DNA of 64,000 nt, taken from assembly GCA_029204225.1 (NCBI GenBank), contig CM055099.1, positions 66,677,852 through 66,741,851 on the forward strand, written 5' to 3'. The stretch's first letter is position 1. Each line of letters opens with the position of its first letter. Under the pieces are notes generated by a model. It made no database searches. It was given only the letters and a program-made list of their open reading frames with translations, and was not told the origin of the DNA. Both the position numbers and the translations under genes were made by a program. Origin of the DNA: Diphasiastrum complanatum. Lineage: Eukaryota > Streptophyta > Lycopodiopsida > Lycopodiales > Lycopodiaceae. This document shows positions 1 through 64,000 of the stretch, piece after piece.

Positions 1-198
1 GGCATTCATAAACTTTTGGCAGATGCAACATTCACATTATCTTTAACATTTCGTACATATTAACTTTAATTATTGGCCCATATTGGCCTAACACATATCC
101 TTGACAAAATAAAGATGAGTTCCACCAAGTCTTCTTTCTTGCATCGCTTCAACTATTTTCGACACCGCACCGCCTTACTGTCATTGTCACTATTACTT

Positions 199-333
199 TC
201 ATATTTGAGCAGATGTCAAGTTTCATTTTATTCTATATGCATTTGGTTAGTGTTTTGATCAAATAGGTGAGTAGTCCAACATGCGTTGTTGGTGCTATAA
301 CTGTTGGCATAGATCTAACATTCAAAGTTAACA
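199..333 (+). repeat. Fragment of the 38.3-kb repeat family
   Basis: This stretch closely matches 38258-38395 in the same orientation, and 3546-3665 in the opposite orientation. All copies share the same run of words around a Tyr/His-rich AT segment ending in 'ttggcatagatct'. It is a piece of a dispersed repeat that elsewhere carries long GA/GT tracts. No coding content is evident. Confidence 0.75.
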
Positions 334-500
334 AACTTTAAGTACAAAAAGCTTTGATCTAAACTTATGGCAAACTTTTCTCTAATGAGTGGCTTAGTGA
401 AAATGTCAGCTAGTTGTTCGTCCGTACTACAATGAACAAAATTCATTTCACGACTCAGCGGCCTCTCACGTATAAAGAACAATTTAAAAGAAGTGCCCAC
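315..500 (-). pseudogene. Copia RNase H C-terminal relic
   Basis: The minus-strand frame contains REMNFVHCSTDEQLADIFTK, the conserved end of Ty1/copia polyproteins (compare VELQHVSSKECVADIFTKPL in the intact element at 8-12 kb). Only about 60 codons remain. It lies downstream, on the same strand, of the integrase relic at 1024-1269. The two are probably ends of one element whose reverse-transcriptase region has been lost. Confidence 0.8.
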
Positions 501-1023
501 GGCACTTATGTAATGATTTATGCCAATAGATCTATCAAGGTTGGGAAGGAATTACTCATGAAGCATAGTTTCAACTCTCATTTGCCCAAATCTTTGCAAA
601 AGACAATAAGTCAAATGTGAATATTTAAAATTTGTTGATGTGAAAATGTATAATCCATGCATTCATGATTGAATTTGATTTTCCTTTTCTTTCTTCTAGG
701 CCTTCTTCTATATTTTTCTTTTCTTTTCTCTCATTTTTTATTTGGAAAAATAGGATAGTACATTGCAATGATTATAAAAGGTAATATTAAAAGGCCCACT
801 TTTTGGTTCCTGAGCTTTGAGCATTGAACCCATCAAAGCTAGATTCATCGCTAGTATTTGAAGGGAGATTTTTAAATTTTTTTGACCTCCTAAGTTGTTC
901 TTATTCGACAGATTCAAGACTCCCTCCTCTTTTTGTAGCACCTATTACCTTCAAATATCATTTGGATAACTCCCATGGAGTCTCAGCCTCGGTCTTCTCT
1001 TGGTCAATTGGACTTTTCTCTTC

Positions 1024-1269
1024 CTAATCAACTTTGTCCTTTACTTTCACATTCACTCCATCATCCGATGACTCATAAATCACATTGTTTTGTTCATTCA
1101 TGTCCATGTTGTCAAAAAATGCATCCTTGGCTATATTAAGCTTTTGTGCATCTCTATCATAAAGCCTACATGCTTTAGCCTTCTGATCATAGTCAAGAAA
1201 AATGCATTTGATAGCGTAAGCATCAAGTTTTCTCCAATTTTCAGTGGGAGAAGCAAGCACCATGGGCAT
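1024..1269 (-). pseudogene. Copia integrase C-terminal relic
   Basis: The frame reads KLDAYAIKCIFLDYDQKAKA and continues into a SRDV-like segment (KLNIAKDAFFDN). This is the copia post-integrase motif that usually appears as KLDxKSxKCIFLGY...SRDVxFxE. The frame is open for 81 codons and ends in acidic linker residues. No catalytic DDE residues remain. It is read as the same minus-strand copia remnant as 315-500. The 500-1024 interval between them holds no recognisable RT. Confidence 0.75.
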
Positions 1270-1363
1270 GGTATTCTTGCATCAATGAACACTTCAAACA
1301 AAGGGAAATGATAAAAAGTATCATAGATTTTAATCTTTACATTCTACATCATGATTGATATGT

Positions 1364-1470
1364 GTTCATTGTATATATGTTGATGATTTGATCATCATTG
1401 GAAGCAATCAGATATTAATAGATCATCAAATCAAATTCATCCAATGCTTTTGACATGAGTTATTAGGGGG
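1364..1470 (+). pseudogene. Copia reverse-transcriptase YVDD fragment
   Basis: A short plus-strand frame encodes YVDDLIIIGSNQ followed by residues resembling the copia RT thumb (IKFIQCFDMSYLG-like). TAT-GTT-GAT-GAT, the RT active site, lies at 1376-1387. The fragment is opposite in strand to the neighbouring copia relics, so it comes from another insertion or an inversion. It is too short for subfamily assignment. Confidence 0.65.
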
Positions 1471-2589
1471 GTAAACTAACTCCTAATGACTTGACCTGTA
1501 TAGGCTTTTAGTTATCTATTGTAACAACAAATAAAGGACAACAACCACACAATGATGCACCATATACTATTAAAAAACTAAAACATTTGACACTAATCAT
1601 CATAGAAAACATTTCTCAAACATTCATGTATAAAACAACATTGTATTCCAAATAGTAGGATGCTTAGAGTACAATGGTAATCACACTACTCAAACCACTT
1701 TGCCTCAAAGGGTTTTACACAAGGCACATGCTTCTTGTTGCCAGCAGAGAAGGACGAAGTAGAAAGATCGCAAAGAACACTCAAATAGCTCTCACCCCTA
1801 GCCAATTATCAAATGCTAATGCACACTCATAACCAACCAGTCCCACATTCGGCTGAATTTCATGTATCTATACACATCACGCTGCTTGAACATAACCAAA
1901 CTTCCCAAACTCGTGAGGTGTCATAAGCATTTCACTTACGGTCACCCACTGTCGTTTCAGGAATTCGTTGGGCTAATTCGCACCGCCCTACTGTCATTGT
2001 CACTATCACTTTCATTTGAATTAGCCACTTCTGACCATGAAGTCACATAATGTGCCAAGCCCCTTCATTGATTCTAAAAGGTTTGAATGGTCACACATGC
2101 CCAACAACTAGTAAAGCTGCTATTTTTGGAAACTCTAATAATTATGTGGTGGCCACTATTGTAGGCAAAGATGTATCACTCAAAACACTTCCAACTAGCG
2201 CCAACTTCAAATTCCGTAATGGCCATAACAATAGTTGACCGTTACCATCCACAATTCGTGACACCAATTGTGATGTCGGCTCCGTCGACATGATTTGATT
2301 CAACCATTTCATTTTAAGTAATGTACAACGTCCACTAACAAATAATTGATGATCTTTGTTCATTGTAATAGCTGCAAAATGGCAAAATTCTAGACTACCG
2401 TATGTTGTGAAATTCTTTGTTGCATTATCCATATATAAACAAGTTGAAGAAGCACCTCTGAAATGGATTGTCCACTTGGAAATACTCTTAAATCAACACT
2501 ATGGCTTCTCAATAAGATCTTTATGTATATTTTGCTTTCTTTTCTTGATGAATAGCGGTTGGGAATTCGAATGGGATGGATGAGTTCCT
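1471..2589. other. No recognisable gene
   Basis: AT-rich sequence. An open minus frame of 96 codons lies at 2142-2432, but it resembles nothing I know and has no supporting motif. A short segment near 1978-2015 repeats words found near 165-205 (caccgcc-tactgtcattgtcacta). Nothing else is supported. Confidence 0.5.
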
Positions 2590-2934
2590 TAGTGCATGAA
2601 CTATATCCATCGGATTCAATGCTATCATCGATAATTCGACATTAGCTCTAAATAATCCAACCTTCGAAGTCACGAGGATTAGAACAATCGATTCTATATA
2701 CACACACAGAATCACTCATTGTATCAAGTCAGATCAAAAGCAACACTACCAACATATACTATCAATCATAAATACAATTCAATCTAAAAATTATCCATCT
2801 GCTAAATTGACTCAGACATAAACAGAAATTAATGCAAACGGCACAACACGACAATATTCAATGTCTATTAAGTCAAAAATGTGTACATGTCTGAATGCAA
2901 TCAGATGAATAGTATCTCTGATATAATACTCTGG

Positions 2935-3621
<687 letters not shown>

Positions 3622-3670
3622 CAAATGCATATAGAATATAATGAAACTTGAAATCTACTCAAATATGAGC

Positions 3671-5018
3671 ATTAGCCTGTATAAACAGCTTATAAAACAA
3701 TATAAATGCATTTAATTCATTCACAAATTGCACATACATCAAGCGTACAACACAATTTTTATAGCACCAGCAACACATGTAGAAGAGAGCCAAAAATAAA
3801 TGATAATATTTTACCAAAACTTCTCCAAATTAAAAATGAGCATTGGCTAACATTTTATCTACATCATATTTGCTGTTTATAACTGAGATATATGACTCTC
3901 CCTCCTCTCTCTAGATTAACATACTCTAAATTAGTCAACGTATAGCCTAAACTAGCTATATTGGCCAAAATTGCCAATGTACATAAAACATGAACTGTTT
4001 GTGTATTCATAAGGATACTTGAACCCATTTAAATAATATACTAACATGATTTTGGCCTCTAAAATGCCATAGATGACCAAGTAAATGTTGCCACCTTTTA
4101 ACCCTCCTTCAACTATGCTTGTTATTCCCACATCATAACTTCGATCTATCTTAAGAATTGACTCTTTCTTAAGAATGCATCTTTCCTCTAAGCATCTATA
4201 AAAATATAAAATAGAAATATTTCATAATTGTTATCATAGAATAATGTCCATACCAGATGCTTCACTATCACTTACATCAATTGTACTTATCAAGATGTAA
4301 ATAGAACCTGAAAAGCACATAGAATCATAATGATTTACTTGTTTCGATGGGATAGTGAATGCGTTGTAGTAACTTGCAAGGTGTAGCATCATGTCGGTTT
4401 GAGTTGTATATTGACAGCCAGTTGTTAGACCCAGACATCAGATTTACTTTGATAACACTCAAATTGGATATCAAGAGGATCCTGAATACGGTGCACCCAT
4501 CATCCATTTACAATATTTTATATTGACCAACTAGTTCTTTTCATAGCTTTTGGACCAATTCAAAGCTTTATCAAGGGGTATTCATCCTCCAAACTAGATT
4601 TGATCATTCATTAATCGTCACATCTTGATCAATTGTTGAACACCCAGTATAGTACCTACACTCTTTTCAAGTCTAGCATCCATACTTTCAAGCGCTATTA
4701 TCTTGGATTCTGTTATTGATTAGGTTCTACTTTTTTCCTATCAAGGATAATCAAAACAAGTAGATCTTTGATCAGGCCCTGGCGATAGGATGATCCTTGA
4801 TCAAAGTGTCTTTTCTTTTTGACCAAAAGAACCCATAAAAAATAAAAATAGATTTGGAAAATACAAAAACATGAGACATTAGAGGAAATCCAAAATAAAA
4901 GACCCTTTTTAGAGATGTTTTTTATTTGACAGACACCAACATGATGAAAGACAGTTATGAAAAGAACAATGATAACTGTGTTAATACAATCGTGAATTAC
5001 TTAGAGCACGGAGATTAT
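3671..5018. other. Intergenic; contains a diverged segment shared with Copia-2 and a MITE end
   Basis: The 4130-4310 portion is similar to 17270-17450 inside Copia-2 ('ggatgcttcactatctctta'-like core). At 4872-4912 lies 'cattagaggaaatccaa' followed by 'aaagaccctttt', which resembles the terminal inverted repeat of the MITE at 21729-22104. A 60-codon minus ORF at 4325-4507 has no recognisable motif. No gene is supported. Confidence 0.5.
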
Positions 5019-5213
5019 GAGTTGTTCTATTGTGTTGAATAACATTATCAATGTAGGAGTCTTAGACTGCCGTGAAAGAGAGATTGCAGAAACGATTAGG
5101 CATCTGAGATAGCCATGCAATCCTCTAATGTTGATAATCTGATATGAAGAGTATGTAGAAATAATTTAGGCATCAAAGACAGCCATACATTTCTCTTTAC
5201 AATGATGTTTGCT
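5019..5213 (+). repeat. Repeat unit shared with 30244-30430
   Basis: About 190 bp, starting near 'gagttgttctattgtgttga' and ending near 'catttctcttta', matches 30244-30430 in the same orientation with scattered substitutions. Function unknown. The 5214-5545 stretch after it shows nothing recognisable. Confidence 0.8.
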
Positions 5214-5839
5214 TAAGAGGAGTGAGAATTAATTTCATTCAACAAGAATGCAAAGATATAGAACAATAGCGAATCCATATAATAATGTTGTAAAACAACA
5301 ATCAGACCGCAATACAATTGCGCTGATAAATGTGTGATCCTACTTACAGGTTCAAATCAATTGCTAATGTTCTCTCTATATATAATCACTAACTCTGAGG
5401 AGTCAGCTACTAGAAGATCCGTTCTAGTCGTTTTATCTCGACTAGAGTATCCACATGCATCTACACATCCTATACATACATCCCTGTCTTCCTCAATCGC
5501 TCATTTACATATATATCAACTAGAAGATCACGCAATATTCTAATAAGCGGAATGGTTACGGCACCTCACGAGTTTGGGAAGTCTGGTTCGGGAAGTCCGG
5601 TTGCATGCACCAGCATCTACAAGCCACATTGACATGCAAAAGCATGTGTGTGGCACTTTGTGGCAATAGAAATAGAACAAAAAGAAACTCCAAATCAACA
5701 CTCTTTGAAGTTTTGAAGTCTAGATTAGTGATTCCATTTTCGTTTGCTGACATGGCATAACTAACAGCTTGATTTACTAGAGTACCATGTATCCAAGACT
5801 AGGAGTATACTGAATTCTACTTACTGGTCATGGACATAA

Positions 5840-6179
5840 CAAAATCAACTCTTATTATTCCAACTATATGACATTTTAACTATACAACATCAAAATGGTA
5901 AAATTAGCTACCTGTTTTGTCCAATATATTTCGATAACCAGAAATTACAAAGTGACATATATCAAATAAAATAAAAATACACATCGATTTACAAGTCTGA
6001 AATATTAGAAGCCATATTTGTAAATAATCTCTTTAATAGATTTAATACAACAACAAGTCATTGGAAATTAAACCTACCAAACATTAAACGAGGAAAGCAT
6101 ACTAGGATCTATTTTGTTTGCATATACTTGCTTAACACAGACATGACCCTTCTAACGAGCACCTTTTTGGAGTGGAATT
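5840..6179 (+). repeat. Germin-upstream repeat R3, left part (split by Copia-1)
   Basis: This matches about 35555-35895 in the same orientation and, over its last few tens of bases, the reverse complement of the 50.7-kb copy. The match resumes at 12611 after the Copia-1 insertion. A related shorter piece lies at 5600-5750 ('ccacattgacatgcaaaagc'). In the 35.5-kb copy this block lies upstream of a germin-like pseudogene. Confidence 0.8.
6175..6179. repeat. Target-site duplication GAATT, left
   Basis: GAATT directly precedes the 5' LTR (TGTGAAAA...) and recurs at 12611-12615 directly after the 3' LTR. A single GAATT is present at the empty paralogous site near 35887-35893 ('ggaggggaattttacaag'). 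Confidence 0.9.
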
Positions 6180-6834
6180 TGTGAAAATTGTCAACATTTC
6201 CTAGCTAGTTTGAGGCCTAAATTGGCTAAAATTGTAAATAGTTTTGGTTCTGGAGTTTCACACGTGTGAACCAGGCCACAATGTTTTTATTTACTGTATT
6301 TTTTCAGTATGATGAAGTGTCAAACTTCATACCCTTCAAAATGAGACCATTTTGATGTATTTTGGTCATATAAGCCATTTTTAGCTATTTTTCCTATATA
6401 GGGAATATCTAGGGTCAAGTACCTTCTAGAGAGAGGAGAGAGAGTCATCTTCCTCATCCATAAATAGTAGGGAAGTCGTGGAGAACAGGTTGGAGAAACC
6501 TTTTGTATGCTTCATTGAGATCAATAGATCATTGTCATTGTTTCTTCCTCCATTGAGAGCATTGTTGTGTGTATTGTCTTCAAGCTATTGTGTATGATCT
6601 TAGGTGCTTTCCAAAAGTGGTAGGCTGATGTATTATGGACTGTATAATGCTATTTTGGGCCGCACTTGATGTTTATGGAAGTTTCCATTTGTGATAAATG
6701 CTTTTTGATCAAGTTCTTTGCATTCTAGGTAGCATAGAATGTGTTGCCAATTCCTAGCTTATGTAGTTTGGAGTGCAAGCATTCAAGCCAATGATCTTGG
6801 AGTTTAGATCCACTTAGGATCTGTATTTTTCACA
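6180..6834 (+). repeat. Copia-1 5' LTR
   Basis: It begins TGTGAAAATTG and ends TTTTTCACA, followed at once by the primer-binding site. The U3 part holds a 14-bp perfect palindrome with a G-box core (ttcacacgtgtgaa, 6257-6270; CACGTG 6261-6266). A TATA-like 'ctatata' lies at 6394-6400, about 215 bp into the LTR. Transcription would start roughly 30 bp downstream of that if it is the functional TATA element, which is an inference. Confidence 0.95.
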
Positions 6835-6846
6835 TGGTATCAGAGC
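6835..6846 (+). other. Copia-1 primer-binding site (initiator Met tRNA 3' end)
   Basis: TGGTATCAGAGC starts immediately after the LTR. It is complementary to the 3' end of plant initiator methionine tRNA and is the standard copia PBS. Confidence 0.95.
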
Positions 6847-8006
6847 TGGTTGGCTTCTATTTACAGTAAGTATTCCATTTTTGGTGATATTTGGATGTTT
6901 GATCAAGTTCTAGCATGATTTTGCATTGCTTTGTTGATCAAATCTTACTAACCTTTGTTTTGTGAGTTGAACTTGTGGATCAAAAGCATATTTCAGGTCT
7001 ATTGAAGATCAGAGGCTGAAAAGAAACTATTTTGGATCAGATCATAACACCTAATCATTTGTGATTGTGAGGCTTGTGCATATTCAATACTAACAATGTT
7101 CTTTTCAATCCTATTGTTGACAATCTCCATTCTTGGATGAACATTCTCCTTAAGTGGATGAAACTTCTCCTTAAGTGGATGACAAATGCTCTTTTGAGTG
7201 AGTTGTAATTCTCCTAAAGGCTGAGCAAAGCTCCCATTTGGATGAAAGATCCCCTTTTTTGGGTGAACATATTGTAAGCTCCATTGTGAAGAGCATATTG
7301 TAAAGATTGTCATCAATTTTGGCATAATTTTTGGTGTACTTTGTTGAGCATGTAAGTAACTCTCCTTATGTAATTTGATTGGAGCATTTGCTGGAAGGTG
7401 TTAACCATTATGCAAGTGTGTTTTCAGGTTCTTAACAGGTTGAGGAACATTCTCATGTGAAGTGATCTTAGATCTACATCTAAACACCAAGATTTGACAA
7501 GATAGTGAAGCTAGTCTTGTGATTCACTAAGTGTGCTCATTCATTCACCTCTAAATCTTGTATTTATCACTTGCTGGAGTTTATAAACTTTTAGAAGTGT
7601 GGTTTACATGTGGTTTTACAGGTTGAATCAATATCTTAGTGTGTTGATCATATGTTGATCAAGTTTGTTCATTACTAGGTAATCTTGGCATCCTAGTTTT
7701 GGGTATTTTCTAAGAATGCAAGTAACTCTTCACACCATAACTTGATTTGGTCACTTGCTGGAAAGTTTGAGAGCTTAAGCAAGAGTGTGTTCAGGTTGGT
7801 TTGATTTTGTAATCCATTCTTAGTGTGTGCAAAGTGTTGCATGTGTTTCAATCTTCCTTTCTATGCTTGGAAACCATCTAGGTTCAAGATAGAAGTGTTT
7901 TAGGGTCCTAAATCTTCATAGATCTCTTTATCTATCATTTGTTGAGAGAAAAGTGAGTGCTAAGTGCTTTAGGACAGAACCTAAAAGTTGAAGAAACATT
8001 AGAATC
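6847..8006 (+). other. Copia-1 untranslated leader with degenerate internal repeats
   Basis: About 1.16 kb separates the PBS from the gag start. Words recur within it: 'gcaagtaactct' plus 'cttgctggaa' plus 'gtgtgttttcaggtt'-like segments near 7350-7440, 7560-7625 and 7715-7800, and 'ttaagtggatga' twice near 7150-7180. These look like degenerate 150-350 bp repeat units. A packaging or dimerisation role is possible but unproven. The leader contains no long sense ORF. Confidence 0.6.
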
Positions 8007-11000
8007 ATGGCTTCCAATGGTGGGATCATGCTAGAGTCTAGTGAAAGGTTGAGTTCATCAAACTACTCTACTTGGAAAGTGAGGATGGAGTCCTTACTTG
8101 AGTTGAATGAACTCATGGACATAGTTGCAGAAATTGAAGAGAGACCTCTCACACTTCAAGAGCAACAAAGCTTTGATAAGAAGGCCAAAAGGGCTCTTCA
8201 TATCATTAAAATGAATGTTACAAATGAACTTCTCAAGGAAGTTGGAAAGTGTCAAAGTGCAAGTGAGGCATGGAATGCCTTAAAGAAGCTCTTTGAATCA
8301 AAGTCCACATCTAGGGTATTGACCCTAAGGAGACAAATATTTTCTAGTAGGCAAAGAGAGGGTGAAAGTGCTCATGCATTTATCTTGAGAGTTAAGTCCC
8401 TAAGTGATGATTTAGCATGCATTGATGAGAACATAAAAGATGGTGAAATAGTCCAAGTTATGTTGAATGGTTTGCTAAATGAACATGCTAACCTTGTGCA
8501 AAGTTTTGCCATTCAAAGAGTCTTGCCAAGTGTGGTTGACTTGCAAGAAATCTTATTGGCTGAAGAACATAGGTTGCAATCAAAGCTTGATGGTGCATCC
8601 TTGCAAGGTGGAGGTGAAGAGGCTTTCTTCACAAAAGGCAAATTCAAGGGCAAAGGTAAAGGCAAAGGGAAATGGTCCAAAGGTGGTAACTTTGATCATG
8701 ATGATCACTCTTCCTCTTCCTCTTCTACTAAGAACAATAAGTCAAAGTTCAAGTGCTTTTATTGTGGGATAAAAGGTCATTTTGCAAATGAATGTTATAA
8801 GAAGAAAAGAGAGCAAGGAGAGAGGCAAGGAAATCTTACAATAGATGAGGAAGAACATAACACATGTGAATCACTTGTTATGACTTCAAGTTTGTTAGCC
8901 AACATAGATGATAATGATCCTTGGTGGATTGATAGTGGAGCCTCATCTCACATGACAAGACATAAGGAATACTTTACATCCTTATTGTCTTATGAGGGAG
9001 AAGGTAACATCATCTACACTGCAAATGATGGTCAATGTGACATCAAAGGCATAGGCACTATTCCTATTTCCCTTTCAACAAATAGGAAAGCAAATCTTGA
9101 AAATGTTTTGTACATTCCTTCAATCACTAAGAATTTGCTTAGTGTAAGTCAAATGATTGACAAAGGACTTGATGTGGAGTTCATTGGAGATGCATGTTTG
9201 ATAAGTAAATGTGGATCCTTGATTGCTCAAGGTAGGAGGCATGGTAAACTTTTCAAGCTTGATGCATGTGTGATCTCTAATCATGAAGGATGTATGGCTA
9301 GGGAGCAATTGACAAACCAAGAAGTTTGGCACAAGAGGTTGGGCCATCCCAACTTCAAATCTTTGGAGGTAATGGCAAAGAAAGAGCTTGTTCTTGGTCT
9401 CCCTAAAAGTCTTGTTGCAAACAATAGTGTTTGTGAACATTGTGCCTTGTCCAAATCTCATAGACTTGCTTATTCTAGATCTACTTCTAGATCTAAAGAA
9501 GCTTTTCAACTTGTGCATTCTGATATTCATTCTTCTAGTACAACTAGCAATGGTGGGGCAAAGATGTATGCAACTTTCATTGATGACTTTAGTAGGTATA
9601 CTTGGATCTATCTTCTTAAAAGTAAGGATGAAGTGTTTGCTGCATTTGTCAAGTTCAAGAATGAAATGGAAAACCAATTCAATACAAAGATCAAATGCTT
9701 AAGATCTGATAATGGAGGGGAATACACCTCAAATAGGTTCAAAGACTTTTGTATAGCACATGGGATTAAGAGGGAGATGTCTAGTCCTAGGACTCCACAA
9801 CAGAATGGAGTGGCCGAGAGGAAGAATAGAACCCTTTGTGAATGTGCCAAGGCAATGAGACTACATGCTAATCTTGCTAAGTCTTTTTGGGGGGAAGCTT
9901 TAGCATGTGCTAACTATCTATGTAATAGATGGACAAGTGCTTCCTTGGATGGTAAAACTCCTCATGAGGTTCTTTATGGTAGAAGGCCGAGTGTCAAGCA
10001 TTGTAGGATCTTTGGATGTACATGTTTTGTCAATATCACACTTGATGATAGAACTAAAGAAGATCCTTCATCAAAGAAGGGTGTGTTTGTTGGCTATAGT
10101 GAAGTAAGCAAGGCTTACAAAGTGTACATTCCTTCTACAAAGAAAGTTGTCATAAGTAGGGATGTCATCTTTCATGAAGAGAATGTTTCCAATGTTGTTG
10201 ATGTTGATGTTGATGTGCCTACTAATCATCATGATGTGCAAGATGTCTTGGATGAAGATGGAGATGCCACTCCAAAGCAAACTTCAAGGAAGACTCAAAG
10301 GCAAAGGGCTAAGCCATCAAGGCTAACCTATGATGAAAAAGGAAAGCAAGTGGTGGACAACTCTAACTTTGCTTTTCTTACCTCTTTTGATGAACCAACT
10401 TGTGTAGGTGAAGCAATTCAAAAGAAGGAATGGATCCAAGCCATGGATCATGAGCATCAAGCACTCATCAAAAGCAACACATGGAGGTTGGTAAAGCTTC
10501 CAAAGGACAAGAAGGCAATTGGTTGTAAGTGGATCTTCAAGATCAAGACAAATCAAGATGGATCAATCAACAAGTACAAGGCAAGGTTGGTGGCAAAGGG
10601 GTATGCTCAAGAATATGGTATTGACTATGATGAGACCTTTTCACCCGTGGCAAAGATGGTAACTATTCGAATCCTAATCTCTCTTGCAACTCTTTATGAT
10701 TGGGATATGTGGCAAATGGATGTTACTAATGCCTTCTTGAATGGTGATCTTGAAGAAGATATTTACATGGAGCAACCCGAGGGCTATGTTTCACATGATG
10801 AGCCTAATCATGTGTGCTATCTCCAAAAGAGTTTGTATGGGCTAAAGCAAGCACCAAGGAGTTGGTATGCTAAGCTCAATTCCTTCTTACTTTCTCAAAA
10901 CTTTGTTATGAGTGAGTATGATCATTCTCTCTACTTTAGATTGAATGAAAATGATATCACTTTACTTTTGATCTATGTTGATGACATTATCTTAAGTGGT

Positions 11001-11960
11001 GGTAACAATCTAGATATAGATGAAATCAAGATGGCACTCAAAAGAGAGTTTGAAATTCAAGATCTTGGTAAACTTCATTATATCTTAGGAATAGAGATTA
11101 TTATAACTTCTAAATCTACATTCATATGTCAAGAAAAGTATGTTAACTCTATTCTAAAAAGGTTTCATATGGAAGATTGTAAAGTTGTTTCTACTCCTAT
11201 GGAATCAAATGTAAAGCTAACTACAAGAAGTAATGAAAGATCCTTCAAGGACATTACTCTCTATAGAAAGCTAATAGGATCTCTTATATGGTTAACCATC
11301 ACAAGACCTGATCTAAGCTTTGTGGTTGGTAAACTAAGTCAATTTATGCAAGATCCTAGTGAGGCTCATTGGAAGCTAGGAAAGAGAGTACTTAGATACA
11401 TCTCGGGATCTAGAGATTTTGGCATCTTGTATGGAGGTACTACACCTAACCTTTGTGGATTTTCAGATTCAGATTTTGCAGGTGATCAAATGGATAGGAA
11501 GTCAACAAGTGCCTTTGCAATCTATCTTGGAGATGGAGTGGTCTCATGGCTATCAAAGAAGCAACCAACTATCTCTCTATCTTCCACCGAAGCCGAGTAC
11601 AAGGCATTAACAACATGCACCAAGGAGATTCTTTGGATCAAGAGGATGTTATTGGATCTTCACTTGCTGGAACCAGAGAAGACTCCAATCATACTTTGTG
11701 ATAACCTTTCAGCCCAAAGCTTGGCAAGCAATCCTGTTTTTCATGCAAGGAGCAAGCACATTGAGATTGCTCACCATTTTGTGAGAGATCAAGTCATTGC
11801 CAAAGAGGTGGAGCTTCAACATGTCTCTTCAAAGGAGTGTGTGGCTGATATCTTCACCAAACCATTGGGAAAGGACCTATATTTAATGCATAGATCTAAT
11901 CTTGGAATGTGCTCAAAGACTATGTTGAAACTAGCATCCAATGTTGAAGAGGGAGTGTGA
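8007..11960 (+). CDS. Copia-1 gag-pol polyprotein, intact
   Basis: One 1317-codon frame encodes the whole retrotransposon polyprotein. Gag is at the N-terminus; a CCHC zinc knuckle (CFYCGIKGHFANEC) starts at residue 250. The aspartic protease motif DSGA starts at residue 309. The integrase His-Cys domain begins at WHKRLGH (H442), and its catalytic triad is D506, D568 and E604, giving the copia spacing of 35 residues between the last two. Reverse transcriptase has YVDD with Asp at 992-993. RNase H carries SDSDFAGD near residue 1153 and SSTEAEYKAL near 1192. The ATG at 8007 is preceded by leader with no competing in-frame start. The TGA stop lies inside the first bases of the 3' LTR, so the ORF runs through the polypurine tract. 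No frameshift or premature stop was found. Confidence 0.97.
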   Translation: MASNGGIMLESSERLSSSNYSTWKVRMESLLELNELMDIVAEIEERPLTLQEQQSFDKKAKRALHIIKMNVTNELLKEVGKCQSASEAWNALKKLFESKSTSRVLTLRRQIFSSRQREGESAHAFILRVKSLSDDLACIDENIKDGEIVQVMLNGLLNEHANLVQSFAIQRVLPSVVDLQEILLAEEHRLQSKLDGASLQGGGEEAFFTKGKFKGKGKGKGKWSKGGNFDHDDHSSSSSSTKNNKSKFKCFYCGIKGHFANECYKKKREQGERQGNLTIDEEEHNTCESLVMTSSLLANIDDNDPWWIDSGASSHMTRHKEYFTSLLSYEGEGNIIYTANDGQCDIKGIGTIPISLSTNRKANLENVLYIPSITKNLLSVSQMIDKGLDVEFIGDACLISKCGSLIAQGRRHGKLFKLDACVISNHEGCMAREQLTNQEVWHKRLGHPNFKSLEVMAKKELVLGLPKSLVANNSVCEHCALSKSHRLAYSRSTSRSKEAFQLVHSDIHSSSTTSNGGAKMYATFIDDFSRYTWIYLLKSKDEVFAAFVKFKNEMENQFNTKIKCLRSDNGGEYTSNRFKDFCIAHGIKREMSSPRTPQQNGVAERKNRTLCECAKAMRLHANLAKSFWGEALACANYLCNRWTSASLDGKTPHEVLYGRRPSVKHCRIFGCTCFVNITLDDRTKEDPSSKKGVFVGYSEVSKAYKVYIPSTKKVVISRDVIFHEENVSNVVDVDVDVPTNHHDVQDVLDEDGDATPKQTSRKTQRQRAKPSRLTYDEKGKQVVDNSNFAFLTSFDEPTCVGEAIQKKEWIQAMDHEHQALIKSNTWRLVKLPKDKKAIGCKWIFKIKTNQDGSINKYKARLVAKGYAQEYGIDYDETFSPVAKMVTIRILISLATLYDWDMWQMDVTNAFLNGDLEEDIYMEQPEGYVSHDEPNHVCYLQKSLYGLKQAPRSWYAKLNSFLLSQNFVMSEYDHSLYFRLNENDITLLLIYVDDIILSGGNNLDIDEIKMALKREFEIQDLGKLHYILGIEIIITSKSTFICQEKYVNSILKRFHMEDCKVVSTPMESNVKLTTRSNERSFKDITLYRKLIGSLIWLTITRPDLSFVVGKLSQFMQDPSEAHWKLGKRVLRYISGSRDFGILYGGTTPNLCGFSDSDFAGDQMDRKSTSAFAIYLGDGVVSWLSKKQPTISLSSTEAEYKALTTCTKEILWIKRMLLDLHLLEPEKTPIILCDNLSAQSLASNPVFHARSKHIEIAHHFVRDQVIAKEVELQHVSSKECVADIFTKPLGKDLYLMHRSNLGMCSKTMLKLASNVEEGV
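11943..11955 (+). other. Copia-1 polypurine tract
   Basis: The purine-rich 'gttgaagagggag' abuts the 3' LTR start and still encodes the last residues of the polyprotein (VEEG). It would prime plus-strand DNA synthesis. Confidence 0.85.
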
Positions 11961-12610
11961 AAATTGTCAACATTTCCTAGCTAGTTTGAGGCCTAAATTG
12001 GCTAAAATTGTAAATAGTTTTGGTTCTGGAGTTTCACACGTGTGAACCAGGCCACAATGTTTTTATTTACTGTATTTTTTCAGTATGATGAAGTGTCAAA
12101 CTTCATACCCTTCAAAATGAGACCATTTTGATGTATTTTGGTCATATAAGCCATTTTTAGCTATTTTTCCTATATAGGGAATATCTAGGGTCAAGTACCT
12201 TCTAGAGAGAGGAGAGAGAGTCATCTTCCTCATCCATAAATAGTAGGGAAGTCGTGGAGAACAGGTTGGAGAAACCTTTTGTATGCTTCATTGAGATCAA
12301 TAGATCATTGTCATTGTTTCTTCCTCCATTGAGAGCATTGTTGTGTGTATTGTCTTCAAGCTATTGTGTATGATCTTAGGTGCTTTCCAAAAGTGGTAGG
12401 CTGATGTATTATGGACTGTATAATGCTATTTTGGGCCGCACTTGATGTTTATGGAAGTTTCCATTTGTGATAAATGCTTTTTGATCAAGTTCTTTGCATT
12501 CTAGGTAGCATAGAATGTGTTGCCAATTCCTAGCTTATGTAGTTTGGAGTGCAAGCATTCAAGCCAATGATCTTGGAGTTTAGATCCACTTAGGATCTGT
12601 ATTTTTCACA
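11956..12610 (+). repeat. Copia-1 3' LTR
   Basis: Same 655-bp length as the 5' LTR and the same sequence on visual comparison of all blocks. It is followed by GAATT, the right target-site duplication. Confidence 0.95.
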
Positions 12611-13340
12611 GAATTTTACAAGCTACAACCAATGCCGAAGATATGAAACACAAGAATCTCAAGTCTCTCCATTTATAGATAACTGTAAGTTTAGTACGTG
12701 AGAACACTTTGTGGCACTGTATGCACCAGCTTTTACAAGCCACATTGACATGCAAAAGCTTGTGTGTGGCACCTTGTGGCAACAGAAATAGAACAAAAAG
12801 AAACTTCATATTGACACTCTTTGAAGTTTTGAAGTCTAGACTAATGATTCTATTTTTCTTTGCTTAAATGGGTCGCATTCTGTTTCTTATCTCTACTCTT
12901 CATTTTGATTCCCTAAAAAACACACATGTCCTCCGTGGAAAGGGCCTCTTTAATCACCTTATTTCTTAATCAGAGGAGATACCAAAATCTTCGTGAGTGC
13001 TAATGTGTCTTTGCTTGGTGAGGTTGGTACCCCTAGACCAACGTCGGTGTCTTTATTAGGCGATCTAATACTCATTTTAAAGTTCTTTGGAAGGAGAAAC
13101 TTTCACGTTATCATTTAAAATATAAAAAGTAAAAAATCCACATCATCAATTTTTTTTAAAAATGATGTGGCATTTTTCTATCTGTCTGTCTCACTATGTC
13201 GCTATGTCTCTCTCACCATTTAAGTATGTCTGCCCATTCGGGTGTGCCTTTTACCACCTGACCCTTTGCCATATATCGCGCCTACTCTCTCTCTCTCTCT
13301 CTCTTCTCTCTATCGCGCATTGTCTTTGACTCCCTGCGAT
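12611..13340 (+). repeat. Germin-upstream repeat R3, right part
   Basis: This resumes the block interrupted at 6179. It matches 35888-36300 directly and the reverse complement of 49965-50745 over nearly its full length, including the 'ctatgtcgctatgtctctctcacc' pyrimidine-rich stretch. An ATG near 12868 begins a short hydrophobic frame (MGRILFLISTLHF) like the one at 36133, possibly a remnant signal peptide. No intact gene is present. Confidence 0.8.
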
Positions 13341-13361
13341 CGATCGATCGATCGATCGATC
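13338..13361. repeat. (GATC)n microsatellite
   Basis: About six GATC units in the sequence 'gcgatcgatcgatcgatcga' and following. It sits at the edge of the homology with the inverted copy at 49965. Confidence 0.9.
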
Positions 13362-13515
13362 ATGTTGGTTGTTTTGTTTTCTTTGGTTCTATTTCGTGTT
13401 CGTTCGTAATTATTGGACTCTATGTAGATAATGCATTAATAATATTTTTATTGAGTCATACACCACTTATTTGATGCCTGAATAAGAAACATACGCTTTA
13501 CAAGATGTACACAAT

Positions 13516-14636
13516 GTGTTTGGGACAATCTCAACACCAGCAACCACATCCATGCCGAATAGGGGAACTATTCTCCCTCTTCAATTCAATGTGACTAGAA
13601 CACGTCTGGGACACGGTGCGAAAATAATGTCCACCAAAAAAGACATCACTAATTTAAGAAAACTCCACACCCCACATTCTAAAAGACCACTAAACTTTTC
13701 AAAATTCAAGCAAGTGGTAGCCAAAAAGCGAACACGCATACGCATCCCAAAGTTACAAAGAATTGTTTGTGAGAATTGTCAAGTGGATAACCTTTTTGTC
13801 CGGGGCTTGGACAACATCACATGCAAAAATTGTAGTGCGATTATGACAAGGGAGATAGAAAAGAGCAAGAGGGCATGCACCCCTATGGAGGTGAAGGAAA
13901 TATGTGGAGAGACAACAAAGACACAACCAGAGGAATAATAGAGATGATCATATTGATGTGGAAACAATAAAAACTGAAAATTCCACCCAAGATTGTGACT
14001 TGGAAATTTTCCTGATGAGTTCATTTGCACAATCAAGTCATGGTCCAAAGCCAATGTCCCAGTTAGAGTGTTGCAAACATGAAAATGACATTTTCCAGCA
14101 AATAGAAGCTCTCGACAAACAACCCATACAAAATAGACTTCTTTGAACATTGTTGTGTGGCATTGAAAAACAAGACAGCTCGAATTTTAGACACACCAAT
14201 TCAGGCTGGATTGAGTTATTGGCAGTACACAATTTTGGATAGTTGCAACGATGCAGTTTGTGTGATGTCCAACTTTTTCTCCAACTTCGTGGAGGCAAGG
14301 AATTACGATCGAGCCAAGAAGTATATTGCTAAGGACATTTTAAAGAAAAGGATCGTAATCCTTCCATATTGCTCGAAGTAAGTAATGTCTAGCATTAGGA
14401 GGTCATCACTTTCTAAACCCCAAAACCTAGTTCCTAGACCCTGAACATGCACTATGTATTTCAATTACAGTGAGCATTGGAGCTTGGGACTTTTGATCAC
14501 ATGCGTCAGTAATGAGGGATCTCGTAGATGGGTTTGCTTGAGACTCAACTCAATGACATCAACCCACCAAAATTTTGATAGGCAAGTCTTGTATTCCTCT
14601 CTCACATCTCATGAAATCAATGACCCTTTCTCCTAA
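13516..14636 (+). pseudogene. Ulp1/C48 protease relic with CxxC/CxxC N-terminal region
   Basis: Frame 13516-13938 encodes 140 residues. It includes basic stretches and CENCQ...TCKNC, a CxxC-x17-CxxC pattern typical of a zinc ribbon. After stops and frame changes, 14157-14377 encodes a segment ending IVILPYCS that aligns with the pre-protease region of the genes at 31.8 and 55.4 kb. An intron at 14378-14470 (GTAAGT...TACAG) is followed by EHWSLGLLITC...VCLRLNSMTSTHQNFD, carrying the Ulp1 catalytic His. The triad Asp position is Asn (LNS). The frame stops at 14636, and the Gln/Cys exon was not found. Intron position and phase equal those of the other two copies. No histone-like segment is visible upstream. 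Confidence 0.75.
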
Positions 14637-14873
14637 TTCAAAGTGGCTTTTGCAGGATGGTCTACGATATAGTTACATGGTTCCAAGTGAAAGCAGCATC
14701 CAGTTCTATTCTAATGATTGATGCCCAGGTTGTACATATCCATAAAATTTCAAGTGAATGAATAGGTTGACATAGAATTGGTTATTGTTGAAAATGCTTG
14801 TTGTAGTGATCTACAAGGTTTTAGTTTCACAACTATTTAGTCTTCTATTGAATTATGTATGATTTGAGCTTCA

Positions 14874-15410
14874 TCAAATCAAAATCCAAGGAGAACATCA
14901 AGGGAAAGACAAACACCTTCAAGGCTCACATATGGTGAGAAAGGTAAGAAAGTGGAAATGACTCATTTTGTATTTCTCACATATTTTGGTGGTCTTGTGT
15001 AGATGATGCTATGCATGTGGATGGTGACTTCAATGGAATGGATGCAAATAATGGATCTGTAAAAGAGGTCCTAGTCAATGGCTTTTATGGTCAAGTGGAA
15101 GATCAAGAGATTGATCTCAAAGGGCTTCAACAACACATAAGGCTATGTGGCAATTTGGAGCTAGTCAAGAGCATCAAAGGAGAGTCAATTGGAAAAGATG
15201 TTATGGATCTGGTTTTGCAGGTTATTGAAGAGTCAAGTAAGGTCAAAGAAGTAGCAAGGAAGTATTGTTTCAAGTTTATTTTACTTGTTCTATCTCATGT
15301 TTGAGCAATTTTATGTGAATGTGTGCAAATTGTCAAGAAGATGGTCAAACCAGCCACATTGGTGTGCATCATTTTGATGTTGGAGTTGTACTAACATTCT
15401 TGGCTAGTTT
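14874..15410 (+). pseudogene. Copia-linked unknown module (copy A)
   Basis: 14880-15000 resembles the copia linker between integrase and RT (SRKTQRQ...RLTYDEKGKQV in Copia-1), but broken. It is followed, as in Copia-2, not by RT but by an unrelated frame (15011-15304) containing GNLELVKSIKGESIGKDVMD. The same residues occur in Copia-2 at 17650-18090 (GNLELVKSIKGEVIGKYVMD). The module is therefore a sequence carried within this copia lineage. Its product is not recognised. Downstream it joins a germin 3' end at about 15430. Confidence 0.65.
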
Positions 15411-15436
15411 TGCTAATGGAAATGAAGCTAAAGGAG

Positions 15437-15544
15437 GCACTCTTTGCCTCCAATCCACCTATCGATGGCACCATGTTGGAGAAGGCACGACAGCTGAGTG
15501 TTGTGGATGTGCAGCGTCTCAGATCTCTGATCAACATAACATAG
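15437..15544 (+). pseudogene. Germin-like protein 3' end (fragment)
   Basis: This frame encodes ALFASNPPIDGTMLEKARQL and then ...DVQRLRSLI before a TAG. It is the conserved C-terminal helix region of germin-like (cupin) proteins. It duplicates the end of the pseudogene at 36600-37070, and the downstream 400 bp including the GA tract matches 37071-37455. The upstream cupin barrel is absent here; instead the copia-linked module abuts it. Confidence 0.85.
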
Positions 15545-16099
<555 letters not shown>

Positions 16100-16280
16100 A
16101 TACCTACATCTATATCAAAGTATAATTTTTTGTATATCGAACAAGGTCGAGCTTGCCATTCGTGTAGAGAGAAACGACGCTCACGTGGAACATTTTGTCT
16201 CTTCAACCACAATAATTAATTCTAGTTTAACTTCCATTAGCAATTGAACAAGATGCTAAAATATTATTTGTTATTCCAAT

Positions 16281-16407
16281 ATTTGGGTGTGAATGGAGAC
16301 ATTACCTATATTAACACTCCCATTGTATGGAGTATTCACACAATTATTGATCATAAAAGGATGAGTTTCGAACATGATTTATTGCAAGTCTCATGAAGTG
16401 CATCACA
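16281..16407 (+). repeat. Older repeat block R5, left part (interrupted by Copia-2)
   Basis: This matches the reverse complement of 47620-47745 ('acactcccattgta' and 'gatgagtttcgaacatga'). The block resumes at 22119. Its paralogue lacks Copia-2 but carries Copia-3 at another point. Confidence 0.85.
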
Positions 16408-16412
16408 CTTCA
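16408..16412. repeat. Target-site duplication CTTCA of Copia-2, left
   Basis: CTTCA precedes the LTR at 16413 and recurs at 22119-22123. The paralogous block near 47618-47625 (reverse strand) has the uninterrupted sequence. Confidence 0.85.
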
Positions 16413-17057
16413 TGTCAAAGATCTTAGATCCTTAATATCCAATCTATTTAAATGATCTATGGTTAGAAAGAGAAATACACTACCAATATCACCAATGTAG
16501 AAAAATCAGCATCTACACACAAAATGAGATGCAAACACTAATAAAACTTGATCAAACTTGAATGAAATGATAAAGTATTGTTGCTTTCCATTAAAAACCA
16601 GCAAGCTACTGTATTTCACATGTGTGGATCCGAAAATAACAATAAATGATCATTCTACACATAGAATTGCAAGCAATCACCAAGATAGTGCACCAATGGA
16701 TAGTAGAACCCAAGAGAACCATGTATATGCATGAAATGAGATAGAGAAGAGAGAAGATACCTCTCTCCACGAGTTACATCCTTTTATAACAGGTCCAAAC
16801 CCTATTTGGCCACTTGGCTTTCCCACCAAAATGCTAACCCTACTATTTTTGGGTCTAGATTCAATGTACCCAACTATTCAAATTTGAATCTACTCAAACT
16901 CACATTCTAACTTTCCCACACTTTCAAAAAGTGTTTATTCAAGTGACATTTAGACTAATGAACTTTGAAAAGTCAATCTCTAAGTCTAAAACAAGTTTTG
17001 GCCTCAATATGCCAAATATGGAAATATAATATGATGAAACTAGTTGAATCTTTCACA
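16413..17057 (-). repeat. Copia-2 3' LTR
   Basis: On the minus strand it starts TGTGAAAGATTC at 17057, just after the polypurine tract GAAGAGGGAG, and ends CTTTGACA at 16413 (one change from the CTTTCACA seen at the 5' LTR). It contains a near-palindromic 'cacatgtgtg' where the other LTRs have 'cacacgtgtg'. Confidence 0.9.
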
Positions 17058-17265
17058 CTCCCTCTTCAACTAGTTTTAGCATAGACTTTGATAATACTCC
17101 AAGTGAAGTCCTATGCTTCATTAACAAGTTCTTTCCCAATGCTTTGGTGAAGATATCAGCTAAACATTCCCTTGAAGACACATGTTGAAGCTCCACCTCC
17201 TTTGCAATGACTTGCTCCCTCACAAAATGTTGCACCTCAATATGCTTGCTCCTAGCATAGTTTTT
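17053..17265 (-). pseudogene. Copia-2 RNase H C-terminal end
   Basis: The frame reads ARSKHIEVQHFVREQVIAKE and onward through LADIFTKALGKN to VEEGV, then stops inside the LTR exactly as in Copia-1. Upstream (17265-17640) the frame is lost in sequence partly shared with 4130-4310. No RNase H active-site residues are retained. Confidence 0.85.
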
Positions 17266-17639
17266 GACAATAGAACTTTGATCCATCATAAGAATGATCT
17301 TATTCCTAAGAATATATCTCCTTTCAATGATCATGTAATGCTCAAAATAGAAACAACCATAATTGATATAGAGAATAGTGTCCACTTGGGATGCTTCACT
17401 ATCTCTTACATCAATTTTACATATCAAGATGTAACTAGAACATGAAGAATTAAATAGAATGTAAATAAAATGATTCCACCATGCTTCCAACTCTGAACTC
17501 TCTAGAAAAATACAGAAAACAAACAAAAATGTGAGTTATCAACTTTTGCTTGCATGTCTCCTCCTCCTTTGTCCTTTGTTGCAATGTATCCACCATGATA
17601 CTCCATGAATGAGCCTCCATCTCCATCTTGCCATAAGAT

Positions 17640-18570
17640 GCCATCAAGCCTTGATGACTTGACCATGAATGAGTGACATAATGAACCTCCGCTCACCAAT
17701 GTAGCTAGTTTTACCATATCTTGACAATTTGCACACATCCACATGAAAATGCTCAAACATGAGATAGAACAAGTAAAGTAGACTTGAACAACACTTTCTT
17801 GCTGCTCCTTTGACCTTACTTGAGTCTTCAATAAGCTGAAAAAATAGATCCATAACATATTTGCCAATTACCTCTCCTTTGATGCTCTTGACTAGCTCCA
17901 AATTGCCAACTTCCCTTTTGACTAGTTGAAACGCTTTGAGATCAACCTCTTGATCTTCAAATTGAACATCAAAGTCATTGAGCAAAATTTGTTTTCCAGA
18001 TCCATTACCTGATTTTACAGCAAGATAACATCCATCCACTTGCATAGCTCCATGTACACAAGAAGATCCTCCAAAAGATGTTCCACTCTTTATAAGAACT
18101 TGATACTCAAGATCCATTGCTTGGATCCACTCCTCTTCTTTCCTTGCTTGATCTACACTTGTAGGCTCATCCAAAGAGTTTAGGAAAGCAACATAATTTC
18201 CAAAAACTACTTGCTTATCTTTTTGATCATGTGTGAGCCTTGAAGATACTTGTCTTTCTCTTGATGTTCTCCTTGGCTTTTGACTTGATGAAGGTCCATC
18301 ATCATCACCATCCAAAGTAGGATCCTTCTCATCAACATTAAGAATGTTAGATCCATCCACACTACCATAAATCATGCTTGAAGACACTTTTGGAATGTTC
18401 CCCTCATCAAAAATGACATCTCTACCAACAATCACTTTGTTAGTAGAAGGAATGAAAACCTTGTAGGCTTTACTCACCTCACTATATCCAACAAATATAC
18501 CTCTTCCAAGAAGATGGATCCTCCTTGGTCCTATCATCAAGAGTAATGTTGACATAGCATGTGCATCCAA
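17640..18570 (-). pseudogene. Copia-2 chimeric frame: integrase end fused to unknown module
   Basis: A 308-codon open frame starts with the copia integrase C-terminal region (GRGIFVGYSEVSKAYKVFIP, then SRLTHDQKDKQV, EEWIQAMDLEYQVLIKSGT). It tracks Copia-1 to residue LIKS, where Copia-1 enters RT. From there the frame is unrelated: GTSFGGSSCVHGAMQVDG, GNLELVKSIKGEVIGKYVMD and QLIEDSSKVKGAARK, ending at VIKA. The frame stays open across the junction, so the fusion could once have been translated. The unrelated part has a homologue at 15011-15400. It contains no domain I recognise. Confidence 0.7.
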
Positions 18571-20465
18571 AGGTTGACACTCGACCTCCTCTTGAATAGC
18601 ATCTCAAAAGGTGTCCTTCCATCCAAAATAGCACTCGGCCACCTATTTCACAAGAAATTGGCACACAACAAAGCTTGATCCCAAAATGGTTTGTCAAGAT
18701 TATCACTTCATAGCTTTAGCACTTTCAAATAAAGTCCTATTTTTCCTTTCAGCCACTCCATTTTGTTGTGGGGCCCTTGATGTTGTATAATCCCTCTTGA
18801 TCCCATGCTCATCACAAAAGGCCTTGAACTTTGTAGATATGTACTCATCACCATTGTCACTCCTCAAGCACTTGATCTTTGTAAAAAATTGGTTATCCCT
18901 TGCATTCTTGAACTTGATAAAGACATCATACACTTCATCCTTGCTCTTTAGTAAATAGATTCAACAAAATATTCTAAAATCATCAATGAATGTTACATAC
19001 ATCTTAGCTCCACTATTGCTAATTGTAGTAAATCCATGAATATCCGAATGTACAAGCTGAAAAGGCTTTGTAGATCTAGAAATAGATCTAGTATAAGGTA
19101 GTCTATGTGACTTAGACAAAGCACAAGACTCACAAACATGCTTGATATCACTTAAAGTACTTGGAAGACCAATCACAACCTTCTTCCTTGCCATTACCTC
19201 CAATGACCTAAAGTTGAGGTGTCCCATCCTTTTGTGCCAAACCTCTTGAATAGGAATTTGCTCCCTTGCAACACATCCAACTTGGCTAGCAATAACACAA
19301 GCATCTAGTTTGAACAACTTCCCTAGCCTTTTACCTTTTCCAACCAAGACATCCTTCCTTTTGATCAAACAAGCATCTCCACCAAACTCCACCTTGAGGC
19401 CTTTACTTAGCATTTGGCTCACACTAAGCAGATTCTTGGTACTAGATGGAATAGACAAGACATCCTCCAAATGAATATTCCTATTTGTAGAGAGAGAAAT
19501 AGAAATTGTGCCAATCCCTTTGATTGCAAACTCACCAACATTGGTCGTGTAGAGCACCCTCTTGTCATTTCCATATGCCAACAAAGAAGTGAAGTACTCT
19601 TTGTGAAAGGTCATGTGTGAACTTGCTCCACTATCAATCCACCAAGGATCTAGATCTCCATCATTAGCAAGCATACGTGAAGACATCACAAAAGCATCAT
19701 CATTTGCATCTTGAACATCCAAACCATCCTCATCAAGAGTAAGATTACCTTGCTTGTCTTCTTGATCTCTCTTCTTCTTGTAGCACTCACTTGCAAAGTT
19801 TCCTTTGATGCTACAATAGAAGCACTTGCGATCCTTATTTGTGGCACTTAAAGAAGCATCCACTTGTTCTTGCCCTTTAGAATACTTACTTCTGGTTTTG
19901 CCCTTGAATTTGCCCTTTGTGAACATAGCATCCTCTTGAAGTGTAGATGTAGATCCATTTCTTGTTTGAAGCCTATATTCCTCATTGATCAAGACCTCTT
20001 GAAGATCCATCAAACTTGGCAAAGTCTTTTGAATAGCAATACTTTGAACAATGTTAGCATGAGCATCCAACAAGTCATTAAGAATTATATGAATAAGCTC
20101 TCCTTCCTTAATGCTTTCATCAATGCAAGCCAACTCATCATTCAATGCTTTCATTCTCAAAACAAAAGTAGTTGGACTTTCTTCATTCTTTTGAAAACAA
20201 AAAAAGATTTGCCTTCTTAGAGTCAACACTCTAGAAGTAGACTTGGACTCATAAATCTTCTTCAATGAATTCCAAGCTTCCAAAGATGATGTGCACTTAA
20301 CAACTTCCTTGAGAGGTCATTGGTAACATTCATCTTTATCATGTGTAGAGCCTTCTTGGCCCTCTTGTCATACCTCATTTGATCTTGTTGTGTTGCTGGT
20401 CTCTCCTCCAAACCTACAACAATATCCAAAACATCATTCATCTCAAGAAGTGACTCCATCTTCAC
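18571..20465 (-). pseudogene. Copia-2 gag-protease-integrase, degenerate
   Basis: The gag start lies at about 20465 (MKMESLLEMNDVLDIVVGLE). A frameshift near 20283 changes frame, then 440 codons run to 18961. The zinc knuckle reads CFYCSIKGNFASEC: the ligand His is replaced by Asn. The protease DSGA and integrase WHKRMGH and HSDIHG motifs are present. A second break near 18960 separates the integrase core segment 18703-18933 (RSDNGDEY, QQNGVAERKNR). The gene is broken but still close in sequence to Copia-1 across all these domains. Confidence 0.9.
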
Positions 20466-21106
20466 TTTCCATAATGAATACGATTACTCGAGGTAAGCCT
20501 ATCATTGGCTTCCAACATGACTCCAATTGAGGTTGCCATGTAGCAATGACTTGATCTTCTCTTTCAACCTATTTCAATGCACAAAGCACTCCTTTGAATA
20601 ACAACAAATTCTTTCAAAAGAAATCACCAAGATTTGAAACTATCTCAAAGAATTCTCTTCTAGCACTTATACCAAGCAAATCAACACAGAGAATCATGGA
20701 ATCTTGATCAACCTATGATCTATGCTCAGTCTAATGACTTTTGCCACTTCCTAAGATTGAAACACACTCAAATGAAATTTATCAACCTCACTATTTAGAG
20801 ATCCAATCAAAATTAGGGTTTTGACAAAATCACAACAAATTGACTATTCCAAATCTACATGCAAATGCTGAAAATTTGATATGCAATCTATTTAGCAAAA
20901 ATCGGCCAAATCTAGTATGTGAATTCAAAAATTGGAATTGATCAAGTTTATAAACCTATATAGGGTTTTGATCTACAAAAGATCCAATCTACAAAAGCAA
21001 AAAAACTCGATTTTGGTGTAGAATCCTCTCTAGCATGCTCTAGACTTGATATCTTCACCAAATCATTGATAGATCTGATTTCCTCCTTCATAACTTGAAA
21101 CACAAG

Positions 21107-21118
21107 CTCTGATACCAT
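21107..21118 (-). other. Copia-2 primer-binding site
   Basis: The plus-strand 'gctctgatacca' is TGGTATCAGAGC on the minus strand, adjacent to the 5' LTR. It is the initiator Met tRNA PBS, as in Copia-1. The 20466-21106 interval is the leader, with no ORF of note. Confidence 0.92.
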
Positions 21119-22118
21119 GTGAAAGATTTCAGATCCTTAAGATCCAATCTACTTAAATGATCTTTGGTTAGAAAGAGAAATACACTACCAATCTCACCAA
21201 TGTAGAAAAATCAGCATCTACACACAAAATGAGATGCAAACACTAATAGAACTTGATCAAACTTGAATGAAATGATAAAGTACTATTGATTTCCGTTAAA
21301 AACCAGCAAGCTACTGTATTTCACACGTGTGGATCTAAAAATAACAATAAATGATCATTCTACACATAGAATTGCAAGCAATCACCAAGATAGTGCACCA
21401 ATGGATAGTAGAACCCAAGAGAACCATGTATACGCATGGAGAAGAGAGAAGATAACTCTCTCCATGAGTTACATCCTTTTATAAGAGGTCTAGACCCTAT
21501 TTGGCCACTTAGCTTTCCCACCAAAATGCTAATCCTACTATTTTTGGGTCTAGATTCAATGTACCCTACTATTCAAATTTGAATCTACTCAAACTTGCAT
21601 TCTAACTTTCCCACACTTTCAAAAAGTGTTTAGACTAATGAACTTTGAAAAGTCAATCTGTAAGTCTAAAACAAGTTTTGGCCTCAATATGCCAAATATG
21701 GAAATATGGCAAAATATGATGAAACTAGCATTAGAGGAGTTCTGAATCCCAAAAAGACCCTTTGTAAAGATTCTTTTTATATTTTTTCTCAATTTTTTCT
21801 TACACATGAACCAATCAAAACACTCAAATTTGAAATCTACGTAGCATAACTTTTTTTGTCCACATTTTGATTCCACACTAAAAATGGCATAACTTTTTAG
21901 TGGTAAGTCCGAATTTAGCGGAGTTTGGTGCATTGGAAAGCGCCGACAAGGCTTTCGAATGATATGTTACATGACATACTTCTGAGCTATGATTAAAAAG
22001 CTATGGCAAGTCAAAAGTATTAGTGTTATAATATTTTGATAATATAAACTACATCTTGCACAAATTCTTAAAGGGTCTTTTTGGAGCTCAAACCTCCTCT
22101 AATGTGGAATCTTTCACA
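21119..22118 (-). repeat. Copia-2 5' LTR (contains a MITE)
   Basis: Bounded by CTTTCACA next to the PBS and TGTGAAAGATTCC at 22118. It aligns with 53167-53806 and 16413-17057 except for the insertion 21729-22104. It contains 'tttcacacgtgtgg' near 21319, a G-box like that in the Copia-1 LTR. Confidence 0.92.
21729..22104. mobile_element. MITE with about 35-bp imperfect terminal inverted repeats
   Basis: The left end 'cattagaggagttctgaa' continues to 'aaaaagaccctttg'. The right end 'aaagggtctttttggag' continues to 'cctcctctaatg'. These are imperfect inverted complements. The 376-bp segment is absent from the otherwise matching LTRs at 16413-17057 and 53167-53806, which proves insertion. It has no coding capacity. 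Related ends occur near 4872, 29895-29930 and 59006-59140. The target duplication could not be resolved. Confidence 0.88.
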
Positions 22119-23262
22119 CTTCATGTGAGAGCTTTGAAAATCTGATTGTTATTTGTTCACGTGGCTCTAAACTGCATCTTTATGTGAACCATCTTGAAGG
22201 AAAATCACGTTTTGAGGAAACCATAATCTAGTTAAATGTGAATCACACACACAAGATCAGAATCACAAGCAAGTTCGATGGACAAAAGAGCGATTGAAGA
22301 ATAGTATTTAGTTGTTCTATATTTTCAATATGTATCGAAATTCTGATAGACACATCCGTCTCTGATTCCTTCCAATTCTCTCTCTTTTTCTCGATGCTTT
22401 TCTCTCCTTCTCTTTTTTTGTTAGCTCTAGTCCACACTATATAGTGTGTCAACCTTCTCTTATGTCATTCTTGTGATCAAGAACCTTAACTTAATATGGT
22501 TGTCTCATTGTCGCTGGGCGGCTATCACCATCTCTTGGCGGCTGACATTGTGCCTAAGTGCAGAAATTGCCCTTTTGGCTTTATTCCCAAAAGGTCCTGT
22601 ATGGAGTCTTCTTAGGTACTTCCTTCCTCATTAAGCAATGGTCCCAAGAGGCGGTACTTCCTTCCATATGCCTGTAGATTGTGGGTCACGTCATTCTTTC
22701 TTGTTTGCCGATTTGTAGATTCAGGGGTTTAAGTTCATACTTCAACATATCTAAAGTTGTTTCCCAATATTTGTCTCTGAACATGGTTGTTTCAATGCTT
22801 CTCAAAAGTCTTAAGCACATCAACAATCACAACTAAAATCCATCAAGATCAAGGTTGATAAATTACTTGGCCTATCTCATCTCGCTCCAATAAAAAAAAC
22901 ACACATAAATTTCATTTCAAAGAAAATGTATTCACCCAAGTAGATCCATGACAAATTTTATATCACGATACAAATAAATAATGACAGTGTCTATCTATCA
23001 ACACATCTTGTTTCTTAGACGCCTCTAATTGTGTGAAGCCATGAATTTTGTGTGTTCCAATGACTTCTCCTGATTATGAGGACACTATGTGAAAAATGAA
23101 AATATTCACCTAGACTTCTAGCCCATAATGGTATATTCCAACCACTATAAGTATAATCACTTTTCCTATGTTCAAAGAAGTCTCAAATGCTTCCTTCATC
23201 GAATGCTTAAATAGAAATTGCACTACCATTACTATTCATTTAGATCTTCTCCTACTCATGAG
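22119..23262 (+). repeat. Older repeat block R5, right part
   Basis: This corresponds to the reverse complement of 47182-47618 followed by 39950-40776. Its 22540-22556 sequence (ggcggctgacattgtgc) is the empty site of Copia-3. The first 107 bp (22119-22225) also match 53807-53913 next to the sibling Copia-2 LTR. No conserved ORF was recognised. Confidence 0.88.
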
Positions 23263-24816
23263 AGGGGATTAAATTGTCATTGCTTCAAAGAGTTTCTTTT
23301 GATCAAGATCGATCTGACACAGCTGTTGCTTAAGTTTGTCCTTTCCTCCTCAGCTTCTTGGATCTTCCTCTTTATTTCTTCTCGCTGCTTTGCTTGCTTT
23401 TGTAGATCTTTCCCGGTTGAACAACCAATGTAGGTGGTAGTTGGTCTCCGCAAGACACTTGCAATGATCTTTTAGCCGCTTCGGTAAGACTATCAAAAAC
23501 TAGAAATTTCTCAGAAGAACAATGAACTGATGATAAACAAATAGATGGAAGGAAGGGTGGTGGTGGTAGTGACAATGGTAGATGGTGTGGGCGATAGGCA
23601 TGAGAATGGGTGCAGAAGTATGACAAGAGGCTGGTTGAAGAAGGAGACTGATTTCCCAATGCTTGTGTTTTCCTTTTCTAAAGGATCTTCATTGTGACTA
23701 AGATACTTCTTCTAATTGAGTCGCTTTGGATTGCCCATCTGCTTGTTTAACCTTGTCTTTTTCTCTTTGGTTCGTGACCTTGGCTGTCGATCTTGTTGAT
23801 GGTGTTACTGGCGATGTGGCTACTCTAGTGGATGTTTGCATATCCAGTTGTTGCTGGTAATTATTCATACTCAAGATTGGATCGGCGTGTGAAACACGTA
23901 GTTGAGACACGTTGAACATGCGACTGGACTAAAGATTGAACAAATTTTAACTAGATTTGTTTCAATCTTGTTGTAGTTGACTCAAAAATGAATATGACAA
24001 TGAGATGTAGGAATCAACTCTAACGTGATATGTACTTTGCAAATTTTCAGTATGCTCAAAGATCGTTAACTCTGTGCAAGGTGAGCTGAAGATGAATAGG
24101 TGAATGAAATGTGTTCTTGAAACGCTCTATGGAGGACTCTCGTGCAGGAGATATTTCTCATGCAAAAATCAATCACACACTAGGAATGAAGAGGAACAAG
24201 GAAATAAATGAACTGTACAGAGAGTGAGGATTGTATAGGACTTGTCGAATAAAGCTTGCATTCATCAACATTGATAATTCACCTTGACAATTGCAATATT
24301 CCATTTGTTTTGTAGAGTAATGAGACTTACTCTAATATGCCCTTTTCAAAAACAAAGCAGGTTTGTTGACACTAAGTCTACCATCGTTAATAGTAGATGC
24401 TGTAAGATATAGCTTAAGATGTAGTTATAGTTGAAGTACTATGTGTTGAGTACATCTATGAGCCAGAGATTCAAAACCGAATCTCGATCTGGATTTCCGA
24501 TTGCTAGATTTATTGTGTATCAGTACATTGGAAATCTTATCAGCATGTGGAAAGACAAATAGATTTTAGGTTGTAGAAGGTGAGAAAAACTGTCAATTCC
24601 CTATGGAGGTTGCTCTTGGTTGTTGGGAATTGTAGCAGATGACGGAATATCGATTTCATTTTCTTCCTACAAGGACTCAATTCAAATTGGTGTCTTTTTG
24701 CAGTATGGAGTTGGTGAATTGTGTGGTAATGTAGAAGTTTGCAAGAAGCTTTTCAAGTGAGCAGCGGGTTGAGCGATTGGGTGCTATGGTGCTTGTGTGG
24801 TGTTCTCATGAGGATT
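23263..24816 (-). other. 3' part of gag-only element, unrecognised ORFs
   Basis: On the minus strand this follows the gag relic. Short frames at 23698-23919 (Ser/Thr/Gln-rich) and 23372-23659 (Pro/Ser-rich) show no protease, integrase or RT motifs. It may be the 3' non-coding or LTR part of the gag-only element; LTR borders could not be identified. Confidence 0.4.
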
Positions 24817-26167
24817 CTATCGTGATTCATAACTGACGTGTTGGGCAGGTAGGATCTTGTTGGGTTGTTTTGGGCAGTCTTTGAAATTGTGTTTTCTGAC
24901 ACAGTCGGGACACTTGGCGTGATACTTGGTCTTGACTAGGCAATCAACCATGAAATGGCCGGTTTCACCACAGATGAAACATCTGTTGTTCAATGGCCCT
25001 TGTATAACGACACAGCCATCTTGTATGGCTAATGGTTCTGGACTTTTAGGTGGATATTCAGGATAAGTTAAGGAATGTCCATATTGTGACGGTTGTTCTT
25101 CATATTGTTGGACTATATGTGCTTGGATAGGTTGATATGAAGGACAAGCATCAGCAGGATGTGTAGCCCGGCAGTGTGGGCACCATATTGGTTTTTGTCT
25201 ATAATGTATCTATGTAGGGTTTGGCTGATCAGGCATACTGCTTTGGATAGACTTCAGGGTAGTTTGAAACTCATTGGTGAATTTCTCCATTTGTAGCTAA
25301 TGTTGCTTGTTAAGCAACTCCAACTGGGATCTCCAAAGCTGATCTCGGGTGTCCTCAATCGGCTTCGACTCATGGACAGGAGCACGTGGTGCTCTCTTTT
25401 TTCTGGATTCGTCAACATCTGATCCCTCATCTTCTTCTTTGATGGCATCAGACATAGCTAACTTTAGGCTCATATATTCATCATTGGATTTAAGCCCGCA
25501 TCTGATTCATCTTGGAAGGTCGACTTTTGAGGGCTGTTCAGCATATGTTCAGAGGGTTGTTCTTGTACTTGACTTTTGAGACGTTTGAAACGCTCGATAT
25601 AGTCTTGTACATGTTCATCTTTTGCCATCTTGATGTTACTCAATTTGACAAAAGGGCTCTCTATCAAGCCAAAGCGCTTAAAGCGCTTGATAAAGGAGTC
25701 TTTCAAAATTGACCAGTTGTCTTATCTTCACGATCGAGGTTAGAAAACCAGTCACATGCTTTAGCGATCATGGTCATGGAAAATAGTTGGACCATAGCGT
25801 CGGGAGATGTTTCGCCGTAAACGTCACACGCATTCTCAAAGATTTGCAAGAATCTCTGAGGGTCTGAACTACCGTCAAACTTTGGTAGATCTAACTTGGA
25901 TGTTCTTTTTTTATGATGAGCACCGTGAGTAGCAAAAACACCATTAAGGTGGGTTTTGGGTTGTGAGGGTTCGGTAGCATAAAAATGGGCTCGTGCTCGT
26001 GAAGACTCGGCTCTATCAGGTTGTTCTTCTGTGAATGGATTTGTGGATGGCTCGTGGAGTTGGGACCGCATTCGGTAGAACCTATGACGTCTGATTTGTT
26101 CAACTGTAGGGGACCTAATCTCGTATGGATAATTTGCTGGGATTTCAAGATCTGTATAGTGATCCAT
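24817..26167 (-). pseudogene. Ty3/gypsy-type gag relic with zinc knuckles
   Basis: Starting at 26167 (MDHYTDLEIPANYPYEIRSP), the frame includes KLDLPKFDGSSDPQRFLQIF and AMVQLFSMTMIAKACDWFSN, typical of the retrotransposon gag capsid domain. A frame change near 25705 leads to the next piece (MKDSFIKRFKRFG, HVQDYIERFKRLK). A CCHC knuckle CFICGETGHFMVDC lies at 24940-24981, followed by a second imperfect one (CPDC...H...C). A TAG at 24817-24819 ends the frame. No pol genes follow, so the source element may have been gag-only (TR-GAG-like). A fragment of it recurs at 63832-64000. Confidence 0.8.
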
Positions 26168-26219
26168 TGGTTACTATTGTGTTGTTTGGTGTTGGGTCTG
26201 GATTTCTGGTGTTTTTGGA

Positions 26220-26246
26220 TTTTTTTTTTTTTTTTTTTTTTTTTTT
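26220..26246. repeat. Poly(T) tract
   Basis: An uninterrupted run of about 27 T just upstream (minus-strand sense) of the gag start. Confidence 0.95.
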
Positions 26247-26319
26247 GTGGGTGTTTAGTGTTTTTGGATTTTGTAGGGTTTTTTTGGATGTTTTGGACTT
26301 TTTGGTGTTTTTGAATTTT

Positions 26320-27720
26320 TTAGGTTTTTTGTGTTCGAAAAAAGACGCAAAAAAAATCTCAAGAAGAGACAAAAAATATCTCAAAAAAATCTCGAGAAGA
26401 CACGAAAAATATCTCAAAAAAATCTCGAAAAGACACGAAAAATTTCTCGAAAAAATCTACAAAAAAATCTCAAAAACTGCTCGAAGAAATCTAGACAAAA
26501 ATCTCGAAAAAACACAAACAATTCTCAAAAAATCTACAAAAATCTAGAAAACAATTTATAAAAAACACAAAAAATTATCGAAAAATCTAGAAAACAATCT
26601 TAAAACATCTCGAAAAAACACGAAAGAACACAAAAAATCTCAAAAAAAACTAGAAAAGAATCTCGCAAAATCTCGAAAACAATCGAGAAAAATTCTCGAA
26701 AAATTCTAGAAAAATCTCAAACAACACGAGAAAAATCTAGAAAAATCTCGAATAGGCTCGAAAAAAGTTGAATAAAACACAAACAATTTAGAAAAACCTA
26801 AAAAAAACTTGAAAATTGTGAACAAACTTCAAAAAACCTAGAAAAAACTCTCAAAGAACACGAAAAAAAATAATTTAGAAAAAACTCAAAAATTCTCGAA
26901 AAAGACTCAACAATCATGCGAAAAATCTCGAAAAATCTAGAAAAATCTAGAAAAGGCTCGAAAATATCTAGAAAATCTCAAACAAGACAAAAACATACAA
27001 ATATTCTCGAAAGTTTTTTCAATGTAAAAAACAATCTAGAAAAAACATGAAACTATTCTCAAAAAATTCTAGAACAGTCTAGAAAACAATCTAGAAAAGA
27101 ACTCGAAAAACACGAAAACAATCGAGAAAAATACATGAGAAAAATTTAGAAGAATCTCGAAAAGAAGAAAAAATCTAGAAAAGATTTTTAAAAAAACTCG
27201 AAAACTCTAGCAAAATTCACGAAAAGGCTAAAAAATTGATAATAGGCTCAAAAAAGTCTAGAAAATCTCAAAACACACAAAAATAATCTAGAAAAGAGTC
27301 TCGAAAAAACTCTAAAACTCTAAAAAATTCACAAAAAGGCTAAACAATGCGAATAGACTCGAAAGAATCTTAACAAAACACGACAAATCTAGAAACTTGA
27401 ACAATCTCGAAAAAACTCGAACAATCTCAAAAAATTCTAGAAAAATCTCAAAAAACACAAAAAAATTCTAGAAACAATCTCGAAAAATCTCGAAAAAGCT
27501 CAGAAAACACGAACAAACTAGAAAAAATCTAGAACAACTATAGAAAAAATCTCGAACAAATCTAAAAAAATCTAAAAACAATTTAGAAGAAAATTTCTAA
27601 TAATTCAAAACAAATATCGAAAAATACAAAGACACAAAAGAAACTCAAAAAACAGTGTGAAAGAAACTCAAAAAACTTCGAAAAGACAATAAGAAATCTC
27701 GAAATACTAAAAAAAAAATG
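26320..27720. repeat. A-rich degenerate short-motif array
   Basis: About 1.4 kb consists almost wholly of variants of 'tctcgaaaaa', 'tctagaaaaa' and 'cacgaaaa', with irregular 9-13 bp spacing. TCTAGA and TCTCGA hexamers occur dozens of times. It lies upstream of the gag relic, read on the minus strand as a T-rich leader. Lys-rich ORFs across it are composition artefacts. It is not a CRISPR array, because spacing and repeat sequence are irregular. Confidence 0.9.
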
Positions 27721-27779
27721 ATATCGAATTTTTTATTTCATTTCTTTTATTTATTTTTTTTCAGATTCGAAGGCTCTAG

Positions 27780-28470
27780 GGAGATGGTGGTGCATTCGAA
27801 ATTGCAATCAGAGATCTCGGGCCAGTCGCGATTGGAGTTAGCTGATCCGGTCGAGAATTGATCGAATTGCCTTGGACGAGATCTGATCACGCCCTTCGGT
27901 CAAGATCTGAACCAGAACCTGTCGGTCGAGATCTGATTCAAAGCCTTTGGTCGAGATCTGACGCAAAGTCTCTAGTCGAGATATGACAGAAGTCTCCAGT
28001 CGAGATTTGAACGTTTAGAAAAAACATGATAATACACGAAAAAGTTTAGATAAAGCACGAAAAAACACAAAAAAAAAATGAAAAGAACGTGAAAATGACT
28101 AGAAAAAATCTTGAAAGTTATGTTGTTTGGCTTTGATCCAGTCCGATTGAGATGGTGAAGAAAACTTTCGATTGAGATCTGACGTAAGGTGTTCGGTCGA
28201 GATCTGACTGGAATGCTGACAGAATTTGTCGATCGAGATTTGACAGAAGTCGTCGGTTGAGATCTCAGAGAAGGCGTCGGACGAGATCCGGTTGAGATTT
28301 GACATAAGTTACCCAGTCAGCCTCGGTCGAGAGCATATTGGAGTGGCGCGGCTGAGATTTCAAAAGAATGTCCCGATCGAAATTGGAACTGGAGACGCTT
28401 TGGTCAAGATCTGACTGAATTGCTTCGATCGAGATCTAACAGAAGTCTCCGGTTGAGAGTTGAAGTGCAG
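27780..28470. repeat. Degenerate minisatellite with GGTCGAGATCTGA core
   Basis: About fifteen to twenty copies of a core 'cggtcgagatctgac', with variants such as 'ggttgagatctcag' and 'gatcgagatttgac', recur every 30-45 bp. The intervals hold short 'agaagtctcc'-type spacers. The array is interrupted near 28020-28130 by A-rich sequence like the preceding array. No function is evident. Confidence 0.85.
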
Positions 28471-29890
28471 ACATGGGCAACAGCTGTTTTTTTGTTTTTT
28501 GATAAGCACCTACGTGTTATCAGGCTTCGTGGACATTCATTAGATGTGTTCTTGTTATTACAATGTCCAAACCAAACAGAATGGACTGATTAACGTTGTA
28601 GTATTGTCCTGCCTGTCAGAGGACACTCGGATTTGTCAGTTTTGCACTAAAGCACATGCATACGACACTCAATCAAGCATGCATGCCAAAATGTTCAACC
28701 ATCAGATCAACATGCAAAACTGTTGAACAGTGACTGAAATCCTACTCTAATGCTGCAAAAATGAACTAAAATCATATCCTAAACACTACTAAACTTGCAT
28801 AAATTCACAAAACAAGAAACAAGAAACTAATCTACAACATTTTAGAAGTCCAAGAATCAACAAACCAACCAGACTTTTGATTCTTGGACATCCCAAGAAC
28901 ATCAAGAACAGGGTCATAAGAGGACATGCAAGAACTACACCACAAACTCAATCTGTTTAGTTTACCTGAATGTTGATTCCTACATTAATCCACAAACAAG
29001 AAATGAAATCTATCCACTCTAGAAAAGCAGGAAATCTAATCCACTCTATATCCAAAACCACACACAAAGGATGGAAGGGCAAGATCATGAATGCATCACT
29101 CAAGAAACAAGCATGATCAAGGAGCTCAATAGATTCACCTAACTCATGGAGGCTCTTCTCATTTCAGCACAGAGTTGATACAATACACAAAAAGCTCCTC
29201 TTCACAAAGAAGGAGTCTCTTAAATAAGCAAGAGAGCTCCTAAGGTGGCATCCTAGTGGCACTTCCACATTACACAAATTACAAGTGGAATAATGCTCTC
29301 CACTAGAGGTCACCATCAAAAAGTGGCTCACTCTACTTTCTTTAAGAGGGATGTACTTGCATTTATTACTTTGCCTAGAAATACTAGTTCCTACATGGTC
29401 ATTCCATCTTCCGAAATTCACCATGAGGCTTACACAGTTTCTACTTGACAGTACTGACTAGTATTCCTCGGCTCTCATACTCGGCTCCCAATCTTCGTTC
29501 GTCTCATTTTCTCAGAGATCTCCTCGGTCTAAGGTGAGAGGTGCTCTTGGGTAGCTCTGGCCGAGCATCTTGGAGATTCATCAGAATCAGCCAACAGTGG
29601 GGGCGAGCACTAGGGCCCACACCTCGAACGTGGCTAGTGCCTCGACGTGGGGCGTGCCCCCCCCTCCTCCTATGAATGTGATCAAGGCTCTTATTCCTAT
29701 GAATTTTTTTCCATTTACGATGGTGATTATAAAAAATTTGCCCCATGGCCCTCTTTAATTTTGAATTTTTCCAATGTCTTCTCTCACACTCTTTATTCTA
29801 CCTCATTTTGACATTTATAATTTAAACAAATCGACCTTAGTTCTTTTGGCTGTCTGAGTTGTAAATTTGGGCTGCCTATGTGGTGATTCT
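28471..29890. other. No recognisable gene
   Basis: Mostly AT-rich. A GC-richer patch at 29450-29720 encodes a short plus frame (QPTVGASTRAHTSNVASAST, then WGVPPPPPMNVIK) of unknown nature. No RNA genes or element borders were recognised. Confidence 0.45.
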
Positions 29891-29894
29891 TATA

Positions 29895-29930
29895 GGGTCT
29901 TTTTAACATTAGTAACTCCTCTGATATTGG
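29895..29930 (-). repeat. MITE-type terminal repeat (solo end)
   Basis: 'agggtctttttaacattagt' followed by 'aactcctctgatatt' resembles the right terminal repeat of the 21729-22104 MITE. The partner end was not found. Confidence 0.5.
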
Positions 29931-30243
29931 AAAACCAAAAATGCAAGGAGCCAGTGTTTCGACTCATTGAGTGTTTGACAACTACCTCGTAGGGTGAACA
30001 TCCAAAATATCAAGATCTTGATAGTGTACTCTCTTAGGGTTTCCATCCGTGGCTAGCATTTTGGTGGTCAACCCTACTATCTATGTTGTGATTTGATTAC
30101 ACTTTCCTACTCCTAGTTCACACTCGTTCAATCATCTAGTCGGATCATGGACATCTACAACTCCTCTGAATGTGGTAAGACGACGACTGTATATGACGCC
30201 TGAGGGACCAGCATTATCATACTCCACTATCACTTTTACTTTA

Positions 30244-30430
30244 TGAGCTGTTCTGTTGTGTTGAATAAGATTATCAGTGTAGGAGTCTTAGACTGCCATG
30301 AAAGAGAGGTTGCAGAAACGATTTGGCATTTGAGACAACCATGCAATCCTCTAATATTGATAATTTGATATGAAGAGAATGTAAAAATAATCTAGACATC
30401 AGAGACAGCCAAACATTTCTCTTTATAATG
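30244..30430 (+). repeat. Repeat unit shared with 5019-5213
   Basis: It matches the 5-kb copy from 'gagctgttctgttgtgttga' through 'catttctcttta' with roughly one change in ten bases. It overlaps the low-confidence 3' end of the minus-strand ORF2 locus. Confidence 0.8.
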
Positions 30431-31789
30431 ATCCAATAGCTCATAGTTTTCATGCTTACTCAGATCAACGTAAGCAGCATACACTGCAAAATGAGACGAT
30501 CTGAGCATGGTGTTCACTGATCCATATCCTAAAATTTTAACCGCAATAGTTTTCTTTACAAAAATTATTTTATGCACCTTATTAAAATTATGTCCTCCAA
30601 GAAAATGAGACAGTGCCTTAATTGCCACAATCATAGTTTCACCATGTTGATGAAACTTTGAATGGGCAACACTTATCTCCTTATTTTTTAAGGACTATAG
30701 TGCCCGAGTGCATGATCTCTTGAAAATTCTCCCACAAAAGATCTCTGCCCTCCTCGACGAATTGCGAAATCATCAAGGAAAATTGTTTATTGAAATGATA
30801 AAAAACAAAGTAAGCTCCAGTATATAATCTGACATAACAAATATACTAGTACTTGATAAGAGACAAAAACTTACGCATACGGCTTTGTCTTCTCTGATTA
30901 CTGTCTCTCCATCAATATTATGTCCACCTTTCGATGTCAATATTGTTGGTGAATAGACAGTTGGCTGTGGAAAACCACGTTGATTTTGGATTCTAAGAAA
31001 CTCCTCCTCAGAAGGTAGATCATCTTCTTTGTTGCGCATTTCCTCCACAGCCATTTTCAGGCAATCTTTCCCTGAATAAAACTTATCATTATGTACATCG
31101 TCAACATCAGGGAGAAGATCATCAGCATCAAAATCCGATATTGTCAAAAAGAAATTATTATCTGTAATATAAGTAGGCAAAGTAGTCAAATATTTATCAG
31201 AAGGAAAAATGATAGTGGGTGTTCTAGGGCCTATAGAAGTAGCACTATTTCGAACATGATCAAAATAAAAACAATCATCTAAATGAACACACGGGTTTTA
31301 TTAAAAAAATGTATCTATATCTACAATCTTTGACTTTTTAGACTTTGTACCACTAGAAGAAGCTGCTTCAGAAGTGGAGAGCACAGAGTCCGAATCGTCA
31401 GAAATATTTAACAAAAGGAAAAAAACAAAAGGAGACTGAAAATCAACAAATCTACATTTTTTATTGTAAATTGGACACTCATCTACAGACTTGAGATCAT
31501 TATGTAACTTGGTAAACATTCTGTCAAGCTTAGCTTTGTAGATATGCTTGTCGAGTGCCACTAGGTCCTGATAATGAATCATGTCTTTATTCTGAGACCT
31601 GAATAACGGAGTATTGAGCAGGGACTTAAATCTGAGATATATCCCAAAAAATGCCTCCACACCAGGGCCCTCAGTTATAGAAGGTAGAATAAAAACAAAA
31701 GGAGAAAAAAGAAATTTGAAATAGTCCAACCTATTAGTAATACCAAATTCATTAAAAAAAGAAAGCAAACTAGATTCAAAATTAGACAT
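30390..31789 (-). pseudogene. ORF2: unknown protein directly downstream of the histone-Ulp1 gene
   Basis: It begins MSNFESSLLSFFNEFGITN at 31789 and overlaps the stop region of the upstream histone-Ulp1 gene (ending 31782). The frame runs 162 codons to DIDTFF, then the tandem stops TAA TAA (about 31301-31306). It continues in the same frame as NPCVHLDDCFYFDHVRNSA and on to INREDKAV-like residues. A plausible splice donor GTAAGT follows near 30871. Segments are acidic and Ser-rich. Further minus frames at 30392-30634 could be a later exon. A copy of the first codons (MSNFESSLLSFF) occurs on the plus strand at 34721. No domain is recognised. Its adjacency suggests a two-gene unit, which is inference. 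Confidence 0.5.
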
Positions 31790-33861
31790 TTAAACAAAAA
31801 TAATAGAACTGAAGTTCCAAATATCGCGCAACAACTCTTTCTATAATCTCACCCTCCTTTGTTTCGGGAAGGGCCTCAAAACCTTTTAAGGGAAGAGGAA
31901 TATCTGCTACAAAATTGCCTTCCTCTGTATTAGGAAGGACTTTTATTCCTTTTTTATCATATAAAATAAGATCTGCATCCTGAACAACTTGAAAGGCTGT
32001 TAAGGTAGGAGCAGCTTCCTTTTGAGGGCCCTCGATTGCAGGTGCAACGCTTACACCATACTGGGCAAAGGTTCTGATCAACTCTTGCCAAAATCTACAT
32101 ACATCATCAGGAGTATACGGCTCAAGAGTGAACTATCATCACAAAACACAAGAATCAGCAAATTATAAACAATGATAGTAATAAAAAATGAACCAAAATG
32201 AAATGAACTACAAATGAATAGAATATTATCTTTTCAATATCTACATCCGTTTGTAGATTATACCATTCAAAAAATAGCTTCGTATTATACAGGACGAACC
32301 ATGCACAACTAAAAGCGTCATTTTGTTGTACACACTGCATATATAGAACGAAAATTAGTAATATTGATAGAAATTTTATTTATGCTATGACGATACATTT
32401 GAATTAAAAAAGGAATACATGCATATCAGAGATAAATTGAATATACCTTGAGAGATTTAATGGTTATATCTCCAATTGAAGTTGTCGTTGTCGAATTTTC
32501 CGAACGGCATCATGAAGTAGAGAATCAAATTCTCTATGTGTATTTGCAGCTGAGTTTAATTTTACACATAGAAAATTTGATACTCCCTCCTTATTTATCT
32601 TTACGAAAAGAATGTCTAGGCTCCAATGCCGACTGCAACAACCAAGATACAAATATCGTTATATTCATATTTATGAAAAAAATCCGTTTTTATTAAAGCA
32701 ATGAGGCATGTAACAATCTAGATTAAGGCAACAAAAAGAAAAGAGCAATCCTTACTTATTTTCATATGGAATCAAATAAAATTTTGCCATAGGACTGCAC
32801 TCGATAAAATAGACAGCCTTCTCAATATTGGCTTCTTTTGCGTTTACCGCTCCCATGAAAAAGGGACTAACTACAAAAACTGTACCATGGGAATCAAAAA
32901 TAATACTATTCTGCAAAAAAAAAACTCCAGCCTCTACTATTGCATCTGAAATTTCTGAGGTCTTATCTTCTAGCTCGGCACAAAATCTGGGACCTAATCT
33001 AAAGCTTCTACTTGTATCTGGAAGAAAAAAATCAAAAAAGTTGCTGAGAAGATTAATTTTGTTAGCTAGGTAGGCCTCGTATTGATTATAATAGTCAGAA
33101 TAAAAAAAAACCTAGGCTGGATCATATGGAATTCTCACAAAAACATTATGTACAGGAGCAAAAATAGAAGTGGAAAGAATATTTACAGATTTCTCTGTTA
33201 TTCTGTCTAGATCCTCTTGGGTAATCAACACTTTTGGTGATGAAACCTGTAGAGGAGTTGGACGAATAATAGGAGGAGGACTGGGTGAAGATTCTTGATC
33301 TGAGTCAGATTCTCCAGCATCTGACTCAGAGCTCAAGAAGACACGGGGTCTCTTGGCCGAGATACGTCTAGGAGGAAGGGAAGCAGCTGGCCTTCGAGAT
33401 CCAGCCTTCTTGGGAACAACCTACTTTCTCTTTCTCTTTATATCCAAAGGCAGGTATCTGGAGGTGCTGGCATTATCAAAATGCAGACCAGAATATCTGT
33501 CTCGAAGCCTTTTGAGAATGACTAAATCCTTTGGCATGATGGTGACATGCTTACCATGCACTGCCAAAAGACAAGTATCCTCAAAAAACTGGGACAGAAA
33601 ATTTTCTACAACACCCTACAAGGCCTGCATGGCTGTCATGGCAAAACGAACATCCAGCCCAAGTGAAAGAGTGACATTCCGTACAGATCGGCCGAAAGGA
33701 GCTATAGGGATCAACCATTCAGTTGATCTCTGGAGTTTTTTTATCTCCCTCAGCCAGACTTGCTTCCTGCCACGCCTACGGCCAGTATCAGAGGAAAGAC
33801 GGGAATGGGATGGCTATACAATGGTGATGGCATGGGCGGTGGATTTGGTCCCGGCCATCAT
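31782..33861 (-). pseudogene. Histone H3-like / Ulp1 (C48) protease fusion gene, copy 1
   Basis: Four exons: 33861-32756, 32632-32447, 32334-32230 and 32132-31782. Exon 1 starts MMAGTKSTA, like the canonical H3 tail. It continues with LREIKKLQRSTEWLIPIAPF, DVRFAMTAMQAL, FFEDTCLLAVHGKHVTIMPK and LKRLRDRY, matching the H3 fold from alpha-N to the C-terminus. A basic and then acidic Ser/Pro-rich linker leads to a protease region ending FYLIPYEN. Exon 2 has the Ulp1 His (RHWSLDIL) and LNS at the triad Asp position. Exon 3 has the Gln and Cys (QQNDAFSCAW, with Gly after Cys changed to Ala). Defects: TAG at codons 16, 82, 147 and 250, a one-base loss in exon 2, and the exon-3 donor GT changed to AT. 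No other stop occurs in the 368 exon-1 codons. The likely role of an intact relative is a chromatin-bound SUMO-type protease, which is inference. Confidence 0.88.
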
Positions 33862-34260
33862 TCTCGGAAGAAGAAAGTTAACAAAAAGAACTTTGAACAA
33901 AACAAAAGTGGATCAAAACAAAAAAATTTGTGATGAAAGGGCGCTTGAGATCGATACAAGCACTGAATATCGGTTTCGAATGCACGATCTACAGAGATTG
34001 TTTGCAGAAAAGAGATGCGCGCTCGAAAGCGATATTGCACAGCAGGCGGTATCGGACTTGAGCGCACTGTGAGAGCGCGGAAGCTTGAAAGATGAAAGAG
34101 CGCGCTTGAGAGCGATATCGGGAGCTAAAAACAAAAATTTTGCAAAAAAAAATGAAAATTCCGAGGATTTATATATACAAAATTTTCGCACGTGTGAAAA
34201 GACGGTCGAGACACGGTCAGATGATTAGACCACGTGGAATGTCCGTACGGACAATGATGA
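33862..34260 (-). promoter_or_regulatory. Putative promoter and 5' leader of the histone-Ulp1 gene
   Basis: The minus strand carries 'tatatataaa' near 34162-34173, about 300 bp before the ATG, a plausible TATA box. Upstream are several ACGT-core elements (cacacgtgcgaa near 34186-34197, ccacgtgg near 34230). The leader between TATA and ATG repeats a motif of the type 'gatatcgctctcaagcgcgc' three times in variant form. These are sequence observations; promoter function is inferred. Confidence 0.5.
34186..34258. repeat. Direct repeat of promoter element, copy 1 (copy 2 at 34770-34849)
   Basis: The stretch 'cgcacgtgtgaaaagacggt' to 'ggacaatgatga' recurs at 34770-34849 in the same orientation with substitutions and a short insertion. 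Both contain CACGTG-type cores and 'accacgtggaa'. Confidence 0.85.
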
Positions 34261-34399
34261 GCCAGTTATGAGGCCATGTGGGCTGAGACACGTGTGCGAA
34301 TCCCTAATCGACGTGTGTCATTCTCGCACGTGACAGATGTGAGATCAATCATACTAGGTATGGCGCATTTAATTTGGCTAATCACAAGTTGACACGTGT

Positions 34400-34768
34400 T
34401 CCTTTGTCAGTCCACACGTGCGAATTTGTTTTTTTGGGTTCGAATTTTTACGCAAATTCACGATTGCTTTGCTGGATATCAATTTCAAGCGCGCCGCTTG
34501 CTCTCATTACATCTTGTTGGCTAATATGTGCCTGGATCCGATACTGCATCGTCCGGTATCACATTCGATCACGTCTCGCAACCCTTTTCTTTTCTGCACT
34601 CGAATTCGATACTCCAACTTCAAATATCTCTCTCGAGCGCACGTTGATTTGACGTGCTTGTCAGACCTGGGGTTTGCGCCTGAGAGCGATATTTGGAACT
34701 TTAGTTCTATTATTTTTGTTTAAAATGTCTAATTTTGAATCCAGTTTGCTTTCTTTTTTTTATGAATT
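34400..34768 (+). repeat. Inverted fragment of the histone-Ulp1/ORF2 unit
   Basis: Read on the plus strand, 34412-34500 resembles the minus-strand leader of the histone-Ulp1 gene (cacacgtgcgaa, 'ggatatcaatttcaagcgcg'). The 34685-34765 part matches the minus strand of 31742-31830, including ATGTCTAATTTTGAATCC, the ORF2 start. It forms a roughly 80-bp inverted repeat flanking the histone-Ulp1 gene and points to an inverted, mostly deleted second unit. ORFs on it are short and uninformative. The 34850-35190 stretch shows nothing recognisable. Confidence 0.65.
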
Positions 34769-35199
34769 TTTGCACGTGTGATAAGACGGCCGAGACACGT
34801 GTCATCAGATGACTACACCACGTGGAAATTCCGTACTGATAATGATGACCCCCACGTGTCCCCATAATTGGTATATTATTATCAGTTCCTAATATTGATA
34901 TAGAAAATATAGAAAAATTGATTGAATAGAGATCTATTTGTAAATAGAGAGACATAAAAAAAAAAGATATAATCATTTTACTTGTAAACAACCCGTTTAT
35001 GGGTTTTTTTATTGATATCACAATAGATTCTTACAATCAGCTTGTGTCCATAGTCTAATAATGGAATGCCATTTTTCTATAATGATAAAAAGACATTGGC
35101 ATGTATTTGCTGATAGTGAATCTCAATGTTCTTCCATAAGTTGGATTGTTTCGCCAATATTCGTGTTAAGCGGGTAAGGCATGGTCATTTGTACACTCT

Positions 35200-35480
35200 A
35201 AGTCATGATTATGCTCTAACTTTACTATAGAAGACTACTTCTCAAACCCAAAACACTTCATGGCACAACCATCTTGGTCATTTCAATATAAGGTCTATGT
35301 GTACCTCACAATTTGAGAAAAAAGCTTGACAAGAAATCTCGAAAATGCATATTCATTGGATACCCAGCTTGCTACAAGCTTCCAAGGTCTATGATCCAAT
35401 AAAAAAAATGCATTTATAAGTAGATGCCACTTTTAATGAAGACTCATTTTATGATGTCAAGGACAAGCAACCAACATCTA
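35200..35480 (+). pseudogene. Copia integrase fragments
   Basis: A plus-strand frame shows WHNHLGHFNIRSM, the copia pre-integrase His motif. It is followed closely by KKSRKCIFIGYP and VDATFNEDSFYD, the post-integrase end. The catalytic core between them is deleted. This is an old internally deleted copia relic, unrelated in position to the other elements. Confidence 0.75.
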
Positions 35481-35554
35481 ATTTGACCCTAGAGTAAGAT
35501 TTTTGATGTCCATGTATTGGTCATATTCGACCATACTTGGAATTCAATCCAATA

Positions 35555-36310
35555 CTATTCCAACTATATGACATTTAACTGTACAACATCAGAATGGTAT
35601 AATTGGCTACATGTTTTGTCCAATATATGTCGATAACCAGAAATTACAAAGTGATATATATATATATATAAAATAATAAAATAAAAATACACAATCGAAT
35701 TACAAGTCTAAAATATAAAAAGCCGTATGTGTAAATAATCTCTTTAATAGATTTAGTACAACACCAAGTCATTGGAAACTAAACCTACCTAACTTGAAAC
35801 GAGGAAGGCATACCAGGGTCTATTTTGTTTGCATATACTTGCAAAACACAGACGTGACTCTTCTAACGAGCACCTTTTCGGAGGGGAATTTTACAAGCTA
35901 CAACCAATGCCAAAGATATGAAACACAAGAATCTCAAGTCTCTCAATTTACACAACTGTAAATTTAGTACGTGAGAAGCGCTCCATGCCCCAACTTCTAC
36001 AAGCCACATTGACATGAAAAAGCTTGAGTGAGGCACTTCATGGCAACAGAAATAGAACAGAAAGAAGCTTCAGATTGACACTCTTTGAAGATTTGAAGTC
36101 TAGATTACTAGATTCCATTTTCCCTTGCTTAAATGGGTGCCATTGTGCAATTGCTACTCTCTATTCTTTGTTTTGCTTCCCTAAAAAACACACGTTCCTC
36201 CATGGAAACCGCCTCTTTTATCACCTTATTTCTTAATGAGAGGAGATACCTAATGTGTCCTTGCTTGGTGAGGTTGGTACCCCTAGAGCAAAGTCGTTGT
36301 CCTTTTGTTA
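35555..36310 (+). repeat. Germin-upstream repeat R3, uninterrupted copy (Copia-1 empty site)
   Basis: Collinear with 5840-6179 joined to 12611-13060 and inverted relative to 50200-50745. Near 35887-35893 it carries the single GAATT where Copia-1 inserted in its paralogue. At 36133 a short frame MGAIVQLLLSILCFASL resembles a secretion signal peptide; it could be the first exon of the germin-like relic downstream, but no splice link is clear. Confidence 0.85.
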
Positions 36311-36585
36311 TGTAGGTGATAAAGAGTGCACTAAATACAAAACTGATGCCCCTACTTCTAACGGTTGTCGCGTAAGCCAAGTCAAGCTCAAGAGGTGTTG
36401 TTCCAAGAGTGAGAGTGCGAGCGAGCGAGCGAGAGCAGTCTGTTTAGTATAAATTGTGAAGCGGAAATGGAGAGAAAACCATTCACTCGAAACGCACGTT
36501 TCCTTCAACCGTGGATCATAAAAAGTTCCAATTATAGCCATCTTTTGGTTGTATTTGGTGGTAGTGCATATAGTGCGAGTTACAT

Positions 36586-36605
36586 AAACCCTAAACCCTA
36601 AACCC
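36586..36605. repeat. Telomere-like (CCCTAAA) x3 motif
   Basis: 'aaaccctaaaccctaaaccc' matches the plant telomere repeat or telo-box sequence. It lies right at the 5' edge of the germin-like coding relic, so it could be intronic or promoter sequence. Three units are too few to call an interstitial telomere. Confidence 0.8.
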
Positions 36606-37070
36606 GGCAATACTTCCAATAAATTGGGCTTAGCAGTGACAGCGGCCAATGCCCTCACCTTTGGGGGTCTCAACACTCAGGGGGTCTCTGCAGCTCGCAT
36701 CGACTTTGCAGAGAACGGCCTCAACCCTCCCCATGTTCACCCCCGTGCGGCTTAGATTCTCTTCCTCGCAGAAGGCAAACTCCTAGTCGGTTTTGTTACC
36801 AGCACGCCGGATAATAATCTCTTCGCTCAAACGCTCAATGCCGGGGAACTCTTCATCTTCCCCAGAGGACTCGTGCATTTCCAGCTCAACGTCGGCTATG
36901 GCACAGCTCTGGCTTTCTCTTCCTTCAACAGCCAGAATCAAGGCACTTCGCAAGTTGCAAAGGCGCTCTTTGCCTCCAATCCACCTATCGATGGCGCCGT
37001 GTTGGAGAAGGCACTGCAGCTGAGCGCTGCGGATGTGCAGCGCCTCAGATCTCTGATCAGCAAAACATAG
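36600..37070 (+). pseudogene. Germin-like protein (cupin) pseudogene
   Basis: The frame begins [20 protein letters not shown] and contains [24 protein letters not shown]-stop-ILFLAEG, GELFIFPRGLVHFQLN and NPPIDGAVLEKAL, ending LRSLISKT. This is the extracellular cupin barrel of germin-like proteins, which bind manganese through three His and one Glu. The metal His residues HVH and H of VHFQ are kept. The Glu codon expected after HPRAA is TAG (36753-36755), a GAG-to-TAG change removing the Glu ligand and truncating the protein. Otherwise the frame is open to the normal C-terminus, suggesting recent loss. The signal-peptide exon is missing or lies at 36133. A fragment copy is at 15437-15544. 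Confidence 0.9.
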
Positions 37071-37450
37071 TTCGCAACATGATATTCCTGGCTAATAACA
37101 CTCGTGCACACGATGTAGCACGAAGTCTGAAGTAATACAGATAGTCTATGTTCATTAATTACTCATGTGGATCATAATTCAGTTTCAATCATAAATAAAA
37201 TTGTTGGATTATATTTTCTTTGAGGCTCTATCACTGAAATGATTGTACATTGAGGTTAGTTACATATTGTATCGCTTGTTGAGCTGGTTTCTTCGGAGCT
37301 TGGCGCGTTATTTTTCAAAGATTATGTAAGTGGAATGTGGTTCAGGTTCATGGTATGGTTTTGAATGCTTCGAACTTTAGATAGTTTGCATCCACTGGTT
37401 TTTAACGAACTTAGCAATTTCGTTTCAATCCAAGGATCACGCAGGAAGGT

Positions 37451-37454
<4 letters not shown>
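37071..37454 (+). repeat. Germin 3' flank, duplicate of 15545-15949
   Basis: Non-coding sequence alignable with the 15.5-kb copy, including the approach to the GA tract ('ggatcacgcaggaaggtgat'). Confidence 0.85.
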
Positions 37455-37491
<37 letters not shown>

Positions 37492-37524
37492 ACACACACA
37501 CAAAAACACACACACACACACACA
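37455..37524. repeat. (GA)n(CA)n microsatellite
   Basis: About 17 GA units pass into CA units with an 'aaaa' interruption near 37502. It is the short counterpart of the 148-bp GA tract at 15950. Confidence 0.95.
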
Positions 37525-38010
37525 ACCTTTTTACTAGTCAACTTTAGATTTAATTAAACATTTAGGATGCACATTTAAGTACTAATTTTGACTGACTTTT
37601 GTACAGCATAATACAACTTGCATAAAAAAGACTTTGACATGTTGTTTTTGGGTATAATCCACTCATTACTTTCAAAATTGGAAGGAGGTATAGACTCTAG
37701 TTTTCCTACTCCTCTCTTCAAATTTGGAATATACATGGTATCATTAAAAACAATTCGAAATTTTCCAAGTTCTTCTTGGGTTCGTCCTTTATATTTCAAT
37801 CTACCAATTTATGAACGAATGACATCTTTGATACTTGAAAGACGCTTTTTAGGAATGTGTTGGTGTATATTTTATGGATACGAATATGAAATACAAAAAA
37901 CAATTGTAAGTTTTTATTATAATAAACAATTAAATAATTAAGTTTTCTATAAGTAATTCAAAAGATTAGTACAATACTTAGAGTCACATATTCAATAATC
38001 ACAAAGATTC
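37520..38010. repeat. Left arm of large inverted repeat (right arm 39165-39620)
   Basis: The reverse complement of this segment aligns with 39165-39620 over most of its length with substitutions and small indels. The arms flank a spacer of about 1.15 kb that holds the 38.3-39.1 kb repeat. Both arms contain pieces of the unknown gene family seen at 57.4-58.5 kb. Confidence 0.85.
37575..37799 (-). pseudogene. Fragment of unknown family (homologue of 57.4-58.2 kb ORF)
   Basis: The 74-codon frame contains YKGRTQEELGKFRIVFND and GVGKLESIPPSNFESNEWII. It aligns with YRGRSPKELADCGIYFYE and GFGKLEAIPLPSFQSDEWPT of the gene at 57.4-58.2 kb. Only this exon-sized piece remains. A more degraded inverted sister lies on the plus strand near 39370-39560. 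The family is not recognised. Confidence 0.75.
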
Positions 38011-38249
38011 GTCAAATCAACATTTAGTTCCGGCTTATCGATAAGTATCTCCGATGATTTAAACTTTTGTACAAAATTTGCTTTCCAAGTAGAGTAGCAT
38101 TTCCACAAAATGGGGTTCATGCTAGCGTTGGGCACACTAGCAAAGGTATGTAACTTCTTGTCCCTTTCAATAAATTCTGTAACAGACTCGAGGCTCTTAT
38201 TATGCCCTTGTACGAGTTGTAGGAGGGGATTTTATGGACTGTTTATAGA

Positions 38250-39135
<886 letters not shown>

Positions 39136-39164
39136 TGTTTATATGCATTTAGAGCTAAATGTCA

Positions 39165-39620
39165 ATTTGATGAATCTTTGTGATTATTGAAATGTGACTA
39201 TAAGTATTGTACTAATCTTTTGAACTACTTATGAAAAACATTTAATTGTTTATTAGAATAAAAAATTACCATTGTTTTTTGTATTTCATATTCATATTCA
39301 TCAAATATACACAAACAGAAGCCTAAAAATCTTCTTTCGTGTATCAAAGATGTCATCCGTTCATAAATTGGTAGATTGAAATATAAAGGATGAACCCTAG
39401 AAGAACTTGGAAAATTTTGAATTTTTTTAATAATACTATGTATATTGCAAATTTGAAGGGTGGAGTAGGAAAACTAGAGTCTATACCTCGTTCCAATTTT
39501 CAAAGTAATGAGTTGTATTATATTGTACAAAAGTCAGTCAAAATTAGTACTTGATCCAAAAATGTGCATCCAAAATTTTAAGTTTAATCTAAAGTTCACT
39601 AGTAAAAAGGTTGTGTGTGT
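39165..39620. repeat. Right arm of large inverted repeat
   Basis: Inverted match to 37520-38010. On the plus strand near 39375 it reads KYKG-stop-TLEELGKF, a broken copy of the unknown-family fragment on the minus strand of the left arm. The next 330 bp (39621-39949) show nothing recognisable. Confidence 0.85.
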
Positions 39621-39949
39621 CCCATATGCGAGAAAAACATTGTAGACAACTTTTTGAATCTTGGTTTAATTTAACAATATAGTTGCACATGTTTAGCATG
39701 TTTTGATATCTCGCTCTATGTACTTAAAAGATGGGATGTGTGTGAGTGCTACTAGCATGTTATATATTTGTGCCTCATTAGATATTTGGATCTCCTTAAG
39801 AGATGAGAATGTGTGTTGACCTCAAAAGTCCTAGTGATTCAAGAGATAGTGGGTGGGTTGTAGAGTGGCATCGACTTCTTAAGAGAAATGATACATGAGA
39901 TTTTTTTCATATGTTTTAGTTGTTGGATATGGAAGTAGGTGAGTCATTT

Positions 39950-40771
39950 TTTGGTTTTTAAGTCATTAGTAGGAGGGGATTTGAATGAATAGTAATGGTG
40001 GTGCGATTTCCATTTATGCATTCGATGAAGGGAGCATTTGAAACTTCTTTGAACATAGGAAAAGTGAATATACTTACAATGGTTGGAATATACCATTATG
40101 GGCTAGAAATCATAGTGTCATCACAATCAAGAGAAGTCATTGGAACACACAATTCATGGCTTTACACAATTAGAGGCATCTAAGAAATAAGATGTGTTGA
40201 TAGGTAGACATTGTCATTACTTATTTATATCGTGATAAAAAAATTTGTCATGGATCTACTTGGGTGAATATATTTTCTTTGAAATGAAATTTGTGTGCTT
40301 TTTTATTGAGATAGGCCAAGTAATTCATTAACCTTGATCTTGATGGAGTCAAGTTGTGATTGTAGATATGCTTAAGACTTTTGAGAAGCACTAAAACAAC
40401 CATGTTCATAGACAAATATGGGGAAACATCTTTAGATGTGTTGAAGTATGAACCTGTGGTCAGCCACGAAAGCACGCAAGAAGTTGGAGGAGGTGAATGT
40501 GATCACCCTTTCAACAATGATAAGAAGCCCGAAACAAATGTGAACGCAAACAATGGCACAACAGAGTTTTCAAATCGGCAAACACGAAAGGAACTGCAAT
40601 GGAACAACTGGCGGGCATTACCAATGATGTGACCCATGATCTACAGGCATATAGAAGGAAGTACCACCTCTTGGGACCACTGCTTAATAAGAAAGGAAGT
40701 ACCTAAGAAGACTCCATACATGACCTTTTGGAAATAAATCCAAAAGGGCACTTTTTGTACTTAGGCACAAT
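39950..40771 (-). repeat. Repeat block R5, inverted copy, part 1
   Basis: Reverse-complement match to about 22556-23262, continuing after Copia-3 at 47182. An 83-codon plus ORF at 40381-40632 (Asn/Glu-rich) has no known relatives to me and does not look conserved between the copies. Confidence 0.85.
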
Positions 40772-40776
40772 GTCAG
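40772..40776. repeat. Target-site duplication GTCAG of Copia-3, left
   Basis: GTCAG precedes the LTR here and recurs at 47182-47186. In the paralogue at 22540-22556 the sequence is undivided (reverse complement gcacaatgtcagccgcc). Confidence 0.92.
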
Positions 40777-41153
40777 TGTTAAGTCTTAAGCATGCAACCA
40801 AACGACATATCAGATAATAATCAGTGACTTGTACACACAATAGATCTTCATCCTACTAAAAAGCTTTATCTATCATTTAATAAAGAAGAACTTAGTACAT
40901 GATCGCTTCTCAAAGATTGACAATACACACAGTCTCTTTTCATTCACTCTACATTACTTACAAAAAGAGATGCATTAGCTACAAGAACTCATCATACTTA
41001 TCACATTGCTACCACCTATCACTTGCAAAACTCTTGCCTAAACTAATCCCATTAGCTACCTAACTGTCAACCGCGTATCATGCCATATGATCCTGAAACT
41101 ACTCTCAGCAACTAACCTACCAGAAAAGTATTCATTGAACTATGAACTCAACA
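40777..41153 (-). repeat. Copia-3 3' LTR
   Basis: Minus-strand start TGTTGAGTTC at 41153, preceded by the purine-rich GAAGGGGAATC (41154-41164), the likely polypurine tract. It ends GACTTAACA at 40777. Confidence 0.88.
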
Positions 41154-41162
41154 GATTCCCCT

Positions 41163-41725
41163 TCAAGGAATTCTTCTTAATCCTACGAGATCGACAAGCT
41201 TCATATGTTGTTCTTTCGAAAGTGCTTTGGTAAGCATGTTGGCTATCATAGCCTTGGTTCCACAGTACTCCACAACAAGTTTGTTGTCATCAACTAGCTC
41301 CTTAACAAACTTGTATTGCAACTCAATGTGCTTACTCTTCTTGTGCTTCCCTCCATTCTTGCAAATGAAAATACAACTTTGATTATCATTTCTTATGATC
41401 ATCATTTTCTGCTTCATGCTCCATTCTTTCAGCAGGTTTCGTATCCATAGCGCTTCTCTGGTAGCATAACGAAGTGCCATATAGTTGAACAAATAAAAAC
41501 ATACCCCGATGTTGATCCCCTTGTGTCCATGTCTCCTCCCCAATCTGCACCAGCATAACCTATTATTCTAACATCAAAATTAGATGAAAAAGTTAGACCC
41601 CAATTTGTTGTGCCTTTTATATATTTGAGGATTTTTTTCACAGCCTTCCAGTGTGAGTGCTCTTCCTGGGTGTTAACAAACTGGCTCACTTTATTCATGT
41701 TGAATGCTATGTTGGCCTTGTGCAC
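41163..41725 (-). pseudogene. Copia-3 RNase H
   Basis: Two overlapping frames cover RNase H: YAGADWGGDMDTRGSTSGYV, EALWIRNLLKE, IRNDNQSCIFICKNG and KHKKSKHIELQYKFVKELVD. They end MLTKALSKEQHMKLVDLVGL. A frame change near 41500 and loss of the usual AEYxA segment (ALRYATREALW) mark it as inactive. Confidence 0.85.
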
Positions 41726-42730
41726 ACAGCTGCATCCATAAGAGATCCCACCAAATTTTGAAATGGCTTATTTTTCATTTCTTCCACTTCATGATCCTTT
41801 GGTGCCATACCAAAACTTACTTCATGCCCCTTTTCTGCTAGAGTGTTCATGACATTTGACTCAGTTATTTGATAGCGAATGAGCATCTCCTAAATGTACC
41901 TGCTTTGTGTCACAATGTTAATTCCTGCAATGATATTCCTTTCTATCTGAATACTTAGACAATAAGCTACTTTCCCCAAGTCTTTTACTTTAGATTCCAG
42001 TGCTAGTGCTCGTTGGATTTTCTTGATGTTATACTCATCATTTCCTATGATCAGGATATCTTCTACATATACTGCTAACTGAACAATATACTAATCATTT
42101 ATGAGAGTATGAATGCTTCCATCAGATACACATAGTTTCATTCCAAGATGTCTTACAACTTTTTCAAATCTGTGATTCCATTGCCTACACCCCTACTTTA
42201 GACCATATATGGCCTTCTTCAACTTGCAACATTTATTGCTTTCAACTTCAAAATCAGGCGGCTGTATCATGTAAATGGTCTTTTCTAAAATTCCATTCAA
42301 AAATGTTGTTTTCACATCCGACTGCAAAATTTTCCAATTCTTTTGAGTAGCGATTGCCACCATGATCCTTATGGAAGTAATTCTTACCACAGGTGCATAG
42401 GTTTCGGTGTAGTCTATTCCTTCTATCTGGTTGTATCCTTTTGCTACAAGTCAGGCTTTGAACCTGTCATCACATTTGTCAGCATTCAATTTAACTTTGT
42501 ATACTCATTTGTTTCCAATTACCTTTGCATTTGTTGGTATATCCGCGAGCTCCCATACTTGGTTCTCTTCCATGGACTGAATCTCTTCTTCCATACTTCT
42601 TTGATGGCTTCTTGACTCTTGTTGATTTTCTGACATCACTTGGAAAACTGCTCTAATCTTGTCCTTTGTCTTCCTCGTGACCTTTTGTTGTTGCTGCATC
42701 CTATCTTTTAGCTTCCAACTCAACTTTGAG
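41726..42730 (-). pseudogene. Copia-3 reverse transcriptase
   Basis: The RT pieces include VRITSIRIMVAIATQKNW, LQSDVKTTFLNGILEKTIYM and KKAIYGLK (42193-42390). An active-site segment reading AVYVEDIL near 42040-42075 has YVED in place of YVDD. Several stops and frame changes intervene. 42505-42723 covers the linker before RT (EEIQSMEENQVWELADIP). Confidence 0.8.
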
Positions 42731-42939
42731 ATCTATGGATTGACCTTGCAATGGTTGAGTTGGTTCTATCTAATAGCTTATCTCCAAATAGTTCTTCTTT
42801 GGGAGTATTTGTATCATAGCATGATTTGTCCTCATAAATTCTACATCTCTTGAAACTATGATCTGGTTAGTTTCTAGGATGTAAATCCTATATCCCTTCT
42901 GCCTGTCAGGATATCCCACAAATACTCAATATCAAGCTT

Positions 42940-43660
42940 CTACTTACCAACATCTTCCACTAATGCAAAACACAAGCAACCAAAAATTCTTATATGATCT
43001 AGCTTTGATTTGGATTTGTTCCAAAGCTCATTTGGCATTTTCCACTCCAATCTCTGTACTGGCAACTTGTTGTAAATATATGCAGCTGCTGACAAAGGTT
43101 CTACCCAAAACATTTTAGGCAAATTCTTTCCATATATCATGCACCTCACACTATTTAGCAAGGTTTGATTCACTCTTTCACTAATGCCATTCTGCTGCAG
43201 ATTATGAGGACAAGTTAACTGTCTTTTAATTCCCTCTTGTCTGCAAAATTGGACAAATTATTTGCTGATATATTCCCCTCCATTATTTGTTCTTAAAGGC
43301 CAGAGGTGCTATCCCCTTCTGAGATTTACATGCATTCACATCATCTTTGAAAACAAATAAGGCCTCTAACTTGAGTTTTATAGGCTTTACAACAGTATAA
43401 CTAGAGTAATCATCTGTAATCATTATAAAATACTTTGTAGATCCTATAGACGATACTTCAATGGGTCCACAAAGATCATTGTGAACGAGATCTAGTATTT
43501 TAGTGCTAAAGTGCTTACTAGACTTAGCAAATGGTTTCTTGTTCATTTTTGTTTTAAGACAAGCTTCACACTGTTTGCATTTGATTAGTTCTTCTTCGTC
43601 CCATCCATCTAGTTGATCACTTTCGGTATTAGCTTGGCTAGTTTTTGTGAGATCCTAATC
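42940..43660 (-). pseudogene. Copia-3 integrase
   Basis: 43283-43546 encodes LDLVHNDLCGPIEVSSIGST and FIMITDDYSSYTVVKPIKL. 42940-43173 encodes MNQTLLNSVRCMIYGKNLPK, AAAYIYNKLPVQ and DHIRIFGCLCFALV. The order and content are typical of copia integrase. The core is split by frame changes near 43180-43280. Confidence 0.85.
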
Positions 43661-43768
43661 TCTCATTCTAAAATAATGATTTTCGCTAGATCTTTCTTCA
43701 TCAATATTTGCATATTCTTCTTGTATAGGATTGCACTCAACTCTAAATAGATTTCCAACTTTAATACA

Positions 43769-44793
43769 CTATATAACCAGCTTTTCATCAATATGAATTA
43801 GACAGTTCCTCCCTTGAAATCTATTCTCAATTCTCATATCCATCATTCTGATGATAGTAAGAAGATTTTTACTTATACCAGGTACAAATAAAACTTCCAT
43901 CAGCTTACCCCTTCTTGTTTTACTAAGTTCAATAAGAACATGACCTATCACCTCTGCAACAATAGGCTTGTTGTTTCCCATAAAAATGCTAATAGGAGGA
44001 TCTAGATACCTGAAGTCTCGAATGATATGTCTGTTGGGCATCATATGAGATGTGGCTCCAGAATCCACATACCAGTGTAGATCTAGTTCTTGATCGCTAT
44101 CACTGATGATTAGAATCTTATTCCTGCAATGTTCAGCTTTAAGAGGAGTAGTCTTTTGTCTTGCCATCATACATCTTTCTTCAGGTTCCGCAACTTCTTT
44201 AGCCAATTTTGCTACTTCTCTGATCTGCATCTGCTTAATCTGTGCTTTGATTAGGCAATCTCTTACCAGATGAGCTGGCGAATCACAAGCATAGCATTTC
44301 CTTTCGGTCTTCTTCCGGAACTCTTTCTTTCCCTTGGCATGTTGCATTTCCTTTTGCTTCTACCGATTTTGGGCTTGATTTCATTGAGATGTCATAATCA
44401 AAGCCATTTCTTGGTCAGATTGACCTGCCATTTTGCTTCTTCTTAGCTTCATCTGAATGATCCTTGCCATCGCTACTTCTGGCGTTAATAAATCTTCTTT
44501 ATCATCTGCATATGGAGCCTCTATGATAGCAATGGTGGTTTCAAAGAATGAAGGCAATCCTCCAGGAAATAAAGCTGCTACATCCTTGTCCTTCATAGAA
44601 AAACCCAATGCTCCTATGCATGTCTTTGAATCTTCTTAGATAGGAGGTAATTTATTCGCCCTCTGCTATCATCCATGTGTGTTCGTTCCTTCTACATAAC
44701 AATGCTGGAGGTTACTCCTACTCCATGTTATAAATTTTGCAAGGACTTACAAACTTCTTTTGGAGTTTTTACATCTCTAACTATGGTGACTTG
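43769..44793 (-). pseudogene. Copia-3 gag C-terminal half and protease
   Basis: 44381-44608 is gag (FSMKDKDVAALFPGGLPSFF). A zinc knuckle CYACDSPAHLVRDC lies in 43769-44347, followed by LHWYVDSGATSHMMPNRHII with the protease DSGA. Gag residues (VRDVKTPKEVCKSLQN) extend to about 44793, where the foreign insert begins. Confidence 0.85.
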
Positions 44794-46452
44794 GTTTCGA
44801 CAATTTGTTAATGATTTCGGCTTTTTATCACTAAATCTTAAGCCTTTGCTTTTCCGTTGTGTATAGCCTAATCATAAGTTGCATTCAGTGGGGTACAACT
44901 CAAATTTGTTTTGTGGCATTAAGGCAGCCCTTTTACTACTTATGAATTTGGCATATGGCTGTGCCTAGTCGTTGCTCTTTTAAGTTATAAAAATCATTGA
45001 TTTAAGAAGGCACAAACCTTCGTCAAGTTGTTCTTAAGGTTATAGTCATATTTTAAAGCCCAGTCGGCATTCTCGCATTATTCGGCTTTGTGTGAAAGTC
45101 AAGTTTCAATGGCATTTTTAGCCGCTGACTATAACCCGCCATCTTCGCATTTCCTAAGGGCAAACTACTATTTTTAAAGGCAAGGCACTACAAATCTGAA
45201 GGGCCCTTGTCGCACATTTTGCACTATTCGGGATTTTCGGAGCCTTGTTCATTCTTTAGTGCCTACCTCGGAGCACGTCCACGTAGCCAGAGACTCCCAC
45301 CTTCACATTTCTTAAGGACAGCTATCGCACTTCTTAAAGCTTTGCACTTCTTCAAGTGCAACCTTTGATGCTTCCATTCATCCCTCCACGCAGGTCAGAA
45401 GGCGGCAAGCCACCATGGCACTTCCTATAGTAGTCTCTACTGCTCTCCAATGGCAGTTTGCAGACCTCTTGGAAGCCGTCGCATCTTCTACACGGCAGTT
45501 CCAGAGGCAGATTTGGTTGCTCAACCCTGCTTTCTAACTGTTGATCCTACTGTGGCAGTATGATATTGGCTTGTGAAAGCCTTGTCCCATATGTCAAATA
45601 CTGATTTGCTCTCATTCTTGAAGCAGTTGCAGAGCCCTCTTCTCTCTAACACGGATCTCTCTGGCTATATTATGCTAGTCTTATGCCATTGTAATTCATT
45701 TAGACACAATGTAGAACAGAGGCTCAGAAGCTCTGTTGGTGCTTTAATATAGATTTACTGCTTTTGCTATTCATCTACAAGTTCTGAACCTTTGTGTTCT
45801 CAGATTCTTGTATAGAGGTGTAGTAACCCCTCTTCTTTGCAGTGTCTAGACTGTAATGCACATATCTTTGTACTCTGCAAATGGTGAATACAAATAATGT
45901 AAATCTGAGTGTTCTGAATCACACACAACTTGTTTCTACTATGAATACCTTCTGTGCTTTTCATGGTGATTCATTTTGGTAATAGAAAGTTTATGGCAAT
46001 GTATTGTTTGTGCCTATACACAGTGTTTGGACTGGAATTGTCTAATGAAGTGTCTCTAGCCTTCAATCTTGTGATTTGCGCCGATCATAGGAGTTAGATT
46101 CATGATAAGCTACTTTCAAGATAATAGGAACACTGTGTGGCTTTCCCTTTTGCCGAAGTATTTGCTTTCTTGAGTTCACTCCCATTTGAATCTGAAAACC
46201 ACAATGAAGTATTTAGTATTTTTCTCCTGGGTGTTTTGTTTTCTTTGAAAGGTTGTTCTGGCAGCCCCTTGTTGAAACATCTGTTGATGACCAGTTTGCA
46301 ATCACTTCTCCTCTCCACTCCATTCATTCTTATTAATTCCTGGTTTTGCACTAATAATGACAGTATTAGCCTTTTTATTGCTCTCTACTAGGAACGATAC
46401 CCGTTTATACTACAAATATCAATCATTTTGTTGTTGGTATGTCGCGACACTA
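44794..46452. mobile_element. Insertion within Copia-3 gag, about 1.65 kb, nature unknown
   Basis: Gag homology stops after the minus-strand residues ...DTGSAQV near 46453 and resumes as TIVRDVKTPKEV near 44793. ACTTG is present at both junctions (44789-44793 and 46453-46457), a candidate 5-bp duplication. The insert has a higher GC content in 45060-45560 and no ORF of note. Its ends do not show clean TG/CA. It could be a solo LTR of another element, but this was not confirmed. Confidence 0.6.
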
Positions 46453-46739
46453 ACTTGTGCACTGCCAGTATCTCCCAGAGATAGGCAAATGATAGAGAGA
46501 GCTTGTTTCATTCTATTGTGAGACGATCTCTTCTTCTCTACGATGTTCACTAACATTTCTCCTTCGAAGATCATCTCCATTTCAATGCTACAGACAAGAT
46601 CCCAGTGTCTCTTCTCGTTTGGGATCAACTGTATTTTCCACGACCATACATCGTAGTTTTTGTCTTCCAGTTTCTCGATCTGTCTCGTTTCCTGCATATG
46701 AGCCATCCTACCTTTCACAAAGGATTGTTCAGTACACAA
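46419..46739 (-). pseudogene. Copia-3 gag N-terminus
   Basis: The frame contains RQIEKLEDKNYDVWSWKIQL, RHWDLVCSIEMEM and RMKQALSIICLSLGD. This is the N-terminal gag region of copia elements (usual form NYxxWKxxMKxxL...ALxxIxLSL). It breaks where the insert starts. Confidence 0.85.
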
Positions 46740-46787
46740 TCCAATTAAACAATATTAAAACTTTTTAAAAGGACAGTATGCATGTCA

Positions 46788-46801
46788 TGGGCCCATAACC
46801 C
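46788..46801 (-). other. Copia-3 primer-binding site for a half tRNA-iMet
   Basis: The minus-strand GGGTTATGGGCCCA lies one base inside the 5' LTR. Its complement TGGGCCCATAACCC equals the anticodon stem-loop sequence of initiator Met tRNA as I recall it. Drosophila copia uses the same internal priming with a tRNA-iMet fragment. Confidence 0.8.
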
Positions 46802-46802
46802 T

Positions 46803-47181
46803 TGTTAAGTCTTAAGCATGCAACCAAATGACATATTAGAAAATAATCATTCACTTGTACACAAAGCAGATCTTCATCCTACTAGAAAGCTTTATCTATC
46901 ATTTAATAAGGAAGAACTTAGTACATGATCGCTTCTCAGAGATTGATAGTACACACAATCTCTTTTCATTCACTCTATGTTACTTACAAAAAGACATGCA
47001 TTAGGTGCCCAAACACATCATTTCTCACATTGCTACCACCTATCACTCGCATAACTCTTGCCTAAACTTAATCCTATTAGCTACCTAACTGTCAACCACT
47101 TTTTATCATGCCATCTGATCCTAAAACTATTCTCAACAACTAGCCTTCCAGAAAAGTATTCATTGAACTATGAACTCAATA
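46803..47181 (-). repeat. Copia-3 5' LTR
   Basis: 379 bp, aligning with 40777-41153. The minus-strand start has decayed to TATTGAG from TGTTGAG. It ends GACTTAACA before the PBS. Confidence 0.88.
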
Positions 47182-47745
47182 GTCAGCCGCCAAGAGATGG
47201 TGACAGCTGCCCACAGCGACAATGACAGTGATAGTTAATCATATTAAGTTAACGTTCTTGATCACAAGAATGACATAAGAGAAGGTTGACACACTATCTA
47301 GTGTGGTCTTGCGTTAACAAAAAACAAAAGGAGAGAAAAGCATCGAGAAAAAGAGAGAGACTAGGAAGGAATCAGAGACAGATGTATATACCCAAATTCC
47401 GATCAATATTGAGAATATAGAACGACTGAATACTATTCTCCAATCGCTCTTTCGCCAATCGAACTTGCTTGTGATCCCAATCTTGTGTGTGTGATTCGCA
47501 TTTAACTAGATTATAGTTTCCGCAAAACATCGTTTTCCTTCAAGATGGTTCACATAAACATGCAGTTTAGAGCCACATAAACAAATAACAATCAAAATTT
47601 CAAAGCTCTCACATGAAGTGTGATGCGCTTTATGAGATCTGCAATACATCATGTTCGAAACTCATCCTTTTATCCATGATTGTGTGAATACTCTATACAA
47701 TGGGAGTGTTAATATATGTAATGTCTACATTCACACCCAAGTATT
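47182..47745 (-). repeat. Repeat block R5, inverted copy, part 2 (Copia-2 empty site)
   Basis: Reverse complement of 22119-22540 and 16281-16412 joined. Near 47616-47632 it carries the uninterrupted Copia-2 target ('ctcacatgaagtgtgatgcg'). Confidence 0.88.
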
Positions 47746-47836
47746 GGACTCCGTAACGCTCGCATCCGACCACCCGTACTTAGTTTGCAAGTTCAAAAGT
47801 AACAAACAAGCTCGCAACTTTGACATTTGTCCACCC

Positions 47837-48557
47837 TCATACAAAGGAGTGGATGCCAAGCCACACATCATCTCCTTCCCTTGTCAATGTGGCCTCGACT
47901 GGGTTCGTGAAGAATGCGTCCATCATGGCATCCATGTCCCCCTTGTGATCATGTGCTATGAATGGCAATTCCTCGTGTGTTGTGCGTCCTTGGGACACAT
48001 CTTTGTGCAAGTCCACGAGTGGTGTATGCGAGGAAAGTGGTGGCTCTTGTGCACTTGCATGTCTAAATCTTGCGGATTGCATGGCAACATCTAGTTGAAT
48101 TCTCTGATAGTCATGTGAGTGCGAGTCATCGTCCTACACAATATAAGTGCAACAACAGTCAAGAACAACATAATATTCCTCCAACCGTAAAGACCGCCAA
48201 ATAAAATACATGGTAAGGGTGCATGCAATCATGTTTTTTAGCAATACAAAGTGCTTTGCAAATTAGAACTCACCGAAGAACGGACTTCAGGCCGCACAAA
48301 TAATGACTCTCTCTCAATTTGTCCATACATGTGAACGTGTGATATAGTGATACATCGCTCTCATCGTAGTGCATACTTACATTGTGTACATGGGCATGGT
48401 ATTCTCTAGTATAGCCAGGCCTCTGATTCAATATGTGATAGTCCTGCCTCATCATTTGAAGAAGATGAACGTGAACTTGCCATTTGCATCGGTGCACCTT
48501 GATGGTTGACAATAGATGGAACACAAAATTAGAAATGATCAACAACAAATAAAACAA
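47837..48557 (-). CDS. Unknown two-exon ORF
   Basis: The minus frame at 48557-48275 contains HVHLLQMMRQDYHILNQRPG and HVHNVSMHYDESDVSLYHTF, ending GLKSVLR at a GTGAGT donor (about 48274). After an intron ending TTGTGTAG the second frame continues DDDSHSHDYQRIQLDVAMQS, ending EGDDVWLGIHSFV-stop at 47837. The splice sites fit and both frames are open, so this may be the tail of a real gene or transposon gene. The upstream border at about 48500 is unclear. His/Asp-rich, with no recognised domain. Confidence 0.4.
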
Positions 48558-48906
48558 ACTAATTTAATGCACTAAGATGAATACAAGACATGTTTTTAAT
48601 TACTAATTTTGAGTGTAGTGCAACTAGTCTCTCAAATTTAGCAATACAAGATAAATTAGACCAAATTTTTTGACAAACAATATTGTTCAACCCTAGCAGC
48701 TTATAATTAGTTGTATGGCACTTATTTGGTTTGTTAGAAGTCTGTCATAAATATGATGGTGATCTACGGCATCGACGGTTCCAGGCATCTCGATTACATA
48801 TAAATTCAAGATAGGTCTAATTAAATCCCTACTCATTTATATTTGTGACAAGGCCAACTGCAATCTTGTGATCCATGCTCATTGTTTGTGATAAGGCCAA
48901 TCTTGT

Positions 48907-49013
48907 GAAGAGCGAGGCTAGCCATGTTATGATGCACATAGGCATGGATCGGATTTCACCTAGATATCTGATCCATGCCTATGTGCATCATTACATGGCT
49001 AGCCTCGCTCTTC
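48907..49013. repeat. Near-perfect hairpin: 47-bp arms, 13-nt loop
   Basis: The left arm 48907-48953 starts gaagagcgaggctagcc. The right arm 48967-49013 is its reverse complement, with one mismatch (T:T near position 22) and one G:T pair near the loop. The loop is tttcacctagata. It could be a miRNA or siRNA precursor, a fold-back MITE or a recent inverted duplication. Confidence 0.92.
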
Positions 49014-49099
49014 AGTTCTCCTAAACTAATGTGTCCGGTGAATAGTCGAGGTAGGCCGAATTGTCGAAGGGTGGATGCATAGTCGATATCGGCTAGTTC

Positions 49100-49700
49100 G
49101 TCATACTAGCTCATAGGGTGATCCCCTTGACTTCTCATTAAAACCGATAAGGGCTTGACAAGTTGTAATGAAACTTGGAAAATCCCCTTCAATCAATGGC
49201 CATCTAAACATGTGGCTACTTTGTCGTGGAACTAGCACTCTCTCACGATACTTAATGTTTGTGACAAAAAGCCACCAAGGGTGGCATGTACAAAATGAAG
49301 TCGTCGAATTTATCAAGGATTTGACTATCTTGCATGACAACAATAGTGGAGAACGTTGGCAAGGTCACAAAGTTCCCCCTTGCAACTTGCAATTCTTTTT
49401 TTCTTTTTTCTTTAACTTGTTCCCACAGTAGTTTATTCTCCTCATCTGGCATTCGAAGTATGTCCCTCTCTTTTCTTAGCTCTTGATGAGTATTGTGGAA
49501 ATTGTCCCTATAGATCTCCTTCTATGAAATTGTGACATGAAGATCTTCCTTCACAACTTCCAAGGCCCACAATCTCACCTCCAACTTTGCTATTACCTAC
49601 TTGGCATTGTCCCTGTATGCCATAGTCCTTTCATTCAACTTCTCCAACTTTTCACACTTTTGTTCCAGGGCTTGGTATTTACTTAAACATACTGTGTATG
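49100..49700 (-). pseudogene. Coiled-coil ORF relic of unknown type
   Basis: The minus strand reads through YQALEQKCEKLEKLNERTMA, then stops, then HQELRKERDILRMPDEENKL and KEKRKKELQVARGNFVTLP to 49252. A second frame (49101-49343) has QSSHMFRWPLIEGDFPSFIT and ends YELV. The heptad-like charged pattern suggests a coiled coil. Several stops make this a relic. No family recognised. Confidence 0.45.
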
Positions 49701-49964
49701 GAATTGGTGTTGGCAACGAGCATTTTTTTTTTCAGTTCTTTAATTTTTTGGTCAGAAAATGGAGGCATTGTATATTTATGTCCGATTTTTATTGTACTTG
49801 GTTGAGCAAGATACTTGTGCAACTCCTTATCTCCAAATGCCCGCCTGCGCCCCTTGTGCCCCCTCCAAAATGCATCCCGGGCCGCAATTCTGGCCCCACA
49901 CCCACTTCCCAAGCTCTCATTGGCGAGGGTGTTACACGTATGGGGTGCCCATAAGCGACTTAGA

Positions 49965-50745
49965 TCACAGGGAGTCAAAGACAATGCATGATAGAGAGAG
50001 AAAGAGTAGGCGAGATATATGGCAAAGGGTCACGTGGCAAAAGGCACACCCGAATGGATAGATGTACGTAAACGGTGAGAGAGACATAGCGACATAGTGA
50101 GATAGACTGATTGAAAAATGCCACATCATTACTAAAAAAAATTGATGACGTAGATTTTTTATTTTTTATTTTTTAAATGATAATGTGAAAGTTTCTCCTT
50201 CCAAAGAACTGTAAAATGGGTATTAGTTGGCCTAATAAAGAAACCGACTTTGCTCTAGGGGTACCAACCTCACCAAGCAAGGACACATTAGCACTCACGA
50301 AGATTAGATATCTCTTTTGATTAAGAAATTAGGTGATTAAACAGGCGCTTTCCATGGAGGACATGTGTGTGTTTTAGGGAATCAAAATGAAGAGTAGAGA
50401 TTAGAAATTGCAGAATGCCATCCATTTAAGCAAAGGAAAATAGAATCATTAATCTAGACTTCAAAACTTCAAAGAGTGTCAATATGAAATTTCTTTATGT
50501 TCTATTTCTATTGCCACGAAGTGCCACACAAGCTTTTGCATGTCAATGTGGTTTGTAAAAGCTGGTGCATGCAACGCCACAAAGTGTTCTCACGTACTAA
50601 ATTTACAGTTATGTGTAAATTGAGAGACTTGAGATTCTTGTGTTTCATATCTTTGGCATTGGTTGTAGCTTGTAAAATTCCCCTCCGAAAAGGTGCTCGT
50701 TAGGAGAGTCACGTCTGTGTTTTGCAAGTATATGCAAACAAAATA
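49965..50745 (-). repeat. Germin-upstream repeat R3, inverted copy
   Basis: Reverse complement of 12611-13340 plus the last bases before Copia-1 (6100-6179), again without the Copia-1 insertion. It is joined abruptly to truncated Copia-2 sequence at about 50745. Confidence 0.85.
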
Positions 50746-51749
50746 GCACTTTCACATAAAGTCCTATTCTTCCCTTCAGCCACTCCATTTTGTTGTGGGG
50801 CCCTTGATGTTGTATACTCCCTCTTGATCCCATGCTCATCACAAAAGGCCTTGAACTTGGTAGATATGTACTCACCACCATTGTCACTCCTCAAGCACTT
50901 GATCTTTGTGGAAAATTGGTTCTCCCTTGCATTCATGAACTTGATAAAGACATCATACACTTCATCCTTGCTCTTTAGTAAATAGACCCAACAAAATCTT
51001 CTAAAATCATCAATGAATGTTACACACATCTTAGCTCCACTATTGCTAATTGTAGTAAATCCATGAATATCTGAATGTACAAGATGAAAAGGCTTTGTAG
51101 ATCTAGAAATAGATCTAGTATAAGGTAGTCTATGTGACTTAGGCAAAGTACATGACTCACAAACATGCTTGATATCACTTAAAGAACTTGGAAGACCAAT
51201 CACAACCTTCTTCCTTGCCATTACCTCCAATTACCTGAATTTGAGGTGTCCCATCCTTTTGTGCCAAACCTCTTGAATAGGAATTTGCTCCCTTGCAACA
51301 CATCCAAGTTGGTTAGCAATAACACAAGCATCTAGTTTGAACAACTTCCCTAGCCTTCTACCTTTTCCAGCCAAGACATCCTTCCTTTTGATCAAACAAG
51401 CATCTCCACCAAACTCCACCTTGAGGCCTTTACTTAGCATTTGGCTCACACTAAGCAAATTCTTGGTAATAGATGGAATAGGCAAGACATCCTCCAAATG
51501 AATATTCCTATTTGTAGAGAGAGAAATAGAAATTGTGCCAATCCCTTTGATTGCACACTCACCAACATTGGTCATCCAGAGCACCCTCTTGTCATCTCCA
51601 TATACCAACAAAGAAGTGAAGTACTCTTTGTGAAAGGTCATGTGTGAACTTGCTCCACTATCAATCCACCAAGGATCTAGATCTCCATCATTAGCAAGCA
51701 TACATGAAGATATCACAAAAGCATCATCATTTGCATCTTGAACATCCAA
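50746..51749 (-). pseudogene. Copia-2b protease and integrase, truncated
   Basis: 51231-51749 carries LDPWWIDSGASSHMTFHKEY and VWHKRMGHLKFR. 50709-51230 carries LVHSDIHGFTTISNSGAKMC, LRSDNGGEYISTKF and RAPQQNGVAEGKNRT. A stop near 51230 separates them. The last integrase Arg of the motif AERKNR is Gly. The upstream zinc knuckle (CFYCGIKGHFASEC, about 51812-51850) keeps its His but is preceded by TAG. Confidence 0.9.
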
Positions 51750-51851
51750 ACCATCTTCATCAAGAGTAAGATTACCTTGCTTGTCTTCTTGATATCTCTT
51801 CTTCTTGTAGCACTCACTTGCAAAGTGTCCTTTGATGCCACAATAGAAGCA

Positions 51852-52553
51852 CTAGCGATCCTTATTTTTGCCACTTGAAGAAGCATCCTCTTGATCTTGC
51901 CCTTTAGAATGCTTACTTTTGGTTTTGCCCTTGAATTTGCCCTTTGTGAACATAGCATCCTCTTGAAGTGTAGATGTAGATCCATCTCTTGTTTGAAGCC
52001 TATATTCCTCATTGATCAAGATCTCTTGAAGATCCATCAAACTTGGCAAAGACTTTGGAATAGCAATACTTTGAACAATGTTAGCATGAGCATCCAACAA
52101 GCCATTAAGAATTATTTGAATAAGCTCTCCTTCCTTAATGCTTTCATCAATGCAAGCCAACTCATCATTCAATGCTTTCATTCTCAAAACAAAAGTACTT
52201 GGACTTTCTTCATTCTTTTGCAAACAAAAAAAGATTTGCCTTCTTAGAGTCAACACTGTAAAAGTAGACTTGGATTCATAAAGATTATTCAATGAATTCC
52301 AAGCTTCCAAAGATGATGTGCACTTACCAACTTCCTTGAGAAGTTCATTGGTAACATTCATCTTTATCATGTGTAGAGCCTTCTTGGCCCTCTTGTCATA
52401 CCTCATTTGATCTTGTTGTGTTGCTGGTCTCTCCTCCAAACCTACAACAATATCCAAAACATCATTCATCTCAAGAAGTGACTCCATCTTCACTTCCACA
52501 ATGAATATGGTTACTTGAGGTAAGCCTATCATTGGCTTCCAACATGACTCCAA
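51852..52553 (-). pseudogene. Copia-2b gag
   Basis: An open 233-codon frame with KMESLLEMNDVLDIVVGLEE, MNVTNELLKEVGKCTSSLEA, LRRQIFFCLQKNEESPSTFV and EDAMFTKGKFKGKTKSKHSK. It ends at the TAG just before the zinc knuckle. It closely resembles Copia-2 gag, without that copy's frameshift. Confidence 0.88.
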
Positions 52554-53154
52554 TTGAGGTTGCCATGTAGAAATGACCTGATCTTCTCTTTAAAACTATT
52601 TCAATGCACAAAGCACTCCTTTTAATAACAAAAAATACTTTCAAAAGAAATCACCAAGATTTGAAACTATCTCAAAAAATTCTCTTCTAGCACTTATACC
52701 AAGCAAATCAACACATAGAATCATGGAATCTTGATCAACCTATGATCTCTGCTCAATCTAATGACTTTTTCCACTTCCTAAGCTTGAAACAACTCAAATG
52801 AAGTCTAGCAACCTCACTATCTAGAGATCCAATCAAAATTAAGGTTTTGACAAAATCACAAAAAATTGACTATTCCAAATCTACATGCAAATGCTGAAAA
52901 TTTGATATGCAATCTATTAGCCACCACTTAGGTTGATCCAATGATCCAAAAATTGGCCAAATCTAGTATGTGAGTTCAAACATTGGAATTGATCAAGTTT
53001 ATAAACCTATCTAGGATTTTGATCTACAAAATATCCAATCTAAAAAAGCAAAAAACTCGATTTTGGTGTAGAATCCTCTCTAGCATGCTCTAGACTTGAT
53101 ATCTTCACCAAATCATTATAGATCTGATTTCTTCCTTCATAACTTGAAACACAA

Positions 53155-53166
53155 GCTCTGATACCA
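53155..53166 (-). other. Copia-2b primer-binding site
   Basis: TGGTATCAGAGC on the minus strand, abutting the LTR at 53167. Confidence 0.92.
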
Positions 53167-53806
53167 TGTGAAAGATTTCATATCCTTAAGATCCAATCTA
53201 CTTAAATGACCTTTGGTTAGAAAGAGAAATACACTACCAATCTCACCAATGTAGAAAAATCAGCATCTACACACAAAATGAGATGCAAACACTAATAGAA
53301 CTTGATCAAACTTGAATGAAATGAAAAAGTACTGTTGATTTCCGTTAAAAACCAGCAAGCTACTGTATTTCACACGTGTGGATCTGAAAATAGCAATAAA
53401 TGATCATTCTACACATAGAATTGCAAGCAATCCCCAAGATAGTGCACCAATGGATAGTAGAACCCAAGAGAACCATGTATAAGCATGAAATGAGATAGAG
53501 AAGAGAGAAGAGAGAAGATAGCTCTCTCCACGAGTTACATCCTTTATAACAGGTCCAAACCCTATTTGGCCACTTGGCTTTCCCACCAAAATGCTAACCC
53601 TACTATTTTGGGTCTAGATTCAATGTACCCAACTATTCAAATTTGAATCTACTCAAACTCGCATTCTAACTTTTCCACACTTTCAAAAAGTGTTTAGACT
53701 AATGGACTTTGAAAAGTCAATGTATAAGTCTAAAACAAGTTTTGGCCTCAATATGCCAAATATGGAAATATAACAAAATATGATGAAACTAGCGGAATCT
53801 TTCACA
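53167..53806 (-). repeat. Copia-2b 5' LTR (MITE-free)
   Basis: 640 bp, aligned with the Copia-2 5' LTR except for the MITE. It retains 'tttcacacgtgtgg'. Its MITE-free state shows that the MITE entered Copia-2 after the segment was duplicated. Confidence 0.92.
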
Positions 53807-53913
53807 CTTCATGTGAGAGCTTTGAAAATCTGATTGTTATTTGTTCACGTGGCTCTAAACTGCATCTTTTTGTGAACCATCTTGAAGGAGAATGATGTTT
53901 TGAGGAAACCTGT
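53807..53913 (+). repeat. Flank shared with 22119-22225
   Basis: From 'cttcatgtgagagctttgaa' to 'gttttgaggaaacc', almost identical to the Copia-2 flank; homology stops at 53913. Confidence 0.9.
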
Positions 53914-54028
53914 TAGCAGATTCTAGGGAATCTCTAAGTGTCGAGCCAAGCTGAAGACACAAGTTGTCTGTCACCCATGACCGATGAGATCTCAGAAGGA
54001 AGAGAGCGAAAGAAGCTGAGAGCCGAGC

Positions 54029-54571
54029 ATGATGAGCTACCACATGCATTGGTTGGTGAGCCAGCACCAAATGCTCGAGAGCAGGGTCCAACATCAAGAC
54101 CAAGACATTGTACGATATGAAAGACTGGCCAAAGAAAAAGAGGAAGAGACAATGGAAACCAGATCCATGATGGCTTGGCAGAAATCCACTCTGGAAGAGG
54201 TCCAGCAACAACTGAAGCACCATATGGTCCAAATAGACCAAGTACGAGACAGATCATCTAATGCAATGACAGTCGATGCTCCTCTAGTGAAGCCCGAGGA
54301 CATTCAATTCCAGGCCCCACAGGTCTCAGCCATCCGGATGGAAAAATATGTAAGGCTAATCCAAGAACGGGAAGCCGAAAAGTGAAATTTTGAAAACATT
54401 GTGGCAAAACAAGAGAAGATCATCCTGGAGTCCCAAAAGCAGCTGGAAGACACTACGAAGGCCTGGCAACAAGTCTTGGGCAAGGTGAACGAACTATGGG
54501 ACACGACGTGCAAGGCTCAAGCAGGGGCTCAATCAATAAAGCCGTGGGATGATGATTGGAATGATGGCGCA
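54029..54571 (+). pseudogene. Coiled-coil ORF, unknown
   Basis: One frame with a single internal TGA (about 54383) encodes QHQDQDIVRYERLAKEKEEE, STLEEVQQQLKHHMVQIDQV, and after the stop VAKQEKIILESQKQLEDTTK. Strong heptad character suggests a coiled coil. It overlaps the next ORF in another frame and may be one broken gene with it. It could be the gag of an unclassified retroelement; no diagnostic motif. Confidence 0.45.
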
Positions 54572-55424
54572 TGAAATCAAGGCAGGCAAACCCACCCATC
54601 AGATGGTAGCTTGGGATCGGGTGGCCAGAGAGCTAGTTGTGCTTCCATGGCTTTTTCCCGATCCCCTCCCACTTAACCCTTCCTCCTACTCCGCATTTAA
54701 TTTTTCTAAAACATTCATTCCAACTTACCCAATTCTTCCATCTCCCCTCTCTTCATCATCTCCTAGCAAAATAATGGGCCCATCAAAAGGTCTAGCTGAC
54801 ACTTACAAAGCCGGATGGGACGAGTTCCTCCAACAACTCCACTCCTCCGGTGCTGCGAATAACTTGTTGATTCCACCTCCTCCTAAACCGTTCACCCCCG
54901 CACCCCTCTCCCTAGATCATTCCATCCCCGACCTTCCAGAAACTAACACTGACATGGGGGGTGATGATGACTTCTTGGCAGACCAACCAGAAACGAGAAA
55001 GTTCTCGTCCAGACTAGACACAAGTGCAGCTGAGCCATCGACAAGCGAGTGGACTAAAGAGAAAGATACGGGCACCAAGGCCCTAGATGATTATCTGGCA
55101 AAGCCATCTCAGCTGTGTAGGACAACTTTTCCTACTAGGCCCAGAGGCAAACTGGCTGACACAAGAGAGTTAGAGAAATTTGAGAGGAAATACCCTCCCA
55201 ACATGAGGGGAGCCAAAGAAGACATTGATCAAATCCAATACTCCACCAGGGCCGAGATCATTGTCGCGCTACAACCGCAGCCAGAATGGCGAAGTAAAGT
55301 CCTGAAGGATAACAGGCGGCTTCAAGAATATTTGAAAGCACCGGCATGGAAGCGAGTGGATCCTTTCTACATGCCACTCAAACGCAAAGCCCATGGCCGG
55401 TGGAAAAGCCCCGAGTGGAGTTAG
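54549..55424 (+). CDS. Unknown 291-codon ORF upstream of the second histone-Ulp1 copy
   Basis: Open frame rich in Pro and Ser in its first third. A likely internal start lies at the Met of MGPSKGLADTYKAGWDEFLQ, after a pyrimidine-rich leader-like stretch. Later parts are charged (RGKLADTRELEKFERKYPPN, EWRSKVLKDNRRLQEYLKAP). It ends SPEWS at 55424, overlapping the putative histone start at 55393 in another frame. No recognised domain, zinc knuckle or transmembrane segment. Confidence 0.45.
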   Translation: MMIGMMAHEIKAGKPTHQMVAWDRVARELVVLPWLFPDPLPLNPSSYSAFNFSKTFIPTYPILPSPLSSSSPSKIMGPSKGLADTYKAGWDEFLQQLHSSGAANNLLIPPPPKPFTPAPLSLDHSIPDLPETNTDMGGDDDFLADQPETRKFSSRLDTSAAEPSTSEWTKEKDTGTKALDDYLAKPSQLCRTTFPTRPRGKLADTRELEKFERKYPPNMRGAKEDIDQIQYSTRAEIIVALQPQPEWRSKVLKDNRRLQEYLKAPAWKRVDPFYMPLKRKAHGRWKSPEWS

Positions 55425-57105
55425 TAAACTGGCCAGTCATTCCGGGATCTGAGGTTACAGTTACTCGACTTTGGGCACAAATACAAATCAAGTGCCGATC
55501 TCTGCATGCAAGAAAGTGCCGATCAGAGGTCAACAGCTCTATTGATCCCAAGAGCTCCATTCTACCGTGCTGTCCGGAACATAACAAAAAATGATCTCGG
55601 ACAGCACGTTAGATTAACACCGAGTGCTCTTCAGTGCCTTCAGGAGGCTGCTGAAGATTATATTAGTCTTTTTTTTAGGATTCTTTTTTGCTTGCCATCC
55701 ATACCAAGAGGGTTACCATAATGCCCAAGGATTTTTAACTTCTGATGAGAATGAGGGATAGATACTATAGGTTACATGTATCTCAGCCTGCTGCTCCTAG
55801 ACCAACTCATGTAGATAGGACTCATCTTCCTACGAAGCGTCCTAGGAAGCAGACAGCCCCCAGGCGTGCTCCTAAGAAGTGAAGCCTATCCCAAAATCCA
55901 TTGTAGATAATGCTGCTGTAAATATAGCTACCTCTGTTTTGGATACTCCTATAATTGTTGTAGATACTACACATCCACCTCCTCCTCCTCCTCCCAATTT
56001 CTATACATATATAGATTCGGATGGTTATCTTAAATTTGAGAAAGACATATCGGATGCTATAGATACAATTGGTACTCCTTTTTGTTTTAGACTAGATGGA
56101 CTTGATTTTAGTATTAATTTTAGAGTTCTAGATTGTCTGGATCTCAAAGACAGACGGGCTTCTATCAGTGATCCTGTGATAGAGTCCGGGCTGACACTCT
56201 TGTAATTTGACATTGCAAGAGATTCATCAAACGAGTTGCTGGTGCTAAGTAACTTTCTACTCCAGGCCTTCAAGGAGAATAATGACACATTGTCACAGTG
56301 TCTGACAAGTGGATTCACACCAGCAACAAAGTATCTGGTCATTCCTTATCATACCAAGTAGGATATATTAAGTGCTTCTTCCTGTTTTATGTATTAACAT
56401 TGACATTTTCAATTTAAATAGTTCTCAGAATTGCCGCTAAAGTACTTTCAATCTTATTTTGCAGTGACCACTGGAGTTTAAACCTGATCTCTATTAAGAG
56501 ATTTGTAAATAATATTATTAAATGTTCTTGTGTCAAGATGAATTCAGCAAGAAATACGCATAATGATGTAGATATATACATTCCATATCTAAGTAAATAT
56601 ATTCCTACAGACGTTCCCCATTCCGTGGACTGGCAAATCGTCAGCTTGGAGGTAAACTCTGTCTTTCTTACTAGCATTTTGAAATCAGTATTCTAATGAG
56701 ATATTTTCAATCTAATTCATTCTATTTCATAATTGATTTCTTGTGTGCTGAATTATTTTGCAGTCACCCCAACAAAATGATTCATTCAGCTGTGGGTGGT
56801 ACACATTGTACAATGCCAAGTTGTTTTTTGAGTGGTTCATCCTTCAACAAGATGTTGATATTTCTAAGGTAATAAATTCTGTTTATTCTTATTTTGGAAT
56901 CATGATTAGTTTTCTATTCTGGTGATGTTATTGGCCATTACTAATACATGAATGTTCTATTTTGCAGTTTACACTTCCTGAGTACACATCAAGCCAGGTG
57001 TACAGATTTAGACAAGAAATTATCCTGAGTATACTGGCTAGGGCAAGGCTTCAGCCTCCCGTTATTGATGATGGTGCAAAGGATGATGTAGTTGTACTAA
57101 ATTAA
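55393..57105 (+). pseudogene. Histone H3-like / Ulp1 (C48) protease fusion gene, copy 2
   Basis: A possible start ATG at 55393 gives MAGGKAPSG. From 55506 the H3 fold is clear: QRSTALLIPRAPFYRAVRNI, HVRLTPSALQCLQEAAEDYI. After a one-base loss near 55680 it continues FLLAIHTKRVTIMPKDF-stop-LLMRMRDRYYRLHV, followed by a basic tail. A further frame change at 55880 enters the protease part (55879-56357, one TAA at 56203). Introns 56358-56464, 56652-56763 and 56869-56967 have GT/AG ends. Exon 2 has DHWSLNLI and the Asn-for-Asp MNS; exon 3 has QQNDSFSCGW with Gln and Cys intact; exon 4 ends VVVLN-TAA at 57105. Exons 2-4 are fully open. Exon lengths 187, 105 and 138 compare with 186, 105 and 351 in copy 1. 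Confidence 0.87.
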
Positions 57106-57426
57106 GATCAGAAAAAATATAGATAGCATAGAACAAAAATACATGTATAGACTTCATAGAAAAATATACATTGATATATCAAATGCTGCTTCGGTTTATG
57201 AATTTGGGAGCACAAAATACATGTACAGATGCCCAACTTGGGCTTTCATTTATTGAATGAAAGGGTGTATACATAGATTTTTACTAAAGTTTATTTGAAA
57301 ATATTGTTCTCCCACAATGGTGATTGTTGTAGGTAGATTTTTGCAGCACGTTATCAGCTCCTGTCTTTTTCTCATCTATGACATGGCAAATATTAGTGAA
57401 TGTGCAATTGTAAATGATGACATTTT
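57106..57426. other. Convergent 3' intergenic region
   Basis: AT-rich spacer between the stops of the plus-strand histone-Ulp1 copy and the minus-strand unknown gene. No feature recognised. Confidence 0.5.
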
Positions 57427-58518
57427 CTAGTATTTTGTTCTATTTTGAAATGGCAATAAACATAAAGTACTTACGAGTCTTCCGTTGATGATAAATCTGA
57501 AATATGTTGGTAGATTGGTTTGTAATAGCATGAGCTCTGTTCTGATAAAATCAAGCTTCCAGTGCTCTTCCACCTCAACCATAGTCAAATATTCCTCATT
57601 GTAGATAATGCTTATCTCCATTCGGTTTGTGTGACCATTTAGTTCAAGGTCTTGATCCAGTGGTAGCCATGTACCTTCAATTTTCTTGTATCTCTGGTAG
57701 CTAAATGTGAGACTGAGCATTTGTTTTTCGATATGATAACGAAAGATCATTGAGGACTTTTTAATCCTGCATTCTATGTCATTATTTGTTTTACTATCCC
57801 AGCCTTGATCCATGAGATCTGACAAAGTCTCATCTGATAAATCCTTGCAAACAAATAAAGTTGGTGTCCTACGAACACTAGCACTCGAGAAAAAATCAAC
57901 AAATGTATGCAATGAGATAAACCAACTTAGGTGAACAATTTGCGAGCCTGTGCTTATCTTCATAGCGTTTTTAATATCAATGAGTAGCTTGCATCTCAAG
58001 GATTGTGAAACAATGTTGTCAGGAGTAGGCCACTCATCACTTTGAAAACTAGGCAATGGAATTGCTTCAAGCTTGCCAAAACCTCCATCTGTTTGTGACG
58101 TATATAAAGATTCATAAAAATAGATACCACAATCTGCAAGTTCCTTTGGACTTCTTCCTCTGTATTGTAGCTTTCCAACATCAGAGTGAATCACGTCTAA
58201 TATTCCTGCAAGTGATTGTGCGGGCTCCCATTCACTTATGCATGATGGATATAACTCTGAAAGAAAAAAAACAATGTTGAAGCATTTAAATCATAATCTA
58301 AAGAGCATCAATAAAGGAAATCACCTATGATTGCTGTAGAGTGCATATGTTTTGATATACTTACAATTACATTTTTGATGATCATGAGGATTGATATCAT
58401 GTACTTTGATTTCTGAATGCATATATACATGTTGCACTAAGAATTCTAATATCGATTGACCTCCCGGGGTAGTCTTAAACTCCAAAATTTTTGCTTTCCA
58501 ATAAGATTTGTAAGTCAT
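57427..58518 (-). CDS. Unknown gene convergent with histone-Ulp1 copy 2
   Basis: Exon 1 (58518 to about 58365) starts MTYKSYWKAKILEFKTTPGG and ends at a GTAAGT donor. After an intron ending TTTCAG (about 58261), a frame of about 275 codons runs ELYPSCISEWEPAQSLAGIL, KLQYRGRSPKELADCGIYFY, GFGKLEAIPLPSFQSDEWPT, LFVCKDLSDETLSDLMDQGW, LSFSYQRYKKIE-like residues, to a stop at 57427. Simple joining creates TAG at the splice junction, so either the model or the gene is imperfect. Fragments of the same family lie at 37.6-37.8 and 39.4 kb, so it is a repeated family. No known domain. Confidence 0.5.
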
Positions 58519-59005
58519 TTTTGCCCTTTTCTTTTGTCAAAAACTGCCCTTTGATGATGGATGCAGCAATACCCATCAGTTCTTCATATATTTTGTTGGC
58601 TTCCAATTATCAGCTTCATCTTTTTCATTGTAAAGAATCATAGAATCGATTGTAGATCTGGGTCTCCTCTCCATTGCTTTTTTCAAAGCTTGGGCGCCAA
58701 AAATCTCTCTGATATGTTACTTAATTTTAATTTTTTGTATCACATTTAATCTAATGTGAATGCCAACATAGTCACAATTACTGTGTATACCATATTTTAT
58801 GTAACTGTACATATTATATTTCTATAACTGTAACTAGTATAGTGAGAAAATTTCATTATACTAACCAACATAGTAAAGTAAATATAACTTGAGATATTGA
58901 CGTCGGACAGATTAGCTCGTGTCGGGCAGGAAGAAGAAACCAATGGGATACGTTCATGCTGCCCGGACACAAATTTCAAAGTTTTCTATATTGCAATTTT
59001 ATTTT

Positions 59006-59140
59006 TTAGTTAATTTGAACTACGTTACGTAGATTTCAAATCTGTGCATTTTGATTGGGCCTGGTGACGGTCGAAACTAAAGAAAAAAAATAAAAGTATC
59101 TCTACAAAGGGTCTTTTTGATATTGAGAACTCCTCTAATG
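59006..59140 (-). mobile_element. Half of a MITE related to 21729-22104
   Basis: Reads as the reverse complement of the left half of the MITE: 'acgtagatttcaaat', 'cattttgattgg', then 'aaagggtctttttg' and 'aactcctctaatg'. The other half is missing or too diverged. 58520-59005 shows no recognisable gene. Confidence 0.7.
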
Positions 59141-59425
59141 TTTGTTGTCCTTTAAATCTAGGTGTTTCGCTAGACAGTACCAAAGGCAAGAGTGACAAAT
59201 TATGACTCTTAGCGAAGGTGGTGTATTTCGGTCATGCTTGGTGGACTAGCCACTCTAGTATTTCACAGAGGTCAGGCCCATTCAGCTTACTCTCAATACA
59301 ATCTCATAACTAGTAAAATGAAACGACGATTTTCTTGCAAGTCACCAGAATAAGAATCATTCGAGTTCGAGTCATTAGAACACGAATCATTCGACTCATC
59401 CTAAGCACCAATACACTATGTAAAT

Positions 59426-60362
<937 letters not shown>

Positions 60363-60745
60363 GGTATCAGAGCATTGTTCCAAACTACTATTAGTATTCG
60401 AAATTGTTTATTATACTTAGATCATTCATCATGGAAGGAACATCTTGAGAAATCTACCTGATCAACAAATTCAACGACGATGACTTCTACGTGTGGAAGT
60501 TCAAGATGAAGATGATACTCACAGAAAAAGAACTCTGAGGATACATCAATGGTTCAATAGCCAAGCTGGTTGAACCTGACATGTTGACTGTCTGAGAAGC
60601 TAAGGATGGCAAAGCTCTTGCCATTGTATCTCTGAATCTTAAAGATTCACAAATATCCCACGTAGCTAATTGTTCCAGCTCCAAAGAAGCATGGGACATT
60701 CCTATTGGTCTATATTGATAGGCCGATAGAACGTTAATAGACAAG
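60363..60745 (+). pseudogene. Copia PBS and gag N-terminal relic
   Basis: After GGTATCAGAGC the plus frame from 60431 reads MEGTS-stop, INKFNDDDFYVWKFKMKMIL, KALAIVSLNLKDSQISHVAN and SSKEAWD. This is the copia gag pattern FxGxxYxxWKxxMxxxL...LSLxD...AKEAWD. Several TGA/TAG stops occur. It ends at about 60745; 60746-61390 shows nothing recognisable. Confidence 0.8.
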
Positions 60746-61394
60746 GGAGAAGGAAATACTTGCGGAATGACTCTCCCTGTTGTTATGGGCTGCTACGTGC
60801 AAGAACAATCTGAAAGAATGTAAATGCTAAATTACAATCACAGTTCAATCGCTCTACCCAACAGGATCTTAAAAAAATCTATTCATACTAAAAAACAATT
60901 GAATGAGTACAGTCCACTGAAGAGATTAGAAATGGTGTGAGGTATTACTACAAATGAATCTTAATAAGAAGCTCAAATCAGAATATCAAAGTGATAAAGC
61001 AGTGTGATAATGCAAGTTCTTCAGGCATCAAAGACAACCATCATCTGATCAGAAACTGAGTCGTAGATGTCCGTGTTTTGATCAGAGTGAGTAAACGAGC
61101 ATGATCAGAAAGAAATGAAGTGCATCACAATGAGCATTCATCTACGTTATACACAGATAGAAAATCATGTTGTTATTATATTACATTGAAGCACAACAAT
61201 AAATTATATCCAGTATGGCAACATAAGGCTCAAATTTGTCTTATGGACAGAGCATCGCATAGAGTGTGTGATGAAGGTGTATTTATACACCAGATTTATG
61301 TTTCTAATTACAATAAATGTTTGTCATCTTACTAAGTGCTTTGTCGCACTCAAGGAGTAGTTGAACTACTCTAATAGAATGACAACTATACATA

Positions 61395-61660
61395 GTTAGG
61401 TGACTTCGGACACTTCGGTTGATGAATGAAGTCGGACACTTCGATTGAAGAACGAAGTTGTCACAGAAGTTAGAGACTTCGGTGACTTCGGATGATGGAA
61501 AAAGTCGACTGACTTGATTGTTGAAGAAGTCGAAGACTTCAGAGACTTCAAGTGATGGAAGAAGTCGACTGACTTGATTGTTGAAGAAGTCGAAGACTTC
61601 GAGTAATGGAAGAAGTCGAGTGACTTGATTGTTGAAGAATTTGAAGTCGAGTGATGTCGT
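61395..61660. repeat. Minisatellite with AGTCGACTGACTTGATTG unit
   Basis: At least three clear units beginning 'tggaagaagtcgactgactt' and continuing 'gattgttgaagaagtcgaag' (about 61495, 61556 and 61607; 50-61 bp each) follow degenerate 'gacttcgg' repeats from 61395. Confidence 0.9.
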
Positions 61661-62900
61661 GCTATACCAACAAGGTTAATATAGATTTTGTAGTAAATAA
61701 TGTCAAACCCACAGAGGACAACATTAGAAAGTTATATATTTGGTACAATTTATGATTTGTTTCTAATGAAGTGGCTTTGGGCATTATTCTGGTTGTCAAT
61801 AGACATTAGAAAGTAACCAATATTACTTGTGTTTGCTTGTGTAGTGTTAAATAATTCCAGAACAGCAGTCCTGCCTCTATCAAATCGAATGAAACGCGTT
61901 CTACATATGAGATGTTATCAGAGTAGCACAACAGTACTACACTCCGGCTGATTAAGGTGTCAAGAGAGAGTCAAGAAATGTTTGATGTATTTGTGTTTGT
62001 GCAGACAATTAGCTAATCAAGTTTGCGAACTGTTTGTTTCTAGACATAAGTCCTCAACAACTTAAGTCCAAGTTTATGGTTAAAGAGCACGAATAGTTTT
62101 AGAGCACGTTAGAAACTTATGTCAGTACAATTAGGAACACAGATCAAAGACTCAATTCTTCAGACAAGGACTGTCATCTCAAATGTATACATACAATTTC
62201 ATTCAATGATCGTGCTAGATTGTACCAAATGTAGACGTTATTCGAGTGCCAAAAAGAAAGTATTCGCGACAGACGAATAAGTTGATTTTAAGACAGTTTT
62301 TTAGAGCATGTTTTACGAATACACAACAACCGACTGTAATGCGCTAGAGAGTTTGTCTGATCAGAGAATAATTCATGCATTAGAGATTGCTAGTAGACTC
62401 AGGATCACTCACACTCAACAATGCAGAGAACAGAGATAAGGGAGAATAACTCTCAGCACTCTATTCACTACTTCAAACTCTTACAAATAATAAACTCTTC
62501 TCTCTCGATGGTCGAGACTAAAGCGTGAGATCAATATATGTTCTACGGGACGAACAAACACACCTCTAAAACAACAGGTGTGTCACTCCCGCGAAAAGGT
62601 TTAGTTAACAGTTAGATTGAGTATATGTTCAATTATACCATAAAAGGTATATTTAACTAAGAGTTAAAATTACTCTAGTTTAACATGTCTATTCATATCT
62701 AGTCGTTTCGCGTGGATGACCTAATAAAGGTTATCCAAGGCAATGTCCTCCCTTTTAAAGGACTTGTCCTTAATTACAAGGCAAGTACTTAGGAGATATA
62801 TTCTTGAAAAATGACTTAGGCCTCTCCATGATTTATATTTATCCAGCTGATATCTTTATTTTTGAGTATATCATGCCATATTTATGTTGATATTCAATAT
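61661..62900. other. No recognisable gene
   Basis: AT-rich sequence without supported ORFs. Its right part may belong to the LTR that starts at 63214 on the minus strand, but the far LTR end could not be placed. Confidence 0.45.
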
Positions 62901-63214
62901 TTAACAATTTCATGGCATCACATTGATCATGAGTTGTTGAAGAGAAAAGAGCTACGTAGCAGTTGAAGTTAATTCACTATTCTAATGATCCAAGCAATGT
63001 AAAAACTACCAAATAGCTTCTACTTTTTCTCTCTTGTATCTAAGCCCGATTTGGACTCATTCGAAAGGTTCTATCACTTAGGTCAACTTGAGAACATCCT
63101 TATGAATGGAATCCTATGCTATTTGGCATGTGTGACAAGCCACATCATGACCATCTAACTATTTACAAGTCATATGACCAAAACTAGTCAAGCTAGAATT
63201 GTGAATTGTTAACA
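62901..63214 (-). repeat. 3' LTR start of a minus-strand copia relic
   Basis: The minus strand reads GAGGAGGAG (polypurine tract) followed by TGTTAACAATTC at 63214, directly downstream of the RNase H end. The left limit given is only a minimum estimate. Confidence 0.6.
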
Positions 63215-63228
63215 CTCCTCCTCATTAT

Positions 63229-63830
63229 CTAGCTTGGTTCAATCATTGCTTTACTAATCACTCCAAGTGATGATCTGAACTTCATAAAAGGTGTCTTTTG
63301 AAGTGGTTTAGTAAGTAGATCAACTACACATTCATTGCTTGGAAGATGCTCCAAAGCAATCTCCTTGGCTTGAACCATTTCTATCACAAAGTGATGGCAT
63401 ATCTCAATGTGCTTAGATCTTGCATGGAAGATTGGGTTAGATGCAAGGTGTTGGGCTGATATATTGTCATTGTAGATGATTGGTTCCTCCTTTGAATCCA
63501 TGATCGTTAGCTCCACCAATAATCTCTTGATCCAAAGTACCTCCTTTGTAGTAGTTGTCAAAGCTTTGTACTCGGCCTCGGTTGAAGATATATCTTAGAA
63601 TCCTCTTAACCTTTTTCCAATGGATATTCAATGGTTTCTGCATGGATTGGCTCATTCTACATACACTAAAGCTAAGATATGGTCTATTTATGGTGATCCA
63701 CATTAAGGATCCTATAAGTTGCCTAAACAAAGTGATGTCCATGAAGGATCTTTCATCATCTTCATTTGGCACTTTTACATCTTGCTCCATTGGTGTGCCA
63801 ACACTTTTACACTCTTAAACTTCTTCAAGA
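63229..63830 (-). pseudogene. Copia RT/RNase H end with internal deletion
   Basis: Minus-strand frames: MEQDVKVPNEDDERSFMDIT, RQLIGSLMWITINRPYLSFS, VKRILRYI (end of RT/start of RNase H). It then passes directly to STEAEYKALTTTTKEVLWIK, DNISAQHLASNPIFHARSKH and LLTKPLQKTPFMKFRSSLGV. The roughly 60-residue RNase H segment between RYI and STEAEY in Copia-1 is deleted. At about 63831 the copia sequence is joined to gypsy-gag sequence. Confidence 0.85.
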
Positions 63831-63831
63831 G

Positions 63832-64000
63832 CACGTGGTGCTCGTCTTTCCCTAGATTCGTCAACATCTGATCCTTCGTCTTCTTCCTTGATGGCATCAG
63901 ACATAGCTAACTTTAGGCTCGTATATTCATCATTGGATTTAAGCTCACCTCTAATCCATCTTGGAAGGCCGACTAAGAACCAGATGATGAGCATCTGTTC
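63832..64000 (-). pseudogene. Second copy of the 25.4-kb gag fragment (runs off the window)
   Basis: The plus-strand 'gagcacgtggtgctc' through 'ggatttaagc' matches 25378-25500 of the gypsy-type gag relic with few changes. It continues beyond the window edge. Confidence 0.85.

Follow-up and report, generated by a model that had tools for sequence, protein, structure and literature searches.

One gene of the clubmoss Diphasiastrum complanatum encodes an H3-like domain followed by an Ulp1/SENP-type (C48) protease domain, and open copies of this gene exist. The gene belongs to a dispersed repeat with four or more genes, which was mobile or amplifying in this genome. The pairing of a histone with a protease in a repeat-borne gene is unusual, and it may give a mobile element a means of acting on chromatin. 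The window analyzed here, a stretch of 64,000 nucleotides of contig CM055099.1, holds a decayed copy of the gene (copy A), a second, broken copy (copy B), and a remnant related to the protease domain (relic C), whose coordinates are given in Table 1 with those of the neighboring features.

Table 1. Coordinates of the gene copies and associated features within the window.
Feature	Position	Strand	Remarks
Copy A, decayed four-exon gene H3-linker-C48	33861-31782	-	
Copy A exon 1	32756..33861	-	H3-like tail and fold, basic/acidic linker, C48 N-terminal half; 4 TAG
Copy A histone match	33505..33849	-	frame residues 5-119, VTIMPKD exact; Pfam, PDB sequence matches, fold model
Copy A exon 2	32447..32632	-	catalytic His (RHWS), LNS motif, one frameshift
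Copy A exon 3	32230..32334	-	Gln and Cys (QQNDAFSCAW); end placed by comparison with L020
Copy A exon 4 as read	31782..32132	-	C-terminal extension; below 31828, inverted neighbor segment
Copy A upstream region	33862..34851	-	TATATATAAA TATA-like box at 34177-34168, by eye
Direct repeat in copy A upstream region	34181-34263 / 34765-34851		
84-bp inverted repeat arms	34686-34769 / 31745-31827	.	read as internal inversion junction
Gene 2 of the repeat	30416..31827	-	ORF pieces 31789-31301, 31297-30773, 30694-30392
Copy B H3 fold	55521..55780	+	broken by frameshift and stops
Copy B linker and C48 N-terminal half	55876..56357	+	end of exon 1
Copy B exon 2	56465..56651	+	His
Copy B exon 3	56764..56868	+	Gln, Cys
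Copy B exon 4	56968..57105	+	
Gene X beside copy B	57427..58716	-	convergent with copy B
Relic C, C48 relative	14106..14582	+	intron position shared; no H3 detected ahead of it

Gene structure of the copies in the window

The first-pass annotation had described a continuous frame from 33861 to 32756 that was broken only by TAG codons, and this description was confirmed. The only stops in this minus-strand frame were TAG at codons 16, 82, 147, and 250, compared with 23 and 26 stops in the other two sense frames. The mean in a first-order Markov control was 20.5 stops, and none of the 5000 runs gave four or fewer. Three further exons carrying the His, Gln, and Cys motifs had also been proposed; His was found in exon 2 and both Gln and Cys in exon 3, and exon 4 proved to be a C-terminal extension. 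This last exon was 78% identical to the end of the D. complanatum protein P0001, with 9% of the query covered. The gene limits originally placed at 31782..33861 do enclose a four-exon gene, except that copy A matches gene 2 of the same repeat, inverted, from 31827 downwards, and because of this match its last 46 bases (31827-31782) are probably not the original 3′ end.

Copy A is dead: it has the four TAG codons, the frameshift in exon 2, and AT at the intron 3 donor, where the complete genomic copy L020 has GT. The possibility that TAG is a reassigned codon was rejected, as the copies in the genome break at all three stop codons and, in the open copy L020, each of the four TAG places of copy A is occupied by Gln. 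Decay through CHG methylation as the source of the TAG codons was not supported, the observed/expected CHG ratio in exon 1 being 1.34.

Copy B (55.5-57.1 kb, plus strand) has the same order as copy A, namely H3, basic linker, and C48, with introns at homologous places, and the two copies are 36% identical over their length. For the H3 region, dS between the copies was 2.0, which is near saturation, and dN was 0.37, while for C48 dN was 0.55 with synonymous change beyond saturation. The pN/pS ratio was 0.46 (bootstrap 0.39-0.55; 255 alignable codons), a value obtained from alignable blocks only, which favors conserved stretches. Both domains are conserved between A and B despite synonymous sites that are near or beyond saturation.

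The histone and protease domains

An H3-like fold with an exact VTIMPKD had been proposed for exon 1, and this was borne out by the Pfam Histone model, against which the copy A region scored 82.2 bits (E=4.6e-23; curated cut-off 26.4) when TAG was translated as Q and 72.9 bits when the stops were entered as X. The genomic copies L020 and L016 scored 69.0 and 83.5 bits. Comparison of the copy A H3 region with the sequences of solved structures gave 176 sequences at E<=0.001 (best E=1.2e-19), and the best 60 of these 176 were all H3. An H3 model built with 27 relatives had four helices (alphaN, alpha1, alpha2, and alpha3) at a mean pLDDT of 76, and Foldseek matched it to nucleosome H3 chains with a best E=3.7e-6 and a TM by query length of about 0.5. 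A single-sequence model of the whole of exon 1, built without relatives, had no usable fold (mean pLDDT 35).

Typical copies of the family start with MARTKSTARAITTVQ. The residue at H3 position 9 was Ala in 21 and Val in two of the 23 readable loci, with one Val read by eye and near-doubles included, and it was Lys in none. K4 was present in 22 of the same 23 loci, as read by eye. The H3 start was unreadable in seven of the 30 loci, five of them without an exact TIMPKD frame and two with a damaged start.

The H3 domain of the fusion contains the LIPRAPFGRSVRN motif (LIPxAPFxRxVR) and has no GTVAL, both of which are common to some CENP-A-like rows; LIPRAPF is present in other divergent H3 rows too. 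The RWTAE(A/G)L that marks the start of alpha2 in plant CENH3 rows is missing, with VRFAVTAMQAL, for example, in the A-type copies and VRLTPSALQCL in copy B. Two trees were calculated from 96-97 columns with long branches. In these trees the fusion copies clustered together (92/88 and 97/93) beside long branches, and the free searches placed them outside the plant CENH3 grouping. When the fusion and plant CENH3 were constrained to form one group, the first tree was 8.7 log units above the free search (p-AU 0.67) and the second was 10.7 log units below it (p-AU 0.18).

The assignment of the second domain to Peptidase_C48 was upheld for copy B, which scored 39.6 bits (E=6.6e-10) against PF02902 (cut-off 20.7), and not for the A-type copies taken alone, which remained below the cut-off at 19.1 bits for copy A and 12.9 bits for L020. 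A profile built from B, L020, A, and relic C matched, within the PDB set, SENP8 at 3.5e-5 and yeast Ulp1 at 3.7e-5. Copies A, B, and L020 all carry His, Gln, and Cys in this order. The C48 triad consists of His, Asp, and Cys, and at the aligned Asp place all four sequences of the profile have Asn. In the A-type copies the active-site Cys is followed by Ala, where aligned Ulp1 and SENP have Gly. Because of the weak C48 match of the A-type copies, the Cys-Ala pair, and the Asn at the Asp place, protease activity is uncertain as judged from the sequence.

The gene family and the repeat that carries it

The fused exon had at least 112 dispersed matches in a search of the 1.745-Gb assembly with exon 1 (111 of 10203 candidates scored; a lower bound). 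One match covered the region from H3 into C48 (residues 38-317) in 105 of the 112 listed, as counted by eye. Internal stops were present in 100 of the 112, whereas 12 were stop-free, and a by-eye count gave 10 that were stop-free over both domains. These 10 represent about eight distinct open loci, because L014 and L016 share 99.5% identity across 19.7 kb and C12 and C2905 also look like doubles. L020 is complete, with four open exons, three GT-AG introns, and a 590-aa H3-C48 protein without a stop. The uninterrupted relatives that the first-pass annotation had suggested seeking in the source genome were thus found, and they support its claim that one protein joins H3 to an Ulp1-type protease.

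A protein database search with the whole fusion (7993 candidates scored) returned only the D. complanatum fragment P0001 among the matches listed. None of 35 candidates was an annotated protein with H3 inside a long protein, and the protein database searches gave no annotated protein with both H3 and C48, so the evidence for the joined frame comes from the genome sequence. No relatives of the fusion were confirmed in GTDB genome contigs or IMG/VR.

The H3 and C48 domains evolved under purifying selection. Pooled dN/dS values from 26 of the 30 fetched loci, after four near-doubles were dropped, were 0.68 for the tail, 0.50 for the H3 fold, 0.88 for the linker, 0.46 for the C48 N-terminal half, and 0.66 overall. 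Six open or nearly open copies were compared in 15 pairs, and in three of these dN/dS was near 1 (0.97-1.08), as in decaying copies.

The proposal of a mobile or rapidly duplicating family was supported by the dispersed matches and by their ties to other repeat genes. When eight surroundings of 20 kb, of which two are near-identical, were compared pairwise, a common layout emerged of gene T (plus), gene 2 (minus), approximately 1.3 kb of upstream sequence with repeats, H3-C48 (plus), and gene X (minus), and not all of these parts are kept in every copy. In other copies gene 2 is located upstream of H3-C48 and oriented divergently, and pieces of gene X homologues also adjoin H3-C48 in c18, c8, c117, and c10. 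The gene T exon had at least 150 matches in the genome (150 of 9077 candidates scored), and at least 17 of these 150 were within 10 kb of an H3-C48 match, compared with approximately 0.2 expected; 15 of the 17 were upstream on the same strand as H3-C48 and two were on the opposite strand. Genes T, 2, and X had no Pfam match above the cut-off, and genes T and X had no PDB match.

The middle segment of copy A (34851-31828) has the opposite orientation to the sequence around it, and this inversion accounts for the 84-bp inverted repeat and for the position of gene 2 downstream of copy A. The 84-bp repeat was also considered as the terminal repeat of a 3-kb element, and this was dropped, as an inversion junction fits. 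A sharp left edge is common to two copies of the repeat; an inverted right-end partner of this edge was sought and not found, and no element-end pair or target-site duplication was identified around the compared copies. Pfam scans of broken copies, covering the surroundings of A and B and the T-gene region in three copies, gave no match to a MULE or other transposase, and there was no rve domain around A and B. A Copia remnant was seen by eye to abut the fetched copy c12 on its left side.

A second H3 family was found with the Selaginella protein P0115, which is CENH3-like by sequence, as the query (150 rows scored of 5723 candidates). The first 13 of the 150 rows were 68-69% identical and are presumably ordinary H3 genes, and the other 137 were 43-59% identical, many of them lying within open frames 200-440 aa long. 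Inspection of five among the 137 showed in each a CENP-A-like H3 domain preceded by a long N-terminus rich in proline; the two members scanned with Pfam Histone scored 89.9 and 100.6 bits. No C48 was detected by tblastn near these genes in any of the five stretches of 3.2 kb. The genome therefore has at least two repeated gene families in which an H3 domain is embedded, and a common origin of the H3 of the fusion and that of the proline-rich family was neither demonstrated nor rejected (p-AU 0.28).

Proposed role and comparison with known systems

The reading that we favor, to which we give about an even chance, is that the gene encodes an anti-silencing protein of the element, which would bring a SUMO-type protease to chromatin. 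The fused protein would enter chromatin by its histone fold, which would pair with H4 either directly or with the help of H3 chaperones, and near the element copies its protease domain would strip silencing factors or histones of SUMO or a related modifier. An H3-like tail without K9 would be unable to receive H3K9 methylation. The element would gain through weakened silencing, as the missing K9 and the KIU/VANC precedent suggest, and the role would be comparable to that of the VANC-Ulp1 (KIU) proteins of Arabidopsis transposons as the main text of a review describes them (PMC13317346).

It is distinctly less probable that the histone fold is a targeting device only, which would take element proteins or intermediates to preferred, possibly centromeric, chromatin for integration, with the protease aiding transposition by protein processing or by desumoylating repair factors. 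The LIPxAPFxRxVR motif and the lack of GTVAL are consistent with such a device, though other divergent H3 rows have LIPRAPF too, and so is the grouping with plant CENH3, which was not rejected in either tree. In addition, Ulp1 recurs in Mutator and Ginger elements, and a role in transposition is proposed in the passages of PMC2836005 that deal with this domain. The absence of the plant CENH3 motif RWTAE(A/G)L argues against targeting of this kind. The ordinary introns, the TATA-like box, and the purifying selection would also suit a host family of clubmoss chromatin proteins that was spread passively by repeats and serves the host and not the element, but this is improbable in view of the number of dispersed matches, most of them with internal stops and many with common neighbor genes. 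Finally, two unrelated adjacent genes that merely happen to look like one, and that yield no joined product, would agree with the broken state of A and B and with the lack of an annotated two-domain protein, but this is hardly credible given the 10 joined stop-free matches, the one complete gene, and the lack of any Met between the H3 fold and C48 in A (178 residues) or B (131 residues), both read with stops and shifts replaced by X, an absence that argues against separate genes.

The chances seem evenly divided that a lineage of mobile elements in this clubmoss has made H3 variants its own, in the form of the high-copy K9-less H3-Ulp1 family and the CENP-A-like proline-rich family, and builds or modifies nucleosomes for itself with transposon-encoded histones. 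To our knowledge, no transposon-encoded core histones have been described. The first-pass annotation knew of no described protein that joins H3 to Ulp1, and this held within the open-access literature searched, where nothing relevant was found on an H3-Ulp1 fusion or a transposon-encoded H3. If the anti-silencing reading is true, a protein that combines a histone with a SUMO-type protease and is encoded by an amplifying repeat would be a direct molecular tool in the conflict between mobile elements and silencing. It would offer a testable case for the open question of why plant transposons carry Ulp1 domains, and the missing K9 sharply predicts escape from H3K9 methylation.

The fusion resembles H3 and H3 variants, including CENH3, in its histone fold, in the N-terminal MARTK of typical copies, and in VTIMPKD, and its identity to plant H3.1 is 45% for A and 51% for B. 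It differs from them in that position 9 is not Lys and in the linker and protease fused at the H3 C-terminus. It is similar to Ulp1/SENP (MEROPS C48) in the order of His, Gln, and Cys and in the profile match to SENP8 and Ulp1, and unlike them in having Asn at the usual Asp place and, in A-type copies, Cys-Ala for Cys-Gly.

According to the main text of the VANC-Ulp1 review, KIU or VANC-Ulp1 genes are carried by non-TIR MULEs (Vandal) of Arabidopsis, MULEs of grapevine, melon, and rice have a similar Ulp1, and Ulp1-carrying VANC proteins act on the DNA methylation of their own elements, with a reported role in escape from silencing (PMC13317346). As in those elements, a plant mobile element has captured an Ulp1 domain as one of several element genes. 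In contrast, the word "histone" does not occur in the main text of that review, which thus mentions no histone domain for KIU, and the Pfam-scanned stretches here contained no MULE transposase. Ginger1 transposases likewise place an Ulp1 protease domain in a DNA transposon, as stated in the passages on these elements in PMC2836005, but there the C-terminal Ulp1 is fused to an integrase-type transposase, whereas here it is fused to histone H3.

Neighbors of the fusion gene in the window

The region upstream of copy A, the decayed gene that joins histone H3 to a C48 (Ulp1/SENP-type) protease domain (H3-C48), had a CpG observed/expected ratio of 1.46 (33862-34770), compared to 0.44 for the whole window. 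By eye, a TAG codon was seen in frame in the germin-like gene. For gene X, which occurs three times in the window and elsewhere adjoins H3-C48 copies, neither a Pfam match above the cut-off nor a PDB match was found. The direct repeats flank gag and integrase domains of copia type, and this element is probably a young LTR retrotransposon.

Features and entries
Feature	Position or entry	Strand	Remark
Germin-like (cupin) gene	36600-37070	+	Cupin_1 E=1.7e-37 (Pfam)
Truncated germin-like (cupin) duplicate	15435-15580	+	
655-bp identical direct repeats	6180-6834 and 11956-12610		5.8 kb apart
C48 relic	13486-14640	+	intron position same as in H3-C48
Gene X	37554-37907	-	
Gene X	39029-39515	+	
Gene X	57427-58716	-	
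Second H3 family, example rows	G000:C10:47288869; C17:36125833		genome search with P0115 (CENH3-like, Selaginella)
Flea H3.3-like entry	P0016 (Ctenocephalides felis), P0037		shared WLREIKKLQRST; tree position

Other C48 and H3 contexts

Upstream of the C48 relic, a Cys-rich, zinc-ribbon-like stretch was noted by eye in place of H3; Pfam matches in this region were all under the cut-off. The relic is perhaps the same protease type joined to another partner. The genome also holds another repeated family, in which a long proline-rich N-terminus precedes a CENP-A-like H3 domain. Five of at least 137 such rows were read (L047-L051), and C48 was not found in the stretches around these five loci.

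A flea H3.3-like protein

Copy A and the flea protein P0016 have WLREIKKLQRST in common. In the trees, the flea protein groups with the fusion copies, with long branches on both sides, and because both branches are long this grouping may be a false attraction; alternatively, the sequences may hint at an animal-type CENP-A.
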